Shown here piece after piece: positions 1-64,000 of a stretch of DNA of 64,000 nt. Numbering within the stretch: the stretch's first letter is position 1; the number at the start of each line of letters is the position of its first letter. This DNA is from Phycisphaerae bacterium (GTDB taxonomy: Bacteria > Planctomycetota > Phycisphaerae > Sedimentisphaerales > Anaerohalosphaeraceae). Where the stretch lies: NCBI GenBank assembly GCA_012729675.1, contig JAAYCR010000050.1:1-64000 (forward strand). Direction: 5' to 3'. A program made the position numbers and the translations under genes. Under the pieces are notes generated by a model. The model was not told the DNA's origin, did not search any database, and was given only the letters and a program-made list of their open reading frames with translations.

Positions 1-481
1 AGTGTGTCGATTTTCGAGAAAACACCCATTTCGGAAGCGTTTTCACAAGAGTTCGACAAAACACAAAAGAGCGATTATGATAACCAATTGTTATTATTCA
101 ACTTATAACCGGACAGTAGTGATATTCATACTATACAAAACAATCCGCCGCGGTGTGAGCTATTTTTTTATTTTTATTCGGCCCCGCAAGGCCGAATTCC
201 CGCGGCTATGGCTATTTTCGGCCAGCGAAAGCCCTTTTCTTTGGGGTTTTTGGGCGAAATTTGAACAAATTCGAGAAAAACTTCATCTCGGTTTTCGGAC
301 GTTGTAACACCTCCGTCGATAGTACTGATATGCCGGTGTTTTCCGGCCTTAAGGACATAATAGCCCATTCCACTTCACATAAAATTCAAAAGGAGATACG
401 TATCGTCCTTTTGTCTCTATGGTGACAAAGAGCACCTTATTATTCCAATACGACACACTCTTCTCTGGTATTGCAAAAAAA
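1..481. other. Left-edge intergenic region, no gene recognised
   Basis: Short open frames exist on both strands here but none has a ribosome binding site, recognisable domain or sensible composition. A hairpin with arms TTCGGCC and GGCCGAA lies near 178-197; it has no T-rich tail on either strand, so it is not called a terminator. The rightmost part is the 3' flank of the minus-strand histidine kinase. Any gene entering from the left would end before about 300, and I cannot identify one. Confidence 0.5.
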
Positions 482-3379
482 TCAAATTTCTGTACCCGGC
501 AGGGTAATGGAGACGCATGTGCCGGTTCCCGGCTCCGATTCCAGTGTGATCGTCCCGTCTTGTCGATCCAGCACCCGCTGGACGATGGTCAACCCCAGTC
601 CGTCGCCGCCTGCGGCTGGATTAAGCTGATAAAACGTCTGAAATATCTTCTGTTGGTGTTCGGGCGCGATGCCGATTCCATTGTCCTCGACCTCATACAC
701 GCTTCGCCCCTTTTCTGTGCGGCCGCGAATGCGGATCCGGCACGGCCGCTCGGGATGGCGATACTTAACGGCGTTATCGACCAGATTCGAAAAGACTTGA
801 TTAATCAGGGTCAGATCCCCCAGGCAGGACGGCAAACTCCCTTCGACCGCAATATCAATATTATGTTGGCGTATTTTGAATCCGAGTCCGCCGATGATGC
901 CCCCGATCAACTGCTCCATATTGATCGCGGTCGGGTTAATTTGTACGGTGCCGATACGACTCAGACGCAGCAGACCGTTCAGCAGTATCTTCATTTTCTG
1001 ACTGCTGGCATCGATAAAGTGCAGCGATTCGGGAATATCATCGTGCAGCAGCGGCGCCAGCTTTGCAAGGACGTCATCGTGCAGTCCCGCGTTATTGAGG
1101 ATATCCCGAACCTGAACAAAGCTCTTGTTCAGCTCGCCGGCAAAGCCCCGGATATTCACCAGCGGGCCTCGTAAATCATGCGAGGCAATAAACACGATGC
1201 TTTGCAGCTCCTCATTTTTGCGCCGCAGTTCCTTGAGCAAATTTGCCATCGTCTGCTCGGCCTCTTTGCGGGTGGAAATATCATTAGCCAACGCCAGAAC
1301 ATACGCTTGACCGCGGAGGTGAAGTTTTCCGGCTCGCACTTCGGCCCAATACGAGGATCCGTCCTTTCGCCGATGCCGTACCTCAAATGTAATTGGATTC
1401 CCTTCCGAAAGGCTGTCCCATATTTGATTTTTGTCTTGACGCAGGTCTGCGTCGGGGTCGATATCATACACCCTCATCCGGAGTAATTCATCACGTGAAT
1501 ACCCCGTCCCTTTGATCGCCGCCTGATTGACATCGATCAGACGGCCGTCCATGTCGTTCAGAAACAGCATCTCCGCCGCCTGATCGACCAGCGTGCGGTA
1601 CTGTTCTTCGCTTTCCCGAAGGGCGTTTTCAAACCGTTTGCGATCGGTAATGTCACGTAGAATCGACTGGTACGAACCGTCCGGCATCATCTTGGTCCGC
1701 ATCTCGACCAGAATCGTCGTCCCGTCCGTTCGGCAAATCGCCCGTTCACTGACGACGACCTGTCCGAGCTGCAACAGATCAGTGCGCAGCGGCACTTGCT
1801 TGAGAACTTCGGGTTCGAAAAGGTCAGTGATATGCCGACCGACCAATTCGTCGCGGGACTTCCCTATCTGGCTCAGCATAAATGAGTTGGCTTCAATGAT
1901 ATGGCCTTCATGGTCGCCCAGCAGGATCCCGTCCACCGCCAGATCAACCAATTCACGGTAACGGCTTTCGCTGTCCTGCATCGCCTTTTCGGAAGCCTTG
2001 CGGTCGGTGATGTCTGTGATGAAGCCTTCCAGACCGACTGTCTCTCCCGTCTCGTCATAGACCCCGCAGCCTTTTTCCCAGAACCATTTGAGCTGTCCGC
2101 TGCGGTCGCGGATGCGGTATTCGATTTGAAATCTTTCCTTTTTCTCAAGACATCGTGTCACTTCGTTCCAGACAGCGTCTCGATCTTCCTCAATAATCAA
2201 CCACCCCCAGAACGCCGTACCGTCATAAAACGCCCGATCAGCATAGCCGGTCATCTCCTCACATCCGGCGCTGATAAACTCCATCGGCCAATCCCGCTCA
2301 TGCCGGCATCGGTACACGGTGCCCCGCAGATTTCCGAACAGCCGCTGCATCAAGGTCTCGTAGCGTCTCAGTGCGGCCAGGTCTTTTTCGTGAGCGTCCA
2401 ATTCCTGCTCCAGTTCCGCCGTTCTCCGACGCACCTGGAGACCCAACAGCCGGTTCCACCCGAATACCATCAGCAGTGCAGCCGCAAGCCCGCCGGCGAC
2501 GACCAGCCAAAGCCACAGCTCCGGGTGCTCGGAGTCCGATGGCATAATCCATCGACGCATCAGTTCGGTTCGGCGCGCCGGGCTGATGGCCATAAGCCCG
2601 GCGTCGAAAATATCGCGCAGCTCCGGCCGGTCACGGCGGCACGCAAAACAAAGCTCATACACATACCCCGCATCGCCGGCGATGCGCAGATTGGTGAATT
2701 TGTTCTGCTGAATGTACCAACTGGCCCTGGCAATCTCAACGACCATCGCATCGGCCTGATTGAACGAGACGCGCATCAGACCGATCAGCTCATCGTCCAC
2801 GCCCAGCAGGTGAATATCGGGATAATTCCGCCTGATGTATTCTTCGGTTGCCGCTCCGCTGACGACGGCCACTGTCTTTCCCGAAAGCTGTTCCAGTGTG
2901 AGCGGCCCCTGGATCGCTTCGGTCGTAATGATCTTGTTGTCAAATCGCAGATACGGCTCGGTAAACAGAAACGCCGCCTCGCGCGATGGAGTTTTCTGGG
3001 TTGAATACACGATATCGACCTGCCCCGCGAACGCCGCTTCCATCAGTTCATTCCAGGTTGCATAACCGACCAGCTCAAACGAGCAGCCCAGAATCTGCTG
3101 CAATTCCCGGATATAATCAAGGCTCAGCCCGCTCCATTCGCCCGTCTGGGGATCCTGCAATGCCATAGGGGGGATGGAAGTCAGCCCGATACGAATTGCC
3201 GTGTTTTGGTCGGCCAGCCATTGACGCAGTTCAACGCTCAGCACATCCTTTTGCGCAAGCAGGTCATCCGGTGAGGGATGAGCCACCACGGGGCATACAC
3301 AGCACGCCAGCGCAAGCCAAGCCGCCTGCGTCAAGCAGCACCGTATCACCCCCCGACGATTAAATATCCCTGTCGCCAT
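482..3379 (-). CDS. Membrane sensor histidine kinase with periplasmic solute-binding domain and three PAS domains
   Basis: Predicted two-component sensor that binds a small solute in the periplasm and phosphorylates an unidentified response regulator. In order: signal peptide (about 1-33), a bacterial solute-binding family 3 domain (about 55-275, amino-acid-binding type), one membrane segment rich in Leu/Val/Ala (about 286-308), three PAS/PAC modules (about 345-710), a HisKA dimerisation domain with the H-box ASHDLRGPL, and a HATPase_c domain with the VEDNGIGI and GDGLGLTIV boxes at the C-terminus. There is no receiver domain and no response regulator gene next door, so it is an orphan sensor. 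The ATG at 3379 has no strong Shine-Dalgarno but gives a good signal peptide. A Rho-independent terminator lies in its upstream leader region (3454-3496). Family assignment is firm; the ligand is unknown. Confidence 0.9.
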   Translation of the reverse strand: MATGIFNRRGVIRCCLTQAAWLALACCVCPVVAHPSPDDLLAQKDVLSVELRQWLADQNTAIRIGLTSIPPMALQDPQTGEWSGLSLDYIRELQQILGCSFELVGYATWNELMEAAFAGQVDIVYSTQKTPSREAAFLFTEPYLRFDNKIITTEAIQGPLTLEQLSGKTVAVVSGAATEEYIRRNYPDIHLLGVDDELIGLMRVSFNQADAMVVEIARASWYIQQNKFTNLRIAGDAGYVYELCFACRRDRPELRDIFDAGLMAISPARRTELMRRWIMPSDSEHPELWLWLVVAGGLAAALLMVFGWNRLLGLQVRRRTAELEQELDAHEKDLAALRRYETLMQRLFGNLRGTVYRCRHERDWPMEFISAGCEEMTGYADRAFYDGTAFWGWLIIEEDRDAVWNEVTRCLEKKERFQIEYRIRDRSGQLKWFWEKGCGVYDETGETVGLEGFITDITDRKASEKAMQDSESRYRELVDLAVDGILLGDHEGHIIEANSFMLSQIGKSRDELVGRHITDLFEPEVLKQVPLRTDLLQLGQVVVSERAICRTDGTTILVEMRTKMMPDGSYQSILRDITDRKRFENALRESEEQYRTLVDQAAEMLFLNDMDGRLIDVNQAAIKGTGYSRDELLRMRVYDIDPDADLRQDKNQIWDSLSEGNPITFEVRHRRKDGSSYWAEVRAGKLHLRGQAYVLALANDISTRKEAEQTMANLLKELRRKNEELQSIVFIASHDLRGPLVNIRGFAGELNKSFVQVRDILNNAGLHDDVLAKLAPLLHDDIPESLHFIDASSQKMKILLNGLLRLSRIGTVQINPTAINMEQLIGGIIGGLGFKIRQHNIDIAVEGSLPSCLGDLTLINQVFSNLVDNAVKYRHPERPCRIRIRGRTEKGRSVYEVEDNGIGIAPEHQQKIFQTFYQLNPAAGGDGLGLTIVQRVLDRQDGTITLESEPGTGTCVSITLPGTEI

Positions 3380-4040
3380 AGATAGCGTTCACGTAAAAAG
3401 CTGGATCATCTCTTTCTATGGGGATATTCTCCTTTAAAAGAGCGGGCGGGTCAATAAAAAAAGCCAGATACGCAACTTTCGCGCGATATCTGGCTTCGGA
3501 GGAGGGTGATGAAAAGTTCTTGTTCCTGTCTCGCTCTGTATAGTATGACGTTTGAGAGACCATTTTGTTTGATAAATATTTTGAAAATATTGATTATTTG
3601 CGTAAATTGTCGCTATGTCCCCTTATGCGACAGGGACACTCTCCTGCCAAAAAATCATAACCTGTTATTATTAAAGAAGTTAAGAGATTCCCCGAACAGC
3701 CCGTCCAAGGCTATTGGGACAAACAGCCCTTTTTTCAAGACTCAAGGGAGCCGCTTTGTTGGCTAACAATATCACAGATGACGGGCAGGAGGCGGGTATG
3801 CCTGTTCTCATTTGGTGTTCCGCCTCTTTTGTTGGTGGCCGACAAAACAAACAAAGGCGACACGAAGACACTGCAATTGCATGAGATCTGACTTTTTGAG
3901 ATTTTTTCAACTATTTTAATATTTTTCTTGCGGCGTGTTTATCGTTTACTAAAATATCAATAAAGTTATATAAATATATAACAACGATAGGCATTGACAA
4001 CGGAAAAAGAAGACGGCAACAGAACAGGAAGGAGTCATCG
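3380..4040. other. 661-base intergenic region with hairpins
   Basis: No convincing gene. It holds an intrinsic terminator in minus-strand sense (3454-3496), a pair of mutually exclusive stems at 3608-3638 (TGTCGC/GCGACA interleaved with TGTCCC/GGGACA), and an A+T-rich stretch at about 3900-3990 just upstream of the helix-turn-helix gene that probably carries its promoter. I see no clear -35/-10 pair. Small frames at 3506-3766 (+) and 3680-3910 (-) look non-coding. Confidence 0.5.
3454..3496 (-). terminator. Rho-independent terminator upstream of the histidine kinase
   Basis: Arms AAGCCAGATA and TATCTGGCTT form a perfect 10-bp stem around a 16-base loop. Read on the minus strand the stem is followed by a run of seven T, the classic intrinsic-terminator layout. 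No minus-strand gene lies upstream, so it either ends a small RNA or acts as a leader attenuator for the kinase gene that starts about 75 bases downstream. Confidence 0.75.
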
Positions 4041-4526
4041 ATGCGAAACATTCAAACGGATATCGACCGGCTGGACGGACGATGGGACAAGAGGGAATTG
4101 CATCGCGATCTGCGGCGGCAATGGGAGCGGCTGCTGCATCGGGCGCGGTTCCTGGAGCCTCGCGAACGCGCTTTTCTGGAGCTTGTCGTCGAGCAGCAGG
4201 GGCGTATCAGTCAATTGTCGCGTCTGACGCGGCGCAGCCCCGCCGCGATCCGCCGCCATCTGGGCGATATCAGCCGTCGCCTCACGCGGCCGGAGCTGTG
4301 CGCCGTCGTCGAACACCCCGATACGTTTACGCCCTTTGAAAAGGCCTGTATTCGTGAACACCTTGTCCGCAAACACTCCCTGACCTCCGCCGCCAACGAC
4401 CTGAACACCACGGTCTATACCCTTCGCAAAACGCTCATCGCCGCGCGGGCCAAAGCACAGCGGCTGTATCCGCACCGTGCCGCATCCGTGGTGCAGCAGC
4501 GTCAAACGCAAAGGCCCTCAACATGA
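4041..4526 (+). CDS. Helix-turn-helix protein with sigma-region-4-like fold
   Basis: 161-residue basic cytoplasmic protein. Two helix-turn-helix-like segments can be seen, one around residues 54-80 (RISQLSRLTRRSPAAIRRHL) and one near 110-145 resembling the winged or sigma-70 region 4 type (LTSAANDLNTTVYTLRKTL). It should bind DNA, but the target is unknown. A strong AGGAAGGAG sequence precedes the ATG. Its stop codon overlaps the start of the next gene by ATGA (4523-4526), so the two are almost certainly translationally coupled and work together. I do not recognise a named family. It could be a regulator of the ATPase module or a recombination-directionality or replication accessory factor of a former mobile element. 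Confidence 0.7.
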   Translation: MRNIQTDIDRLDGRWDKRELHRDLRRQWERLLHRARFLEPRERAFLELVVEQQGRISQLSRLTRRSPAAIRRHLGDISRRLTRPELCAVVEHPDTFTPFEKACIREHLVRKHSLTSAANDLNTTVYTLRKTLIAARAKAQRLYPHRAASVVQQRQTQRPST

Positions 4527-5167
4527 TCGCCTACGACATTGAATGCACGATTTCGCCGTTTACCGGTTTTGGGCCACGCGCGTGTGAATTGATGCGCTTT
4601 TTCGGGATGAACCTTGACGGCCTCCGCCGACGTACGCTGTGCCATCGCCTTGCGCTGACGCTCAGCGACGGGCAGATATGTCTGCTCACCGGTCCCAGCG
4701 GCGCCGGCAAATCCGTTCTCCTCAATGCCCTTTACGCCCACACCCCGCCCGAGAGCCGGATCCGGATTGAATCGATCCCTCTTGAAGCCGACGTCGCCTT
4801 CATCGACGCCCTCGACGCACCGCTGGCCGAGGCGCTGCCTGTACTGACCCGTGCCGGGCTAGCCGATCTGCCCGCCCTGCTTTGCCCTGCAGCATTCCTT
4901 TCCGACGGGCAGAAATGGCGCGCTCGCCTTGCCTGCGCCCTCTTGAGCAAAAAGCAATACATCTTCGCCGATGAATGCTGCGCCGCGCTCGATCACACCG
5001 CCGCCTGCGCCGTCGCCTGGAACCTGCGCCGCACCGCAACCCGCACCGGCCGCACGTTCATCCTCGCCGGCTGCCGCGAAGATATGCTGCCCGATTTGTC
5101 GCCCGATATCCTTGTCCGCGTTGCCGCCGACCGTCTTGACATCCTGCACGGTTGCCCCTCGGCCTGA
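4523..5167 (+). CDS. Stand-alone ABC-type ATPase (COG2401-like)
   Basis: 214-residue soluble ATPase. Walker A is GPSGAGKS (about residues 58-65), the ABC signature is seen as FLSDGQKWRARLACAL, and Walker B as IFADECCAALD. The N-terminal pattern (SPFTGFGPRACELMRFFG) before the P-loop resembles the COG2401 ATPases, which are normally fused to an acetyltransferase domain; here that domain is absent. No membrane domain is encoded nearby, so it is not a transporter component and is more likely to act on nucleic acid or as a switch for its coupled helix-turn-helix partner. The ATG overlaps the upstream stop. ATPase class is secure from motifs; the role is not known. Confidence 0.8.
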   Translation: MIAYDIECTISPFTGFGPRACELMRFFGMNLDGLRRRTLCHRLALTLSDGQICLLTGPSGAGKSVLLNALYAHTPPESRIRIESIPLEADVAFIDALDAPLAEALPVLTRAGLADLPALLCPAAFLSDGQKWRARLACALLSKKQYIFADECCAALDHTAACAVAWNLRRTATRTGRTFILAGCREDMLPDLSPDILVRVAADRLDILHGCPSA

Positions 5168-5277
5168 TGCGCAGAACCCATCCCGCCCCATCTGGAGGCC
5201 AGTCAACCGGGTTGTTGAGCGGGGAGAGATTATTGAGGACAAACGGCGGGTGCAACAGATCCCCGCACAGGCTCGCG

Positions 5278-6333
5278 TCAGCGGCGCGGCGGCGGAGCGG
5301 TGGTTTGGGCCTCGAACAGCTTGCAGGGCAGCATCACCCGCAGCACGGGGCTGGACGGATGGCGCACCTTGCCGATCAGCCGTCGCATCGCCTCGGCCCC
5401 GATCTTCTGGGCCGGGACGGAAATGCTGGTCAGCTTCGGGCAGCCCAAAAGATTCTCTTCGCTGTCGTCAAACCCCACGATCGAGACATCTTTGGGGACG
5501 CGGTATCCTCTGTCGAGCAGTCCTCGGCACAGCAGATAACCAGCCCAGTCCGTAGCGCAAATCCAAGCGCCAACGCCGTTCTGGATCCGCTTCGTGACAA
5601 CGTCCATCTGGCCGCCCAACGCCACCTCTTTGTCTTCCAGATGGGCCGCCGTCAGCGGGATCGCATCGTCCGGATGATAGTCCAAACCGAGCCGAGCCAA
5701 GGCGCTGACATACCCCGAAAATCGCGTCCGCGCAAAGACTACCTGCGGACATTTTCCGAAAAACCCGATCCGGCGATGCCCCAATTCATACAGATGATCC
5801 GCCAACAGGTCAACGCCCTGCATTTCGTCGGCCCCCACCAGGTCCACGCGGGCGTTGGGATACGGCTGCTGAATCGACACACACGGCCGATGCGCAGCCA
5901 ACTCGGAAACAATCTTTTCGGGCCAGTGATTGACCAGGATCAGCCCCGAATTTTTCTCCTGCCGCAGCGCCGGCGGCAGATGCTCGTCCTCCAGGATATC
6001 GTTACAGCGATCTTCGATGACATAGTGCAAAACGAGCGAAACGTTCAGCTTGGCACACTTCTCGCTCATTCCGGCAAAATAGGACGTATGCTGCCATTCA
6101 TGAAGTTTGCGTAAAATCATCACCCCAATTAAATATGACGAAGGTTCCTCGGCGATAGCTTGCTGACGACGACTCCCGTGCAAATACCCAAGCTGGCTGG
6201 CCATATTTAGCACACGGGATCGCGTCTCAGAATTGATGTCCGAATACTCTCCGCTCAAGGCTTTCGATACCGTCGCGACCGATAAGCTGAGAGTGTCGGC
6301 TATGGCTTTCTGATTGATCTTGCGCTTTGACAT
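5278..6333 (-). CDS. LacI-family transcriptional regulator
   Basis: 351-residue repressor-type protein. Residues about 7-28 form the typical LacI helix-turn-helix (NQKAIADTLSLSVATVSKAL), followed by the hinge region and a periplasmic-binding-protein-like sugar domain (about 62-345) with the DDSEE/TSISVP pattern common in the family. It lies divergent to the PocR/AraC gene. The shared upstream region contains several TTTTCGAAAA-like palindromes with a central CG, the expected form of a LacI-family operator, which suggests autoregulation. The ATG at 6333 has no Shine-Dalgarno. A minus-strand -10-like TATACT ends 11 bases upstream of the ATG, so the message may have a very short leader. The ligand is probably a sugar, but no sugar gene is adjacent. 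Confidence 0.92.
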   Translation of the reverse strand: MSKRKINQKAIADTLSLSVATVSKALSGEYSDINSETRSRVLNMASQLGYLHGSRRQQAIAEEPSSYLIGVMILRKLHEWQHTSYFAGMSEKCAKLNVSLVLHYVIEDRCNDILEDEHLPPALRQEKNSGLILVNHWPEKIVSELAAHRPCVSIQQPYPNARVDLVGADEMQGVDLLADHLYELGHRRIGFFGKCPQVVFARTRFSGYVSALARLGLDYHPDDAIPLTAAHLEDKEVALGGQMDVVTKRIQNGVGAWICATDWAGYLLCRGLLDRGYRVPKDVSIVGFDDSEENLLGCPKLTSISVPAQKIGAEAMRRLIGKVRHPSSPVLRVMLPCKLFEAQTTAPPPRR

Positions 6334-6351
6334 AGGAGTATTTTAGTATAA

Positions 6352-6400
6352 TTTTCGAAAACAATCAAGCCTTTTTTCGAAAATTTTCGATAATTTTTCG
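6352..6400. promoter_or_regulatory. Cluster of TTTTCG-type operator half-sites
   Basis: Perfect palindrome TTTTCGAAAA occurs at 6352-6361 and 6374-6383, followed by TTTTCGATAA at 6384-6393 and TTTTCGTC at 6395-6402. The central CG steps are spaced 22, 10 and 11 bases apart, matching two, one and one helical turns, so bound dimers would face the same side. A central CpG palindrome is typical of LacI-family operators, and the sites lie just upstream of the lacI-type gene. Confidence 0.6.
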
Positions 6401-6481
6401 TCTTTTCCCCTTTGCGCAACGACACCACAGAAACACAGACGCGCTTTTGGCGACAAGTTAGAACCCAATAACAGAAAACGC

Positions 6482-6509
6482 TTGCATCCCAACTCATAAT
6501 TCCTATAAT
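6482..6509 (+). promoter_or_regulatory. Sigma-70-like promoter of the PocR/AraC gene
   Basis: TTGCAT at 6482-6487, a 16-base spacer, then a perfect TATAAT at 6504-6509. The expected start of transcription falls about five bases before the ATG at 6521, and there is no Shine-Dalgarno, so the mRNA is probably close to leaderless. Confidence 0.6.
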
Positions 6510-6520
6510 ACTATCTTGCT

Positions 6521-7810
6521 ATGAAGTCGAATTCAACCCAACCCATTCAGCTCAAAGAGCTGCTGACGCAGGAGCAATTCCGCAAGGTGCGGTCGGCGTT
6601 TGCCCGTCATTACGGGTTGCCGCTGGAAGTCACGGACATTGACGGGCGGGAAATCCGTACCCTGTCGTCGGCGGGATGTCACCCGGCCTTCTGCAAGCTG
6701 GTGCGGGACTCGAAGATCGGGGCCGGGCGGTGTCGTCAGGATCGATTGCGGAGCTTGAACATCGCGATTGAGACCGGCCAGCCCTATACCTCCCTCTGTC
6801 ACGCCGGAGTGGTGCTGGTATGCGTGCCGGTGATGGACGGCAGTTTGCCGCTGGGAGGTGTGTTTTTTGGCAAGTGCATCTGGGAGCCGGTGGACACGAC
6901 CCTCATTGACGATGTCCATAAGCGTCTGCGGGGGCTGCGTTTTGCCCCCGGCGCGATCGAGCAGACACTGAACGAGCTGTCGGTGGTCTCGGCCAGACGG
7001 ATTCACGAGGCGGCCGAGTTTTTGTATGTCCTGCTCTACCAAACGACCGATCTGGACCCGCAGGCGGTGCAGTGGCGGCGCCAGCGGTCACAGCAGCAGG
7101 CCAAAATCAGCGAGGTGATCCAGGACAGCAAGCTCTTCGGCTCGGAAGAGGCCTATCCGTATGAGCTGGAATGCCAGTTGATCGCCAAGGTCAAACTGGG
7201 CGACCGAACGGGGGCCAAAGAGATTCTCAATCTGCTGTTGGGCAAGATTTTGTTTCACAATCCGGGGAACGTCAATCTGCTCAAGGCCCGGCTGGTGGAA
7301 CTGCTGAGCGTCCTGAGCCGGGCGGCCGCGCAGGGCGGCGTCGAGATCAACTTGCTCTTGAGTAAAAATCTGGAGTATATCAACAACGTCCTGCTGCTCG
7401 ATACGCAGGAAGACCTGTGCATCTGGATCAGCCGGGCACTGGATGAGTTTATCGAGATTGTCTATTGCTCGCAGGACGCCAAAAAAATCTCCCAGCTTCG
7501 ACCGGCAATGGAGTTTATGCAGTATCATTATGACCAGCCGCTGACGCTGGAGGATGTCGCCAAACAGGCGCATTTGAGCGTCTCCCGCCTGGCGCATCTG
7601 TTCAAGGAGCAGGTGGGAATCACGGTCATTGAATATCTGACAAATATCCGCATCAACGAGGCCAAGCGACGACTGTTGACCGGCGACCGCAACTGCACGC
7701 AGATTTGTTTTGAGGTGGGGTACAATAACCAGAGCTATTTTACCCGCATTTTCAAGCAGGTCGTCGGGATGACGCCCCGCCAGTTTCGCCAGGAGAACAA
7801 ACGGCCATAA
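6521..7810 (+). CDS. AraC-family regulator with PocR ligand-binding domain
   Basis: 429 residues. The N-terminal half (about 10-165) is a PocR domain, recognisable from the Cys-rich pattern CHPAFCKLVRD..GRCRQD..SLCHAG followed by VPVMDGSLPLGGVFFGKC. PocR domains sense small organic ligands, classically 1,2-propanediol. A helical middle segment follows. The C-terminus (about 325-425) is a two-helix-turn-helix AraC/XylS DNA-binding domain ending YFTRIFKQVVGMTPRQFR. It is transcribed divergently from the LacI gene. A link to deoxysugar catabolism (which can yield propanediol) further along the window is possible but only an inference. Confidence 0.9.
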   Translation: MKSNSTQPIQLKELLTQEQFRKVRSAFARHYGLPLEVTDIDGREIRTLSSAGCHPAFCKLVRDSKIGAGRCRQDRLRSLNIAIETGQPYTSLCHAGVVLVCVPVMDGSLPLGGVFFGKCIWEPVDTTLIDDVHKRLRGLRFAPGAIEQTLNELSVVSARRIHEAAEFLYVLLYQTTDLDPQAVQWRRQRSQQQAKISEVIQDSKLFGSEEAYPYELECQLIAKVKLGDRTGAKEILNLLLGKILFHNPGNVNLLKARLVELLSVLSRAAAQGGVEINLLLSKNLEYINNVLLLDTQEDLCIWISRALDEFIEIVYCSQDAKKISQLRPAMEFMQYHYDQPLTLEDVAKQAHLSVSRLAHLFKEQVGITVIEYLTNIRINEAKRRLLTGDRNCTQICFEVGYNNQSYFTRIFKQVVGMTPRQFRQENKRP

Positions 7811-7837
7811 AGACCTGCGTGTCGAAGGAGATTTGTT

Positions 7838-7866
7838 TTGTAATGATCGATCCCATCGGATAAGAT
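7838..7866 (+). promoter_or_regulatory. Promoter of the ferritin-like gene
   Basis: TTGTAA (7838-7843), 17-base spacer, TAAGAT (7861-7866), about 50 bases upstream of the ATG. It lies in the gap after the PocR/AraC gene, so the ferritin-like gene can be expressed separately. Confidence 0.45.
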
Positions 7867-7915
7867 AACAATCAATCGGGAAGAAAACATCCAACCTTAT
7901 TACAGGAGTATTTCA

Positions 7916-8398
7916 ATGGATATTTTCAACTTTGCGATTCAGATGGAAAAAGACGGCGAGGCGTTATATCGTCAGTTGGCCGAACAGGCGAATGAAGAGG
8001 GGATCAAACATATCCTGACGATGCTGGCCGACGACGAGGTCAAGCACGCCGGCGCGATTGAGCAAATGCGGTCGCGCACTGTCGAAATGGCGAATACAGA
8101 AATTCTGGACAAGGCCAAGAACATCTTTGTTCGGATGAAGGAGTTTGGCGGGGAATTTGACGTGGATCAGGGACACGAAGCCCTGTACCGCCAGGCGATG
8201 CAAATCGAGCAAAACAGCATCGACTTTTACCTTGACCGGGCCGATCAGTTAAGCAATCCAAAACATAAGGCGCTGTTTGAACAACTGGCCGCGGAGGAAA
8301 AGAAGCATTACCGGCTGCTCAGCGGGTTGGCCGATTTTGTCAATCGCCCCAAGACGTGGCTGGAGAACGCCGAGTTTTTCCATATTGAAGAGTATTAA
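7916..8398 (+). CDS. Rubrerythrin/ferritin-like diiron protein
   Basis: 160-residue four-helix-bundle protein of the ferritin-like superfamily. Two carboxylate-bridged diiron half-sites are visible: an early Glu (QMEKDGE) with DEVKHA in helix 2, and an EQNSIDF/EEKKHY pair in the second half. The short C-terminal extension (WLENAEFFHIEEY) is typical of stand-alone rubrerythrin-like proteins without a rubredoxin domain. The likely role is peroxide reduction or iron handling in the cytoplasm of an anaerobe or microaerobe. A good AGGAG precedes the ATG at eight bases. No partner gene is adjacent. Confidence 0.88.
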   Translation: MDIFNFAIQMEKDGEALYRQLAEQANEEGIKHILTMLADDEVKHAGAIEQMRSRTVEMANTEILDKAKNIFVRMKEFGGEFDVDQGHEALYRQAMQIEQNSIDFYLDRADQLSNPKHKALFEQLAAEEKKHYRLLSGLADFVNRPKTWLENAEFFHIEEY

Positions 8399-8399
8399 T

Positions 8400-8436
8400 A
8401 AAAAAGGCCCTGTGCTGGCGTGCCGCACAGGGCCTA
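8400..8436 (-). terminator. Terminator of the pilus operon
   Basis: Arms AGGCCCTGTGC (8405-8415) and GCACAGGGCCT (8425-8435) form a perfect 11-bp stem. On the minus strand it is followed by TTTTTTATT, so it ends the transcript that finishes with the secretin gene. It may also slow plus-strand transcription from the ferritin-like gene. Confidence 0.85.
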
Positions 8437-8453
8437 TTGATACCCTCCGAGTT

Positions 8454-9908
8454 TTATTCGCTGATTCTGCCGAGTCTCGGCTCCGGCGAGCGGGGCGAGG
8501 GGATGTCTGTTTCCAGCAGGTAGCGCTGCTCGTTGGACGACAAGGCCGGTTTTTCGATGATATGCGGCGTGATAAAGATCACCAGCTCGCTATTGACGGT
8601 GCTTTCGCCTTCGAAGCGGAACAGGCCGCCCAACAAAGGTAGATCGCCGAGCAATGGAATTTTGTTAATCCGGTGGCGGGCATCCTGTTTTTTCAGGCCG
8701 CCGATGACCACGGTTTCTTTGTCCTGAATGAGGGCGGTGGTCGTCGTTTCGCGTTTGGCGATGATGGGCTGCGGCGGCAACGTTGACGAGCCCAGCGTTA
8801 CATCTCCCGTCCGAATGCTGAATACGGGATTCAACTCCAGCCGGATCAGGCCGTCGCGCGTCAGATGGGGAACGACGCGCAGTTCGACGCCGACATCGCG
8901 AAATTGGGTCGTGCCGATGCTGCCGCCGGCGCTGGTCTCGGTCAGTTCCTGATACGGAATTTCTTCGACAATCTTGATTTCGGCCTGCTGGCCGTTGAGC
9001 ACAAGGATGCGCGGGTTGGCCAGCAGCTTGGCGCGGATATCTTCCTGCGAAGCGCGCAGCGCCGCATCGATATTGATACTGCTGTTCAAAATCCCGAAAC
9101 GCATCAGCGCTTCGGTTGAAGTCGTGCTGGTATTGCCCGAAAAGCCGCCGGTCAGATGCGGGTTGGTTACGGAATCCTGCAGGACGTTGCCGATGGTACC
9201 GATCTGGTTGCCGAGCGTCGCCCCGGTCGGCACGGGTCCGAAACTGGTGGCGGTGCCGGCCTGCCATTCGACGCCGAGGTCGAGGCTGTCGGTGGAGGTA
9301 ATGTCGTAAATCCGCGCCTCGACCATAATCTGCGGCGTGATGCGGTCGATCTCTTCGATAAACGAGTTGATTGCCCGAATCTTGCTCTCGGTATCGGTGA
9401 CGATGATGTTGCCGGTGCCGGGATTGGCGGAGATGGAGCCTTTGTCAGACATAAATCCCCGCAGCGCGCGTTCCACTTCGAGAACATTGGCGTAGGTGAT
9501 GCGATAGACGTGGCTTTCGATCTTTTCACGGACTTCGAAGATTTCGTCTTTCGGCACGACGCGAATCATATTGTCAGTGGCAACATAGCCGAACCCCTGG
9601 ACATCGAGGATGTTGACCAGCGCTTCATTGAGCGGGATGTTTTTCAGCACGGCCGTGACTCTGCCCTGCACCTTGGGGCTTTTGAGAATGTCCACGTCGG
9701 CCTGTCGCGCAAGAATGGCCAGCACGTCGTCAATGTTGGTGTCCTTAAACTCCACGCTGACAATCTGCTGCATCCGCTGCTGGACGGGGGTCATCACCGT
9801 CTGACGCAGGCCGCTGCTGCCGGTATCCGAGGCAAAAAGGGCCGCCGAGACGCCTGTCAGCAGTACGGCCACCCATCGGGTCAGTGTTCGGGTTCCTGTC
9901 TTATCCAT
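8454..9908 (-). CDS. pilQ: Type IV pilus / type II secretion secretin
   Basis: 484-residue outer-membrane secretin. A signal peptide (about 1-27) is followed by a secretin/TonB short N-terminal (STN) domain (about 47-110, VSVEFKDTNIDDVLAILARQ), a secretin N1-type repeat with a P-G-T-G-N-I-I-V-T-D motif (about 160-185), then the secretin core (about 265-455), ending in ELVIFITPHII. It is shorter than proteobacterial PilQ because it lacks AMIN domains. It is the last gene in the order pilM-N-O-parA-pilP-pilQ and is followed directly by a strong terminator. GAGAGGAT lies upstream of the ATG. It should form the gated channel for the pilus or secreted pseudopilus substrate. Confidence 0.92.
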   Translation of the reverse strand: MDKTGTRTLTRWVAVLLTGVSAALFASDTGSSGLRQTVMTPVQQRMQQIVSVEFKDTNIDDVLAILARQADVDILKSPKVQGRVTAVLKNIPLNEALVNILDVQGFGYVATDNMIRVVPKDEIFEVREKIESHVYRITYANVLEVERALRGFMSDKGSISANPGTGNIIVTDTESKIRAINSFIEEIDRITPQIMVEARIYDITSTDSLDLGVEWQAGTATSFGPVPTGATLGNQIGTIGNVLQDSVTNPHLTGGFSGNTSTTSTEALMRFGILNSSINIDAALRASQEDIRAKLLANPRILVLNGQQAEIKIVEEIPYQELTETSAGGSIGTTQFRDVGVELRVVPHLTRDGLIRLELNPVFSIRTGDVTLGSSTLPPQPIIAKRETTTTALIQDKETVVIGGLKKQDARHRINKIPLLGDLPLLGGLFRFEGESTVNSELVIFITPHIIEKPALSSNEQRYLLETDIPSPRSPEPRLGRISE

Positions 9909-9952
9909 TGTCTATCCTCTCGAAACAGTATTAGATCTGTTGTATGTACCCT

Positions 9953-10633
9953 TTACTCCACGCGTTGTGTCCAGCGGTTTCCGTCTTTCTCAAATTCGAC
10001 CTCTTCGCGGGTAATTTTCACGATCGTCACGTCGTACAGCGTCTGTCCTTCCGTAACCACCTGATCGCCGACGATGGCCGAGGGTTTGGCGTCGCTATGG
10101 ACAATGCCCCGCACCGCCAGATGGGTGGACTGCGTAACGGCCAGCGGGTCTTCAGGCAGCGTTTCCGGTTTCGGGATCACCAGCGGGTCTCGCATCTGCG
10201 CCGGCAGCGGCTCGGGAAACGCCCAAGACTCCGGATCAAACCGCGAGACGGGCGCCGCGGCGGGCAGGTCGTCTTTCACAACCGGGGTTGCGGCAGATTG
10301 CCCGATCCCGCCGAAACTGATGACCATCACGCCGATAAAGACGACGCTCAGGACGCCGACCAGAAAGGTCATTTTCTTTTGTCGGCGGGCGGCATCGGTA
10401 TCGGCGCTGCGTGATTTCTTCGTGACGGGTGAATGCTTTTTTTTGAGCAGGCTCGGTTCGGCGGCAGCGGCGGCTTTGGGCGCCGGCTGAGGACGCGCCG
10501 CAATGCGGTCCGGATGGAACCCGCGGCGCGACGGCGCGGCGGTCTCCAAAACGGGAGCGTCTGTCGTGGTTTCCGGCACCGGGGCGCCCTCAAATATGGA
10601 CGCAACCTGCTTGTGCAACCCTGACTTCCTCAT
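9953..10633 (-). CDS. PilP/GspC-like inner-membrane linker protein
   Basis: 226 residues. A basic, Ala/Pro-rich cytoplasmic tail (1-85) precedes one membrane helix (about 89-111, MTFLVGVLSVVFIGVMVIS). The periplasmic C-terminus (about 135-226) has the small beta-domain pattern of PilP/GspC (LAVRGIVHSDAKPSAIVGDQVVTEGQ). It should connect the PilMNO inner-membrane platform to the secretin encoded 45 bases downstream. The cytoplasmic tail is longer than in lipoprotein-type PilP and there is no lipobox. The start overlaps the end of the ParA-type gene by about 44 bases. Assignment rests mainly on position and topology. Confidence 0.7.
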   Translation of the reverse strand: MRKSGLHKQVASIFEGAPVPETTTDAPVLETAAPSRRGFHPDRIAARPQPAPKAAAAAEPSLLKKKHSPVTKKSRSADTDAARRQKKMTFLVGVLSVVFIGVMVISFGGIGQSAATPVVKDDLPAAAPVSRFDPESWAFPEPLPAQMRDPLVIPKPETLPEDPLAVTQSTHLAVRGIVHSDAKPSAIVGDQVVTEGQTLYDVTIVKITREEVEFEKDGNRWTQRVE

Positions 10634-11384
10634 AGCATATCTCTTTCGCTAATTGAGTGTATTCCATGGCCCCCGAACATCGGGGATCATACGTTATGAC
10701 CGACTGACCGGCGCTGGGCGCCTCGGCCAGCCGAATGCTGCGGTGAATCACCGTCTTAAACACAAGGTCTTTGAAATACTCGCGCATCTGCTCTTCAACC
10801 TGTTGACAGAGCAGCGTGCGATGTTCGGCCAGCGTCAGCAGGATGCCAGCCACGGTCAGGCTCGGACAGAACCGCTCGCGGACGACATCGACCGTTTCGA
10901 GCATCTGGCGGAGGCCTTCGATCGCATAGTAGTGCGTCTGGACGGGGATCAGCACCTCGCCGGCGCCGATGACCGCATTGAGCGTCAGCAGGCTCAGTGA
11001 CGGCGAGCAGTCGATGATGCAGTAATCGAAACGATGTGCCACCGCATCCAGACGATTGCGCAGGACGTATTCCCGGTCGGACATTTGTGCGAGGGCGGAT
11101 TCAGCGCCGCTGAGCAGCACGTTGCTCGGCGACAGCAACAGCTTCTCAATCGGCGTTGGACGCAGCGTCATCGCCAGCGGCACATCGGCGCGCGTGATGA
11201 CGTTGTAAATCGTCCATTCACAGTGCTCGGGCACAGCGCCCATCGCCAGCGTGGCGTGTCCCTGCGGGTCCAGATCGACAATCAGGGTGCGATATCCCCG
11301 CATCGCCAGCGCCGCGGCCAGATTGACCGCCGTGGTCGTTTTGCCGCATCCGCCTTTCTGGTTGGTAATCGCTATCGTTCGCAC
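10590..11384 (-). CDS. ParA/MinD-type ATPase in the pilus operon
   Basis: About 264 residues from a GTG at 11384, placed so that the protein begins MRTIAITNQKGGCGKTTTAV as in most ParA proteins. A longer reading from 11447 would overlap the upstream pilO-like gene and is less likely. The deviant Walker A is KGGCGKTTT, switch I region DLDPQGHATLA and Walker B YCIIDCSPSLSLLTLNAV. ParA ATPases position cargo such as plasmids, chemoreceptor arrays or pili. Here it sits between pilO and pilP and no ParB is present, so a role in placing the pilus machine is the simplest inference. The C-terminus resembles plain ParA rather than TadZ/CpaE, with no receiver domain. Confidence 0.88.
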   Translation of the reverse strand: MRTIAITNQKGGCGKTTTAVNLAAALAMRGYRTLIVDLDPQGHATLAMGAVPEHCEWTIYNVITRADVPLAMTLRPTPIEKLLLSPSNVLLSGAESALAQMSDREYVLRNRLDAVAHRFDYCIIDCSPSLSLLTLNAVIGAGEVLIPVQTHYYAIEGLRQMLETVDVVRERFCPSLTVAGILLTLAEHRTLLCQQVEEQMREYFKDLVFKTVIHRSIRLAEAPSAGQSVITYDPRCSGAMEYTQLAKEICYEEVRVAQAGCVHI

Positions 11385-11403
11385 AATCGTTTCTTTCTTT
11401 CGG

Positions 11404-12015
11404 TCACTGCGTGATTTGCCGGGCCAAGTCGGCGTTGGCCGTGGCACGGAGTTTTTCGGGCGTTTGGATCAAATAGGAAATTAACATCCGCACGGTCGCT
11501 TCCTGCGGGTTCTCGTCGCTGCGGCACAGGGAAATCGATTCGACAAACAGCACCGGTTCGTGATGCTCAAGGGCGTTGACGAACGCCGCGGTCTTGAGAA
11601 AATCGGCGGCAAAATCCACCGCCAGCCAGCCCTCGGTCAGCCGCTCGTCCTTTTCGAGAGTCTTGTCCGGCACGGTTTCCGGAACCCGGCTGGTGAATTT
11701 TTTCAACTCAAGGGTGTTGGCCATCTGCCCGATTCGGAAAATCAAAGCCGATTCGGCGGCGTTTGGACAGGTAAAGGTGTAAAGCGATTCTTGTGTCTGT
11801 GCCAGTCGGTCAAGGGTACGCTGTTTGGTGTCCTCTTTGCCGGCGCTTTGGGCAAAGGCCAGCTTTTCCTGACTTTCCGCAAGGGCGCGCTCGGCCTGTA
11901 CCAGAGCGACGCTATGGGTGCCGCCGGACAGCAGCATCCCGACGCCGATGATCCCCAGGCAGACCACCCAGACCAGACCGACGACAAGTTTAAACGTTAA
12001 AAGGTTCCGCTTCAT
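11404..12015 (-). CDS. pilO: PilO-like inner-membrane pilus assembly protein
   Basis: About 203 residues. A short cytoplasmic tail, one membrane helix (about 8-31, LVVGLVWVVCLGIIGVGMLL), a coiled coil (about 40-75) and a periplasmic ferredoxin-like domain, the PilO/GspM topology. The ATG at 12015 stands ten bases after AGAGG; a GTG two codons earlier (12021) is an alternative that nearly touches the pilN stop codon. It sits directly after pilN, as in canonical pilMNOPQ clusters. Sequence similarity to PilO is too weak to see by eye, so order and topology carry the call. Confidence 0.75.
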   Translation of the reverse strand: MKRNLLTFKLVVGLVWVVCLGIIGVGMLLSGGTHSVALVQAERALAESQEKLAFAQSAGKEDTKQRTLDRLAQTQESLYTFTCPNAAESALIFRIGQMANTLELKKFTSRVPETVPDKTLEKDERLTEGWLAVDFAADFLKTAAFVNALEHHEPVLFVESISLCRSDENPQEATVRMLISYLIQTPEKLRATANADLARQITQ

Positions 12016-12022
12016 CGGCACG

Positions 12023-12664
12023 TTACCTCTGATCTTTCAAAAACAATTCAATTTCATAGATAGTGACGTTTTCGCCCCTCAGTTCCGTTTGCTGGCGCGA
12101 GGCGGGGCGAATTTCACGCAGCAGCGGCTTCAGCGCCGGCGCCGCTTCCAGACGGGCGATATAGGTTTGAACGGCTGCGTCGCCGTCGGCGCTGTCATGG
12201 CCGCACAACGACAGGTTGATCGACCGCTGGATGACGGTGTCAAAGCTTACCGCTCCGGTTGTCGCGTCCACCTTTCGCTGACGCTGGGGCGTGCGCCGCA
12301 AGTTCATTTCACGCATAAAAATTTCCGGCGGCAGATGCTCGGCCAACTCGACCAGCACCGGCGAGGTGACCATCCGATAGTTCAACGCCTGCCCGATATC
12401 GCCGATGGACAGCGACAGGTTATTGATCTGGCCTCGCAAGTCGGCCAGAAAACGCATATCATCGGCATACTGGCCCAGTCGGGCTTCATTGGCTGCCGCG
12501 GCGTTATGCAGGCTCGCCAGTCTGATGCGGTCGTGCTGCGCGTCGGCGGCATACATCATCGTCGCCATAACGGGAATCAGCAGCATGATCAAGCCTGCAA
12601 TCATGCGCTTGAGGTTGGTCTTATGCGGCCGTCCTTTTCCTTTGAGCAGATCTATTTCAAACAT
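12023..12664 (-). CDS. pilN: PilN-like inner-membrane pilus assembly protein
   Basis: 213 residues. It starts with the diagnostic short motif FEIDLLKG, corresponding to the PilN N-terminus that binds PilM, then one membrane helix (about 23-42, MIAGLIMLLIPVMATMMYAA), a coiled-coil segment (about 43-85) and a periplasmic alpha/beta domain (about 100-213). It abuts pilM (two-base gap) and is followed at once by pilO. The predicted complex is PilM-N-O-P on the inner membrane beneath the secretin. Confidence 0.82.
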   Translation of the reverse strand: MFEIDLLKGKGRPHKTNLKRMIAGLIMLLIPVMATMMYAADAQHDRIRLASLHNAAAANEARLGQYADDMRFLADLRGQINNLSLSIGDIGQALNYRMVTSPVLVELAEHLPPEIFMREMNLRRTPQRQRKVDATTGAVSFDTVIQRSINLSLCGHDSADGDAAVQTYIARLEAAPALKPLLREIRPASRQQTELRGENVTIYEIELFLKDQR

Positions 12665-12666
12665 CG

Positions 12667-13731
12667 TTATACCGTCCTCATCGCCAGACCTGCGGCCGCC
12701 GTAAATGCAGGTCCTCGGGTTGTCAGCAGCTCGGCCCCTGTCACAGAGGAGTCGAATCGAATGGCGGCAAACGGATCAAATACCGAAACCTCGGTCGGCA
12801 GCGCATCGCACAGCAAATCGACCAGCGGGCGCACCATCGCCCCAGCCCCGCACAGATACACCCTTTCGACAAAGGGGCTTTTTTCCTGCGAGGCGTAATA
12901 TTTCAGCGTTTCATTGATATTCATCGCCAGCGGTCGTGAGGCCTGATGAAACGCCATCCGTCCTGCTTCCGGCATCGGTTCGCCGTCGGCGTCCCATATC
13001 CACTGACGTACGGTTTCAACAGCCTGTTCGGTTTTTTCCGCCGCTTGGGCAATCAGCGATTCACTGCCGGTATTCAGATCGCGCACAAACGGCAGGCCGT
13101 TGGCGCCAAGCATAATCACATTGGTATAATGTGCCCCAAGATCGATCAATGCGACCGTTCGATACAAGGCCAGGTCTTCCAGTTCGGACAGACAATTGAG
13201 CGCGGCCAGCCCGTCGGCATCCATCAGGGCGACTTTGGCGCCGGCCTCTTTGACCAGGCGGCAGCGTTCGTTGACGGCCTGTTCGACGCCGGCGACCATC
13301 ACGCCGCTTTGGGCTTTCGGGCCTTCCGCGTCGGCGGAGGGCATCAATAACTGATAGTCCAGCACGGCGTGTTGCATATCCATCGGGCAGACCTGCTGGG
13401 CCTCGAACCGCACGGCCTTCTCCAAGGCGTCCAGCGGCAGCGTCGGAAATGTAAAGCCCCGCACGGCCGCATCCGGGCCGCTTAGCCCGCACACCGCATA
13501 GCGTCCCGATGACGACGGAATTTGGGACAAACACGCACGCACCGCTTCAAGGGTATTGCTGCGCTGAGTCGCCTTGTCGTCGGACGGAACGATCTCAGCC
13601 CAGGCCGCACAGGACGCCCGCCAGCCGGAAGAGGCCGAACGCAGCGCAACCAGCTTGACCGCGCCGGAGCCGATATCCAGCCCGATAAGCCCGTTTTGCG
13701 CCGGATTGAGCCATTTGTCCAATAATTGCAT
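12667..13731 (-). CDS. pilM: PilM-type actin-like ATPase
   Basis: 354 residues, actin/FtsA fold. The N-terminal phosphate-1 motif is seen as IGLDIGSGAVKLVAL, a phosphate-2 motif near residue 190 as ALIDLGAHYTNVIML and the adenosine motif near 290 as VYLCGAGAMVRPL. PilM is the cytoplasmic partner of PilN and links the pilus platform to the assembly ATPases. It is the first gene of the minus-strand run to the secretin. A roughly 120-base gap upstream (13732-13854) separates it from the prepilin genes and may hold an internal promoter. Confidence 0.9.
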   Translation of the reverse strand: MQLLDKWLNPAQNGLIGLDIGSGAVKLVALRSASSGWRASCAAWAEIVPSDDKATQRSNTLEAVRACLSQIPSSSGRYAVCGLSGPDAAVRGFTFPTLPLDALEKAVRFEAQQVCPMDMQHAVLDYQLLMPSADAEGPKAQSGVMVAGVEQAVNERCRLVKEAGAKVALMDADGLAALNCLSELEDLALYRTVALIDLGAHYTNVIMLGANGLPFVRDLNTGSESLIAQAAEKTEQAVETVRQWIWDADGEPMPEAGRMAFHQASRPLAMNINETLKYYASQEKSPFVERVYLCGAGAMVRPLVDLLCDALPTEVSVFDPFAAIRFDSSVTGAELLTTRGPAFTAAAGLAMRTV

Positions 13732-13854
13732 CCTAAAGACCTTTCAGAACAATTGAAGATCGTGTTCGGGTCTCATTTATTTGTTAAACACTGTTACCAC
13801 ATCTGTATCGGACGAAAAAAAGCATTGCTTAATCTCATATTTGTCCGCCGAATG

Positions 13855-15624
13855 TTATTGCTGATGAATGCCTCGGATCGCCGAGCTTTCAGACCAGCCG
13901 CCCGGAATGACCACATATTTGCCTTTGAGCCAGATATTACCGGGCACAATTCCCCCCGCGACCCGTTTATCATATAAGTAACTGCGGACAAACCCGTTAT
14001 TACCCGAACCGATGATCCCGCGCAGGGCCTCTGTGATGGAGCCGCGAACAACCAAGCGGTCCTGTGCGCTGGTTTTGAAGTTTTTTCGGCCGGGATAAGA
14101 ACTGTTTCGATAGAGGTTTTCAGCCCCCCAGCCGCCGCCTCCGATTGTCATGGCCGCTTCGACGACCACTGTTCCGGGCAATCGACGATTAAACAATTGG
14201 CTACCGCCGGAATTGCCGATGGGGGAATAGCCGGGCAGTGTGCTGACATTGAAAAATGACGGGTTGTAAAGCAGACCGTTGGTGGTCATTCCCGGATCGA
14301 CCACCTTAATGACGCCCTGCGAGATAAGCCCAAGGATGTTGGGGTTGTCCAGCGTCGGCATGTTGTCTGCTTGGCGTGTGCCATAGACCTCCAGAGTATT
14401 TGCGATCCAGATATTTCCGGTCGCCACAACCGACAACTGCCCTTTGACGGTGTTGATCATCGACCCGAGTACGGCCATGTCCTCTTGGGCCGCTCCGATG
14501 ACGACATTACCATCGACAAAAATCTGTGCGCCGGGACGGCTTTGCACGCCGCCGAACTCCTGGGTGACATAAATCGGCGAAGTAGGGTCGTCAATACGGA
14601 TATCGGTGTACGTTCCCGAATTGAAATGGCATCCATAAATCGGATACTTGATATATTTCGATCCGGAACCGGGATTGATGCGGTAATCGTAGGTGGAACT
14701 GTCGCCGCCGCCGCGGGTATAGGCGGCTACGGTACTGTTGTCATAAACGCGCACATACCCTTGTCCGTCTTTGACATAAAACTTCATGTGTACCGCCGGC
14801 TGTTCGCTGACTTCATTGCGGAAACCGGTTGTCCCCCTGCTGTGTTTTGGCAGTGTATGGCTGACGGTGGGCGTGAATTGATACGATGGATGCGTATAAG
14901 TGCGAAATCGGTTGACGCGCTGGTTGACGGAATCGGCATTGGCGATCAGGCTGGCCGGCTGACTGAAGGAGATGCCGCCCTCAAAGCGGCCCATCACCGA
15001 ACTGTATTTGTCCGAACCGCCGGCAGTATAGCGGGATTCGCCCATCGACACATGCGACAAAAAACGAGGCGAGCCGGAAATATAGACATCGCGATTGTCC
15101 GGACCGTCCTTCAGATCATTGACGTGCATCGGAATATCAAGGATATCGCCGGTGACAAAGCTCAGCGCAATAGTACTGTTCGAACCGCTGGGACAGCGAC
15201 ACATCGCCAGATCCCAACCGCTGACGGCCTGTACGACATAGGCCTGGATCGTATGCTGGAAGATGCCGCAGTAGCCGTTGGCCTCAATCCGATAAACAGG
15301 ACGAGCGCCAAGAAACGTTGAAAACGTTATCGCATAATCCGACGTGCTGTTGCCGAAGTCCAGCGTCCCAGATGCCTGGCTTTTTTCAAGAGAATTGAGC
15401 ATATCGACCTGCTGGCTCATCCAGAAGGCCGCGCGTTCATAGGCGGCCTCGGCAGCCGAAAATGCCGCTTCCTGATTTTTCACACGTACCGCCTGCATAA
15501 GCTGCCCGTGCGCCACCTTCAGCAGCGCCGCTCCGGTCAGCGTCAGCACGATCACCAGAATGACAGTCAGAGCCAGGATCGAACCGCGACGCTTGGATCT
15601 GAATTGTTGTCGCTGCTGTTTCAT
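13855..15624 (-). CDS. PilX-like large prepilin-type protein
   Basis: 589 residues. The N-terminus is basic and then hydrophobic (SILALTVILVIVLTLTGAAL, about 14-33), typical of the PilX N-terminal family that often sits with minor pilins. It lacks the G-F-T-L-x-E prepilin peptidase site of its neighbours. The long remainder is a secreted Ser/Gly/Tyr-rich domain with many short beta-like strands and a late Gly-rich part. This fits a pilus-tip adhesin or a minor-pilin cap. It lies directly between pilM and a PilW-like gene on the same strand, with AGGAA before the ATG. The large domain is not a family I recognise. Confidence 0.7.
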   Translation of the reverse strand: MKQQRQQFRSKRRGSILALTVILVIVLTLTGAALLKVAHGQLMQAVRVKNQEAAFSAAEAAYERAAFWMSQQVDMLNSLEKSQASGTLDFGNSTSDYAITFSTFLGARPVYRIEANGYCGIFQHTIQAYVVQAVSGWDLAMCRCPSGSNSTIALSFVTGDILDIPMHVNDLKDGPDNRDVYISGSPRFLSHVSMGESRYTAGGSDKYSSVMGRFEGGISFSQPASLIANADSVNQRVNRFRTYTHPSYQFTPTVSHTLPKHSRGTTGFRNEVSEQPAVHMKFYVKDGQGYVRVYDNSTVAAYTRGGGDSSTYDYRINPGSGSKYIKYPIYGCHFNSGTYTDIRIDDPTSPIYVTQEFGGVQSRPGAQIFVDGNVVIGAAQEDMAVLGSMINTVKGQLSVVATGNIWIANTLEVYGTRQADNMPTLDNPNILGLISQGVIKVVDPGMTTNGLLYNPSFFNVSTLPGYSPIGNSGGSQLFNRRLPGTVVVEAAMTIGGGGWGAENLYRNSSYPGRKNFKTSAQDRLVVRGSITEALRGIIGSGNNGFVRSYLYDKRVAGGIVPGNIWLKGKYVVIPGGWSESSAIRGIHQQ

Positions 15625-15666
15625 TGTTTATTCCTGCAACGGATAATAAATAAATTGAACCCTTTG

Positions 15667-16350
15667 CTAACGCGGCCAGGCCAGACGGATCAGCGTTGAA
15701 AATTTGACCTCGACTGTTATGCCGTTATTGTCAGTCAGGATTAAATCCGTATTGATACAGCCGCTTCCCCTGCCGGCGCTTACCGCATGGTTGAAGATGT
15801 TGATGTTGCGCTGGATATTTACATTTTCAGACAGTACCCTCGTTTCCGCCAGATTGGCGGTATGGCGGGCGTTGTTGCGTACGCCGCCGACGCCGTTGAC
15901 CACGCGGCCAAAATCCACCTTCAACTGCCGTCCATCCAGATAATACAGCGCATAATGCGTCCCCGTGTTGTCAAGCTCAAGAATCTCCGCATCGGGGTCG
16001 GCCGGATCAAACTGCCCGTCCCAGTACCATATCTCCAGAGCCTGACCGACGGCATACAACTGATTCGATGGAGGCGTCGCCTTGGAAAAGGTGCTTCCGG
16101 TGATCCGATAGATATCATACCGCAGCAGATTGGACCGCCTTCCGAATTGCTGAAGCGAGGCCATCACCACATACGCATCGACCCGTGCATCACTTTGCAA
16201 ATCGCCATAGATTCGATTCCACGCGCGCGCCGAACCACTCATCAAGATGCCAAACGCCAGCAGCGGGATCGCCGCGATTGCAATGACCACTGTCACCTCA
16301 ATCAGGGTAAAGCCGCGTCTTGGCGGCGTTGTCCTCATAGAGCACAGCAT
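15667..16350 (-). CDS. PilW-like minor prepilin
   Basis: About 227 residues from the ATG at 16350, which has a strong GGGAGG eight bases upstream. A longer frame to 16497 exists but would overlap the upstream gene heavily. The type III signal is clear: a short basic leader, then RGFTLIEVTVVIAIAAIPLL, giving prepilin peptidase cleavage after Gly and N-methylation of Phe. The C-terminal domain (about 60-227) is the mixed alpha/beta type seen in PilW/GspJ. It follows the smaller prepilin gene by four bases and probably forms part of the priming minor-pilin complex. Confidence 0.85.
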   Translation of the reverse strand: MLCSMRTTPPRRGFTLIEVTVVIAIAAIPLLAFGILMSGSARAWNRIYGDLQSDARVDAYVVMASLQQFGRRSNLLRYDIYRITGSTFSKATPPSNQLYAVGQALEIWYWDGQFDPADPDAEILELDNTGTHYALYYLDGRQLKVDFGRVVNGVGGVRNNARHTANLAETRVLSENVNIQRNINIFNHAVSAGRGSGCINTDLILTDNNGITVEVKFSTLIRLAWPR

Positions 16351-16354
16351 CGTC

Positions 16355-16837
16355 TTATCCTCCCGCCTCTTCTTTACGCACGTACGTGTGGATGCGATAG
16401 ATCGGGTCACTCTCCCGAATGGCCCCTGTCTGATAATCCGACCGCCAGCGAACCACCGCTGCAATCTCTCGCAGTGTAACCATCGCCGCTGTATCAACTT
16501 CGATATCCTGCCAGTCCAGTGTGACCGTCAATTTCTGATCATCTACCGTTATCGCGTAGGTGTTAGTACTCGGATTTTTGACAAAGCCCATCTGAAGCGC
16601 GGTCAGATCGAAATTTTCATCGCCGCCGGTTCGTTTCCAGTTGTCCAAAACCATCCGCCCGGTGCGAGCGGCGGTAATTTCCGCCCGCGCACGCAACGCC
16701 ATCCGACGGGCGTGATATTGATACCCCAGCGCACCAACGGCGACAACGCCCAGGATCAGCGACGCGATCACAAGCTCCAGCAGCGTAAAGCCGCGGTTAA
16801 CGGAATGTCGTTTTTGTCCTCTCATGGCACTATCCAT
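16355..16837 (-). CDS. Minor prepilin (PilV/GspI-like)
   Basis: About 160 residues. Prepilin signal RGFTLLELVIASLILGVVAV lies near the N-terminus with a 15-17-residue leader. The ATG at 16825, with GGAT upstream, is an alternative start giving a shorter leader. A soluble domain of about 120 residues contains no Cys. Gene order (this, PilW-like, PilX-like) matches minor-pilin operons pilV-pilW-pilX. The downstream gene starts four bases after the stop, so the two should be co-translated. Confidence 0.83.
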   Translation of the reverse strand: MDSAMRGQKRHSVNRGFTLLELVIASLILGVVAVGALGYQYHARRMALRARAEITAARTGRMVLDNWKRTGGDENFDLTALQMGFVKNPSTNTYAITVDDQKLTVTLDWQDIEVDTAAMVTLREIAAVVRWRSDYQTGAIRESDPIYRIHTYVRKEEAGG

Positions 16838-16888
16838 CACACAAAATCCGAAGCCTTGTTCTCAAAGCCGCCGGACCGATGCAGAATA

Positions 16889-16931
16889 CAAAACAAGCGG
16901 AGAAGAGCTGCCCCCTCCTCCGCTTGTTTTG
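16889..16931 (-). terminator. Terminator after the major pilin gene
   Basis: Arms AAAACAAGCGGAG (16890-16902) and CTCCGCTTGTTTT (16918-16930) make a perfect 13-bp stem. On the minus strand the distal arm ends in TTTTGT. It lies between the pilin gene and the minor prepilin operon, so pilin can be made in excess over minor pilins. Confidence 0.8.
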
Positions 16932-16949
16932 TCCGCAGCGGCAATAACC

Positions 16950-17330
16950 TTATTGCCACGTCGAGCCGTCTTGACTGAGTGTTTTACTGCCTTTCGGGGC
17001 ATTGGCTTTGCTGCCTTTCACGGTAACCGCCACATTGCCGGTAGCGCTATCCACAGAAGTAATTTCGTAGTCGCTGGGGCCAAAATACGTGCCAGCCAAG
17101 TCCCCGGCAGCGGTGTCGAATCCCAAGTCAGCCCAGTCTTTGGAGACGGTGCCATGTTCGGCAAAATAGACTCGCGCCGCCGAGCGGATGGTACCCGCTG
17201 TGGCGTTGGCCTCAGCCCACTTGGCCGAATCGACACGACCCCGCATCAGCGGCACGGACGCGGCGGCCAGTATGCCGACGATCAGGATCACGACCATCAG
17301 CTCGATCAACGTAAAAGCTTTGTTTCTCAT
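16950..17330 (-). CDS. Major pilin / GspG-like prepilin
   Basis: 126 residues with a very short leader MRNKA and canonical signal FTLIELMVVILIVGILAAAS, Glu at +5 of the mature protein. The C-terminal domain is small, Gly/Lys/Ser-rich and ends GSKTLSQDGSTWQ. It is the shortest and most typical prepilin here, has its own strong AGGAG and is followed by an intrinsic terminator, all consistent with an abundant major (pseudo)pilin. No Cys pair is present, unlike many type IVa pilins. It could serve a type II-like pseudopilus; the window does not decide between these. Confidence 0.88.
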   Translation of the reverse strand: MRNKAFTLIELMVVILIVGILAAASVPLMRGRVDSAKWAEANATAGTIRSAARVYFAEHGTVSKDWADLGFDTAAGDLAGTYFGPSDYEITSVDSATGNVAVTVKGSKANAPKGSKTLSQDGSTWQ

Positions 17331-17440
17331 ACTACAATCTCCTAAAAAAGTTTTCGTTTTGATTATTTGTCAATACCTGTTAGTGACATTTCGCCTCAAA
17401 AGACAGCACACTTAACCACTATTTTCAATTTCCTGTTTCA

Positions 17441-17503
17441 AATTTTATCCCACATCTATCATCCATCATCTATCCTCTAACTTCCAACTTCTAACTTCTT
17501 AGA
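17441..17503. repeat. Word-like degenerate tandem tract
   Basis: Short degenerate units of the type CTATCAT, CCATCATCTATC and CTAACTTC repeat between the pilC and pilin genes. One strand is almost free of G. It is one of a series of such tracts in the window. Confidence 0.6.
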
Positions 17504-17505
17504 AC

Positions 17506-18708
17506 CTACGCCGACATCGAAAAAATCGGCAGGTACATCGCCAGCAGCACAACCAAAACAATCGCCCCGACGATGACGATCAAAATCGGCTCCAGCAGCC
17601 CCAGCAGCGAGGCGATCAGCAATTCGACCTTGCGGGCGTAATACTCGCTGGTTTTCTCCAGAACGCTGGACAGCGAGCCGCTTTCTTCGCCGATATGCAC
17701 CATTTTCACGGCCACGCCGGGAAAAAAGCCCGCCGTTTCCATACTTTGGGAAATATTGACGCCCTTCAGCAGTCGGTCGCGGGTGTCGAGTACGCCCTGT
17801 TTGAGGACGTCGTTATTGGTCATCCCCGACAGAATCGTAAAGGCATCGATCACCGAGACGCCCGAACTGATCAGCGTCCCCAGCGTCTTGCAGAACGTCG
17901 CCACAAACGCCATCAGCACAATCTTGCCGAACATCGGAATCTTCAGCATCAGCTTGCAGAGATTTTGATGGCCGGTTTTTGTTTTGGAATACGCGACGAC
18001 ACCGATAATCGTTGCGATCAGGACAACCAGAATGATGGGCATATTGTGCATCAGCCCGGAATACACCGCCATAAAGCCGCGCGTAAAGGCCGGCAGCTTG
18101 TCGCCCAGCTCTTCAAACATCAGCGAGAACCGCGGAATAATTAGCGTCATCATTACGGCGATGATCACGATAATAAAACCCATCACAAAAAGCGGATAGG
18201 CCAGCGCGCCGCGCACCTTGCGTACCAGTTTGTCGCGGTTTTCATAATACTCGGCCAGCCGCTGCAGCGAGTCAGTCAGCGAACCGCTCGATTCGCCCGC
18301 CATGATCATCGCACAGCCCAGCCGCCCGAAGACCTTTTCATGAACGGCCACGGCGTCGGCCAGCGACTCGCCGCGTTCCAGTCGGCCGGCAATATCTTTG
18401 CAGACATTTTCAAAAGACCGGTTCGGCATCTCGTCGGCAATGGTCATAATCGCCGCGGTGATCGGCAGCCCGCCGCCGATCATCGTGCCAAGCTGCCAGC
18501 AAAAAACCGACAGATCCTGTGACTTGATCCGACGTCCGGAAACAGCCGTTCCTTTGCCGGCAGATTCGGTACTGATCTCGGTGATTGAGACAGGGGTCAT
18601 GTGTTCTTCACGCAGAAGCATCAGCATCCGATCTTCATTGTCGGCGGCCTTGATCCCTTGTTTGCACTGGCCGGATGCATCCCACGCAACATATTCATAC
18701 GTTTTCAT
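17506..18708 (-). CDS. pilC: PilC/GspF inner-membrane platform protein
   Basis: 400 residues, polytopic. It contains two copies of the T2SSF domain, about 70-195 and 270-395, each followed by membrane helices (about 172-193 IIVIIAVMMTLII, 220-245, and the C-terminal ILIVIVGAIVLVVLLAMYLP). Motifs GESSGSLTDSLQRLAEYYE and GEESGSLSSVLEKTSEYYA mark the duplicated domain. It is the membrane core that PilB rotates to insert pilins. It is separated from the pilin gene by a low-complexity tract and reads in the same direction. Confidence 0.93.
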   Translation of the reverse strand: MKTYEYVAWDASGQCKQGIKAADNEDRMLMLLREEHMTPVSITEISTESAGKGTAVSGRRIKSQDLSVFCWQLGTMIGGGLPITAAIMTIADEMPNRSFENVCKDIAGRLERGESLADAVAVHEKVFGRLGCAMIMAGESSGSLTDSLQRLAEYYENRDKLVRKVRGALAYPLFVMGFIIVIIAVMMTLIIPRFSLMFEELGDKLPAFTRGFMAVYSGLMHNMPIILVVLIATIIGVVAYSKTKTGHQNLCKLMLKIPMFGKIVLMAFVATFCKTLGTLISSGVSVIDAFTILSGMTNNDVLKQGVLDTRDRLLKGVNISQSMETAGFFPGVAVKMVHIGEESGSLSSVLEKTSEYYARKVELLIASLLGLLEPILIVIVGAIVLVVLLAMYLPIFSMSA

Positions 18709-18847
18709 AAACGTGCCTATTCCAAGATAAAAATGTTCCAGCGTATTTGTTTATTTTGTCGTCTAATTAGAACAGTCAATTTTGCGTTCAAAAACTTTTT
18801 GAGAAGGCAAGATCTATACGCTGCTCTGACGCTCCGATAAAAACCCC

Positions 18848-18958
18848 ATGGATATAACTGAAATTGAACTCCCGACGCATTTTCCTGTTATGCCGCTGAA
18901 AGATTTATTCAAGTATGGCAACTGTTTTTCTATCGGGAAGGGGCATTGCGTCCGATAA
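18848..18958 (+). pseudogene. Possible fragment of a Lon-type N-terminal domain
   Basis: A 36-codon frame reads MDITEIELPTHFPVMPLKDL and then FKYGNCFSIGKGHCVR before a stop. The run of LP-x-FPVMPLKD followed shortly by SIG+ resembles the first strand pair of Lon proteases (P-L-P-L-R-D ... P-L-x-V-G-R). No other part of Lon is present and no good ribosome binding site is visible. It may be a degraded remnant or chance resemblance. Confidence 0.2.
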
Positions 18959-18982
18959 GGCGGCGCCGTTCATTTGAGGAAG

Positions 18983-19011
18983 TTGCAAATTCGTGTGTTT
19001 TATGGTATAAT
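18983..19011 (+). promoter_or_regulatory. Sigma-70-like promoter
   Basis: TTGCAA (18983-18988), exactly 17 bases, then a perfect TATAAT (19006-19011), about 50 bases upstream of the small membrane-protein gene at 19062. The best housekeeping-type promoter in the pilus region. Confidence 0.7.
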
Positions 19012-19061
19012 ACCCAAAAGATAAATGTGTATGTTATATTTTTCGATTACGGGGGAATACT

Positions 19062-19373
19062 ATGATTGAGACAACAAAAACAGTTGACCGGAATAGCTCA
19101 GAAATCAAAGTCCATGACAGTCCGTTTGCCGGATGGGAGTGGCTCAAAACACCGGCCTGTCTGTTGATATTGACCGGTGTGTTAGGGCTTGTTCGTGAGT
19201 ATGGACGAGCGGCGGCAATACAACTGGATTCTTTGCGATTTCCTCCCGTGTGGGGTTGTTGTGTGTTGATCGCAGCAGGTATGATCTTTCTGACGATCTC
19301 GCTGACGGCCTATCGGCTTCGCCGGGATCAGCCGATTAATGCTTCCAAGCGGAAATACTGGCGCTCGCTGTGA
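19062..19373 (+). CDS. Small two-helix membrane protein, unknown function
   Basis: 103 residues on the strand opposite to its pilus-gene neighbours. Two hydrophobic segments (about 32-50, ACLLILTGVLGLVR, and 65-86, VWGCCVLIAAGMIFLTISL) with a basic C-terminus suggest a hairpin in the inner membrane. GGGGG lies eight bases before the ATG and a consensus promoter lies 50 bases upstream, so expression is plausible. It matches no family I recognise. Its position between pilC and pilB hints at, but does not show, a link to the pilus. Confidence 0.6.
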   Translation: MIETTKTVDRNSSEIKVHDSPFAGWEWLKTPACLLILTGVLGLVREYGRAAAIQLDSLRFPPVWGCCVLIAAGMIFLTISLTAYRLRRDQPINASKRKYWRSL

Positions 19374-19422
19374 GAGTGGCACCGGTTCCGCGCAGCAGAC
19401 CGATGGGAAATCGTCCCCCTGA

Positions 19423-21198
19423 TTATATGCTCGCGTCGTCGGAGAAGGTCACGCGCAGCACTTCTTCGGGTGTAGTCAATCCCTTGAGCATTCGATTCAC
19501 GCCGCACGCAAACAAGTCGCCGAAACCTCTGGCTCGCGCCGCGCTGCGAATCTGCGATTCGCGGGCGCCGGCGGCAATCGCGTCGCGCACCTCGGCGTCC
19601 ATCGGCAAGAATTCGAAAATAGGCAGCCGCCCCTTATACCCTGTGTTGCCGCACTGCTGGCAACCTTTTCCCGCAAAAAGCGTTGCACCGGCACGTTGTT
19701 CGGGCGTCAGGCGAAGCCGCTTCGCCATCTCGTCGTTCAACGTCAGCGGCTCGCGGCATTTATCACAAATCCGCCGCACCAGCCGCTGAGCAATGATCAG
19801 ATTCAGCGTGGAGGCCAGCAGATACGGCTCCAGACCCATATACACAAACCGGCTGATGGCGCTGGGCGCATCATTGGTATGAAACGTGCTAAGCACTAAG
19901 TGTCCCGTCAGCGACGCCTTGATCGCGATCTCCATCGTCTCTTTGTCGCGGATTTCGCCGATGAGAACAATATCCGGATCCTGCCGCAGAATCGACCGCA
20001 AGCACGAAGCAAACGTCAGGCCGATTTCCGACTTGACCTGCGTTTGATTAATGCCGCGCTGCCGGTACTCGACCGGATCCTCGACGGTGGTGATGTTTTT
20101 ACGCGGGTCTTTTAAAGCGTTCAGCGCCGAATACAGCGTCGTACTCTTGCCGCTGCCGGTCGGCCCGGTGACGATAATGATCCCGTGCGGAAGCTGGAGG
20201 GTTCGCTTGAATTTCTCCAGCATCTCCGGCTCCAGACCCAGCGCGTTCAGGTCGTGGTTGACAGCCGTCTTGTCCAGAATGCGCATCACGATCTTTTCGC
20301 CGTAGATGGTCGGCAGCGATGAGACGCGCACATCGATATCTTCGCCATCACCGCGTCGAATCTTAAAGCGTCCGTCCTGCGGCAGCCGACGCTCGGCGAT
20401 GTCCATCCGCGACAGAATCTTGATCCGCGCCAACACCGCCGGCTGCATCTTGCGCGGCGGCGGCACCATCTCCGTTAAAATCCCATCCACGCGCATCCGG
20501 ATGAGCATATCCTTTTCCTGCGGCTCGATATGAATATCGCTGGCGCGGCTCTTGGCGGCGTGGCTGAGCATCAAATCCACAAAACGAAGCACCGGCGCAT
20601 CGTCGGCCCCGATGGAATCGTCCAGATTGGTCTCCATCGATTCTTCGCAAGCGTCGGCCTCAATCGTCGCCAAATCGTTTTCGGTCTGCACCAAATCCCG
20701 AAGCTTTTGCACCTCCAGGTCCGTCCCCTGATAGACATACTCAATCGCCCGCCGAACAGCGCTTTCGGAAGCGACCCCCGTGCAAATCGCGCGTTTGAGC
20801 TTGACGGACACCGTATCCACCGCCACCACATTGAGCGGATCGGTCATTGCAACAATCGCCTTGTCGCCGCGCCGGCCGATGGCAATCAGCCCAAACCGTT
20901 TGGCGATATTTTCCGGCACCTGCCGGGCGATCTCTTTATCAATCACCGATAAATCGTCCAGCGCAAGATGCTCAACCGACAGCGCCGCCGACAGCGCCTC
21001 GGTGAGCTGGCTCTCCGTGAGGCACTTTTGCTGCACCAGTATCCACCCCAGTCGTTCGCCGCTGCGTTTTTGTTCGGCCAGCGCCGCGCGAAGCTGCTCG
21101 TCGCCGATCAACCCCCGCTCAACCAGCCACTCCCCGAAAAGCAGGTTCGTCCGCGTTCCGTCGCCCAAATTGTTGTATGGTTTCGTATCTGTCGGCAT
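19423..21198 (-). CDS. pilB: PilB/GspE assembly ATPase
   Basis: 591 residues, hexameric secretion ATPase that powers pilus or pseudopilus extension. An N-terminal MshEN domain (about 20-165; this family can bind cyclic di-GMP) precedes the ATPase core (about 200-580) with Walker A GPTGSGKSTTLYSAL, an Asp box, Walker B DIVLIGEIRDKETMEIA, a His box LSTFHTNDAPSAISRF and the tetracysteine zinc site CDKC ... CQQC. No retraction ATPase (PilT) lies in the window. The gene runs minus-strand, 35 bases upstream of a histidine-less hybrid kinase gene's stop, and may be co-transcribed with it. Confidence 0.95.
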   Translation of the reverse strand: MPTDTKPYNNLGDGTRTNLLFGEWLVERGLIGDEQLRAALAEQKRSGERLGWILVQQKCLTESQLTEALSAALSVEHLALDDLSVIDKEIARQVPENIAKRFGLIAIGRRGDKAIVAMTDPLNVVAVDTVSVKLKRAICTGVASESAVRRAIEYVYQGTDLEVQKLRDLVQTENDLATIEADACEESMETNLDDSIGADDAPVLRFVDLMLSHAAKSRASDIHIEPQEKDMLIRMRVDGILTEMVPPPRKMQPAVLARIKILSRMDIAERRLPQDGRFKIRRGDGEDIDVRVSSLPTIYGEKIVMRILDKTAVNHDLNALGLEPEMLEKFKRTLQLPHGIIIVTGPTGSGKSTTLYSALNALKDPRKNITTVEDPVEYRQRGINQTQVKSEIGLTFASCLRSILRQDPDIVLIGEIRDKETMEIAIKASLTGHLVLSTFHTNDAPSAISRFVYMGLEPYLLASTLNLIIAQRLVRRICDKCREPLTLNDEMAKRLRLTPEQRAGATLFAGKGCQQCGNTGYKGRLPIFEFLPMDAEVRDAIAAGARESQIRSAARARGFGDLFACGVNRMLKGLTTPEEVLRVTFSDDASI

Positions 21199-21233
21199 AC
21201 GTTTTACTCTGAACTCAACCTGTTAAGGCGGTA

Positions 21234-22511
21234 TTACGAACTCCCCGCCCGATTCAGACGGTTCACTGCCGCACCCACAGCATATCGGTCAATCGCCGCC
21301 AAAAGCTGCTCGCTGTCAATCGGTTTGCTGAGAAAGCCATCAAATATTTCTTCTGTCCGGCTTTTTTCTTCACCGCTTAGCGACAGTGCTGACAGTGCGA
21401 TAATCGGCGTCTTAATCTGTCTTTCCCGGAGACGACGCGTCGCTTCATACCCGTCCATCCGGGGCATTTTCAAATCCATAATAATCAGGCTGTATTGTTT
21501 CGACAGCGCCATCTCCACCGCTTCCTGCCCGTCCACGGCCGTATCGACCTCATAGCCCAGCGTTTTGAGCATCAGCCGAATCACCGTTCGATTGGATTCC
21601 TGATCCTCGGCCAATAGAATCGGATGGGAACTTGCCTCCTCCGGCGACCAAGCCTCTTCCCGCGGTATTGCAGGATCGGCTTCCTCCGGCGTCCGCTCAC
21701 AGGCACTGTCCGCCCCCGCCGGAATCAACAGGGTAAACGTTGATCCTTTGCCGACCTCGCTTTGAACGTCGATATGCCCGCCCAGCAGTTCGACAAGCTG
21801 GCGCGTCAGCGGCAGCCCGGCGGCAACGGACAGCCCAAAGCTGATCATATTAACCACTTGGGCATGGGCGTCTTCTTCGTCGATGACCGGTTCAAACAAT
21901 CGCCCCAGCTTCTCGGCCGGAATTCCCGGACCGCTGTCAATGATATCAAATCGAACATACGTCCGACCGTCGCGTATCTGCGGCCGAACCGCAATATGCA
22001 CAAACCCCTCCGGGGTATAATGGATCGCGTTGGCCGCCAGATTGATCAGGCACTTGACCAGGCGTTCAGAATCCGTTATCACCGTTTCGGGCAGCGAAGC
22101 ATCGAGCTGCATCGCAAACGCCAGCCCTTTGTCCGTTGCGACCGGCCGGACGATTTCCTCCAGCTCTTTAAGAATCGAACGTACCGAATACGCATTGCGT
22201 GTCACCTGAAGCCGCCCCGATTCCAGCCGCGCCCAATCCAATACCTCGTTGACCAACGTGGAAAGCCCTTTGCCGGCGGTGTTAATCTCCAAGGCATAAT
22301 CATGCTGCTCGTCAGTCATCTCCTCAGTCAGCAGCAAATCGCTAAATCCGACAACAGCGTTCGATAATGTCCGTATCTGGTAGGCCATATTGTCCACCAG
22401 CCTCCCTTTGGCCTGCAAGGCCGCTTCCTGCCGCCGGATGGTTTCCTGAAGCAATTCCAAACGTTCCATTGGTGATTGCGATACGCCGTTCATTTCTTTG
22501 TTGTCCTTCAT
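21234..22511 (-). CDS. Cytoplasmic hybrid kinase-like protein lacking the phospho-histidine
   Basis: 425 residues from the ATG at 22511 (AGGA at ten bases); a TTG start at 22559 is less likely. A short coiled coil precedes a HisKA-like helix pair whose H-box reads NMAYQIRTLSNAVVGF where the usual form is NMSHEIRTPLNAIIGF, so Tyr replaces the phospho-accepting His. The codon is TAC, at 22380-22382. HATPase_c motifs remain (NLAANAIHYT, DSGPGIP, GKGSTFTL). The C-terminal receiver domain (about 305-420) keeps its acidic pocket (LLAEDQ) and phospho-acceptor Asp (IIMDLKMPRMDGYE) and Lys (LSKPI). There is no membrane or sensor domain. It follows pilB's orientation and may tune the pilus ATPase. It may signal by protein contact or receive phosphate from another kinase. 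Confidence 0.88.
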   Translation of the reverse strand: MKDNKEMNGVSQSPMERLELLQETIRRQEAALQAKGRLVDNMAYQIRTLSNAVVGFSDLLLTEEMTDEQHDYALEINTAGKGLSTLVNEVLDWARLESGRLQVTRNAYSVRSILKELEEIVRPVATDKGLAFAMQLDASLPETVITDSERLVKCLINLAANAIHYTPEGFVHIAVRPQIRDGRTYVRFDIIDSGPGIPAEKLGRLFEPVIDEEDAHAQVVNMISFGLSVAAGLPLTRQLVELLGGHIDVQSEVGKGSTFTLLIPAGADSACERTPEEADPAIPREEAWSPEEASSHPILLAEDQESNRTVIRLMLKTLGYEVDTAVDGQEAVEMALSKQYSLIIMDLKMPRMDGYEATRRLRERQIKTPIIALSALSLSGEEKSRTEEIFDGFLSKPIDSEQLLAAIDRYAVGAAVNRLNRAGSS

Positions 22512-22887
22512 AACTGTTCCTGAGATTCCCTTTTCTATTCTTGTTTCACAAGCTTTCAACAGTCCTAACGAATCCTCTCCGTCACTTCGAACATTCCTTC
22601 GACATTATAAGGTGGGCAATTAATCAAAAAACCAGATCAAGTTTCCGGTTATCGGACAAAAATGCCATACTAAAGACATAGCTGGTCTCTTTTCGGCAAG
22701 AAAGGGAATGTCAAAACTATTGCAAAACACACACAAACGGCGATAATACATAAAAACAAGCAAAGGCGGACGTTCAGGTAAGCAGATCCGATGCGGAATT
22801 TTACCTTTACCGCAATTCTATGAATGGGTAGAATATGGTCGAAAATAACGGAATCGATGAACTCCTTGAGCCAAAAAGGAACCAATC
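22512..22887. other. Divergent intergenic region with a promoter for the amidohydrolase
   Basis: No gene seen. A plus-strand promoter-like pair is TTTACC (22806-22811), 17 bases, TAGAAT (22829-22834), about 55 bases before the amidohydrolase ATG. The minus-strand side should hold the kinase promoter, but I cannot point to one. Confidence 0.45.
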
Positions 22888-23664
22888 ATGATTGTGGATT
22901 GCCATACACATTTGCGGTGTTCGCAGCGAGGCGACCTGACCGAGCAGCATCGGCGAGCCTGCCAGGGGATGGACGCCTGTTTTGTGCTGGCCGGGCTGGA
23001 CAACGACCGACCGGGCGCCAACGATGAGCTGGCCAGGTATATCCGGCAAACGCCCAATGCCTACGGCTTTGCGGCCGTCAACCCGCTGCACGACGACATC
23101 TCGGCCAAGGCCCTCAAGACCCTCAAAAAAGAGGATCGAATGGTCGGGCTGGCGCTGTATTGCGCCGAAGAGGAATTTCACCCCACCCACAGCCGGGCGC
23201 TGGAACTGTACGAAGCGGCCCAAGAGGCCGGGCTGATCGTCTTTTTTCACAATTGTCCGCCGTTTTCGCCGGCAGCCGTGCTGGATTATGCCCAGCCGTG
23301 GCTGCTGGATGAAATCGCCCGCAACTTCCCTAATCTCCGCATCATTATCGGACGCATGGGAATGCCCTTCCATTATCAGACTCTGTGTTTGCTCGGCAAG
23401 CACGAAAACGTCTTTGCCGACCTGACTGTCCACCCGCAAAAAATATGGCAGGTCTATAATCTGGTTATGGGGGCCTACGAGGCCGGCGTGATGGACAAAC
23501 TGCTCTTCGGCAGCGGCTTTCCCTACGCCGAGGCCGGGCCGTGCATCGAATTGCTTCTGGGCTTTAACAAAATGCTGGCCGACACCCACCTGCCGCAGGT
23601 CCCGCGCGAAAAACTCCGCAGCATCGTCGAACGCGACAGCCTGACGGCACTGGGAATCAAATAA
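22888..23664 (+). CDS. Amidohydrolase-family metal-dependent hydrolase
   Basis: 258 residues, TIM-barrel amidohydrolase_2 type. It begins with the metal-binding HxH on strand 1 (VDCHTHLRC). A second His is in VFFHNCPPF (about residue 120), and the late Asp is replaced or poorly aligned in LLFGSGFPYAEAGP, where the family usually has a Gly-Ser/Thr-Asp-x-Pro motif. The missing Asp means activity should be tested. The family includes decarboxylases and lactonases. AAGGAA precedes the ATG. A terminator follows, so it is not in one message with the transporter gene. Substrate unknown. Confidence 0.8.
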   Translation: MIVDCHTHLRCSQRGDLTEQHRRACQGMDACFVLAGLDNDRPGANDELARYIRQTPNAYGFAAVNPLHDDISAKALKTLKKEDRMVGLALYCAEEEFHPTHSRALELYEAAQEAGLIVFFHNCPPFSPAAVLDYAQPWLLDEIARNFPNLRIIIGRMGMPFHYQTLCLLGKHENVFADLTVHPQKIWQVYNLVMGAYEAGVMDKLLFGSGFPYAEAGPCIELLLGFNKMLADTHLPQVPREKLRSIVERDSLTALGIK

Positions 23665-23693
23665 AAAATCAAAATGCAAAAATAAAAATTGTG

Positions 23694-23720
23694 GAAGCGG
23701 CGTTGCCGCGGCTTTTTTAA
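23694..23720 (+). terminator. Terminator after the amidohydrolase gene
   Basis: GCGGC/GCCGC stem with a GTT loop (about 23697-23709), followed by GGC and six T (23713-23718). Sits 30-55 bases after the stop codon. Confidence 0.55.
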
Positions 23721-23796
23721 TCTGTCATTTTGAATATTACGTTCTGGTTTTTGGTTTTGGATTTTACGTTTTAAATTGATTTGCGGAGCAAATCGG

Positions 23797-25356
23797 ATGT
23801 CAAAACAACGCTGGGGCAGCCGTTTGGGGGTCATTCTGGCGGTGGCGGGCAGCGCCGTCGGGCTGGGCAATTTTCTGCGATTTCCGGGCGTCGCCGCCAA
23901 CAACGGCGGCGGGGCCTTTATGATCCCCTATTTCATCTCCTTCTTCCTGCTCGGCCTGCCGCTGATGTGGATCGAGTGGACCATCGGCCGCTTCGGCGGA
24001 GGCTTTGGCCACAGCACCGCCCCGGGCGTCTTCGACACGATGTGGCAGAAAAACCGCTTCGTCAAATACTTCGGCGTGATGGGCATCTTCGGCCCGGTCG
24101 TCATCTTCTCCTATTACATCTACGTCGAGTCGTGGCTGCTGGGCTACAGTGTCTTTGCCCTCATCGGCCGCTACGCCGACTGCACCGATCTGGAGTCGAT
24201 GCGGGCGTTTCTGACCGGCTACCAAAGCCTGGCCGGAACCGAGCACTTCCCGGCCGGCACAGCCTACCTGTTCTTCATCATCACCTTCGCCATCAACATC
24301 ATCGTCCTTAGCTTCGGCATCAGCCGCGGCATCGAGCGATGCTGCAAGTGGGGGCTGCCGCTACTGCTGGTGATCGCCATTATACTGGTCATCCGCGTGC
24401 TGACGCTGGGCACGCCCGACCCCGCCCGACCGGAAAACAACGTCCTCAAAGGTTTGGGCTTTTTGTGGAATCCCCAATGGGCCGCCCTCAAGAAGCCGGA
24501 GGTCTGGCTGGCCGCGGCCGGGCAGATATTCTTTACCCTCAGCGTCGGCTTCGGTGTCATCCTGACCTACGCCAGCTACCTCCGCCGTAACGACGACGTC
24601 GCCCTGTCCGGTCTGACTGCCGCGGCCACCAACGAGATGGCCGAGGTCGTCCTCGGCGGCAGCCTGGTCATCCCCGCGGCCTTTGCCTTCTTCGGCGCCG
24701 CCGGCATACAGTCAATCGCAGACCAGAATATTTTTGATCTTGGTTTTCTCACCATGCCCCTGATCCTTGGCCAGATGGCGTATGGGCAGATCTTCGGCTT
24801 TCTGTGGTTCTTTCTGTTGTTTATCGCCGGCGTCACCAGCTCGATCTCACTGGCCCAACCGGCCATCGCGTTTATGGAAGACGAGTTCAACCTCACCCGG
24901 CGCGAGGCGGCGGTGCTGTTTGCGGTCGTTACGTTCCTCTTGTGCCAGCCGGTCATCTTCTTTCTCGGCAACGGCGTCCTCGGCGAGATGGACTTCTGGG
25001 GCACGACCGTCTGTCTGGTCGTCTTTGCCACGATTGAGGTGATTCTGTTCGGCTGGGTGTTCGGCATCGACCGTGCCTGGACCGAGCTGCACGCCGGCTC
25101 CGACATCCGCATCCCCCGTATTTATCGCTTCATCATCAAATACATCACCCCCCTGATGCTGCTGACGATTTTGGCGACGTGGATCTTTAACGACTGGAAA
25201 AAACAATTGCTTCTGGAAGGCGTCGAAGAGGCCAACAGACCCTACATCCTCATAACCCGCGTCGGCCTGCTGGGCCTGTTTGTTTTTCTCCTGCTGATGG
25301 TCCGCATCGTCTGGCGCAGACGCCCCGAAGCCACTTGCCCGGAGACCGACCAATGA
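23797..25356 (+). CDS. NSS-family sodium-dependent amino-acid symporter
   Basis: 519 residues from the ATG at 23797 with GGAG upstream. Neurotransmitter:sodium symporter fold with about 12 helices; the first helix carries the family signature WGSRLGVILAVAGSAVGLGN followed by FLRFPGVAANNGGGAF, the unwound sodium and substrate site. The TM6 equivalent reads FFTLSVGFGVILTYASYL. Bacterial members import amino acids such as Met, Ala or Trp with sodium. The small MetS-like gene starts within its stop codon, a layout known for MetP-MetS methionine/alanine transporters. Confidence 0.93.
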   Translation: MSKQRWGSRLGVILAVAGSAVGLGNFLRFPGVAANNGGGAFMIPYFISFFLLGLPLMWIEWTIGRFGGGFGHSTAPGVFDTMWQKNRFVKYFGVMGIFGPVVIFSYYIYVESWLLGYSVFALIGRYADCTDLESMRAFLTGYQSLAGTEHFPAGTAYLFFIITFAINIIVLSFGISRGIERCCKWGLPLLLVIAIILVIRVLTLGTPDPARPENNVLKGLGFLWNPQWAALKKPEVWLAAAGQIFFTLSVGFGVILTYASYLRRNDDVALSGLTAAATNEMAEVVLGGSLVIPAAFAFFGAAGIQSIADQNIFDLGFLTMPLILGQMAYGQIFGFLWFFLLFIAGVTSSISLAQPAIAFMEDEFNLTRREAAVLFAVVTFLLCQPVIFFLGNGVLGEMDFWGTTVCLVVFATIEVILFGWVFGIDRAWTELHAGSDIRIPRIYRFIIKYITPLMLLTILATWIFNDWKKQLLLEGVEEANRPYILITRVGLLGLFVFLLLMVRIVWRRRPEATCPETDQ

Positions 25357-25505
25357 GACTGGATGGAATACTCTTTATGCTCCTAAGCTGGGCCGTCATT
25401 CTCGGCCTCTTCGGCTACTCCATGTTCCGCACCCTCTCCCCCAAACACCGCACGGAACTTGACAAACAAACAACTCAACCTCCCCAAAATGGAGAGACCC
25501 CATGA
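25353..25505 (+). CDS. MetS-like small subunit of the NSS transporter
   Basis: 50 residues beginning MRLDGILFMLLSWAVILGLF and ending in a hydrophilic tail (KHRTELDKQTTQPPQNGETP). One membrane helix with an N-out/C-in charge pattern. It overlaps the transporter stop by ATGA, so it is translationally coupled. Size, single helix and place after the symporter match the MetS family of NSS small subunits, which are needed for transport in Corynebacterium MetPS. It is easy to miss because of its length. Its 3' end runs straight into the first REP palindrome. Confidence 0.8.
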   Translation: MRLDGILFMLLSWAVILGLFGYSMFRTLSPKHRTELDKQTTQPPQNGETP

Positions 25506-25518
25506 ACACCACACAACC

Positions 25519-25555
25519 CCCCGGCACCCACAAGCTGCGCTTGAAGGTGCCACCC
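25519..25555 (+). repeat. REP palindrome, copy 1
   Basis: Imperfect hairpin: outer arms GGCACC (25523-25528) and GGTGCC (25546-25551), inner arms CAAGC and GCTTG around a TGC loop, with CA and AA internal bulges. The identity with copy 3 extends upstream to 25502 (54 bases, one mismatch). Confidence 0.85.
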
Positions 25556-25596
25556 GTCGATGAAGTCAAAACTAATCATAATGGGAGATGTGTGCT

Positions 25597-25929
25597 ATGA
25601 AAAATGAAACCAAAGAATCCATTTCACGCATTTCACTCATTGTCTTTTGCATTATTTTTCCGATAACTTTGACTTTTTCACGGAGCATTTGGGCATTTTT
25701 TGGATTTTTGCCTGTTTTGACCTTTATATTAGGTGTTGAGAAGCATCGAAAAATAGCATGTGTTGCCCTTATTGTTTTTTTATCAATTACGGTACAGTAT
25801 CAAATAGTTACCGAAAAGTTAATACATAATCAAACATTCTTGTATATTGACAGACTAAAAGAAATAAAACAAATTGATAATTTAGAAAATAAACCAAATG
25901 CATACGAACACCCCAGCGACGACAGGTGA
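25597..25929 (+). CDS. Small A+T-rich membrane protein, unknown
   Basis: 110 residues from the ATG at 25597, which has GGGAG nine bases upstream. Two or three hydrophobic segments (about 10-30, 34-48 and 55-75) and a charged C-terminus. Base composition is clearly richer in A+T than the flanking transporter gene. It lies between two REP palindromes in opposite orientation, which suggests that it entered or was maintained with the element. No family recognised. Confidence 0.55.
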   Translation: MKNETKESISRISLIVFCIIFPITLTFSRSIWAFFGFLPVLTFILGVEKHRKIACVALIVFLSITVQYQIVTEKLIHNQTFLYIDRLKEIKQIDNLENKPNAYEHPSDDR

Positions 25930-25983
25930 CCACTATACGGCTGACTAATAATCAATAGCCAATAATCAATAGTCAATCGTGAA

Positions 25984-26020
25984 GGGTGGCACCTTCAAGC
26001 GCAGCTTGTGGGTGCCGGGG
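25984..26020 (-). repeat. REP palindrome, copy 2 (inverted)
   Basis: Exact reverse complement of the 37-base core of copies 1 and 3, lying just upstream of the RAYT remnant. Together with copy 3 it forms an inverted pair around that remnant. Confidence 0.85.
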
Positions 26021-26034
26021 AGCAGACAGGCCGT

Positions 26035-26346
26035 ATGGAGTTGAAAGACGCCGACAAAATCGAAAAGCGATGCAAACGCTACGACGTGCCCGGCCACGGC
26101 CACGAGTTGACGTTTAGCTGTTATCGCCGCATCCCGCTGCTCAAGAACACAACCTTTTGCGGCTATGACCGCAACATCTTTACCCATGCGGCGGCCATCC
26201 ACAGCGTCCGTTACATCCACGCCAACCCTGTCAAACGGGGGCTTGTGCAGTGGCCGCAGGAATGGTATTATTCCAGCTATCGGCAGATGCACAGCCAGGG
26301 CGACGGCCCGCTGGACATCAACCTGAACCATTTTCCGAGACGATAA
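26035..26346 (+). pseudogene. Internally deleted RAYT (REP-associated tyrosine transposase)
   Basis: 103 codons with both ends of a RAYT/Y1 transposase but no middle. The N-terminus (YDVPGHGHELTFSCYRRIPLL) matches the family start. After a short junction the frame resumes with FCGYDRNIF and the hallmark YIHANPVKRGLV ... WYYSSYR. The central stretch that normally carries the HUH motif (x-P-x-H-V-H) and catalytic Tyr is gone, in frame. The protein cannot cut DNA as an intact RAYT does. It lies between inverted REP copies 2 and 3, the expected RAYT setting. It could still bind REP DNA through its end domains. Confidence 0.75.
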
Positions 26347-26374
26347 GGATATAAACGATGAAAACCACACAACC

Positions 26375-26411
26375 CCCCGGCACCCACAAGCTGCGCTTGA
26401 AGGTGCCACCC
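26375..26411 (+). repeat. REP palindrome, copy 3
   Basis: Same hairpin as copy 1, outer arms at 26379-26384 and 26402-26407. The matched region reaches back to 26358. It closes the RAYT remnant on the right. Confidence 0.85.
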
Positions 26412-26503
26412 ATTACAATGGACGATTCTCTATTTGTGAGATTGACAGAGACCACCTGTCGCTATAGGACTGACAAATAATCAAAAACAAGGAGAATTGA
26501 TCA

Positions 26504-26965
26504 ATGCTTTACGCTGTTCCCAAATCCATTTTTTCTTGGGGCTATGAGGTCTATCATGAAAACACGCCAATCGCTGTCATTGATATGGACTGGCTGACAG
26601 AGGGAGGGAGTTTTGACTACGGCCGCAGCACCTATTACGCCCGAAAAGCAGGATTTCTGTCGGGCAGTTTCAGCTTGGAATGCAATGGAAATGTTATCGT
26701 TCACGCCCAAAAGACTCCCCTGATCCGCCGTTTTGAGGTTCAGGACGGCTCTGGAAATTATCTTCTCTCCGCCGCGTCTCCGTTGACGCGAAAATTTATT
26801 CTTGAGCAAAACAGTCACGTCGTCGGACAAATCGCTCCCCATCATCCGTTTACGCGAAAATGTGCAATTGATTTACCTGAGTTCATCTCCATCCCAAGCG
26901 GATTATTTATGTTTTGGTTGGTTTTGCTCCTGTGGCGACGGACCGAAAGAGCGTCAGCCGGGTAA
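26504..26965 (+). CDS. Conserved-looking protein of unknown function with C-terminal membrane helix
   Basis: 153 residues. Alternating beta-like stretches (YEVYHENTPIAVIDMDW, GSFSLECNGNVIVHAQK, RRFEVQDGSGNYLLSA) make up residues 10-130, then one membrane helix (about 131-145, GLFMFWLVLLLWRR) at the C-terminus. The repeated 'property of the molecule, then colour of the strand' pattern is loosely like LURP-one/tubby-type beta barrels, but I cannot confirm this. AAGGAG precedes the ATG at ten bases. It may be a tail-anchored protein. No operon partner. Confidence 0.6.
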   Translation: MLYAVPKSIFSWGYEVYHENTPIAVIDMDWLTEGGSFDYGRSTYYARKAGFLSGSFSLECNGNVIVHAQKTPLIRRFEVQDGSGNYLLSAASPLTRKFILEQNSHVVGQIAPHHPFTRKCAIDLPEFISIPSGLFMFWLVLLLWRRTERASAG

Positions 26966-27053
26966 AGGGCAAAAAATGGTTTACAGCCCATCCCGCACAG
27001 GATACCTTATGCGTTATCGCAGCCAACGGAATGACATTCAGTGAAAGACGACA

Positions 27054-27692
27054 ATGCAGCACGAAAATACAGAAACATTTGACTGGTTTGCCATCGCCCG
27101 TCAGCTCAAGACGATCTCGCAGGCGGGCAAGTTTTTCGCCAAGGACGACTACGAGCTAAAGCGGCACGAGGACATCGAGGCCATCTGCGCCCGGATCGTC
27201 GCCGGCCACACCCAAACACCCCAAAGCGAGGTGCTGCGGCTCCTGCAGCAGGACTCCGGCTATCCGACGCCAAAGGTGGACTGCCGCGGCGTGGCCTTTC
27301 AGGACGACAAAGTCCTGCTCGTGTTGGAGACCGAGGACGGCGGCTGGACGCTGCCGGGCGGCTGGTGCGACCAGGGCCTGACCCCCGCGCAGAACGTCGT
27401 GCGGGAATTTTGGGAAGAAAGCGGCTACGACGTCCGCGTCGTCCGCCCGCTGGCCGTCTATGACCGCGACAACCAGGGCCACACACCGCCGTATCTGTTC
27501 AGCATCTACAAGCTGTTCTTTTTGTGCGAGATTGTGGGGGGCGAAGCGAAAACCAGCAACGAAACCAGTGACGTGCGGTTCTTCGGGATGGACGAGATCC
27601 CCCCGCTGTCCAAAGGCCGCACACTGGAAAAACAACTGCACCGCTTCTACGAACAATACAAAACCGGCAACCTGACGGTGGACTTTGATTAA
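27054..27692 (+). CDS. Nudix hydrolase, probable ADP-ribose or related pyrophosphatase
   Basis: 212 residues. The N-terminal domain (about 5-65, DWFAIARQLKTISQAGKFFA) is the type found before the Nudix fold in a subfamily of nucleoside-diphosphate-linked hydrolases. The Nudix box lies at about 102-125 (GGWCDQGLTPAQNVVREFWE then ESGYD). The REFWEES core with metal-binding Glu is intact, while the first Glu of the classical box is Leu, which is common in this subfamily. It should hydrolyse a nucleoside diphosphate linked to another moiety, in the cytoplasm. It stands alone between orphan genes. Confidence 0.88.
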   Translation: MQHENTETFDWFAIARQLKTISQAGKFFAKDDYELKRHEDIEAICARIVAGHTQTPQSEVLRLLQQDSGYPTPKVDCRGVAFQDDKVLLVLETEDGGWTLPGGWCDQGLTPAQNVVREFWEESGYDVRVVRPLAVYDRDNQGHTPPYLFSIYKLFFLCEIVGGEAKTSNETSDVRFFGMDEIPPLSKGRTLEKQLHRFYEQYKTGNLTVDFD

Positions 27693-27800
27693 AAAGTAAA
27701 AATTCAAAAGTGAAAAGGTAAAAGTGCGGAACCGGCTAAAGCCGGGCAATATTGATACCACCCCGGCCTTCGGCCACCCCGCCTTGAAAAGGCGGGGTAC
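27690..27800. repeat. Word-like tract followed by three hairpins
   Basis: A tract of AAAAGT/AAAATTC-like units (27690-27722) is followed by CCGGC-TAAA-GCCGG (27732-27745), GGCC-TTC-GGCC (27765-27775) and a perfect 9-bp stem CCCCGCCTT/AAGGCGGGG with a three-base loop (27777-27797). The last might end transcription, but no T run follows on either strand. Confidence 0.6.
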
Positions 27801-27823
27801 TTAAAAAGGTACAAACCGGTAAC

Positions 27824-27865
27824 ATAGGTAACAAAATGTACCGACGACATAGGTAACAGATTCGG
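27824..27865. mobile_element. Terminal region of an IS481-type insertion sequence
   Basis: The unit ACATAGGTAACA occurs twice (near 27823 and 27850) just upstream of the transposase remnant. In reverse complement it reads TGTTACCTATGTCG, a form seen at ends of IS481-family elements. Only one end is present; the other has been lost. Confidence 0.5.
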
Positions 27866-27897
27866 TTATAGAATAAGCTTCCAGAAAAGAGGCTTAT

Positions 27898-28053
27898 ATG
27901 GCCTGGCTGGAGACCGGTGTTATGGATGAACGGATTAAGTTTATAAGTGAAGTGTTGAATGGTGATTGCACAATGACGGAGCTATGTGCCATTTAGCAGA
28001 TAAGCCGCAAGACCGGTTATAAATGGCTTGGCCGTTATGCTGTTGATGGCTGA
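27898..28053 (+). pseudogene. 5' fragment of an IS481-family transposase
   Basis: Reads MAWLETGVMDERIKFISEVL, then TMTELCAI, an in-frame TAG, then QISRKTGYKWLGRYAVDG and stop. IS481 transposases begin with the same pattern (MxWxETxxMDERxRF ... TMTELCxxYGISRKTGYKWLxRY). Only the N-terminal helix-turn-helix part remains; the DDE core is missing and an internal stop is present, so it is dead. The fragment runs directly into the next membrane-protein frame. Confidence 0.8.
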
Positions 28054-28061
28054 TACTATGT

Positions 28062-28370
28062 TTGATTGTATTTGTATTTGGGTTGGTGGTTAGTATTACA
28101 GGCGTTTATTTTGTTTCGAATAGTACTTATGAATGGATTTTTCAGATTTCTGAAGTGGTCTCATCCGAAGAAGCGGAATTTTTTCATTTGTATGGAACCC
28201 ATTGCTTCAAACGCGGATTTTCTGTTGGGATGAACGCCTTTTCTGGACTGTATATGTTATGTTTTATTGTCATATTGCCAATTCTACTGAGACAGAAACG
28301 TCAGATTATCTCGGCATTCCTGCCTTTACTGAAATCTCAATCCATCGATGAACTATCCTCAAACGACTAA
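28062..28370 (+). CDS. Membrane protein, probably 5'-truncated
   Basis: 102 residues if started at the TTG (28062). There is no ATG or ribosome binding site near the beginning, and the frame remains open only back to 28047, next to the IS481 remnant, so the true start may have been lost when the element inserted or decayed. Two hydrophobic segments (1-17, 64-84) are seen. Its last 23 bases overlap the mutY 5' fragment, exactly as the 262-residue membrane gene overlaps intact mutY, and the C-terminal residues (FLPLLKSQSIDELSSND) resemble that protein's end. It may be an old paralogue. Confidence 0.45.
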   Translation: MIVFVFGLVVSITGVYFVSNSTYEWIFQISEVVSSEEAEFFHLYGTHCFKRGFSVGMNAFSGLYMLCFIVILPILLRQKRQIISAFLPLLKSQSIDELSSND

Positions 28371-28626
28371 ACTTCAAAACGCCCTGTTGGCGTGGTTTGG
28401 GGCGCATGCGCGGGTGCTGCCGTTTCGGGGGGTCGGCGATCCGTATGCGGTGTGGGTCTCGGAAATTATGCTTCAGCAGCCGCTTGCAGAGACGGCCAAA
28501 ACGGGTATAATCAGAACATCGATGGAAAAGGTCGTCAAAAAAATCCCGACAGACCTGCCTGAAAGGCCAATCTACTTCAACCCAGGGTGCCGTCCTGAGG
28601 GTACTGGCGCAGAAAATATACGATAA
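28348..28626 (+). pseudogene. Duplicated 5' fragment of mutY
   Basis: Starts MNYPQTTKLQNALLAWFGAH and stays like MutY through WVSEIMLQQ, then departs into unrelated sequence. Bases 28375-28479 match 29434-29538 of intact mutY at 104 of 105 positions, while the first 27 bases differ at eight. It lacks everything after the catalytic Glu region, so it cannot be active. Its presence 1059 bases upstream of mutY marks a duplication or recombination junction. Confidence 0.85.
28484..28511 (+). promoter_or_regulatory. Promoter for the 262-residue membrane protein
   Basis: TTGCAG (28484-28489), 16-base spacer, perfect TATAAT (28506-28511), 130 bases upstream of the ATG. It lies right after the point where the mutY fragment loses its match, so it may have arrived with the inserted segment. 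Confidence 0.55.
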
Positions 28627-28640
28627 GGGGAAACAGAAGA

Positions 28641-29429
28641 ATGACAAACAAACAGAAAACATTCTTGGTCTGGATGGGGATTCTGGCTTATTTCCCGTTT
28701 CTTCTTGTGTTTGCGGTGTTTTCATCGGCTTTTGTTTTGACACGACTCGGAAGAGAAATTCCAGTTTATTTGGATTTCGATGTCTTGTATGGAATTCCTT
28801 TCCTCTTGATCTGGTGCAGTTTTCTGTTATGGGTAATATTGACAACTCGGCTTGACCGAAAGCAAAAATTGTTCTGGATACCGGCACTGCTGGTTGCCAA
28901 CATCGTTGCCATTCCCTGGTTTTATCATCACATGCGCCGTGTGTATATGGGAACGTTGCATGTTTATTCCGACAGGATTGAACGATTGGCGGATGCATTT
29001 CTTGAGCATCATCATTCCGACAGGTCGCTCTTGAACAATCCGCAATGGCAGACCCTGCTATCGCAGTTGAAAAAAAAGCAGTATTCCAAGATGGGTTTGC
29101 TCTGTTCATTCCTTGGTATGCTTCCGCTGATTATTGCGGCCCTCTATGGATATATGACATTCCTGCAGATTAAAGAAACCCACTTACTGGCGTTTCCTTT
29201 CGTTGATATTGAAATGTGGAATACACTTGAGTCTGCACAGCGATACAAATTCATTTTCCTGGATTTTCTGATGGTCTGTTCCATCGGATTAATGCTGTCT
29301 GCCGGATTCTTTTATGGAATCGCAGCTTGCGCCAATTATTTACAATCCGGGAAACATTTAAACAACCTGTCGGTATTTTTACCTTCAACCAAGCCTCAAC
29401 ACACCGATGAACACGCCGCAGACGAATAA
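28641..29429 (+). CDS. Polytopic membrane protein of unknown function
   Basis: 262 residues with about six hydrophobic segments (near 10-33, 48-68, 76-98, 150-170, 205-228) and a hydrophilic tail. No recognised family. AAGGGG lies upstream of the ATG. The stop codon lies 23 bases inside mutY, so mutY translation is probably coupled to it. Its C-terminal pattern (VFLPSTKPQHTDEHAADE) resembles the end of the truncated membrane gene at 28062-28370, which overlaps the mutY fragment by the same 23 bases. Confidence 0.7.
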   Translation: MTNKQKTFLVWMGILAYFPFLLVFAVFSSAFVLTRLGREIPVYLDFDVLYGIPFLLIWCSFLLWVILTTRLDRKQKLFWIPALLVANIVAIPWFYHHMRRVYMGTLHVYSDRIERLADAFLEHHHSDRSLLNNPQWQTLLSQLKKKQYSKMGLLCSFLGMLPLIIAALYGYMTFLQIKETHLLAFPFVDIEMWNTLESAQRYKFIFLDFLMVCSIGLMLSAGFFYGIAACANYLQSGKHLNNLSVFLPSTKPQHTDEHAADE

Positions 29430-30504
29430 ATTGCAAAACGCCCTGCTGGCGTGGTTTGGGGCGCATGCGCGGGTGCTGCCGTTTCGGGGGGTCGGCGATC
29501 CGTATGCGGTGTGGGTCTCGGAAATTATGCTTCAGCAGACGCAGGTGGCGACGGTCGTGCCGTATTACCAGCGGTTTATGCGGCGGTTTCCGACGGTTCA
29601 GAAGCTGGCCGCGGCCCGGCTGGACTCGGTGCTCAAGCTCTGGCAGGGGCTGGGCTACTACAGCCGCGCCCGCAACCTGCACAAGGCCGCCCGCGTGATT
29701 GTCAATGAGCACGACGGCATCTTTCCCGATACGTTGGATGCGCTGGTCGCGCTGCCCGGCATCGGCCGCTACACCGCCGGCGCCATCGCCAGCATCGCCT
29801 TCGGCCGGCGCGTGCCGGTGCTGGACGGCAACGTGATGCGCGTCCTGTGCCGTCTCTATCGGCTGGACGACAACCCCAAAAGCCCCGCCGCCCAAAAGCA
29901 CCTTTGGCAACTGGCCGAGACGCTTGTGCCGAAAAATCGCCCCGGCGACTTCAACCAGTCGCTGATGGAACTGGGGGCGACGGTCTGTACGCCGAAGAAT
30001 CCGAGCTGCCCGCAATGCCCCGCGCAGAAATTGTGCCTGGCTTACGCCTGCAATGAGCAGGATGTGTTGCCGAAGATGCCCAAGGCCGCCAGAACGCCGC
30101 ATTACACCGTCGCGGTGGGCTTGGTCTTCAAGGACGGCAAGCTGCTGATCGACAAACGCAGGCCGGATGGCCTTTTGGGCGGGCTGTGGGAACTGCCCGG
30201 CGGCAAAAAACAAACGGGCGAAACCCTCAAACAGGCCGTCGCCCGCGAGATCAAAGAAGAGATCGGGATTGATGTGGTCGTCGGCCAACGCCTGTGCATC
30301 GTCAAGCACGCCTACTCCCACTTTCGCATCACCCTGCACGCCTACCGTTGCGACTATACCGCCGGCACGGCCAAGCCCATCCACTGCGCCGCCGTCAAAT
30401 GGATCGCCCCCACGGACATCGCCAAATACGCCTTCCCCGCCGCAACACTCAAAATCTTCACCGCCGCCGCATCATTAATCAATTGTCACTTGGATTGTTC
30501 CTGA
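29407..30504 (+). CDS. mutY: A/G-specific adenine DNA glycosylase MutY
   Basis: 365 residues. Removes adenine mispaired with 8-oxoguanine. Helix-hairpin-helix GPD fold: catalytic Glu in VWVSEIMLQQTQ, the helix-hairpin-helix LPGIGRYTAGAIASIAFG, catalytic Asp in VPVLDGNVMR. The four Cys of the 4Fe-4S cluster follow the C-x6-C-x2-C-x5-C spacing (CTPKNPSCPQCPAQKLC). The C-terminal domain (about 235-350) is a MutT-like Nudix domain that recognises 8-oxoG (GGLWELPGGKK ... REIKEEIGID). Full length for the family. A 5' duplicate lies 1059 bases upstream. Confidence 0.97.
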   Translation: MNTPQTNKLQNALLAWFGAHARVLPFRGVGDPYAVWVSEIMLQQTQVATVVPYYQRFMRRFPTVQKLAAARLDSVLKLWQGLGYYSRARNLHKAARVIVNEHDGIFPDTLDALVALPGIGRYTAGAIASIAFGRRVPVLDGNVMRVLCRLYRLDDNPKSPAAQKHLWQLAETLVPKNRPGDFNQSLMELGATVCTPKNPSCPQCPAQKLCLAYACNEQDVLPKMPKAARTPHYTVAVGLVFKDGKLLIDKRRPDGLLGGLWELPGGKKQTGETLKQAVAREIKEEIGIDVVVGQRLCIVKHAYSHFRITLHAYRCDYTAGTAKPIHCAAVKWIAPTDIAKYAFPAATLKIFTAAASLINCHLDCS

Positions 30505-30562
30505 ATGCAAGGGCGCAACGGCTCGTGGGGCCGAACCGTTCAATGTCTCCGCTGCCTTTGGG

Positions 30563-31207
30563 CTATCGCATCACCCACTCTTTTACAATCGGTTCCAGCT
30601 TAGCCATGTGGCGAAGGCTGGGGTCGGCGCCGACGCGGTAGCGAAGGGACAGTGTCTTTTGCAGGAAGATCCTGACAGGATTGCCCTCGGCGTCGGTCTT
30701 GGTCGGATGCGTGATTGCAGCGGTTTCATTGCTCAGCCCGCCGATAAAGAAGGTGACTTCTTTGGCCTTCAGATTGAAATCCTTCCAAATGATGACCACG
30801 TCGTGGGTGTTGTCCGGCCCGCGGCGAACGCGATTGTCCTCAAAATCCAGCGACTCCAAAAACGGGTAGCTGCCCTGATGCTTGCGTTTGATGGCCTCAA
30901 AGACGCCATTGGGCACCCCAATGCCGGCGGGGATGACCTCGAAATTGTCTGTCGCCAGTTCGCAGGCCGGAACAAAAGGCACATCCGCATTGCCGCTGTC
31001 GTTGGTCACCGACAAAATGAGATACCAAAACCGTTCGGCCGTCGGCCGTCCCGGCAGACGCAGGGTGATTTGTTGGGGGTGTTCATATTTGACGGCCAGC
31101 GTCCACTCGGCGGGCTTTTGCACCACGGCAGGCCTCGGAAATGAGGCATTTGCCGTCGTCGTCAACGCAAACGCCAGACCCAGCAGCGTAAGAATATATC
31201 TTTTCAT
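30563..31207 (-). CDS. Exported protein of unknown function
   Basis: About 214 residues from the ATG at 31207, which has AAGGA upstream. A signal peptide MKRYILTLLGLAFALTTTANA is followed by a mainly beta-strand domain (VKYEHPQQITLRLPG, RFWYLILSVTNDSG, VVIIWKDFNLKAKEVTFFIG). The pattern suggests a periplasmic beta-sandwich. No Cys lipobox is present. It is convergent to mutY and divergent to mgtE, with no operon partner. I do not recognise a named family; similar signal-peptide proteins are common in planctomycetes. Confidence 0.7.
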   Translation of the reverse strand: MKRYILTLLGLAFALTTTANASFPRPAVVQKPAEWTLAVKYEHPQQITLRLPGRPTAERFWYLILSVTNDSGNADVPFVPACELATDNFEVIPAGIGVPNGVFEAIKRKHQGSYPFLESLDFEDNRVRRGPDNTHDVVIIWKDFNLKAKEVTFFIGGLSNETAAITHPTKTDAEGNPVRIFLQKTLSLRYRVGADPSLRHMAKLEPIVKEWVMR

Positions 31208-31325
31208 CGAATTATCCTTATATTTTATTGCCATAGTTTTTCAGAGTGTGGTACATTTTACAGCAATCCGGCGAGCCGGTAAAGAAGTTTATGCCAAAAA
31301 CGAACCGAAAAGGACGGCCTCTCCT

Positions 31326-32795
31326 GTGTCCGATGAACGCAAAATCCTGCTCGAGCAGATTGAAAGTCTCCTGAAATCCGGTGACCGCGAGGCGTTGCGC
31401 GTCCTGCTGGCCGACCAGTGGGAAAGCGACATCGCTGAAATTGTGGAGATACTGGACACAGAAGAGCAACGTATCATCTTCGATCTGCTCCCCCAAACTG
31501 CCGCCGCGGAGGTCTTTGAGCGTGTCGATGAAGCCACCCGCGCCGAATTGTTCGAGATGCTCGAAGACGATGAGCTGGTCGGGCTAATCTCCGAGTTGGA
31601 CCCGGATGACGCCGCAGACGTGCTCCGCGAACTGGATACGGAGGAAAGTCAGGAGGTTCTCCAAAGCCTCGATGCCGAGGATGCCGAGCAGATTAAGGAG
31701 TTGATGGACTACTCCGAAGATTCGGCCGGCGGCATTATGGACCCGGTCTTCATCTCCGTCCACGAAAATGCCACCGTCAATGAGGCGGTCGAGGAAATTC
31801 GCGCCGCTCATATCGACGAGGACTTTTATACGGTCTTTGTCATTGACCACTCCGGTCGTTTTATTGGCACGGTGCGGTTGCGGCTGCTGATTACCAGCCC
31901 GCCTGCGACGCCGATTCGCACCCTGATCGATACCGATGCACTGTGGGTCAGTGTGGACGCCGATCAGGAAGAAATCCGTAACTTGTTTAACAAAAACGAG
32001 TTAATCGTTGTTCCGGTGCTGGACAAATCGCATCGGCTGGTGGGACGCATCACCGCCGACCGCGTCATTGAGGTTGCTCAGGAAGAGGCGGCCGAGGATA
32101 TGCTGGCGATGGCCGGTACGGATTCGGCAGAACTTGAGAATTATTCCATCCTTAACGCCGCACGGGTGCGGATGACGTGGCTGCTGCCCTGCCTGGCGGG
32201 CACGGCTGTCACGGCCTTGATGGGGTTTTTGTTCAAAAACTGGTTTATCTCAATCGATATGTTCTACATTTTTGCCGTGGCGGTGATTTTTTCGCCGATG
32301 ATCGCGGCCATCAGCGGCAATGCCGGACTTCAAACCTCCGCAATCGTGGTCTGCGGACTTGCGACCGGCGATTTGGCGGCCCTCCGGATCGGGCAGGTCT
32401 TTCTACGTGAGTTTCGAGTGGCCTTGATGGTCGGGGTCTGCTGCGGGGTCATTGGCGGGGCGATCTGTGCGACGCTGCCGCATTTTTTCGAGCTTCGCGA
32501 CACATCGTCCGATAACGTCGCTGTCCAAGATAACCCTGTCCCGCTTCCGGCGGCTGCGGAACTGAACGTTCCTCAATTGCCGATGGCGCAAAACATCCGC
32601 CTGGCGATCGCGTTTACCATTGCCATGTTCGCCTCAATTATGGTTTCGACCACGCTGGGGCTGTTTTTGCCGTTTTTGTTCCGCCGCATCGGGCTGGATC
32701 CGGCCATCAGCTCCGGGCCGCTGGTGACCACCGCCAACGACTCGATCAGCGTCAGTATTTACCTGCTTTTGACGCTTCTGTTGACAGGCGGATAG
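31326..32795 (+). CDS. mgtE: Magnesium transporter MgtE
   Basis: 489 residues from a GTG at 31326, chosen because homologues begin just before ERKILLEQIESLLKSGD; the open frame extends upstream without a better start and overlaps the antisense gene. MgtE N-domain of helical repeats (about 20-135), a CBS pair (about 140-265, SAGGIMDPVFISVHENATV) and five membrane helices (about 290-480) with the conserved PMIAAISGNAGLQTSAI motif of the pore. The CBS and N-domains close the channel at high magnesium. The gene stands alone. Some CBS residues look divergent (RLRLLITSPPATPIRTLIDT). Confidence 0.95.
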   Translation: MSDERKILLEQIESLLKSGDREALRVLLADQWESDIAEIVEILDTEEQRIIFDLLPQTAAAEVFERVDEATRAELFEMLEDDELVGLISELDPDDAADVLRELDTEESQEVLQSLDAEDAEQIKELMDYSEDSAGGIMDPVFISVHENATVNEAVEEIRAAHIDEDFYTVFVIDHSGRFIGTVRLRLLITSPPATPIRTLIDTDALWVSVDADQEEIRNLFNKNELIVVPVLDKSHRLVGRITADRVIEVAQEEAAEDMLAMAGTDSAELENYSILNAARVRMTWLLPCLAGTAVTALMGFLFKNWFISIDMFYIFAVAVIFSPMIAAISGNAGLQTSAIVVCGLATGDLAALRIGQVFLREFRVALMVGVCCGVIGGAICATLPHFFELRDTSSDNVAVQDNPVPLPAAAELNVPQLPMAQNIRLAIAFTIAMFASIMVSTTLGLFLPFLFRRIGLDPAISSGPLVTTANDSISVSIYLLLTLLLTGG

Positions 32796-32797
32796 CC

Positions 32798-34771
32798 TTA
32801 CTCGATCGGCCAGTCATCGGTGCGGAAGGACGAGGCCGGCAATCCCGCCGCGTTAAAGAGGTTGGGCTGTACCCAGTTTCGAAACGCATACCGCACGGCC
32901 ACGGGGTTGGGTACTTGGCTGCTGGACACGACAACCGAATCGCCCACGATGTCCGCCTTGGCCGGGACAAACTTCCGGTCAATACCGGAAATCTCAAAGG
33001 CAACCAACGGCCCGCCGCGCGACACCAGCCCTTCGCCGACGTGATCAAACGACAGCCGAATCGTATCGTGCTCGACCTTCATCGCCTTGTAAAGCGGGCC
33101 GGAAAAGACGACGCCGCGCTGATTGTAGGTCTTGCCCAGCGCCCACAGCGCCAGCCGCTTGCCGACATCGTGTTTGTTCCGCGGGTGAATATCGTTTTCA
33201 TTGCCGATATCCATCGTGACCGCCATCCCTACATTGGTCCCCGCCTTGAGCGTCAGCATCTGGGCCTCGCGCAGAAACGCCGAGTCTGGCGCATCGCTGC
33301 TATCATAGCGGTAGGGGGCGATCTGCACATAATAGAACGGAAAATCACCCTGTCCCCATCGTGTCCGCCAATCGGTGATCATTGCCGGAAACAGCGTGCG
33401 ATACTGAAGCGAGCGACCGATATTGGATTCGCCCTGATACCAGATCGCCCCGGCAATCCGGAACGGAATCAGCGGATGGATCATTGCATTGTACAGCACC
33501 GTCGGCGTATTCTGATTCAACCGCCTGACGGTGGCCGGTTGCGGGACAGCGGGAACCGCTCCGCGGTGGCCAACCTTGTATTTCCACGTGTGAGCCACCG
33601 TTGCGCCGATGTTGCCATCTGCTCCCGGCGGACCGATACGCATATCGGTTTGCTCGCCGCCAAAACCGCCATCTCCGCCGGTATTGACGACGCGCACCGC
33701 GATCAGATTCGCTCCGACGCGCAGCGCCTCTGCGGGCACCCGATACGTCCGCGGCGTATTATGGCCAAGGGTTGTGCCGACTTTGATGCCGTTGACCCAG
33801 ACCGTGTCGATATCGTCAATCGGACCGAGATGCAATTCCAATTCGGCACGCGCCCATGACGGCGGAAGATTGGTTATCCGCCGAAACCATACAACGCCTT
33901 CGACGTTTTCCAGTTCGGTGCCGCTCCAGAGGCCTGGCAATGCCATCGTTTCCCAGTCGCTGTCGTCCAGCGCCGGGTTTTGCCAGTTCTCCTGTGCCCC
34001 GCGATCATACTCGGCAAATTGTTGCTCCCATTGGGCAATGTCGCGAGCGAGTTGTTCTCTGGCCGCCTGTTCATGTTGTTCTGGATATTCAATCCTATTA
34101 AGATCATCGTCAAAACTGCCGTGCGCCCGTAAGGCCGCAGCGCTGGCCCACGCCTCGGCCGGCGTTCCGCCCCAACTGGTGTTGATCAGGCCGATGGGCA
34201 CATTGAGTTTTTCGTGCAGTTCGCGTCCAAAATAATACGCAACAGCGGAAAAATTCAGGGCGGTTTCCGGCGTACAGACCTGCCACTGCCCTTCGCAATC
34301 CGCCTGCGGCTCAACGTCATACACCCGTTTGACGCTGAACAGACGGATTTGCGGATAGTCCGCCTCAGCGGCGGCCTGGCGGGCGTCCTCCGTCGCCAGC
34401 ATCCTCAACGTCCATTCCATGTTCGATTGTCCCGAACAGACCCACACCTCGCCAATCAAAATGTCGCTAAGGACGATCTCATTATTGCCCTGAATCGTCA
34501 GCGTATGCGGCCCGCCGGCGCGCGGCGTGTTGAGACGCACCTGCCAACGGCCTTCGGCGTCGGTCGTCGCGGTGGACCGGCCCAGCCACTGCCACGACCC
34601 CTTGACGGACACCCGTTCGCCCGGCTCGGCCCAGCCCCAGACCGTTACGTTGCTTCGCTGCTGCAAAACCATCCCATCGGCAAACACCGACGGCAATTTG
34701 ACCTCCGCAACCGCCGTTGTTGCCAACCACAAGAATGCAACCAATGCTGTAACCGGATTCCGTGTCTTCAT
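32798..34771 (-). CDS. Sialate O-acetylesterase, exported
   Basis: 657 residues with a signal peptide (1-22). SGNH-hydrolase fold: catalytic Ser in VWVCSGQSNMEW (about residue 117), a block with YYFGRELHEKL and GLINTSWGGTPAEAW, the Gly/Asn region IWYQGESNIG, and a late DIHPRNKHDVGKRLA segment with the catalytic Asp-His. The domain at 200-340 is an inserted jelly-roll (galactose-binding-like) module, usual for the family. It removes O-acetyl groups from sialic acids or acetylated glycans outside the cytoplasm. It lies downstream of a YhcH-type gene on the same strand. AGGAG precedes the ATG. Confidence 0.93.
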   Translation of the reverse strand: MKTRNPVTALVAFLWLATTAVAEVKLPSVFADGMVLQQRSNVTVWGWAEPGERVSVKGSWQWLGRSTATTDAEGRWQVRLNTPRAGGPHTLTIQGNNEIVLSDILIGEVWVCSGQSNMEWTLRMLATEDARQAAAEADYPQIRLFSVKRVYDVEPQADCEGQWQVCTPETALNFSAVAYYFGRELHEKLNVPIGLINTSWGGTPAEAWASAAALRAHGSFDDDLNRIEYPEQHEQAAREQLARDIAQWEQQFAEYDRGAQENWQNPALDDSDWETMALPGLWSGTELENVEGVVWFRRITNLPPSWARAELELHLGPIDDIDTVWVNGIKVGTTLGHNTPRTYRVPAEALRVGANLIAVRVVNTGGDGGFGGEQTDMRIGPPGADGNIGATVAHTWKYKVGHRGAVPAVPQPATVRRLNQNTPTVLYNAMIHPLIPFRIAGAIWYQGESNIGRSLQYRTLFPAMITDWRTRWGQGDFPFYYVQIAPYRYDSSDAPDSAFLREAQMLTLKAGTNVGMAVTMDIGNENDIHPRNKHDVGKRLALWALGKTYNQRGVVFSGPLYKAMKVEHDTIRLSFDHVGEGLVSRGGPLVAFEISGIDRKFVPAKADIVGDSVVVSSSQVPNPVAVRYAFRNWVQPNLFNAAGLPASSFRTDDWPIE

Positions 34772-34816
34772 TTTACCATTCTCCTATTTTGTGCCGTCTG
34801 TCAACATAAACTTAAA

Positions 34817-34920
34817 CCATGAAGCCCATGAAGAGCATGAAGAAAGAATTATGAATTCTTCATTATTCATTCTGTTTAAAAAACGGTCAAATCTGTGTTC
34901 ATCTGTGTCAAGAAAAGAAT
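34817..34920. repeat. Word-like tract (CATGAAG/ATTCATT units)
   Basis: ACCATGAAGCCCATGAAGAG is followed by ATTATGAATTCTTCATTATT and later by ATCTGTGTTCATCTGTGTC. Translated, the first part reads as NHEAHEEHEE, a low-complexity peptide well known as a false ORF product. It fills the gap between the esterase and YhcH genes. Confidence 0.7.
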
Positions 34921-34925
34921 CTGTT

Positions 34926-35384
34926 TTACTCCATCCGCACTTTGACGACGATTTTTTTGACGGCACAGGGCGCTTCCAGCATCCGGCACGGCATGTGCGG
35001 TTCGTTGGGCCAGAAGATCGCAAACCGCCCCGGCGTCAACACGGCCTTGCTGTAGTGCGGCGGCGGGGCATAAAACGCGATGTCCCTGTCCCCGTCATAC
35101 CCCTCGACCTGGGTCAACCCCTCCAGTGGCGCAAAACCGATGAACTCGGTCCCGCTGACCACCGTTTGAATATCGAGGTATTTGTGATGAATCTCAAATT
35201 TTCCTTCGTCGGCGGGTTGGGTCTCGTATTCATCCACCACAAAAAAGATATCATCCCCCTGCACCACATTCCGCCCAACCGGCGATTGAAGCACCTGCTC
35301 TTCATTCAGCAGCGCAAGGCCAATCGCAATCCGCTCACCCAGCCCCCCATACAGCAACGCACTGTCAATCTGATCCAGTATCAT
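34926..35384 (-). CDS. YhcH/YjgK/YiaL-family sugar-binding protein
   Basis: 152 residues of the DUF386 family, cupin-like beta barrel. Diagnostic blocks are EIHHKYLDIQTVVSGTEFIG and FYAPPPHYSKAVLTPGRFAI followed by FWPNEPHMP; the His and Glu residues bind a metal. Members of this family act on the anomeric form of sialic acid (NanQ type) or in related sugar paths. The neighbour downstream is a sialate O-acetylesterase, which supports a link to sialic acid or amino-sugar use. No lyase or kinase of that path is in view. Confidence 0.88.
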   Translation of the reverse strand: MILDQIDSALLYGGLGERIAIGLALLNEEQVLQSPVGRNVVQGDDIFFVVDEYETQPADEGKFEIHHKYLDIQTVVSGTEFIGFAPLEGLTQVEGYDGDRDIAFYAPPPHYSKAVLTPGRFAIFWPNEPHMPCRMLEAPCAVKKIVVKVRME

Positions 35385-35390
35385 ATATCG

Positions 35391-35972
35391 TCATTCTATC
35401 AAAAATAATATGTGAAAGGCTTGTTTGCTATTAGGGTCATATATTATGTATTCTGACGTGCTATCTGATTTTAAGTGATACACTTCAGTCTTGTCGAGGT
35501 TTTCAATATTGAGCCATTTGTCCTTACGAAAGTTTTCCTCCTCATAAGGATCGAATTCATGCTTTTCATAACCCTTTTCGATGACAATCTTACCAAGATC
35601 GGCTTTGTCTATCTCGAATTTAATATAGCTTGGAACATCAAAAGCACCTTTAAGCCATCTTGAGCGAATAATCTTGACCGATGATGGCGGTGGATTGGCA
35701 AGTAATATTCTGAATCGCAACCAACCCGGAGGCTGGAATAATAACCCGACAATTCCGATGGTCAAAAAGATACTAACTAACACAGCCGTCAGGTCAATTC
35801 TTGCAGCGTTCCCTTTGACAAACAGCTTAATAAGCCCGCTACAAAAGAAAAAAAGAGGAATTCCGATAACGACAGCCACTATCATTCCAAAAAAAGGACC
35901 TAAGCAGGGATCTTTGAATACGAATCCACTGACGATTCCAGCCAAGATGATATATCTGTAACGTTTTTTCAT
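35391..35972 (-). CDS. Membrane protein, unknown function
   Basis: 193 residues. Three hydrophobic segments (about 7-18, 27-50, 61-80) are followed by a soluble charged domain (about 100-193) with DYR/EEENFRKDKWLNIENLD-like repeats and no known motif. Fairly A+T-rich compared with its neighbour. It lies immediately upstream of the YhcH gene (six-base gap) and might share its message. There is no visible Shine-Dalgarno. Confidence 0.55.
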   Translation of the reverse strand: MKKRYRYIILAGIVSGFVFKDPCLGPFFGMIVAVVIGIPLFFFCSGLIKLFVKGNAARIDLTAVLVSIFLTIGIVGLLFQPPGWLRFRILLANPPPSSVKIIRSRWLKGAFDVPSYIKFEIDKADLGKIVIEKGYEKHEFDPYEEENFRKDKWLNIENLDKTEVYHLKSDSTSEYIIYDPNSKQAFHILFLIE

Positions 35973-36294
35973 AAGAACAAAGCCCTGCTCTTGTGCTTAC
36001 ACACACGACGCTGCTGGTTGTTGATCGCACCGAAGGTGCAGCATAATTCAGCCCAGGGCAACGCCCTGGGTGTCAGGTTCCCAAATTACCTCTCGCTCTG
36101 AAAGGGCAACATCGCCATTCTCTTTCTATATTGCCCTTACAGGGCGTTTGGTATTTCACTATGTCACTGACCCCAGCCCGTTGGGCTGGGCTAAGCTATT
36201 TTGGCCTTTCAGGCTGCTTGACATTATCGCACTAATCGAGCAGCTTTCGTCGCCCCACTAATATTTTTAATCTCTGTGTTCTTGTATATTGAAT
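35973..36294. repeat. String of palindromic hairpins, copy A
   Basis: Successive hairpins GCACC-GAA-GGTGC, CCCAGGGC-AAC-GCCCTGGG, GCCCT-TAC-AGGGC and CAGCCC-GTT-GGGCTG, then CTAAGCTATTTTGGCCTTTC. No gene is present. The right half recurs inverted at 47799-47895 with compensatory stem changes (GCCCT/AGGGC here, GCCCC/GGGGC there). It is an interspersed intergenic repeat family. Confidence 0.75.
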
Positions 36295-36615
36295 TCAGTT
36301 ATGGTTTACGATAGTATTACTCCTGAAGTTAGCGTAGGTTCGGCTCGCGGAGCGGAGCCCCGCGTAAAGCGGAGCGCAGCGAGCCGAACCGGTGCCAACG
36401 GGCCGCGAGAGATCGATCGTGTCAGGGTCCCCAAGGCCGTCACAGAGCGGGATCCTCGCGGCGCTGGTGGTATCAACCCGAACCGCCTCCGACGCATTGT
36501 CCTCGACCTCTGTCCGAGCCGGCGCCGTCTGCGTTTCCGCAGGCATCCCCCTGTCCCCCTCACATCCGGCCAACACCAGCACACACCAGATAATAACTGC
36601 TGCACATCGCTTCAT
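36295..36615 (-). CDS. Small lipoprotein, altered at its C-terminus by a palindromic repeat
   Basis: 106 residues from the ATG at 36615. The lipobox is clear: hydrophobic AAVIIWCVLV then LAGC (Cys at about 18). About 60 residues of low-complexity Thr/Ala/Glu sequence follow. From about residue 75 the frame crosses a long palindrome (36337-36390) and reads Arg/Ser/Ala-rich sequence that looks non-native. The original protein may have ended differently, so this could be a decaying gene. Confidence 0.45.
   Translation of the reverse strand: MKRCAAVIIWCVLVLAGCEGDRGMPAETQTAPARTEVEDNASEAVRVDTTSAARIPLCDGLGDPDTIDLSRPVGTGSARCAPLYAGLRSASRTYANFRSNTIVNHN
36337..36390. repeat. Long palindrome inside the lipoprotein frame
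   Basis: Arms GGTTCGGCTCGC (36337-36348) and GCGAGCCGAACC (36379-36390) are perfect complements. The interior carries two copies of GCGGAGCG. A REP-like unit that appears to have inserted in the coding frame. Confidence 0.7.
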
Positions 36616-36661
36616 CGTTCTCAATCCAAAATCAATATCGTTATTATATCACAGCAACAAC

Positions 36662-36711
36662 TTTAACCTTTAACCTCTGGTTTTAGCTTTTGGATTTTCA
36701 GCTTTAACTTT
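36662..36711. repeat. 50-bp direct repeat, left copy
   Basis: Identical over 50 bases to 37342-37391. Made of TTTAACC/TTTTAGC-type units. It lies just downstream of the nucleotidyltransferase gene. Confidence 0.9.
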
Positions 36712-36727
36712 TCGTACACATCTTCAA

Positions 36728-37183
36728 CTATTCCCCGTTTTTCTCATCTAATTTCTCCAGCAATCGCACGTCCTCAAGATCGACCGCTCGTTTGCAGGCG
36801 CGTTTTGAGGCAATCAAGTCTTCTTTGCATAAAATGAAAAAATCCTGCCCCTGATAATTTATCGTTTCGCGTCTGAGCCATGCGTCGTTAAAGGTAATTC
36901 CGGGCGTCGAGGTCTGAACATCGATTCTGACTTTATCGTTGAAAACCGTGATCTCATGCGACACAACATCGTCGGGATCCGTCAGCGTGGCTGTGCCGAA
37001 ACCGGCTTCAACCAGGGCTTTCAAAAGCTTTTTGGCGTTGTCGGCCGATGCCTCAATCAGGATGTCCAGATCAAAGGTAACGCGCGGGACGCCATAAAGT
37101 ACCGAGGCGACGCCGCCGATCACCATATATTTGACCTCATTTCGCTGAAAGGATTTGAATACGTCCTGCAATCGGTTCAACAT
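36728..37183 (-). CDS. Minimal nucleotidyltransferase (AbiEii/MNT-like)
   Basis: 151 residues. The nucleotidyltransferase motif is visible at about 18-45: YMVIGGVASVLYGVPRVTFD followed by LDILIE, giving the G-G ... D-x-D layout of the pol-beta superfamily; a third acidic residue may be in VRIDVQ. The C-terminal helix contains KEDLIASKRACKRAVDLEDV. Proteins of this kind occur as toxins (AbiEii) or as parts of HEPN/MNT pairs. It overlaps the small upstream gene by 47 bases and both lie between perfect 50-bp direct repeats, downstream of glyS. The partner could be an antitoxin, which would make this a toxin-antitoxin cassette. Confidence 0.75.
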   Translation of the reverse strand: MLNRLQDVFKSFQRNEVKYMVIGGVASVLYGVPRVTFDLDILIEASADNAKKLLKALVEAGFGTATLTDPDDVVSHEITVFNDKVRIDVQTSTPGITFNDAWLRRETINYQGQDFFILCKEDLIASKRACKRAVDLEDVRLLEKLDEKNGE

Positions 37184-37337
37184 GTTTTTTCTCTTTCAGT
37201 TCGGGGTGAACAGACAGCGCCAGTTCGGTAAACTCGCAGAAAACGTCCATCCGCTCGGCCATGGACAGGGATTGAAACCAGCGGGCTTTGGCCTCAATGG
37301 TCTCCTGTTGTCTATCGTGTTCTACGGTCGGTATCAT
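37137..37337 (-). CDS. Small partner of the nucleotidyltransferase, unknown
   Basis: 66 residues, charged and mainly helical (EAKARWFQSLSMAERMDVFC, EFTELALSVHPELKEKK). It overlaps the start of the nucleotidyltransferase by 47 bases, so the second start depends on translation of this gene. No known DNA-binding motif is seen. Size and coupling fit an antitoxin or an adaptor. It starts right next to the right-hand 50-bp repeat and has no evident Shine-Dalgarno. Confidence 0.6.
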   Translation of the reverse strand: MIPTVEHDRQQETIEAKARWFQSLSMAERMDVFCEFTELALSVHPELKEKKHVEPIAGRIQILSAK

Positions 37338-37341
37338 CCGT

Positions 37342-37391
37342 TTTAACCTTTAACCTCTGGTTTTAGCTTTTGGATTTTCAGCTTTAACTTT
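37342..37391. repeat. 50-bp direct repeat, right copy
   Basis: Identical over 50 bases to 36662-36711. It ends two bases before the glyS stop codon and forms the leader of the two-gene cassette. Confidence 0.9.
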
Positions 37392-37393
37392 CC

Positions 37394-38872
37394 TTACAGG
37401 TCCAGTTTTTCACGCAAAAAGCTCTTGATCTGATCAATCGCCACGCGGCACTGCACCATACTGTCACGTTCACGGACGGTCACGGTTCCATCCTCTTTGG
37501 TCTGCCCGTCAATGGTCATACAATACGGCGTGCCGGCCTCATCCTGTCGGCGGTAGCGCCGCCCGACGGCGCCTTTCTCGTCATAGAAGCAGTTGAAATG
37601 CTTCTTGAGGTCGTCATACAATTTCCGCCCGATCTCCGGCAGGCCGTCCTTCTTGACCAGCGGAAAGATCGCCGCCTTGATCGGCGCCAGATGCGGATGA
37701 AACCGCAGCACATTCCGCACCTCGCCGTTGACCTCATCCTCATCATACGCATCGACCAAAAACGCCAGCGTGCTGCGATCCACACCCGCCGACGGCTCAA
37801 TCACGTACGCCACATACCGCTCGCGGGTCTCTTCCTCAAAATACGCCAACGGCCCCTTGACATAATCCGGGTCTTCATCCCGCAGCGTAATCTTGCTCAA
37901 ATCGCCCTTCTGCTCGAACCAGTCGTTCATCGTCCGCATTCCCCGCTGATGCTGCCGGAGGTCGTAGTCCGTCCGGTTGGCGATACCTTCCAGCTCCTGC
38001 CAATCGCCCGACCCGAACGGGAACTTGTACTCCACATCCACGCACGCCTTGGCATAATGCGCCAGCTCGTCCGGGTCGTGATCGCGAAACCGCAGGTTCT
38101 CTTTCTTGATCCCCAGATTCAGGTACCAGTTGAACCGCTGCTCTTTCCAGTGATTGTACCAGTTGTCATCCGTCCCCGGCTTGCAGAAAAACTCAAGCTC
38201 CGCCTGCTCGAACTCCCGCGTGCGGAAGATAAACGCCTTGGTCGTCACCTCGTTGCGGAACGACTTGCCGATCTGGGCGATTCCAAACGGAATCTTGACG
38301 CGGGAGGAGTCCAGCACGTTGCGGAAGTTGGCAAAAATCCCCTGCGCCGTCTCCGGCCGCAAATACAGCGTCATCGTATCGTCGGCATTGGCCCCCATCT
38401 GCGTCTCAAACATCAGCCGAAACGCCATCGGCTTGGAAAACTGCCCCACCGTCCCGCACGCCGGGCACACCTTGCCGCCCAGGTTGTGCTCCTTGCCCGC
38501 CTCGACCTCAATATCCACATGCTCGGTATGCTCGGCCGCGGCCGGCTTGTCGCTCTCGGCCAGATGATCGACTCGTGTCCGCGTGTTGCACTTCTTGCAT
38601 ACCGTCACCAAATCGGCAAACTTATCCGCATGGCCGGAGGACTTCCACACCATCGGGTGCATCAAAATCGAGCAGTCCAGCCCCACCACATCGTCACGCA
38701 TCTGCACGACCGCCTTCCACCATGCCGCCCGCACGTTGCGCTTCAACTCCGCCCCCAGCGGGCCGTAATCATAACACGACGCCAATCCGCCGTAAATTTC
38801 GCTCGATTGAAAGATAAACCCCCGCCGCTTGCACAGCGACACAATGTCGTCCAGCTTGGTCAATTTTGCCAT
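37394..38872 (-). CDS. glyS: Glycyl-tRNA synthetase, homodimeric type
   Basis: 492 residues, class II synthetase that charges tRNA-Gly. N-terminal blocks KRRGFIFQSSEIYGGLASCYDYGPLGAEL; motif 2 FRNEVTTKAFIFRTREFEQAELEFF; motif 3 is in the C-terminal half. A Cys pair CKKCN (about residue 92) and CPACG (about 137) form an inserted zinc-binding element. The short form without the anticodon-binding insertion of the tetrameric bacterial type is usual for archaea, eukaryotes and several bacterial phyla, including planctomycetes. GGAAG precedes the ATG. Stop lies against the cassette repeat. Confidence 0.95.
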   Translation of the reverse strand: MAKLTKLDDIVSLCKRRGFIFQSSEIYGGLASCYDYGPLGAELKRNVRAAWWKAVVQMRDDVVGLDCSILMHPMVWKSSGHADKFADLVTVCKKCNTRTRVDHLAESDKPAAAEHTEHVDIEVEAGKEHNLGGKVCPACGTVGQFSKPMAFRLMFETQMGANADDTMTLYLRPETAQGIFANFRNVLDSSRVKIPFGIAQIGKSFRNEVTTKAFIFRTREFEQAELEFFCKPGTDDNWYNHWKEQRFNWYLNLGIKKENLRFRDHDPDELAHYAKACVDVEYKFPFGSGDWQELEGIANRTDYDLRQHQRGMRTMNDWFEQKGDLSKITLRDEDPDYVKGPLAYFEEETRERYVAYVIEPSAGVDRSTLAFLVDAYDEDEVNGEVRNVLRFHPHLAPIKAAIFPLVKKDGLPEIGRKLYDDLKKHFNCFYDEKGAVGRRYRRQDEAGTPYCMTIDGQTKEDGTVTVRERDSMVQCRVAIDQIKSFLREKLDL

Positions 38873-39428
38873 AACCGCTTCCCAGTCAAAAGGTTAAGTT
38901 TTGTTCCGCAACCCGCTAAAAACCCTTAGTATAGCCGTTATTATAAAAATTACAACCCCTGAAACCCCTTTAACGTCGCTGTCAACATGTTTGAGAATTT
39001 TTTCTGGCCGTGTTGATTTGGAATATTGTGTGATAATCCTGCATTTTGAGCCCGCAGGGCGACATCGTGTAGCCACGGGCGTAAGCCCGTGGTAAATAGG
39101 GCAGCCATCCCCCTCTTTTAGCCCGCGCAGCGGGCGATATGGGCCTTTCATACCGCCCGCTGCGCGGGCTTGGAGAAGCGTGTATCGGCTTGTTATCCCC
39201 GCCCTTACGGGCGGGGCTACACGATAACGCCTCTTACAGAGGCTCTCGAAAAAAGCTTGCCAGAAAATATTCTCACACACGTCAACGGTCAACGGATACA
39301 CAAAACTTTCCGGTTGACACCACGCCGCAATCGGGTATATTAATTGGCGGGGATGGGGTTCCCCGTATAACCGCCGCTGTGGCTGATGACTCCTGCCGAA
39401 CTGCAAGGAATGTCTGTCAGGAGTTGCG
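38873..39428. repeat. Intergenic region with a second palindrome string
   Basis: 556 bases without a gene. Between 39048 and 39235 there are five hairpins: GCCC-GCA-GGGC, CCACGGGC-GTAA-GCCCGTGG, GCCCGC-GCA-GCGGGC, GCCCGC-TGC-GCGGGC and CCCCGCCC-TTA-CGGGCGGGG (last one slightly offset). The string is framed by GTGTAGCC and GGCTACAC, which are themselves complementary. The rest, including the antiporter leader, shows nothing I can name. Confidence 0.7.
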
Positions 39429-40625
39429 ATGAGCCTGAATGGAGTGATTTTGTTGATTTTGGTCGGCGGGTATGCGGCGGGCAAGCTGTTTTCGGCCCTG
39501 CGGCTGCCGAGTGTGCTGGGGATGACGCTTTGGGGTATCGGTATATCCCTGTTTTTCCGCGACGCCTACCCGCCTGTGCTCGACGAGCTTTCCTCGTTCC
39601 TGCGTTCCACCGCCCTGATCATCATTCTGCTCCGCGCCGGCCTGGGCATCCACAAAAAGACCCTGCAAAAGGTCGGCAAAACGGCCCTGCTGATGGCCTT
39701 TGTGCCGTGCCTTTTCGAAGGACTGGCGCTGACGGGGTTGTTCTATTGGCTGACCCCCTTCGACCTGCTGACCAGCGGCCTGACGGGGTTTTTGCTGGCG
39801 GCGGTCTCGCCGGCGGTGGTCGTGCCCTCGATGCTGGAGCTGAAAGAAAACGGCCTCGGCCGGCAAAACGACGTGCCGACGATCATCCTGGCCGGGGCGT
39901 CGCTGGACGATATTTTCTCCATCACGATATTTCTGGTCTTCCTGAACCTGCTGCGCGGCGAAAGCGTCAGCGCCGCCCACGCCGTCCTGTCCATCCCCGT
40001 CTCGGCCATCCTGGGCATCATCCCCGGCATCGTATTGGGACTGATTTTGGCGCGGTATTTCAACGCCCATTACGAAAAGGTGCGGGCAACCGAAAAGACG
40101 CTCCTGCTGCTGGCCTCATCGATCTTTCTCTTGCAGGTCGGCGACTGGCTGCACACTGCCGCCCTCTTGGGCGTGATGACGGTCGGCTTTATCCTGCTGG
40201 AAAAGGCCGAGCGGGCCGCGCACGAACTGGCCTACAACCTCAACAAGATGTGGGTCTTTGCCGAAATCATCCTGTTTGTGCTGGTCGGGATGGCCGTCGA
40301 TGTGCGGGTAGCGATGGAAGCCGGGCCAAAGGGCGCGGCCCTGATCCTGCTGGGGCTTCTCGCCCGCTCGACAGGCGTCTATCTGGCCACGGCCTTCTCG
40401 ACCCTGACCTATAAAGAACGCCTCTTCTGTATGATCGCCTACACCCCCAAGGCCACCGTCCAGGCCGCGATGGGTGCGGTGGCGCTGTCCTTCGGCCTGC
40501 CCTATGGAAAGGAAGTCCTTGCATACGCAGTACTTGCAATTCTGATCACTGCCCCGCTGGGCCTGATCGGCATCCGCCTGTCCGCCAAGCATCTTCTCAA
40601 GACAGGCGACATCGCTTTCCACTAA
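39429..40625 (+). CDS. Cation:proton antiporter, CPA1 type
   Basis: 398 residues with about 12 membrane helices. The CPA motif is recognised around FLLAAVSPAVVVPSMLELKE and the later pair GASLDDIFSITIFLVF, in which Asp-Asp marks the ion site of the NhaP/NhaA-like group. The C-terminus TPKATVQAAMGAVALSFGLP is typical of electrogenic sodium- or potassium-proton antiporters. No TrkA regulatory domain is attached. AGGAG lies upstream. Stands alone before the PadR operon. Confidence 0.88.
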   Translation: MSLNGVILLILVGGYAAGKLFSALRLPSVLGMTLWGIGISLFFRDAYPPVLDELSSFLRSTALIIILLRAGLGIHKKTLQKVGKTALLMAFVPCLFEGLALTGLFYWLTPFDLLTSGLTGFLLAAVSPAVVVPSMLELKENGLGRQNDVPTIILAGASLDDIFSITIFLVFLNLLRGESVSAAHAVLSIPVSAILGIIPGIVLGLILARYFNAHYEKVRATEKTLLLLASSIFLLQVGDWLHTAALLGVMTVGFILLEKAERAAHELAYNLNKMWVFAEIILFVLVGMAVDVRVAMEAGPKGAALILLGLLARSTGVYLATAFSTLTYKERLFCMIAYTPKATVQAAMGAVALSFGLPYGKEVLAYAVLAILITAPLGLIGIRLSAKHLLKTGDIAFH

Positions 40626-40720
40626 CGCCGAAAATAACGGATAATGACCGCCGCGGCACGTTCGTATCTCGTTTTCGCTACGTCACTTAGAAGAAATTGG
40701 CAAAAAATCTTATTTTTTAC

Positions 40721-40749
40721 TTGACATAGCATAGTTTGTGTTACATAAT
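40721..40749 (+). promoter_or_regulatory. Promoter and possible operator of the PadR operon
   Basis: Consensus TTGACA (40721-40726), 17-base spacer, CATAAT (40744-40749), about 45 bases before the PadR ATG. CATA ... TATG inverted elements flank the -10, a place where a PadR dimer could repress its own gene. Confidence 0.7.
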
Positions 40750-40794
40750 ATGCGAAGTAAGCTATATATGACAACATATACTGGAGAATCGACA

Positions 40795-41139
40795 ATGCGA
40801 TTTGAACGGGAATTACTGAAAGGCGTCGCGCCGGTGGTGGTGCTGGAAATCCTCTCGCGGGGCAAAATGTACGGCTATGAACTCAGCGAGGCCCTCGAAC
40901 AGCGGAGCAAGGGCATTTTGACGCTGGGGCGGGGGACGCTGTACCCTCTGCTGTATAATCTGGAGGCCAAAGGGCTGGTGGCGGCCGAGTGGGAGGACAA
41001 CGAGAGCAAACGAAAACGCCGGTACTACTCCATCACCGGCAAGGGCAAGGCGGAGCTGGCCGCACAAAAGGAACAGTGGCTCGCCCTGCAGGAAGGCGTC
41101 AACCTCGTCTTCGGCCTCGGCGGCGTCAGCCTGGCGTAA
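40795..41139 (+). CDS. PadR-family transcriptional regulator
   Basis: 114 residues from the ATG at 40795 (GGAGA at eight bases). PadR winged helix: LEILSRGKMYGYELSEAL (helices 1-2), LTLGRGTLYPLLYNLEAKGL (recognition helix and wing), then RRYYSITGKGKAEL. C-terminal dimerisation helix is short. PadR regulators often control a neighbouring membrane-protein gene with a HAAS domain, which is exactly what follows. A consensus promoter precedes it. Confidence 0.92.
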   Translation: MRFERELLKGVAPVVVLEILSRGKMYGYELSEALEQRSKGILTLGRGTLYPLLYNLEAKGLVAAEWEDNESKRKRRYYSITGKGKAELAAQKEQWLALQEGVNLVFGLGGVSLA

Positions 41140-41275
41140 TGGTGAAATTTACCATGAAGGCCATGAAGCACATGAAGATGAAGATGATGAACAATTAATT
41201 TTGAATCAAGAACCCTCTTGATCCTGTCTAAAAACTTCGTGTTTCTTCGTGTGCTTCGTGGTTAACAAAGGAGAT
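41138..41275. repeat. Word-like tract between padR-type and HAAS genes
   Basis: ACCATGAAGGCCATGAAGCA and further ATGAAG units, then CTTCGTG repeated three times (41239-41265). Contained wholly within the operon gap. Confidence 0.65.
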
Positions 41276-41278
41276 TAT

Positions 41279-42958
41279 ATGGACAAGACAGAACATAACA
41301 ATGTCCCGGCGGTTGTGACCGACTATATCGACGCCATCATCAAAAAGATGCGGTATCGCAAAAAGGTGCGAGCCGAGGTGCGGCGGGAGTTGGCGGATCA
41401 TTTCGCCGACGCGCTGGCCGGCTGCAATAACGACGACGAACGCAACGCGCAGGCCCAGGCGATGATCGAAGAATTCGGCGATGCCATGCTGCTGGGCGTC
41501 CTGCTGCGCCGCGCCAAAAAACGCTGCCGTCCCCTCTGGCGTACCCTCATCGTCCGCGCCTTCCAAATGGTCGGCATCCTTTTCATGATGCTGATTCTCT
41601 ACATCGGCTGGTTCTTCAGCGGCAGACCCATCATCACCACCAACTACCTCGAGGTCATGAACAGCCAGGTGCGCCCCGTCGCTGACGATAATCAAAACGC
41701 CAGGCCTTTCTATCGGAAGGCCATCGATGCCTTTGTCCTGCCCCCCACACTCCCCCCCGCCGACGACCCGTCCTTGCCGCCTGAATTACAGCCGGCAGCG
41801 CCCGAGGTATTGGATATTTCCCCACGCCCATTGGCCACGATGACATCGCAGGAAAAACAGTTTCTGGCCGACTGGCTGGCCGCCAATGAGCAATCCGAAA
41901 CCCTCATCCGCCAGGGCAACCGGAAACCCTATTACTGGCAGACGTATTCCACCAATTCCGAAACAAGCGAATTGATGGGCGTTCTGCTGCCCGATCTGGC
42001 CGATTACAGAAGGCTGGCCAATCTCCTCTGCATGAAGGCCCTCTGGCAGGCGCAGCACGGACAACTCAACGATAGTCTCGACACCGTTTTGGAAAGCTAT
42101 CAATTCGGCCGGCATCTTCACAATAAAAATATCTTGATCGAGCAGTTGGTCGCCATTGCCATTAAAGCCAACGCCATGAAATCAATGCGAATAATCCTGG
42201 CCGAGCATGCTGATCAATTAGACAAAACTACGCTCACGGCGGTCAGAAATCATCTCGCAGAAATCGTATCGACTGAGGATTTTCTCATCGGCTTCGAAGG
42301 CGAAAAGCTCTTCATGTATGACGAAATCCAGCGCAGTTTTACCCAGACGCGCATCGGCAGCAGCCACTTATTTATCCAGCGGATTAGTCGATTGGGCTCG
42401 TTGACCGGATCAGACTATGGTGCGGCTGGGCAGTGGTTTCATATCCTCTTTACACACCCGGACCGCGAGGAGACCCTGGCCGCGGCGGACCGCTTTTATG
42501 CGGCGATGGATGAGTTCGCCAGGTACTCGCCCGCCCAACTGCGCCAAAAAGGTATCAACATAAACGAGCGCGTCGAAGAACTCATCAAGGGCAATTTCTT
42601 TCTCTCCATTCTCATCCCCGCGCTGGAACGCGTTGCAGAAGTCGCGCATCGCAGCAAGGCCGAGAGCCTCGCCACACTGGCCGTTTTGGCTATCCTCGAG
42701 TACCAGAAACAATCCGGCTCGCTGCCCCAATCGCTCGATGCGCTCGTCAGCTCCGGCCTGTTGCAATCCGTCCCCGTTGACCCCTACAGCAATCAGCCGC
42801 TCGTGTATAAAATAACCGATGCCGGCTTTACCCTCTACAGCGTAGGCCCCAATTTCAATGACGATGACGGCGTCATGGGAACGGATGAACAAGGCCGCCC
42901 GCGGCAGTGGAGCACCAACAGCGACATGCTCTTCTGGCCGGTACCGGAACGCGAATAG
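41279..42958 (+). CDS. HAAS-type membrane protein with GspG-like C-terminal segment
   Basis: 559 residues from the ATG at 41279 with AAAGGAG. The N-terminus (about 12-75, YIDAIIKKMRYRKKVRAEVR and on) is the HAAS/DUF1700-like helical domain that pairs with PadR regulators. One membrane helix follows (about 97-120, VRAFQMVGILFMMLILYIGW). The long extracytoplasmic part is mostly helical; its end (SLPQSLDALVSSGLL, DPYSNQPLVYKITDAGFTLY, SVGPNFNDDDG) resembles the C-terminal calcium-binding region of GspG pseudopilins. It lies 139 bases after the PadR gene. The function is unknown, possibly envelope stress or surface sensing. Confidence 0.75.
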   Translation: MDKTEHNNVPAVVTDYIDAIIKKMRYRKKVRAEVRRELADHFADALAGCNNDDERNAQAQAMIEEFGDAMLLGVLLRRAKKRCRPLWRTLIVRAFQMVGILFMMLILYIGWFFSGRPIITTNYLEVMNSQVRPVADDNQNARPFYRKAIDAFVLPPTLPPADDPSLPPELQPAAPEVLDISPRPLATMTSQEKQFLADWLAANEQSETLIRQGNRKPYYWQTYSTNSETSELMGVLLPDLADYRRLANLLCMKALWQAQHGQLNDSLDTVLESYQFGRHLHNKNILIEQLVAIAIKANAMKSMRIILAEHADQLDKTTLTAVRNHLAEIVSTEDFLIGFEGEKLFMYDEIQRSFTQTRIGSSHLFIQRISRLGSLTGSDYGAAGQWFHILFTHPDREETLAAADRFYAAMDEFARYSPAQLRQKGININERVEELIKGNFFLSILIPALERVAEVAHRSKAESLATLAVLAILEYQKQSGSLPQSLDALVSSGLLQSVPVDPYSNQPLVYKITDAGFTLYSVGPNFNDDDGVMGTDEQGRPRQWSTNSDMLFWPVPERE

Positions 42959-43004
42959 TGCGGCCTAAACCGCGCTCCTTTCCTGTCAACGACGGTGGCT
43001 GCCG

Positions 43005-43976
43005 TTACGGTCGATAGTTCAGCGTTTGCGGCTGGCGCAGCTCGATGAATCTGACCGTACTTTGGAGCGTATGTTTGTTTTCGACGTAAAATTGATAGAG
43101 CATGGTAATCTTTTCTTTTTCGTCGGCTTCCATATTGCGGCCGGCCTGTCCCAAAGCCGCTCCCCAATTGACTTTCGTTGAGCCATCTTTGACATTCAGC
43201 GTCAGATGCGGCTGGGAGGTGCTCTTGCGGCCGGCAAAGTTGGCCACATCGACGCTTTCAATCTCATCCAGCAGCGGTTTGGTAATCGGCTCCTCGGCGG
43301 TCATCATCTGCAAGTTGTCCATCTGCGTCAGCACATTCACCAGATCCATCGCGGCTTTGATGTCCTCGGCCAGCCAGATCGTCCCGGCCGGCGGCGCCGA
43401 ACGCGCCGAAAAGCCGACCACCGCAGGCACGGCGATGGCCGTCACCGGAAGGGCCTCGAAGGCGATCATCTTTTCATCGACATACCACGTGCGCCCGCCG
43501 ACGCGGGCCGACACCACCGGACGACGATACTGCGCCGAAATTTCCAGCGCCGTCGGCGTCGCCTGCACATGAATATCATCCAGCCAGGCAATCGTCGTCA
43601 GCCGCTCGGCCACGGTGCGGGCGGCGTCCTCATCCAGCACAAACCGCCGTCCGCCGACCGCCTGCACGATCTGCTCGGTCCAGGCCGCCCCCAGCCATGC
43701 CGGCGGATCGAGCAGCTTGAGCGGCCCGGCGTGCGACTCGACCTGCGGCAGCGTCTTGACATACCTCTCCATCACCATAAACCCCGCCGTCAACCCCGCC
43801 GCCAACAGCGCCAAGCCCACAATCGACAGCGTCACCCGCAGCACCGGCGTGAGCCGCGGGGCGTCTTTTTTCTTTCGCTTGCGCACGGGAAGGGACGCGG
43901 ACGGTTTTTTCTTGCGGTCGCGTTTGAGAAAACTGAACCAGCTTTTGCCGGTCTTTGTTTTTTTGCGTTTGGCCAC
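43005..43976 (-). CDS. ftsQ: FtsQ-like division protein
   Basis: 323 residues from a GTG at 43976 with AAGGAA eight bases upstream. Very basic cytoplasmic tail (about 1-45, Lys/Arg-rich), one membrane helix (about 46-70), and an extracytoplasmic region (about 80-215) with a POTRA-like segment (AERLTTIAWLDDIHVQATPT) and the strand pair IRLRR-like VVSARVGGRTWYVDE. It follows ddl by 15 bases, the classic ddl-ftsQ order. FtsQ ties septal peptidoglycan synthesis to the divisome. No ftsA or ftsZ follows; the cluster stops here. Confidence 0.8.
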   Translation of the reverse strand: MAKRKKTKTGKSWFSFLKRDRKKKPSASLPVRKRKKKDAPRLTPVLRVTLSIVGLALLAAGLTAGFMVMERYVKTLPQVESHAGPLKLLDPPAWLGAAWTEQIVQAVGGRRFVLDEDAARTVAERLTTIAWLDDIHVQATPTALEISAQYRRPVVSARVGGRTWYVDEKMIAFEALPVTAIAVPAVVGFSARSAPPAGTIWLAEDIKAAMDLVNVLTQMDNLQMMTAEEPITKPLLDEIESVDVANFAGRKSTSQPHLTLNVKDGSTKVNWGAALGQAGRNMEADEKEKITMLYQFYVENKHTLQSTVRFIELRQPQTLNYRP

Positions 43977-43991
43977 GAGTGTTTCCTTGTG

Positions 43992-44945
43992 TTAAGGGGT
44001 TGCGGACACAGCACGGTCGTTCCATGCCGCCTCGACGATTTGCCGACACAGGTCGGGCGTCGGAATCCCCGCCTTTCGCGCCGCCATGGGCAGCAGCGAA
44101 TGACTGGTAAAGCCCGGCAGCGTGTTGATTTCGAGCACATACGGCGTGCCGTCGTCGGCCAGGATAAAATCGACGCGCCCCAGATGGCGGCAGTGCAGCG
44201 CGTTAAAACAATCCAGTGCTGTCTGCTGAATCCGCGCCGTCAACGCCGCATCGGCGAGGGTGTCAAACAGGTACTCGGTCGTGTCGGCGATATACTTGGC
44301 GTTAAAATCATAAAAGGCCGCATGGGTGCGAATCTCGATAATCGGTAGGGCCTGCCCGTTGACGATGCCGACGGTGATCTCGCGCCCGTTGATGAACGAT
44401 TCGATCATGCAGTCGCCGAAGGTCTTAAAGCACTGCACGCCCTTTGCCGCCGCCGTCGCCGCATCCTCAACGATCTCAACGCCGACGCTGCTGCCCTGCC
44501 GGACGGGCTTGACGACCAGTCGCTCGGCAAAGCCGTCAAGTTTTGCCGTCAGCGTTTGCTCGGTATCGCACGGCCCGACAATCACCTGCCGCGGCGCCAC
44601 GGCGCCGGCTCGCGCAAAAATGCGCTTGCTCTCGACCTTGTCAAAGGCGTTTCGGCTGGCCTCAGCCCCCGATCCGGTAAAAACAAGCCGCCGCCGCTCC
44701 AGAATCGACTGCAACTGGCCGTCCTCGCCGAACTGCCCGTGCAGCACCAGAAAAAACACGTCGATGGACGCAGCGTCCAGAATCCGCATATCTTCCGGCG
44801 TGATATCCGACAGAACGACATCCATCCCCGCCTCCCGCAGCGCCGCATACACCGTGCGCCCGCTGTTGAGGCTGACCTCACGCTCCGACCCGACCCCGCC
44901 GGACAGGACGGCGACTTTAAAGTTGTTTTTAAGTTTGTGTTGCAT
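43992..44945 (-). CDS. ddl: D-alanine--D-alanine ligase
   Basis: 317 residues, ATP-grasp. N-terminal KVAVLSGGVGSEREVSLNSG is the D-Ala binding region; VFFLVLHGQFGEDGQLQ follows; LVVKPVRQGSSVGVEIV is the phosphate-binding loop and CRHLGRVDFILAD/YVLEINTLPGFTSHSLLP the catalytic Mg and D-Ala site. It makes the D-Ala-D-Ala dipeptide for peptidoglycan. It lies between ftsQ and a four-helix-bundle insert that separates it from murB. No Shine-Dalgarno is visible at its ATG, possibly because the insertion replaced its native leader. Confidence 0.95.
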   Translation of the reverse strand: MQHKLKNNFKVAVLSGGVGSEREVSLNSGRTVYAALREAGMDVVLSDITPEDMRILDAASIDVFFLVLHGQFGEDGQLQSILERRRLVFTGSGAEASRNAFDKVESKRIFARAGAVAPRQVIVGPCDTEQTLTAKLDGFAERLVVKPVRQGSSVGVEIVEDAATAAAKGVQCFKTFGDCMIESFINGREITVGIVNGQALPIIEIRTHAAFYDFNAKYIADTTEYLFDTLADAALTARIQQTALDCFNALHCRHLGRVDFILADDGTPYVLEINTLPGFTSHSLLPMAARKAGIPTPDLCRQIVEAAWNDRAVSATP

Positions 44946-44954
44946 TGGGAGCAG

Positions 44955-44992
44955 TGTAGTTCTTAGTTCGTAGTTCGTTGTTCGTAGTTTAG
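44955..44992. repeat. Word-like tract, left arm around the four-helix gene
   Basis: TTCTTAGTTCGTAGTTCGTT followed by GTTCGTAGTTT. Inverted relative to the tract at 45400-45436. It contains the stop codon of the four-helix gene. Confidence 0.75.
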
Positions 44993-45372
44993 CATTGGCC
45001 TCGGCCGGGAAAGCCGAGGCTGCGTTTCAAGCCGCTAATCATTTTAGACAGTTCTGAAAAAGAAAGCCGTAAATGAGAATGTTGTTCTTCATAGATAAAT
45101 TTTCTTCTTTTACAGATTTCCAATAGCGCGACACATTCAAAAACGGAACCCTGCGCAATATCCAAAAACCGTCGATAATCCGTTTTACTGCGGGATGTTC
45201 CCTCTGCGAGATTCAAAGAAATAGAAACCGCCGCTCTGCGAAACTGCGAAATTAATCCATATAGTTCTTCTTTCGGAAAAGATTTTGTTTGGTCATAGAC
45301 ATAATCAATGACATCCAAAGCTTTCTGGTACACGATAAGTTCTTCAAATTGAAAGGTTATTTCACTGTGCAT
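44989..45372 (-). CDS. Four-helix-bundle protein (S23/IVP family)
   Basis: 127 residues from the ATG at 45372 with GGAAGAG upstream; GTG at 45387 is an alternative. Family hallmarks are ELIVYQKALDVIDYVYDQT, LISQFRRAAVSISLNLAEGT and RFLDIAQGSVFECVALLEIC. Such proteins form a pentameric helical bundle; some are encoded in 23S rRNA intervening sequences, others by free-standing cassettes, and the function is unclear. Here it sits inside the mur-ddl-ftsQ operon, bounded by inverted word-like tracts, so it seems to be an inserted cassette transcribed with its host operon. Confidence 0.88.
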   Translation of the reverse strand: MHSEITFQFEELIVYQKALDVIDYVYDQTKSFPKEELYGLISQFRRAAVSISLNLAEGTSRSKTDYRRFLDIAQGSVFECVALLEICKRRKFIYEEQHSHLRLSFSELSKMISGLKRSLGFPGRGQC

Positions 45373-45399
45373 TCGATACTCTTCCACTGCTCGGCTGCC

Positions 45400-45436
45400 A
45401 TGAACTACGAACTACGAACTATGAACTACGAACTAA
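45400..45436. repeat. Word-like tract, right arm around the four-helix gene
   Basis: ATGAACTACGAACTACGAAC followed by TATGAACTACGAACTAA. The ACGAACTAC unit is the reverse complement of the GTAGTTCGT unit at 44955-44992. It abuts the murB stop codon. Confidence 0.75.
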
Positions 45437-45437
45437 T

Positions 45438-46316
45438 CTACCAAATTTCAATCTCCAGCTCCAGCTCCACGTCAAACTTGTCCTGCACCTTTTGCCGCAC
45501 CAGTTCGATGAGCTGTTTGACATCGGCGCTTTTGCAGCCGCTTTCGGTCGTGATGAAGTTGGCGTGTTTTTCGCTGACAAAGGCCCCGCCGACCTGCGTG
45601 CCCTTCAACCCCGCGCGGTCAATCAGTGCCCCGGCGCTCATCCCGCGCGGATTCTTGAAGATGCACCCGGCGTTGCGCGCGTTCAGCGGCTGGGTGTTCT
45701 TCTTGTAAATCCACACTTCCTTAACCGTCTTGAGCATCTGGTCGGGGTCGGACTGCGTCAGTTCCAGCGTCGCGTCCAGAATGATCGGTGTGGTGATATT
45801 GACCCAGCGATAATCGAACACCAACTCCGGCTTGGCCTTCTCGAAAATCGTCCCGTGTATATCCATCACGGTTACGCTCTGCGTGCGCGAGCCGATGTCG
45901 CCGAAGTTGCCGCCGGCGTTCATCCGCACGGCCCCGCCCACCGAGCCGGGGATGCCCGTCAAGGCCTCCAGCCCGCACAGCCCCTTGCGCACCGAGTCCA
46001 GCACCAGCTTGTTCAGGTTCACCCCGGCCCCGGCCTTGAGCGTTGTGCCGTCAAACGCCACCTGCGTAAACGCCTCGGTGTCCAGCTTGAGCACTACGCC
46101 CTTGATGCCCTCGTCGCTGACCAGCAGATTCGACCCAAGCCCCAGCACCCGCATCGGCACCTGCTCGGCCGCGCACCGCTGCACAATGTCCTGAAGCTGC
46201 TCGACACTCGTTGGCCGCGCCAAGTACTCGGCCACACCGCCAAGGCCGTACCACGTCAGCTCTTTGAGCGAGGCGTTTTCTTTAACGATGTTCTCTAAGC
46301 CACTGAATAATGTCAT
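45438..46316 (-). CDS. murB: UDP-N-acetylmuramate dehydrogenase
   Basis: 292 residues from the ATG at 46316. FAD-binding type 4 domain (LKELTWYGLGGVAEYLARP, LGLGSNLLVSDEGIKGV, GIPGSVGGAVRMNAG) and MurB C-terminal domain (NPRGMSAGALIDRAGLKGTQ, GGAFVSEKHANFITT). Reduces enolpyruvyl-UDP-GlcNAc with NADPH to UDP-MurNAc. Short type IIb-like form without the Tyr-loop insertion. The start overlaps the end of murC by 35 bases, so the two are translationally coupled. Confidence 0.95.
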   Translation of the reverse strand: MTLFSGLENIVKENASLKELTWYGLGGVAEYLARPTSVEQLQDIVQRCAAEQVPMRVLGLGSNLLVSDEGIKGVVLKLDTEAFTQVAFDGTTLKAGAGVNLNKLVLDSVRKGLCGLEALTGIPGSVGGAVRMNAGGNFGDIGSRTQSVTVMDIHGTIFEKAKPELVFDYRWVNITTPIILDATLELTQSDPDQMLKTVKEVWIYKKNTQPLNARNAGCIFKNPRGMSAGALIDRAGLKGTQVGGAFVSEKHANFITTESGCKSADVKQLIELVRQKVQDKFDVELELEIEIW

Positions 46317-47676
46317 CGGAAACCTTCCAAATCGTCCCGGCACCCATCGTCATGACCAGGTCGCCGTCTCGGACGTGTTGCGTTAAATGGTTCAAAATAC
46401 CCGCAAAATCATTGATAAACAACGCCTCGCACTGCCGCTGGCGGATGCGTTCGACCAGCGTCTCGGCGTTGACCGTGCTTTTGCTCTCGGCGGTGTCCCG
46501 CACGAAGTAAATCTCCGGCACAATCGTAATATCGGCAAGCTTAAAGCTTTCCGCGAAATCATCAAGCAAAAAACGGGTTCGGCTGTACTGATGCGGCTGA
46601 AAAACGCACCACAGCCGCTTGGGTTGATACCGCTGCCGTACCGCCTCCAGCGATGCTCGAATCTCGGTCGGGTGGTGGGCGTAGTCGTCCAGCACCGTGA
46701 TGCCGCCGACCTGCCCTTTGAGCATCAGCCGCCGGTCAATGCCGGAAAACGCCCCCAGCCGCTCGACGACGACCGATTCCGGCACGCCCGCCTCAAGTGC
46801 CGCGGCCGCGACAACCAGCGCATTATACACATTGTGCTTGCCCGGCAGCCCAATCCGCACGCGCCCCAGCCCCCGGCCGCTGCGGATCAAGTCAAACGCA
46901 TAAAGCCCCTCTACAAGCTCCAAATTACCCGCCGTCACATCGCAGTGCGACTCCAGCCCCACCGTCACGACCTGTCGGCCGTCTTTCTGCCGTCGCAGTA
47001 CGCGAGCGACGTTTTTATCGGCCCCATTGGCGATCAGCACCCCGCCCGGCTTGATCCCGGAGGCAAAATCGCTGAATGCCTCGACGATCTCGTCCTCATT
47101 TCGATAATAATCCAGATGATCCTGCTCTATATTAAGGATCACCCCGATGGACGGATGCAGGTTCAAAAAGCTGCGGTCATACTCGCACGCCTCGGCCACA
47201 AACAGCCGTCCGTTGCCCGCCCCGCTGGAGCCGCCCAGTTGCCCGATGTCGGCCCCGATGATGTAGTTTGGTTTAAGTCCAGCCTCCGTAAGCAGATGTG
47301 TAATCCACGCACTGGCGGTACTCTTGCCGTGCGTCCCTGCCACCGCAATCCCCGTGTACGCCTCAAACAGCCGTCCGAGCATCTCGGCATACTTATAGAT
47401 CGGACAGCCCAACTCCCCGGCCCGCGCCAGTTCCGGGTTGCTCGCCGTCACCGCCGCACTGATGATCACCGCATCGACCGCCGCCGGCATATTCTCCGGC
47501 GTATGCCCGATATGAATCTGTGCGCCCTGCCGCTGCAAGTCGTCCGTAACTGCGCTTTGGCACATATCCGACCCCGACACCACCGCCCCGCGGCGCATCA
47601 GCAGTTTGGCCAGCCCGCTGGTCCCGACACCGCCAATCCCGATAAAGTGAAACCGCTTCCCTGAACTTCGTTCCAT
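46282..47676 (-). CDS. murC: UDP-N-acetylmuramate--L-alanine ligase
   Basis: 464 residues. N-terminal domain with FHFIGIGGVGTSGLAKLLMR, central ATPase domain with P-loop GTHGKSTASAWITHL, and MurC/D/E/F C-terminal domain (DDYAHHPTEIRASLEAVRQR). Adds L-Ala to UDP-MurNAc in the cytoplasm. First gene of the murC-murB-(four-helix)-ddl-ftsQ run. Upstream members of a classical division cluster (murG, ftsW) are not present in the window; a repeat-filled gap lies there instead. Confidence 0.96.
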   Translation of the reverse strand: MERSSGKRFHFIGIGGVGTSGLAKLLMRRGAVVSGSDMCQSAVTDDLQRQGAQIHIGHTPENMPAAVDAVIISAAVTASNPELARAGELGCPIYKYAEMLGRLFEAYTGIAVAGTHGKSTASAWITHLLTEAGLKPNYIIGADIGQLGGSSGAGNGRLFVAEACEYDRSFLNLHPSIGVILNIEQDHLDYYRNEDEIVEAFSDFASGIKPGGVLIANGADKNVARVLRRQKDGRQVVTVGLESHCDVTAGNLELVEGLYAFDLIRSGRGLGRVRIGLPGKHNVYNALVVAAAALEAGVPESVVVERLGAFSGIDRRLMLKGQVGGITVLDDYAHHPTEIRASLEAVRQRYQPKRLWCVFQPHQYSRTRFLLDDFAESFKLADITIVPEIYFVRDTAESKSTVNAETLVERIRQRQCEALFINDFAGILNHLTQHVRDGDLVMTMGAGTIWKVSDDIIQWLREHR

Positions 47677-47798
47677 GCGTCAATCCATTTCGTTAAACCC
47701 GCTTTGATTGTTATCTTATCGTCAGATCGACGTTTCTTCAATACCCTTCGCCCTTCATCCATCCGCGATTCGTAACTCAAGCTTCGCTTGCCCCCCCC

Positions 47799-47895
47799 CT
47801 CGGCCTGAAAGGCCAAAATACCTTAGCCCAGCCCGGGGGGCTGGGTTGGAAATCGCCCAAGACCTCCGTTTCGCCCCGCAGGGGCAGCAGTCACC
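47799..47895. repeat. Palindrome string, copy B (inverted)
   Basis: In reverse complement it contains GCCCC-TGC-GGGGC and, about 28 bases on, CAGCCC-CCC-GGGCTG followed by GGCTAAGGTATTTTGGCCTT. Same order and spacing as copy A at 35973-36294, with different bases in the first stem that keep pairing. Confidence 0.7.
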
Positions 47896-48010
47896 CAGTG
47901 TTTTGGTTTTGAATTTGTTTAGGATATGGAATTTTGTGCTTAGAATGTTGGCTGCGGCTCTGCAGCGACAAGCATTTTCGGAGATATCTACCAAAAAAAG
48001 AGATAATCTA

Positions 48011-48039
48011 TTGTCCGCCCAAGCCATTAGGGGTATGAT
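48011..48039 (+). promoter_or_regulatory. Promoter of fucI
   Basis: TTGTCC (48011-48016), 17-base spacer, TATGAT (48034-48039), 80 bases before the ATG. The long leader has no obvious hairpin. Confidence 0.55.
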
Positions 48040-48119
48040 ATCAGCGTGTGCCGGTCAAAAAACCGGCGTTTCGGTCTCGACAACAAACATCCGGTTTTGT
48101 AATGGAAAGGATCACGACA

Positions 48120-49835
48120 ATGCCTTCAAAAGCGATCAAAGCAACTTGTCTTCCCAAGCTCGCCAAAGCAACCCCGCACATTCCGGTCATTGGTGTGTTT
48201 GCACCGTGCGATCCCCGTGTTGACGCCGCCAGCCGAAGCCGTGCGCAGAACATCGCGTCGATGGTTGCCGACACCATCTGCGGGCAGGTCGTTTTGCCCG
48301 ACAAGCAGCCGGTGTCGGTGGTCTATTCGGATGTCCTGGTGGATGGCGAGGCGCAGGCCGACATCGTCGCCCGGCAGTTTCGTGAGGCCGGCGTGAATGT
48401 GCTGGTCTGTGCGCCGGATACCTGGGCGTTTCCGCAACTGACGACAATTTCGCTGCTGCAGCAGTTTCCCAAAGATACGCCGCTGAACATCACCTGCGGC
48501 AACAGCGGTCCCAAGCCCGGCGTGGTCTATGCCCACGCGCTGGCCGGGGCGATCAGCCAATACGGCAAGCTGGTGCATCTGAACGTCGGCAACTGGCCCG
48601 ACACCGGCCAGAATCCAAAGATGAGCGCAGCGACCGCCGCGGCGCTGGTGGATTGGTGCTATGCGGCCGTTACCGCCGTCGCCCTGCGCGGCCGCCGCAT
48701 GATGATCTTCGGACACGACTCGATGGGGATGGAAACGGCACTGGCCCATATTCTGCCGACCCGCAACGCCTTTGGCCTGGAGATTACCCGGCTGGATATG
48801 AAACTGCTGGCCGATATGCTCAGTAAGGAGGCCTATGACAAGAAGGAATTGAAGGCCCTGCGCGGCTGGATTGACGCCCATATCGGCAAGCGGCTGGAAA
48901 TCAAGACCGACGCCGACAGCAAGCGGTTTGATCAGTCGCTGGCGATGTACCTGATTAACCGCGATTTGATGGCGGAACTCAACGCCGTCGGCGGCGGGTT
49001 TATGAGCCAGTTGGAATGGGGAAGCGACAAACGCGGGCTGCCGCTGCCAGTGGCCGACGCGATGGAATCGATGTTCAACAGCACTTTTGACCATAACGGC
49101 CCCAAGGCCCCGCTGCCCTATGCGACGGAGGCCGACGTACAGGGTCTGCTGACGATGCTGTTTTATACCTGGCTGTCCGGCGGCAACCCGCCGCTGTTTA
49201 TGGACTTCCGCAAGGTCTGGGAAGGCTGGGAAATCAAAGAACTGGCCAAAACGCTCGGCGTCAAGGTCAATCCGAAGGCCGACTTCATCGTCAAGGGGCT
49301 GGTGGACGGAGACAACTCGGGCAGCGCGGCGTTTAACTGGGCGGCCAAGCCCGGCGCATCCGTCAAGGAGATTTTGAAAGGCGTATTGATGCCGCTGGCC
49401 GATCCGGGATACTTCGCCGGCGGCGGCAACAGCGTAACCTTTATCACGCCGGCGGGAATCGATGGACTGGCCGGACGCATGGCCTACAGCGCCCTGAATA
49501 ACAAGTTCAGTATGTTTTGGGATCAGGCCTACACCACCAGTGTCCCGGCCAAACTCGGCAAGGCGATGTGCGATCTGACCACGCCGACCTGGCCGCATAC
49601 CTTCGTGGTGCCGAAATATGCCAGTATGCTCGAATACAAACAATACGCCCCGGCCAACCATTTCCACATGACGTGGAACCTGCCGGTATCGCGTTTGCAG
49701 TACTGGATGGATCTGACCGGCACGCTCAGTATTACACCCTGGAGCGCTCGTCCGGCGTTTGTCGAGGGAATCGACCGTCCGCAACCGCTGATCCACTTGC
49801 TCAACGGCGGCGAGTATGCCGCCAAAATACTGTAA
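48120..49835 (+). CDS. fucI: L-fucose isomerase
   Basis: 571 residues from the ATG at 48120 (AAAGGA upstream). FucI/AraA fold in three domains: N-terminal HIPVIGVFAPCDPRVDAASR, middle RRMMIFGHDSMGMETA, C-terminal beta domain with HTFVVPKYASMLEYKQYAPA and NHFHMTWNLP. Converts L-fucose to L-fuculose (also D-arabinose to D-ribulose in homologues), Mn-dependent, cytoplasmic. Slightly shorter than the E. coli enzyme. It converges on the minus-strand sugar operon and supplies the ketose for the kinase gene that ends 77 bases away. Confidence 0.9.
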   Translation: MPSKAIKATCLPKLAKATPHIPVIGVFAPCDPRVDAASRSRAQNIASMVADTICGQVVLPDKQPVSVVYSDVLVDGEAQADIVARQFREAGVNVLVCAPDTWAFPQLTTISLLQQFPKDTPLNITCGNSGPKPGVVYAHALAGAISQYGKLVHLNVGNWPDTGQNPKMSAATAAALVDWCYAAVTAVALRGRRMMIFGHDSMGMETALAHILPTRNAFGLEITRLDMKLLADMLSKEAYDKKELKALRGWIDAHIGKRLEIKTDADSKRFDQSLAMYLINRDLMAELNAVGGGFMSQLEWGSDKRGLPLPVADAMESMFNSTFDHNGPKAPLPYATEADVQGLLTMLFYTWLSGGNPPLFMDFRKVWEGWEIKELAKTLGVKVNPKADFIVKGLVDGDNSGSAAFNWAAKPGASVKEILKGVLMPLADPGYFAGGGNSVTFITPAGIDGLAGRMAYSALNNKFSMFWDQAYTTSVPAKLGKAMCDLTTPTWPHTFVVPKYASMLEYKQYAPANHFHMTWNLPVSRLQYWMDLTGTLSITPWSARPAFVEGIDRPQPLIHLLNGGEYAAKIL

Positions 49836-49912
49836 CAATACTCGCGGCTGTGCCGAGTGTGTGCGACGAATCGGCGATCGGTTTGAACCGTTCCGATGGA
49901 TCTGTCATAAAC

Positions 49913-51391
49913 TCAAGAGAGGTTGTTCTCGAGGCGTTTGATCATCGCCGCCCATCGACTGTCCGGACGCGGGGTATAGGTCTGGGTCGGGAAGGAATCG
50001 GCGATGATCCGGCGGCCGTGCGCCAATGAGCGGATTTGGCCGCAGGCTTTGGCCTGAATCAGCACATTGCCCAATACGGTCGCTTCGACCGGGCCGGTGA
50101 TGACGGTCTTGCCGGTCGCGTCGGCGGTCAGTTGATTGAGCAGTTCGTTTTGCGTGCCGCCGCCGATGATGTGCAGTGTTTCGAGGGTCTGTCCGGAAAC
50201 GTCCTCCAGCATCCGCAGGACCTGTCGATAGCGCATAGCCAGACTTTCCAGGATGACGCGAATCATCCGCCCTTTGTCCTGAATCGGCGTTTGGCCGGTT
50301 TGGGTCAGAAAGGCATTGATCTTTCCGGGCATATCGCCGGGAGCAAAGAACGTCATATCATCCGGATCAATCCAGGCCGTAAAGGGTTCGGCCGCCGTCG
50401 CCATATCGGCGATTGTCGCATAATCGAGCGCCTGTCCCTCCGTTTCCCACTGGCGGCGGCATTCCTGCACCAGCCACAGGCCCATGATGTTTCGAAGCAG
50501 TGCAATCGTATGTTCCACACCGCCCTCATTGGTCAGGGCGTACTCGAACGTTTTTGGGGTAATGATCGGGCTGGGAGTCTCAATGCCCATCAGGCTCCAC
50601 GTCCCGCTGGACAGATATGCCCACGGGCGATTTTCGACGGCGGGAACGGCGGCCACTGCCGACGCGGTGTCGTGTGTGCCGACGGTTAATATCGGGATGG
50701 CCGAGCCGTCTTTGTTGCGAGCGATGGCCGGGTTCAAGACGCCGATCTGTCGGCCGGGGTTGACGACTTCGGGCAAAATCTCAATCGACAGGTCAAGTGC
50801 GTTCAGCAGTTTTTTCGACCACTGTCCGGTATGCATATCCATCATTTGCGACGTGCTGGCGATGGTGTATTCGGCGCAGGGCCGCGCCCCCAGCAGCGTC
50901 ATCAGCAGGTTCGGCATAAACAAAAGCTGTGTGGCCTTGCCCAGCGGTTCCGGCGTCCGGTGTTTGCAGCCCAGCAATTGGAACAGCGTATTAAACGGCA
51001 TAAACTGAATGCCGCTGTTGGCATAAAGCTCCCACTTCCCGACGATCCGACAGGCCTCGTCGATCATCCCTTCCGTGCGGCTGTCGCGGTAATGATAGGG
51101 CTTTTCCATCAAGTTGCCGTCGGCGTCCATCAGCCCGAAATCCACCCCCCACGTATCCAGCCCCAGCCCCGCCACGGTTTGCGCCTCGTCCATCGCGGCC
51201 TTGATCCCGACGGTAATCTCATCGATCAGCCGTTGGACATCCCAGCGCAGCGAATCGCCTTCCCTGACCGGGCCGTTGGAGAACCGATGTGCCTGCCGCA
51301 GCGTAAATGTCTCATTCTCCAGCGTCGCCAGCATCACACGGCCGCTTTCGGCCCCCAGATCGACCGCGATATAGTGAGTGCGTTGTGCCAT
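49913..51391 (-). CDS. Rhamnulokinase/L-fuculokinase-family sugar kinase
   Basis: 492 residues from the ATG at 51391 with GGAG upstream. FGGY kinase with phosphate-1 motif AVDLGAESGRVMLATL and the rhamnulokinase-like GLDTWGVDFGLMDADGNL and PYHYRD; adenosine motif IHIIGGGTQNELLNQLTADA. Closest by eye to RhaB rather than FucK, yet the neighbour is fucI, so L-fuculose may be the true substrate. Last gene of the operon that starts with the DeoR regulator. No aldolase for the expected 1-phosphate product is recognisable in the window. Confidence 0.88.
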   Translation of the reverse strand: MAQRTHYIAVDLGAESGRVMLATLENETFTLRQAHRFSNGPVREGDSLRWDVQRLIDEITVGIKAAMDEAQTVAGLGLDTWGVDFGLMDADGNLMEKPYHYRDSRTEGMIDEACRIVGKWELYANSGIQFMPFNTLFQLLGCKHRTPEPLGKATQLLFMPNLLMTLLGARPCAEYTIASTSQMMDMHTGQWSKKLLNALDLSIEILPEVVNPGRQIGVLNPAIARNKDGSAIPILTVGTHDTASAVAAVPAVENRPWAYLSSGTWSLMGIETPSPIITPKTFEYALTNEGGVEHTIALLRNIMGLWLVQECRRQWETEGQALDYATIADMATAAEPFTAWIDPDDMTFFAPGDMPGKINAFLTQTGQTPIQDKGRMIRVILESLAMRYRQVLRMLEDVSGQTLETLHIIGGGTQNELLNQLTADATGKTVITGPVEATVLGNVLIQAKACGQIRSLAHGRRIIADSFPTQTYTPRPDSRWAAMIKRLENNLS

Positions 51392-51429
51392 TTGATTCTC
51401 CTTTTTTTGTGAATGACGATTCGTAAAGA

Positions 51430-53112
51430 TCAATCGTCATTCGTCAATCGACAATTTTTCAGCAGTTCTTCTTCGGCCGCTTGGGTCCACAGGTCGTTCG
51501 GACATTTTTCAGCAATAGTCGGATATGCCGCCGCCAGATCGTCCAGCGTGGTCAGCGGCAAGTTCGGCAGGGCCGGATAGACGATAATCTTGCCGGCCAG
51601 CGTGCGGTTTTCGACTGCGCGAATGCCGTCGGCGGCCCCGGCCATCCCGCTGACCGCATCGACCGAGGTGTTCACATCCAGTTGGCCGCGGGTGACTTTG
51701 TCCAGCACGATTTTCATATCCTCCAGCCGCGAGCCGCTGGTGCCGAACATAAAACAGCGGCGGGCGATGTAGGTGTCCAGGTCGATGTCCTGTTTGACCG
51801 GCGCGGGAATCCCGGCAAAGATGTTGATCAGGGCGTTGTCGGCGCTGTCGTTGATCGCCTGCGCCACCAGCGGGGCGACCGGCGCCATAATCGCAACGTA
51901 GCTGAACGCCTCCGTTACGGGTTGTTTTTGCGGATTGACCAGCGACAGCTTGACGCCGCGCTCTTTGGCCGGCGGGGCGGCCTTGTGAGAAAGCCCTTCG
52001 AGCCGATGGTCGTCATAATCCGTCCCGACAACGGTCAGGCCGTCGATGCCCGAACAGATAACGCGCAGCACGTGCATTTGTCCCATCGGGCCGGCAGCCC
52101 CGACGACCAACACCTTGTCGTCTTTGCGCACTTCGCCGGTCTGCGGGATGGTGCAGTAGCTGTCGGCGGCATTGTCGCCGAGAGTGCCGATCCAGCGGGT
52201 CAGGCCGTAATGGACGCGCCCCACGCCGACCGAGACCGGTGCGCCGATGGACGAGCCGCCCAGCACGATATTCATAATCCCGCCGCCGGCCAGCTTGTCG
52301 TTGAGCGTCTCAATCGTCGTCTTGTCCGAGCCGAAATAGACAATGTCGTCAAAGTGTTCGTTGGGCAAAGATTCACAAGTGTCAGCCTTTTGAGCATTTG
52401 CATGGGCAGCCGCTTGCGACGGCTCTGCACAGATGACGGTGACACCCGCCGGCGCGCCCGCCCTGTCAAAGGCCTCCTGCACACCTTTGACGGCGCGTCC
52501 CTTGTCGGCCACGACCAGCAGTTTGCCGCCCGTCTTGATCGCGGCGCGTTCTTTGCTGATATAGGAGCTTTCCACGCACGCCCACGGTTCGACCAACGCC
52601 GCCGCCGAGGCACTGAGGTGGTCTTCGACGGGAATCAAAAAGCTCTCGCCGCTGTCCGGCTCGATGATGATGCGCTCATCCATCAAGACATACTGCTGCA
52701 ATGCGCCTTCGAAGTTATAGCCGAATGCGGCGTTGGACGCAGCGGTCTTGAGCCAGCGGTAGTCGGTCTGAACCAGCACACGCTGGCCGATGCGGTGATG
52801 TTTCACGTGATCTCCGACGGCGACAATCGTACAGCACGCCTCGTGGCCGGGGACGGTCGGTTTCGTGCCGGGCACGTAGGCGGGGTTCTCGGCCAGCGCC
52901 TGCGGCTCGATGCCGCACAGGACTTCGCTCTTTCGCGCGTGGGCGTCAAATTGCTTGAGCAGCTTTAAGTCCGAAAAGCACAGTCCCACCGCCTCGACAC
53001 GCGCCAGAATCTGATACGGCCCCGGCGACAAAACCTCTTTATCGGTGTTGAGTTTCAATTCATCCGGCCCGACCAACTGCAGCGCCGTTTGTTTTTCGGG
53101 TATCGTATTCAT
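51430..53112 (-). CDS. SorE-like MDR dehydrogenase with an enlarged middle region
   Basis: 560 residues from the ATG at 53112, well above the usual 340-420 of MDR enzymes. GroES-like N-terminus (about 10-150) with VEAVGLCFSDLKLL and PGHEACCTIVAVGDHV, which keeps Cys and His zinc-ligand positions. Then two nucleotide-fold-like segments: KLLVVADKGRAVKG (about 200) with degenerate Gly pattern, and KVLVVGAAGPMGQMHVLRVI (about 330), which carries the intact GxGxxG-like motif and the SorE-type tail (FAGIPAPVKQDIDLDTYIAR, GTSGSRLEDMK, AGKIIVYPALPNLPLTTLDD). It should oxidise or reduce a sugar phosphate or its aldehyde. Four 7-bp repeats lie upstream. Confidence 0.82.
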   Translation of the reverse strand: MNTIPEKQTALQLVGPDELKLNTDKEVLSPGPYQILARVEAVGLCFSDLKLLKQFDAHARKSEVLCGIEPQALAENPAYVPGTKPTVPGHEACCTIVAVGDHVKHHRIGQRVLVQTDYRWLKTAASNAAFGYNFEGALQQYVLMDERIIIEPDSGESFLIPVEDHLSASAAALVEPWACVESSYISKERAAIKTGGKLLVVADKGRAVKGVQEAFDRAGAPAGVTVICAEPSQAAAHANAQKADTCESLPNEHFDDIVYFGSDKTTIETLNDKLAGGGIMNIVLGGSSIGAPVSVGVGRVHYGLTRWIGTLGDNAADSYCTIPQTGEVRKDDKVLVVGAAGPMGQMHVLRVICSGIDGLTVVGTDYDDHRLEGLSHKAAPPAKERGVKLSLVNPQKQPVTEAFSYVAIMAPVAPLVAQAINDSADNALINIFAGIPAPVKQDIDLDTYIARRCFMFGTSGSRLEDMKIVLDKVTRGQLDVNTSVDAVSGMAGAADGIRAVENRTLAGKIIVYPALPNLPLTTLDDLAAAYPTIAEKCPNDLWTQAAEEELLKNCRLTNDD

Positions 53113-53115
53113 CGT

Positions 53116-53166
53116 CTCTTTTTCTGACTCCTGACTCCTGACTCCTGACTTCTGACTTCTGTTAAT
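53116..53166 (-). repeat. 7-bp tandem repeat carrying Shine-Dalgarno-like motifs
   Basis: On the minus strand units AGTCAGG and AGTCAGA repeat six times, giving AGGAG three times within 40 bases upstream of the MDR ATG. On the plus strand it reads CTGACTC/CTGACTT repeats. Slippage would change the number of ribosome-binding-like motifs without moving the reading frame. Confidence 0.7.
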
Positions 53167-54179
53167 CAATGCAGCATCACCTGTCCGCCGGTGACCGGCA
53201 CGGCCTGGCCGGTCTCGTACCGCTGTTCCATTATATAATAGATGGCTTTCATCACATCGGCGGTTGTGCAGCCGCGGCCCATCGGGACCTTTTGCTCATA
53301 CGCCCGCCGCACCTCCTCAATGGTCTTTGCGCCGGGGATCTTGCCGGTGCGGAGGTACTGGACAAACAGGCCGTTGTTCGGATCCGACCAGAGCGGCCCG
53401 TCAAAAAAGTTGCCCGGACAGATCGCGTTGACCTTGACGCCGTCTTCGATCAGTTCCATCGCAAACGACTGCACCAGTCCGATGCCGCCGAACTTGCTGC
53501 CGGCATACGCGCCGTTTTTGTTGGAGCCTTGCAGGCCGGACTTGGAGTTGATCTGGATGATGTCGCTCATATAGCTTGCATCGGCGGCGTGCTGGGCGGC
53601 CAGCACGGGCGCAACCGCCTGTGTACACAGGAAAAAGCCTTTGTAGTTGACCGACGTGACAAACTCAAAATCTGTTTCGGACTGCGTCTTGACGCTTTCG
53701 GCCTTCAGGACGCCCGCGTTGGAAATGAACACGTCCAGCCCGCCGAAATATGTGACGATGCTGCGGACGGCCTGCCGAATCGATTCGGCGTCCGTTACGT
53801 TCATTGCAACGGCCATTACGCGCGACTGGCCGTATTGCTTTTGCATCGCGGCGGCGGCCGCATTGACGCCGTCTGCATTAATGTCGGCCAGACACACCCG
53901 CGCCCCTTGTGCGGCAAAGTCCTGAGCGATTTCCAGTCCGAACCCCTGCGCCGCCCCGGTGACGACGGCCACCTTACCCGCCGCGCGCCCGGCCAGTTCG
54001 GCGGTATCGTCAATAATGTGAAAAAGCCCCGTCCCATCGACCCACACCGTATTCGGATCTGGCGCGGCAGGTTTTCGTCCGTCCGGCACAAACCGAACAA
54101 CCGGATATTTGCCGTCTTTGCCAAGCCGCATCCGCAACGCCGGGGCAACCTGTAGCAGTTCTTTCGCTGCATCCGTCAT
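53166..54179 (-). CDS. SDR-family oxidoreductase, RhaW-like
   Basis: 337 residues from the ATG at 54179 with AAGGAT upstream. An N-terminal extension of about 85 residues precedes the Rossmann fold. Cofactor motif VAVVTGAAQGFGLEIA, NAG motif FISNAGVLKAES, catalytic Ser in INSKSG and YxxxK as GAYAGSKFGG. The extension and the SDR part resemble the C-terminal half of bifunctional rhamnulose-1-phosphate aldolase/dehydrogenases, here without the aldolase half. Likely oxidises the lactaldehyde or a sugar intermediate. Short gap of ten bases from the PHP-like gene. Confidence 0.85.
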   Translation of the reverse strand: MTDAAKELLQVAPALRMRLGKDGKYPVVRFVPDGRKPAAPDPNTVWVDGTGLFHIIDDTAELAGRAAGKVAVVTGAAQGFGLEIAQDFAAQGARVCLADINADGVNAAAAAMQKQYGQSRVMAVAMNVTDAESIRQAVRSIVTYFGGLDVFISNAGVLKAESVKTQSETDFEFVTSVNYKGFFLCTQAVAPVLAAQHAADASYMSDIIQINSKSGLQGSNKNGAYAGSKFGGIGLVQSFAMELIEDGVKVNAICPGNFFDGPLWSDPNNGLFVQYLRTGKIPGAKTIEEVRRAYEQKVPMGRGCTTADVMKAIYYIMEQRYETGQAVPVTGGQVMLH

Positions 54180-54189
54180 TGTTAAATCC

Positions 54190-55461
54190 TTAATCCTTAT
54201 CAAAAAAAGCGTTTAACACCACTTGCCCCAGCCGGGCAAACGCGTCGATGCGTTCTTCGTCCCCCGGCCAGTCCGGATTGGGTCGGCCGTGCGCATCGAC
54301 AAAGCCCGTTTGGCCGTGTGCACAGAGATACTGATGGGCGGCAACCACGCACACCCCTTCCCAAAACCAGTCATTCAGCTCTGCCGGAATCGGCGAGCCG
54401 TCCACACAGACCGGCGTCAGCGAGATCAAATCGAGCGTGTTGTGTTCCGTGCCGGCGGTCAGCACGATGCCGGCCTTGCGCAGCGCCGTCGCGTAGGCCG
54501 CCAAGGCATCAGGGCGGTTGCGGACGGGGATAAACTCGGCCATCGCAAAGCCGTTCTCCTTAAGCCGCTCGATCAATTCCTCGACCGGCGTTTCATATTC
54601 GCAGAGCGCCGCCGCGCCGTCGGCCAAAATCGGATAACACGCAATCCCGCCCAGTCGGTCGATCAGGGTTTTTGCCTCACAAAGACGCCCGAAGCTTTCC
54701 GGCACAAAACACGGTTTTCCGGCCTTCATCAGGAACGAACGAATATCATTTTGTGTGCCGACCACATCGTCAGCGCCCGCCTTGGATGAACAGTTATAAA
54801 CCGCGCTGAGTGCGTCGCTGCGCTGCTCGACCGAAACCATCTCAAACAAGACCTCCTGAAAGGCCTGGGCGATGTGCCGCTCCTGAAGCGTCACTGTCTG
54901 CGGCGCGCTGCCGTGCCGTTTGACGACGCGATCAATGACTGCCTGCTCATCAAGCTTGACCGGATAACCGGCGTTCTTAAACTGCTCGCTCATTGTCTCG
55001 ATCATCGCCTTCATCCGCGCCCCGTCATTGCGGCGAATGGCGGCCATCTGCTCGGCGGCCTCGGCGGAAAACGGCGAAAACTGCGTAATGCCCTTGCCGC
55101 ACAGGTAAATCTTTCCGGGATTTCCCGGATCGTTGACACGGATTTTTTGTTCGGCCATCTCCGGCTCAAAGGCGATCAGTTCGGTGCTGAAAAAGGGAAA
55201 AATCCCCGCCTCCAGGCACAGGCGGCTGAATTCTTCATACACCGTAAAATCGTAATAGTTTCCGGCTCCTAACACGCGCACCCCCTGCTCGGAGGCCAAC
55301 TGAACCGCCTGAGAAACCCGTTCGAAAGCGGAAAAATTGGGCGGCAGATGAATATGCGTATTGGCCGGCAGCGGCCGCAGTGAAACATCTTCGGCCTGCG
55401 TCCAAAGGTCTTCCGGCCTCCCCATCCGGTTCAAAAACATTAACGGCTCAATCATGGTCAT
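54190..55461 (-). CDS. PHP-like metal-dependent hydrolase of the deoxysugar operon
   Basis: 423 residues. The N-terminal NTHIHLPPNFSAFERV has the HxH of PHP-type metal sites, GAGNYYDFTVYEEF and FSTELIAFEPE follow as further metal and core strands, and late His residues are in GTEHNTLDLISL. A TIM-like (alpha/beta) barrel is likely. It resembles proteins labelled PHP-domain that occur in planctomycete deoxysugar clusters, function not assigned. Since the operon has no visible aldolase, a role in cleaving or hydrolysing a fuculose or rhamnulose intermediate is a reasonable guess. Tightly spaced between E1 and SDR genes. Confidence 0.65.
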   Translation of the reverse strand: MTMIEPLMFLNRMGRPEDLWTQAEDVSLRPLPANTHIHLPPNFSAFERVSQAVQLASEQGVRVLGAGNYYDFTVYEEFSRLCLEAGIFPFFSTELIAFEPEMAEQKIRVNDPGNPGKIYLCGKGITQFSPFSAEAAEQMAAIRRNDGARMKAMIETMSEQFKNAGYPVKLDEQAVIDRVVKRHGSAPQTVTLQERHIAQAFQEVLFEMVSVEQRSDALSAVYNCSSKAGADDVVGTQNDIRSFLMKAGKPCFVPESFGRLCEAKTLIDRLGGIACYPILADGAAALCEYETPVEELIERLKENGFAMAEFIPVRNRPDALAAYATALRKAGIVLTAGTEHNTLDLISLTPVCVDGSPIPAELNDWFWEGVCVVAAHQYLCAHGQTGFVDAHGRPNPDWPGDEERIDAFARLGQVVLNAFFDKD

Positions 55462-55480
55462 CGGTCTTTCACGGACTTTT

Positions 55481-57952
55481 TTAGAGCGCCTGTTTGGCCC
55501 GTCGGATCATCTCATTGGCTGAGCAATCTCTTTTCGGGCTGTACCCCTTCAGCGGAATAAGATGCTCGTTCACGACATCGATAAAGTCCTGCGGATACGG
55601 GAAGAAGGCGTCTTCAACCTCATCCGGCGGGGTGATCCAATTGCGTGCCCCCAGCACCGCCGGCGGCGCGTCCAGTTCGTCAAAGGCCATCTGGCAGATG
55701 TTTGAGGCCATCGTATGCAGGAAACTGCCGCGCTCGCAGGCGTCCGAAGCCAGCAGGACTTTGCGCGTCTTTTTAATCGAGTTCAGCACCGGTTCATAAT
55801 TGAACGGCACAAGACTGCGGGCGTCGATGATCTCGCAGCTTACGCCGTATATTTCTTTTAATTCGTTGGCGGCCTGAATCGCGCGGTACAGCGTCGCGCC
55901 AATGGTCAGAATCGTCAGGTCGCTGCCTTTGGTTCGCACGGCCGGCTCGCCGAAGGGCACTTCATAGCTTTCAAGCGGCACACCGCCGGCGACAAATTCT
56001 TCGGCAATGCCGTACAGGCGCTGGCTCTCAAAGAAGATCACCGGGTCAGTGCCGGTCAGTGCCGCCGCCATCAGCCCCTTGGCGTCGTAGGGCGTGGCCG
56101 GGAAGACGACCTTCAGGCCCGGTATGTGGGCACACAGTGATGTCCAGTCCTGGCTGTGCTGTGCGCCGTATTTGCTGCCGACCGAGACCCGCACGACCAC
56201 CGGCATTTTCAGCAGGCCGCCGCTCATCGACTGCCATTTGCAGATTTGGTTAAAGACCTCATCGCCCGCCCGTCCCAGGAAATCGCAATACATCAGTTCG
56301 ACCAGCGCCCGGCCGCCTTCCAGTCCGTAGCCGCAGGCTGTGCCGATGATGGCGCCTTCGGCAATCGGCGCATTGAACAGCCGATGATACGGCAGTGCCT
56401 CGGTCAGGCCGCGATACACGGCAAACGCGCCGCCCCAGTCGCGGTTTTCCTCGCCATAGGCGACAAACGTCGGGTCTTGATAAAAGCCGTCGAGAATCGC
56501 TTCAAACAGCGCATCGCGAAAACCGACGCAGCGGGTGTCTTTGAGCCGTTCGCCCTTTTCGTCAAACGCCGAGCGGCTTTTGCCTTGCAGGCTCTTGACG
56601 CGGGGGTTGTCCTCTTTGGACATCAGCGCTTCGGGCGTGCGGGACGGATCCATCGACGCGACCTTCTGATTGGAATACATCGTCTGCTCAAGCAGGCCGT
56701 TGGCTTTCTTGAGGTCGGCGCGCGGCGAAACGGCTGGATCCGCCGCTTTTTGACAGGCGCGTGTGATCAGCGTCTCGATGGACTGCTGCATTGCATCGAT
56801 CTCTTCCTGTCGGCTTATATTTGCGCTGACCAGATTTTGAGCAAAGCACACAATCGGGTCGTGTTCGCGCCAGGCGTCAATCTCTTCCTTTTCGCGGTAA
56901 CTGCTCTGGTCGGACGGCGAGTGCCCGCTGAAGCGATAGGTGATGGTATCCAGCAGCACGGGGCCGTCGCCTTTTTCGAGAATCTCTTTCTTTCGGGCGA
57001 CCGCGTCCGCCACCGCCAGCGGATTAAAGCCGTTGACGCGCTCGGCGTGCATCTGTTCGGGGTTGATCCCCGCGCCCAGTCGTGCGAGCATCCCGAAGCC
57101 CATCGTTTCGCCTTCGGGCTGGCCGCCCATCCCGTAAAAGTTATTGTTGAAATTCATAATGATCGGCAGACCGCCGCGATACGGCTTTTCCCACAGATGT
57201 TTAAACTGATCCATCGCGGCAAAGCACAGGCCTTCCCAGACCGGCCCGCACGACGAGGAGGCGTCGCCGATATTGCAGATGACAATGCCCGGCTTTTGAT
57301 TGACTTTTTTAAACAGGGCTGCGCCAACAGAGATATCGCCGGAGCCGCCGACGATGGCGTTGTTGGGATAAACCCCGAACGGCGGAAAGAAGGCGTGCAT
57401 CGAGCCGCCCATCCCTTTGTTAAAGCCCGTTTCGCGGCCAAAAATTTCCGCCAGCGTGCCATAAACCAGAAAGTCGATCGCCAGATCTTTAACCGAACCG
57501 GCGGCGTCTTTCTCGACGACCTTGAGGCACTCGCCGCCGAAATAATTTTTCATCATCTTCATCAGATCGTCGTCGTCAAGGCGGTGGATGGCGGCAAGTC
57601 CTTTGGCCAGAATCTCACCGTGGCTGCGGTGACTGCCGTAGATATGGTCGTCAATACCGAGGTGATAGGCCTGCCCGACGGCGGTCGCCTCCTGACCCAT
57701 CGACAGATGAGCCGGGCCGTTGTGCGTGTATGCAACGCCGTTATAGATCCCGCGCAGCTTGATCTCGTTGAGCATGTTCTCAAAATTGCGGACAATCATC
57801 ATATCCCGCTGGATGCGCATCAGGTCATCGGGCGTGTACCGTCTCAGCTCATCCATCAGGGTTTTGTTGTAGGCGTTGACCGGTATCGGCGTAAACGATA
57901 TCTGCTGACTTTTTTGGACGCGCTTCGGATCGACTATTTGTGATTTAGGCAT
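55481..57952 (-). CDS. 2-oxoacid dehydrogenase E1, alpha and beta fused
   Basis: 823 residues. N-terminal alpha-type domain (about 30-400): thiamine-diphosphate site [20 protein letters not shown] ... IIMNFNNN, with the first Gly-Asp-Gly replaced by Gly-Asp-Ala; also [15 protein letters not shown] phosphorylation-loop-like region. A linker (about 440-490) leads to the beta-type domain with [32 protein letters not shown] and the transketolase C-terminal part. Usually these are two proteins. AGGATAACA precedes the ATG. It lies next to the DeoR gene and opposite the E2 gene, so the complex is probably made in response to the sugar. Likely substrates are pyruvate or 2-oxobutyrate; not proven. Confidence 0.9.
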
Positions 57953-57974
57953 TGTTATCCTGTGTGAAAGGGTT

Positions 57975-58760
57975 TCAAACCGTATTCAGATTCGGGTTTT
58001 CAGGGCAGAGGATTTGAATTCGGTGCTGTTCAAAAAAAACAATCCATTCCGCCGGAGGACGCTGATCGGTAATGACGATGGAGATATTGTTCCAGTCGGC
58101 GATCTTAAATAACGCCGGGGATTCAAATTTGGAGTAATCCGCCAACAGGAAGCATTCCCGCGCGTTGCGGATCGCCTGCGAAAAGAGATGGGCGCTGTCA
58201 ATGTCAATCGAGCTGGGGCCAAACTCCATCCCCGCGCCGTCACAGCCGATAAAGGCCCGATACCCTCGGAATTTGGCGAGCGTCTCGGCGGCGATTGGCC
58301 CGACGGTATCCATACGTTCAGGCCGATACTGTCCGCCCAGCATCAACACATTCATATCGGCAGAATACAATTCCTGGGCGGTGCGTACGGAGTTGACAAT
58401 CACAGAAATATTCTTTTTGCCCCGCAGATAACCCGCGATGTGAAAGCAGGTGGTTCCGGAGTCGAGAAAGATTTGCTGGCCGCCCTCGATCAAGCCGGCG
58501 GCGATTTGGGCGATCGCTCGCTTGGATTCGACATTGCGCATCGACTTTGAGATAAATGAATAGTCCAGATTTTTCCGGAGCTGCGCCCCGCCGTGGTTCA
58601 GCTCCAGCAGCCCGGCCTCGGCCAGCGCCCGCAAATCCCGCCGGACGGTCGCATCGGAAATCCCGAATTCCTCGGCCAGTCGCGTGGCAACAACCTGCCC
58701 ATTCTGATAGACCTTGGCAAGAATCGCCTCTTTTCGTTGTTGTATGGATGTCGTATTCAT
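57975..58760 (-). CDS. DeoR-family transcriptional regulator
   Basis: 261 residues from the ATG at 58760. N-terminal DeoR helix-turn-helix [20 protein letters not shown] then [20 protein letters not shown]-terminal sugar-phosphate sensor domain (about 75-235) with [16 protein letters not shown] and [12 protein letters not shown]. These repressors bind phosphorylated sugars. First gene of the minus-strand operon E1/PHP/SDR/MDR/kinase and divergent to E2/E3, so it can control both arms. An inverted repeat stands between (58824-58847). Confidence 0.93.
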
Positions 58761-58823
58761 CAATTCCCGTGAACGTAAAGATTCTGATCGGACTTTTTTG
58801 AATTATTGCACATTTGAGCAGAC

Positions 58824-58847
58824 AAATCAACAAAATAATATTGATTT
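58824..58847. promoter_or_regulatory. Putative DeoR operator
   Basis: Perfect inverted repeat AAATCAA (58824-58830) and TTGATTT (58841-58847), ten-base spacer. A further TTTGATTT at 58852-58859 overlaps the plus-strand -35. It sits between the divergent DeoR and E2 genes, so binding would repress both directions. Confidence 0.7.
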
Positions 58848-58852
58848 TTTGT

Positions 58853-58880
58853 TTGATTTCCTACGGCGTTCTTTTATGAT
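58853..58880 (+). promoter_or_regulatory. Promoter of the E2-E3 genes
   Basis: TTGATT (58853-58858), 16-base spacer, TATGAT (58875-58880), 40 bases before the E2 ATG. The -35 is part of the repeated operator half-site. Confidence 0.6.
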
Positions 58881-58919
58881 AGGTCTGTACGAAGATTTGA
58901 CTTAAATCGGGTATAGCTT

Positions 58920-60425
58920 ATGCAAATACTGAGAATTCCAGCACTTGGAAAGGTTGACGGCGATACGTTTGTCGTAAGTGTCGCCGTTGAGCCGGGCGGA
59001 GCGGTCGAAAAGGGGCAGGTTCTGGCGGCGATGCAAACCGCCGATCAGGTCGTCCAGATCGCGTCGCCAACCGACGGCACTGTCGCCGAAGTGAGCATTT
59101 TCCCCGGTAAAATGGTCTGCAGCGGCGAGCCGTTGTTAAGCCTCGGCGCCCCGCCCAGTGCCCCCCAATTGAATTCCACACAAGCCCAATCCCGGCAGAA
59201 TAATTCGAATATGACCGAACAGTCGGCACACACAGCATCCGGTCAGGTGACTCCTATCCTGATGCCGCAAGCGGGACAGAGCATGGAAGAGGGAACCCTC
59301 CTTACGTGGAAGATCAAAGAAGGCGACCGGATCGAAGTCGGTCAGGTCATCTGCGAAATCGAAACCGACAAGGCGACAATGGAGGTGGAGGCCACGCACG
59401 CCGGACGTGTGGCCAAAATCGTGGCGCAAGAGGGGACGATCGTTGAAGTCAAACACCCAATCGCTTTTCTGGCAGACAATGATGCGGATGTTGCGACCTT
59501 TATGGCCGGCCAAGCCCGGTCGGCTGCCTCGACCTCCGCACCGTCAGAGAAAACAGATGCCCCGGCGGCAGCCTCTGCATCCGTCGCACAGCCGGCCGTC
59601 ATCAGCACGGGCGGCCGGGTCAAAGCCTCTCCCGCCGCCAGAAAAATCGCCCACGAACAGGGCATCGATCTTGCCGCCATCGCCGCAGGGTCCGGCCCCG
59701 GCGGGCGCATCATCTCGCACGACATCAAAACCGCGACAGCCGCAGCAACAGCGCCGTCCGGCAAGGGCGTACGGCACGACCTGAGCAAAATGCGGCGAGC
59801 CATCGCCCAAAATCTGCTGTGGTCAAAACAAAATGTGCCCCATTTCTACACCAAAATCACCATTGACGCGACGCCGCTGCTTGGCCTGTATCGCAAAACC
59901 AAAGAGCAATTCACATGCTCGCTCAACGATTTTGTAACACGGGCGTGCGCCATCGTCGTGGCCGAGATACCCGCCTTCCGCAGTCAGTACAAAGACGACC
60001 ATATTATGGAACAGCCCTCGGCCCATATCGGCATCGCCGTCGGCACCGAAAACGGCCTGACCGTTCCGGTCGTCCTGAATGCCGACCGGCTGAGCCTGCG
60101 TGACCTGGCGACACAATCGCGGCAAGTCGTTGAAAGCGCCCGAAACGGAAAGCTCGAAGGCATCGGGCAGGGCGTCTTTACCGTTACCAACCTCGGAATG
60201 TTCGGCGTGGAAGAATTCTCCGCCATCATCAACCCGCCCGAATCGGCGATTCTGGCCGTCGGCGCCATCCGCGAAGATGTGATCGTCAAAGACGGCGTGA
60301 TGCGTCCGGGGCGGGTGATGACGATGGTACTCAGCGCCGATCACCGGGTCATAGACGGCACGGTGGCCGGGGCGTTCGCCGCACGCATCAAAGCACTGCT
60401 CGAACAGCCCGAACAATTGCTCTAA
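58920..60425 (+). CDS. Dihydrolipoamide acyltransferase (E2) with one degenerate lipoyl domain
   Basis: 501 residues. The first lipoyl-like domain (about 1-78) has AAMQTADQVVQIASP where ETDKA with the lipoyl Lys is expected; Lys is replaced by Asp. The second lipoyl domain (about 108-185) is normal (EIETDKATMEVEA). A peripheral-subunit-binding domain follows (KASPAARKIAHEQGIDLAAI), then the catalytic acyltransferase with LSADHRVIDGTVAG (HxxxDG) at the end. Ala/Thr/Pro-rich linkers join the parts. Forms the core of the 2-oxoacid dehydrogenase complex with E1 and E3. Weak ribosome binding site at the ATG. Confidence 0.92.
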   Translation: MQILRIPALGKVDGDTFVVSVAVEPGGAVEKGQVLAAMQTADQVVQIASPTDGTVAEVSIFPGKMVCSGEPLLSLGAPPSAPQLNSTQAQSRQNNSNMTEQSAHTASGQVTPILMPQAGQSMEEGTLLTWKIKEGDRIEVGQVICEIETDKATMEVEATHAGRVAKIVAQEGTIVEVKHPIAFLADNDADVATFMAGQARSAASTSAPSEKTDAPAAASASVAQPAVISTGGRVKASPAARKIAHEQGIDLAAIAAGSGPGGRIISHDIKTATAAATAPSGKGVRHDLSKMRRAIAQNLLWSKQNVPHFYTKITIDATPLLGLYRKTKEQFTCSLNDFVTRACAIVVAEIPAFRSQYKDDHIMEQPSAHIGIAVGTENGLTVPVVLNADRLSLRDLATQSRQVVESARNGKLEGIGQGVFTVTNLGMFGVEEFSAIINPPESAILAVGAIREDVIVKDGVMRPGRVMTMVLSADHRVIDGTVAGAFAARIKALLEQPEQLL

Positions 60426-60458
60426 TCAAACCCCCATTCAGTCGAAAGGAAAGTCACT

Positions 60459-61895
60459 ATGGACGACCGCTTTGACATCGCCGTGATCGGAACCGGCCCC
60501 GGCGGATACATCGCCGCCTTAAAGGCCGCACAAATGGGAGCCAAAACCGCCGTCATCGAGAAACATTTTCTCGGCGGCACGTGCCTCAATTATGGCTGCA
60601 TCCCCTCTAAGGCACTGCTGGCCTCGGCCGAGCTGATGTACACTATCAACCATGCCTCTGCGATGGGCGTCCGCGTCAACGGCAACGCCGGATTTGACTG
60701 GCCCGCGATTCAGCAGCGCAAAAACAAGGTCCTCAAGGGGTTGCGTTCGGGCATCAAGAGTCTGTTCGGCGCGCGGAACGTCACCCTGTTTTCCGGACGC
60801 GGCGTCATCACCGGCAAAGGCCAGATCACCGTCACCGCCGAGAACGGCGTCGAGAGCAGCATCAACGCCGATAAGACCATCATCGCCGTCGGCTCCGTGC
60901 CGGCGCGGATACCCGGCTGGCCGGACGATCCGAAACGGGTCTGCACCTCAGACGAATCGCTGCATTGGGAGACCCTGCCCAAACGGCTCCTGATTGTCGG
61001 CGGCGGAGTCATCGGCTGCGAGTTCGCCTGTATGATGCGCGAATACGGCGTCGAAGTCACTGTCGTCGAGATGCTCGAACGGCTGATGCCGGAAATGGAA
61101 GGCGCACTCGGCAAGCAGATGCAGGCGATTTTCCAGAAACGGGGTATCAAGGTACTGGTCGGCGCAAAGGTCGAATCGCTCAAATCCGTCGGCGACGGCG
61201 TCACCGCCGAAGTCTCCGGTGCCGGGGCAATGTCGTTCGACAGGGTGCTGGTCGCGGTCGGACGGCGGCCCAATACCGAAAACATCGGCCTGGACACGGT
61301 CGGCATCAATGCCGAACGCGGGTTCATCACCGTGGACGACAAGATGCGCACCAACATCGACGGGTATTACTGCATCGGCGACGCCAACGGGCGGACACTG
61401 CTGGCGCACGCGGCCAGTGCACAGGCAATGATGGCCGTCAAGGACGCGCTGGGCAAGGACGCCGGGCCGCTGCTGCCGATTCCGTGGGCGGTTTATACGT
61501 TCCCGGAAGTGGCCGGCGTTGGCATCACCAGCGAGCAGGCCGCCAAACGCGATCTGCCGGTTCGTATCGGCCAGTTTCCCATCGGCTATCTCGGAAAAGC
61601 GATGGCCGCAGGCCACACCGAGGGCACGGTCAAGGTCATCGCCGACTACAACACCGACAAGCTGCTCGGCGTTCACCTTCTGGGACACAACGCCACCGAG
61701 ATCATCGCATCGGCCGCGGCCATGATGACCGTCGGCGGAACCGCAAAAGACCTGGCGAATATGGTCGTCGCCCACCCGACTATCGGCGAAGCGGTCAAAG
61801 AAGCCGCAGAGGACGTTTACCAAAGCGCCATGCACCTGCCGCCGCGAAAAATGATGCGCAAGGAAGCGGATTTGACGAAAATGAAGAGTAAATAG
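60459..61895 (+). CDS. lpdA: Dihydrolipoyl dehydrogenase (E3)
   Basis: 478 residues. FAD motif DIAVIGTGPGGYIAALKAAQ, redox disulfide GGTCLNYGCIPSKALL, NAD motif LLIVGGGVIGCEFACMM, and the C-terminal catalytic His-Glu pair in VVAHPTIGEAVKEAAEDVYQ. Reoxidises the lipoyl group of E2 with NAD. It follows E2 by 33 bases with AAAGGAAAG upstream. Together with the fused E1 across the divergent promoter it completes the complex. Confidence 0.95.
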   Translation: MDDRFDIAVIGTGPGGYIAALKAAQMGAKTAVIEKHFLGGTCLNYGCIPSKALLASAELMYTINHASAMGVRVNGNAGFDWPAIQQRKNKVLKGLRSGIKSLFGARNVTLFSGRGVITGKGQITVTAENGVESSINADKTIIAVGSVPARIPGWPDDPKRVCTSDESLHWETLPKRLLIVGGGVIGCEFACMMREYGVEVTVVEMLERLMPEMEGALGKQMQAIFQKRGIKVLVGAKVESLKSVGDGVTAEVSGAGAMSFDRVLVAVGRRPNTENIGLDTVGINAERGFITVDDKMRTNIDGYYCIGDANGRTLLAHAASAQAMMAVKDALGKDAGPLLPIPWAVYTFPEVAGVGITSEQAAKRDLPVRIGQFPIGYLGKAMAAGHTEGTVKVIADYNTDKLLGVHLLGHNATEIIASAAAMMTVGGTAKDLANMVVAHPTIGEAVKEAAEDVYQSAMHLPPRKMMRKEADLTKMKSK

Positions 61896-61976
61896 GATCA
61901 CGCAAGGAGGACGACAACCCGTGCTGTTCCGTGTGTGTTTTTTGTAAGGTATTTCTCTTTAATACTTTATATTTAT

Positions 61977-62050
61977 TAGCGGCGGGTGGATTCGAACCAC
62001 CGACCCTGGGCTTATGAATCCCATGCTCTAACCAGCTGAGCTACACCGCC
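61977..62050 (-). tRNA. tRNA-Met (CAT anticodon)
   Basis: 74 bases, all four arms can be folded. Anticodon loop TTCATAA, T-arm GGTGG-TTCGAAT-CCACC, D-arm GCTC/GAGC. The CCA is not encoded. The 1-72 pair is G-U and position 31-39 is A-G (mismatch), while G28-30 pair with C40-42. No C1-A72 mismatch, so it is the elongator type. Confidence 0.9.
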
Positions 62051-62203
62051 AGTCGCGTAAAACCTGAATTATAGCCCAAAAAAACACTTAAAACAAGAAA
62101 AAATTCATTGGATTTTAACGGTTTTATCGCTTTTGCGACGGATAATTTGTACAGAAATGTCGCCCCCCATAAAAAAGCGGTGATTCAGATGAACAAACAA
62201 GCA

Positions 62204-62277
<74 letters not shown>

Positions 62278-62379
62278 AAGTGGCGATAGTATATAGGAAG
62301 CAACGCGGCGTATCAAGCCAATATGTGGACGAAGAGGAAATTTGGTTCTTTCGGTTAATGGATAGGCAGTTGTTGGGGG

Positions 62380-62408
62380 TTTACTTTCGTGGGGAAAAAG
62401 GGTATGAT
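62380..62408 (+). promoter_or_regulatory. Promoter of dnaE
   Basis: TTTACT (62380-62385), 17-base spacer, TATGAT (62403-62408), about 75 bases before the ATG at 62483. Confidence 0.5.
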
Positions 62409-62482
62409 CGGTGCATTGATAATCCAAACAAACATCCAACCGGCGGCGGTCGAGCCGCAGGGTTTCTTGATATGGAGAAGTT

Positions 62483-64000
62483 ATGGCGGGAAAAGGATTT
62501 GCGCATCTTCACGTACACACGCAGTATTCCCTTTTGGACGGGGCGATTCCGGCCGGGCGGTTGTTTGCCCGGTGCAAAGAGCTGGGGATGGACACGGTGG
62601 CCGTGACCGATCACGGCAATATGTTCGGGGCGGTGGATTTTTATGTCAAGGCCAGAGAAGCGAACGTTAAGCCGATTTTCGGGCTGGAGGCGTATGTCGC
62701 CCCCGACAGCCGGTTTGATCGGCAAAAAGGCAGCGACGATGAAAAAGCCTACCACCACCTGATCTTGCTGGCCGAGAATCTGGCGGGCTACCGAAACCTG
62801 CTGAAGTTGACCAGCTTAGGCTACATTGAGGGGTTTTATTACAAGCCGCGGATTGACAAAGCGCTGTTGGCCGAGTTGAACGAGGGGCTGATCTGCACAA
62901 CCGCCTGCATCGCCGGCGAGGTGCCGCGTCTGCTGTTTCGCCACGATGTCGAGGGGGCCGAGCGGGCGGTTGATGACTTTTTGAAGATTTTCGGCCCGGA
63001 ACGATTCTTTCTGGAGATTCAGCAGCACGACAACAATCAGGAATACGCCCACGTCATGCCGATGATGATCGACTTGGCGCAGCGCAAGGGCGTAGGACTT
63101 GCTGCAACCAACGATGTGCATTTTCTCAACGCCGACGACTATGAGGCACACGATGCGCTCTGTTGCATCAGCACCGGCAAAAAAGTCTCTGACACCAACC
63201 GCAACGTCTATCCCCGCAGCGTGTATCTGAAAAGCCCCGCCGAGATGCGGGCGCTGTTTGCCGACGTGCCCGAGGCGTGCGACAACACGCTGGCGATTGC
63301 CGAGCGATGCAATGTGGAGCTGGACCTGACCAGCCGCCACGCGCCGGTCTATACGCCCGCCAACGGGCAGACAGCCGAGGACTATCTGCGCGAGCTGGTG
63401 TATGCCGGGGCGAAACGGCTGTACGGCAAGGTCACCGACGCCATCAGCGAACGCATCGAACGCGAGATGGCCGTCATCTGCGGCAAGGGATTTGCCAGCT
63501 ACTTCCTCATCGTCTGGGACGTGTGCAACTATGCCCGCGAAAACAACATCCCCGTCGGCGCCAGGGGCAGCGCCGTCGGCACGGTCGTGGGCTATTGCCT
63601 GGGCATCTGCGACGTTGATCCGATCCATTACGACCTGCTGTTTGAGCGGTTTATGGATCCGGAGCGAAACGAGATGCCTGATATCGACGTGGACATCTGT
63701 CAGGACGGGCGGCCGCGGACGCTGGAATATGTGCGGAAAAAATACGGGCATATCGCCCAGATCATCACGTTCGGGACGATGAAGGCCAAGGCCGTGATCC
63801 GCGACGTATGCCGTGTGCTGGATGTGCCGCTGGCCGAGGCCGACCGGCTGGCCAAGCTGGTGCCCAACGAATTGAAAATGACGCTGGACAAGGCCCTTGA
63901 GGTCGAGCCGGATCTGCGCAAGGGGTATGAGGACAACGAGCAGACGCGGCGGGTCATCGACATCGGGCGGCGGCTGGAAGGGCTGGCGCGGCATGCGTCG
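62483..64000 (+). CDS. dnaE: DNA polymerase III alpha subunit, 5' part
   Basis: 506 codons in view, still open at the window edge (family length about 1150). N-terminal PHP domain (about 5-230) with metal-binding residues in FAHLHVHTQYSLLDGA and VTDHGNMFGAVDFY; palm-proximal region with SYFLIVWDVCNYARENNIPV and the Mg-binding catalytic Asps in NEMPDIDVDICQDGR. Replicative polymerase. GGAGAAG precedes the ATG. The fully visible PHP motifs suggest an active proofreading-type PHP domain, as in many non-proteobacterial DnaE proteins. Confidence 0.96.
   Translation, partial: MAGKGFAHLHVHTQYSLLDGAIPAGRLFARCKELGMDTVAVTDHGNMFGAVDFYVKAREANVKPIFGLEAYVAPDSRFDRQKGSDDEKAYHHLILLAENLAGYRNLLKLTSLGYIEGFYYKPRIDKALLAELNEGLICTTACIAGEVPRLLFRHDVEGAERAVDDFLKIFGPERFFLEIQQHDNNQEYAHVMPMMIDLAQRKGVGLAATNDVHFLNADDYEAHDALCCISTGKKVSDTNRNVYPRSVYLKSPAEMRALFADVPEACDNTLAIAERCNVELDLTSRHAPVYTPANGQTAEDYLRELVYAGAKRLYGKVTDAISERIEREMAVICGKGFASYFLIVWDVCNYARENNIPVGARGSAVGTVVGYCLGICDVDPIHYDLLFERFMDPERNEMPDIDVDICQDGRPRTLEYVRKKYGHIAQIITFGTMKAKAVIRDVCRVLDVPLAEADRLAKLVPNELKMTLDKALEVEPDLRKGYEDNEQTRRVIDIGRRLEGLARHAS

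Follow-up and report, generated by a model that had tools for sequence, protein, structure and literature searches.

A four-helix-bundle gene between inverted heptamer arrays at murB-ddl suggests a widespread, overlooked kind of mobile repeat-and-protein element

Why does a small gene for a four-helix-bundle protein lie between murB and ddl, enclosed by two short tandem arrays that mirror each other? The locus is part of a 64,000-nt stretch of DNA from a Phycisphaerae bacterium (contig JAAYCR010000050.1 of assembly GCA_012729675.1; hereafter the window), and its features are collected in Table 1. The initial annotation had read the gene as a cassette that was inserted into the operon between inverted tracts. 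The gene, its operon context and the two complementary bracketing tracts were all confirmed in place by TRF, inverted-repeat and profile matches.

Table 1. Features of the murB-ddl locus, in window coordinates
Feature	Position	Strand	Remark
murB, host gene upstream of the cassette	45438..46343	-	ORF and profile match
Upstream arm (gene sense), 4.9 copies	45402..45435	+	GAACTAC on the + strand, equal to TAGTTCG in the transcribed sense
Four-helix-bundle gene, PF05635/TIGR02436, 132 aa	45387..44989	-	GTG start at 45387; profile match
Alternative in-frame ATG of the four-helix gene	about 45372	-	
Hairpin GCCTCGGC-7 nt-GCCGAGGC	44998..45020	.	Overlaps the last codons of the four-helix gene
Downstream arm, 4.9 copies of the inverted heptamer (GTAGTTC)	44956..44989	-	TRF
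ddl (D-Ala-D-Ala ligase), host gene downstream of the cassette	43992..44945	-	ORF and profile match

The two arrays that TRF finds around the gene each hold 4.9 copies of a 7-nt unit in 34 nt, and together they form a 33-nt inverted repeat that is 91% complementary. In the sense of transcription the first arm starts 2 nt past the murB stop codon and the second finishes 10 nt short of the ddl ATG (ORF starts were assigned mechanically). With up to 2 mismatches allowed, the two-unit motif GAACTACGAACTA has 8 matches in the window against 0.40 expected, and all 8 fall within these two arrays. When the cassette RNA is folded the arms pair, at -143.7 kcal/mol and a z of -2.97, a behaviour shared with the intervening sequence of Coxiella (PMC4990558). 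No rRNA match occurs in the window, and the cassette sits between murB and ddl, outside any rRNA gene. The hairpin at the end of the gene may be a separate dispersed palindrome, since a similar one is found in the murB-ddl junction of the relative G232, which has no gene. It had also been proposed that the insertion displaced the native leader of ddl, leaving it without a visible ribosome binding site. There is indeed no clear site at ddl here, but the argument is weak: by eye, several relatives whose junction is empty lack one as well (e.g. G213, G211), while others have one (G206, G142, G222), so displacement of a leader is not well supported.

Where murB and ddl are adjacent in relatives of the order, most junctions are short and gene-less (38-132 nt in many), which indicates that the four-helix gene at this site is an insert. 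Intact copies with tracts are found in G000 and G212 (whose protein is 66-69% identical), G201, of the same genus, holds a decayed copy that has suffered an internal deletion and is still flanked by tracts, and G328 carries a further copy with tracts just upstream of ddl. A gene at murB-ddl without tracts was not seen, the G000, G212, G201 and G328 copies all being tract-flanked. In G207 the junction holds no gene but an inverted pair from a different heptamer family. The cassette reading thus holds at this site, and a search beyond it also came out in its favour, as four-helix genes with the same tracts were found at other operon junctions and analogous tracts occur throughout the family.

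Bracketing by mirrored repeat arrays turns out to be the normal state of the PF05635 family across many phyla. The genome under study has 11 PF05635 genes, 10 of which are bracketed by inverted short tandem arrays, nearly all with different units (GAACTAC, CAGTTAA, ATGTTAA, CGATGGA, ATTGATT, AAAAGGC and one octamer). We scored each gene by local alignment for the complementarity of its upstream flank to its downstream flank; 10 of the 11 score 25-68, against a median of 16 and a 90th percentile of 23 for 193 small ORFs of the same DNA, a control whose high scorers are largely the four-helix genes themselves. In a set of 109 genes from the phylum and relatives, 66% reach a score of at least 30, compared with 1.7% of pairs of flanks taken from different genes; by this strict measure roughly one four-helix gene in three lacks a strong inverted repeat. 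Arrays of 7/8-nt units lie in 95 upstream (87%) and 93 downstream (85%) flanks of the 109 genes, and in 21 of 244 control windows (9%). The commonest array length in this set is 4-5 units, and when the arms are pooled, repeats appear at lags 7/14/21 or 8/16 only, with a best period of 7 in 58 and of 8 in 30 of 102. The same layout, often with octamers such as AGGCACAA, is seen in Flavobacteria, Nitrospirae, Deltaproteobacteria, Verrucomicrobia, Kiritimatiellae and others, and on cyanobacterial plasmids 7 of 8 four-helix genes are bracketed, one of them between cas6 and cas4. Up to 22 PF05635/TIGR02436 copies per genome were counted among the genomes examined. Many of the genomes surveyed are draft MAGs and the counts are taken over related sequences. 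Bro-N genes of the same genomes, used as a negative control, are bracketed in 1 of 14 cases, and the idea that Bro-N is further cargo of the tracts was dropped on this count; the sole case (L042:4172-5181) lies between inverted GAACTAAG arrays of the window heptamer family.

A few other kinds of gene were met between inverted repeats. GxxExxY genes (PDDEXK_3, PF13366) of relatives (L414-L443, e.g. L417, L419, L420, L436) have inverted arrays of about 9 nt (CCACGAAGTTCACGAAGGACACGAAG; CACAGATTTCACTGATTACACTGATT), and 15 of 22 such loci score at least 30, against 8% of mismatched flanks. A DUF7674 gene (L068:1965-2575) is enclosed by the arms of a 95-nt inverted repeat with 93% complementarity, in which ATTGACT heptamers occur, and an HNH_5 nuclease-like gene (L062:1696-2406) lies between inverted CCACAGAGG-type 9-mer arrays. 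The window itself holds tandem arrays at 53124-53161, 17453-17499, 25947-25977 and 34816-34843, with the units CTGACTC, CATCTAT/TCTAACT, AATAGTC (7 nt) and ACCATGAAG (9 nt), the last being of the type that flanks GxxExxY genes elsewhere. At 25519-26434 a 40-nt sequence, CCCCGGCACCC...GGTGCCACCC, occurs in three copies of alternating orientation that adjoin AATAGTC arrays. Matches to a fluoride riboswitch (39340-39402) and to Acido-Lenti-1 RNA (36026-36070 and 47801-47845) were also recorded in the window.

Does the repeat unit belong to the protein, or merely to the site? When the window protein was searched against 161 genomes of the order, a clear break appeared near 50% identity. TAGTTCG-type arrays flank all 16 homologues that are at least 50% identical, on one side or both and without any change of sense, and they are absent from the 14 homologues below 50%. 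The 16 sit at unrelated operon junctions: murB-ddl, fumarase-ychF, a pilin-like gene cluster (so labelled by eye from N-terminal motifs, Pfam giving no match) and after another ATP-grasp gene. The count of 16 is not phylogenetically independent and amounts to about four to five junctions rather than 16 events. Over all pairs, the similarity of the tracts rises with protein identity in the sense orientation only, and among pairs at least 60% identical 32% have similar arms in sense and none in antisense. The correlation between unit and protein is weak globally and sharp only within clades: a Mantel test over all pairs gave 0.108 (rho 0.11), with 0.135 as the largest of 1000 permutations, which is weak because the units differ wholly between clades.

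The arrays also occur without the gene. That of the window heptamer has about 45 further sites in the genome, nearly all intergenic and with no four-helix gene. GAACTAC arrays were found at 34 sites in 478 kb of the genome's own DNA against 1.1 for shuffled units, in a sample that includes stretches chosen for this array. Across 40 relatives, more than 5 matches to a three-unit array were found only in G000, G212 and G201, which are the genomes that carry the murB-ddl gene or its remnant; G214 and others have a few. The flanks of the genome's remaining four-helix genes likewise match further array families found in it. Where solo GAACTA arrays (L042-L081) are sense-oriented between co-directional genes, 9 of 12 end 0-27 nt before the next start codon. 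In another genome, G127, a 172-bp gene-less inverted heptamer pair is present in two copies that are 99% alike (L228:530-701 and 1082-1253) and flank an intact four-helix gene; the pair resembles a deletion derivative, as its loop looks, by eye, like the gene's final part. In rRNA-operon spacers of G127 (L363, L369; 23S-5S and the tRNA side of 23S) there are further pairs of this heptamer family, also inverted and gene-less. The idea that G127 gene-less pairs are intervening sequences within 23S rRNA was rejected, as Rfam places two of them in rRNA-operon spacers and the third has no rRNA match.

Evidence for movement comes from orientation and from closely related genomes. Insertion in the same sense as the host operon, noted at first for murB-ddl, is a strong general rule: relative to two co-directional neighbours, 68 four-helix genes have the same sense and 2 the opposite. 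In two Aquimarina that are ~93% alike in the compared region, two sites are filled in one and empty in the other, and the cassette of the filled sites occupies the space from the stop codon to the next start. No target-site duplication was found at these two filled/empty pairs. At a third site both are filled with cassettes that are unrelated in DNA, whose proteins are 40% identical and whose heptamers are of the GTATTGA and CTAGA types, and in the flanks identity stays at 88-94% until the tract edges are reached. As the boundaries of this swap fall exactly at the tract edges, the arms mark the ends of an exchangeable unit. A second candidate swap, between the Flavobacterium loci L274 and L310, was first suggested by dS and then dropped, as the alignment is continuous. 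No genome was found with near-identical copies of the gene at two of its sites, which would have marked a recent transposition.

The protein belongs clearly to its family, with 113.4 bits against PF05635 (cut-off 33.8) and 105.3 bits against TIGR02436 (cut-off 24). Its AlphaFold2 model has four helices at a mean pLDDT of 89.5, and the top Foldseek matches are 2gsc (TM 0.82, E 2.7e-8) and 2rld, followed by Avd 4dwl. The S23-family structures 2gsc and 2rld have five chains each as deposited, and Xcc0516 is described as a pentamer by Lin et al. 2006, as cited in PMC4990558. By kinship with these five-chain relatives, the window protein probably acts as a pentameric ring. Since the net charge of four-helix proteins is only mildly positive (median +3; +1 for the window protein), it is this kinship that points to binding of nucleic acid. 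Most pairs are under purifying selection, with dN/dS of 0.01-0.16; for G000 against G212 the value is 0.145, at a dS near saturation. At murB-ddl the protein is kept under constraint, and it can be lost.

Among known systems, the intervening sequence of 23S rRNA with its S23p/IVP ORF (Leptospira, Coxiella) has the same protein family, ~430 nt, terminal inverted repeats and an ORF in the loop of the hairpin. In Coxiella, GACAGAT heptamers stand ahead of the S23p ORF (PMC4990558). One mark of such a sequence, a stem formed around the ORF by terminal inverted repeats, is found here too (33 nt, 91%; z -2.97), but the cassette is flanked by protein genes of an operon and does not lie in rRNA, its tract family is dispersed in the genome, and the units vary by clade. 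In our best reading, the 23S rRNA intervening sequence would be a special case of the repeat-plus-protein cassette.

REP/REPIN sequences with their RAYT (TnpA_REP) offer a different comparison: diverse proteins each have their own short inverted repeat, with many gene-less copies and no ordinary transposon ends. As there, dispersed gene-less repeats match those that flank the gene here. Unlike RAYT, the protein folds as a four-helix bundle in which no catalytic domain is known, it gave no HUH (Y1) nuclease match, and its repeat is a tandem array of 7/8-mers rather than a palindrome of 20-30 nt. The cassette also differs from insertion sequences and transposons in having no transposase and, at the two Aquimarina pairs, no target-site duplication; no transposase or nuclease domain was found in it, the profile search of the window protein matching only PF05635 and bAvd. 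Avd of diversity-generating retroelements has the same fold by Foldseek (4dwl, 8ub7) and a weak HMM kinship, with scores below cut-off for PF22296 (30.3 bits, cut-off 40) and NF033474 (27.7 bits, cut-off 80). In the particle of these retroelements (8ub7 and related entries), the Avd-type fold accompanies a reverse transcriptase in a ribonucleoprotein. No reverse transcriptase lies beside the four-helix gene; the three of this genome are on contigs C80, C26 and C55, not C40. Action in trans by these enzymes, by eye two group-II-intron-like and one other, was considered and set aside, there being no link to the tracts.

Orphan arrays such as the STRRs of cyanobacteria, the GGGAATC heptamers of Xanthomonas (PMC4692102) and the octamers of Geobacter (PMC2700814) are alike in that they often have 4-5 units, are largely intergenic, form inverted pairs in part and occur in many copies. 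The Xanthomonas/Nostoc paper counted 186 heptamer sites in Xcc, with 70 inverted pairs, and found no function (PMC4692102), and the Geobacter genome paper listed octamer arrays that occur in pairs and took them for the sites of an unidentified regulator (PMC2700814). Such arrays were described without an associated protein, and the link to four-helix genes is made here, for cyanobacterial plasmids. A literature search that excluded preprints and most subscription papers found nothing that links such arrays to four-helix genes in general.

What, then, could account for a gene so regularly framed by its own repeat? Chance can be set aside, since the counts already refute the idea that the tracts are ordinary microsatellites with a gene between them by accident: the heptamer is indeed common in the genome, but Bro-N genes are bracketed in 1 of 14 cases, arrays of this kind occur in 9% of control windows, and the unit tracks the protein clade. 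It is also quite improbable that the four-helix gene serves its host, in stress, defence or otherwise, and that the arms are mere recombination sites for the exchange of alleles. Purifying selection and the cassette swap between the two Aquimarina would fit such a role, but presence is patchy even within a genus, the copy of G201 has decayed, gene-less arrays are dispersed, and a defence library gave no match for the protein.

The main rival is an autoregulated RNA-processing element that does not move, in which cleavage or translation would be controlled by the protein, bound to its own mRNA where the arms pair and to solo arrays in other mRNAs, and the arrays would multiply by slippage and recombination only. 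The pairing of the arms in the folded transcript, the 68:2 bias towards operon sense and the position of 9 of 12 sense-oriented solo arrays just ahead of a start codon all speak for it, as does the Coxiella intervening sequence with GACAGAT heptamers, which is excised by RNase III (PMC4990558). It is nevertheless the less likely account in our view, as the presence of one clade with one unit at unrelated junctions, the swap at tract edges and the patchy presence imply that the whole unit must move.

We therefore favour, with a probability of roughly 0.6, the reading that 45435-44956 is a mobile or formerly mobile repeat-plus-protein cassette, in which an S23/23S-IVP four-helix gene lies between inverted, clade-specific heptamer arrays in the manner of REP and RAYT. 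The observations that it joins are the architecture, its recurrence across phyla, the clade-linked unit, the gene-less dispersal, the insertion in operon sense and the filled, decayed, empty and swapped sites. Given the pentameric relatives, the ribonucleoprotein-linked Avd fold and the arm-paired fold of the RNA, a REP/RAYT-like pairing of repeat and protein is the best-supported model. In this model a pentameric ring would bind the repeat of its own cassette, most probably in the form of RNA or single-stranded DNA; once bound, the protein would assist the spread or persistence of tract copies, whether or not they carry the gene, as RAYT does for REP. Within the polycistronic mRNA, paired arms would fold the cassette away, in the manner of the 23S rRNA intervening sequence, and it could then lie among essential genes and use their promoter for its own expression. 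Because the arrays have about 5 units and the relatives are pentameric, one 7-nt unit may correspond to one subunit of the five-fold protein.

A broader proposal, which we advance tentatively and at slightly less than even odds, is that a pan-bacterial class of mobile elements pairs a pentameric four-helix protein with a clade-specific 7/8-nt array. The heptamers and octamers of cyanobacteria, Xanthomonas and Geobacter would then be gene-less copies, the 23S intervening sequence a specialised site, and GxxExxY genes with 9-nt arrays a parallel class. PF05635/TIGR02436 is a widespread, uncharacterised family of small proteins, and dispersed heptamers have long been unexplained. With the clade-linked unit, the family gains an activity that can be tested, and the repeats gain a likely owner. 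The rRNA intervening sequences would fall into a general class of elements whose place is between operon genes, and our results suggest that these elements are a widespread and overlooked kind of mobile repeat and protein.
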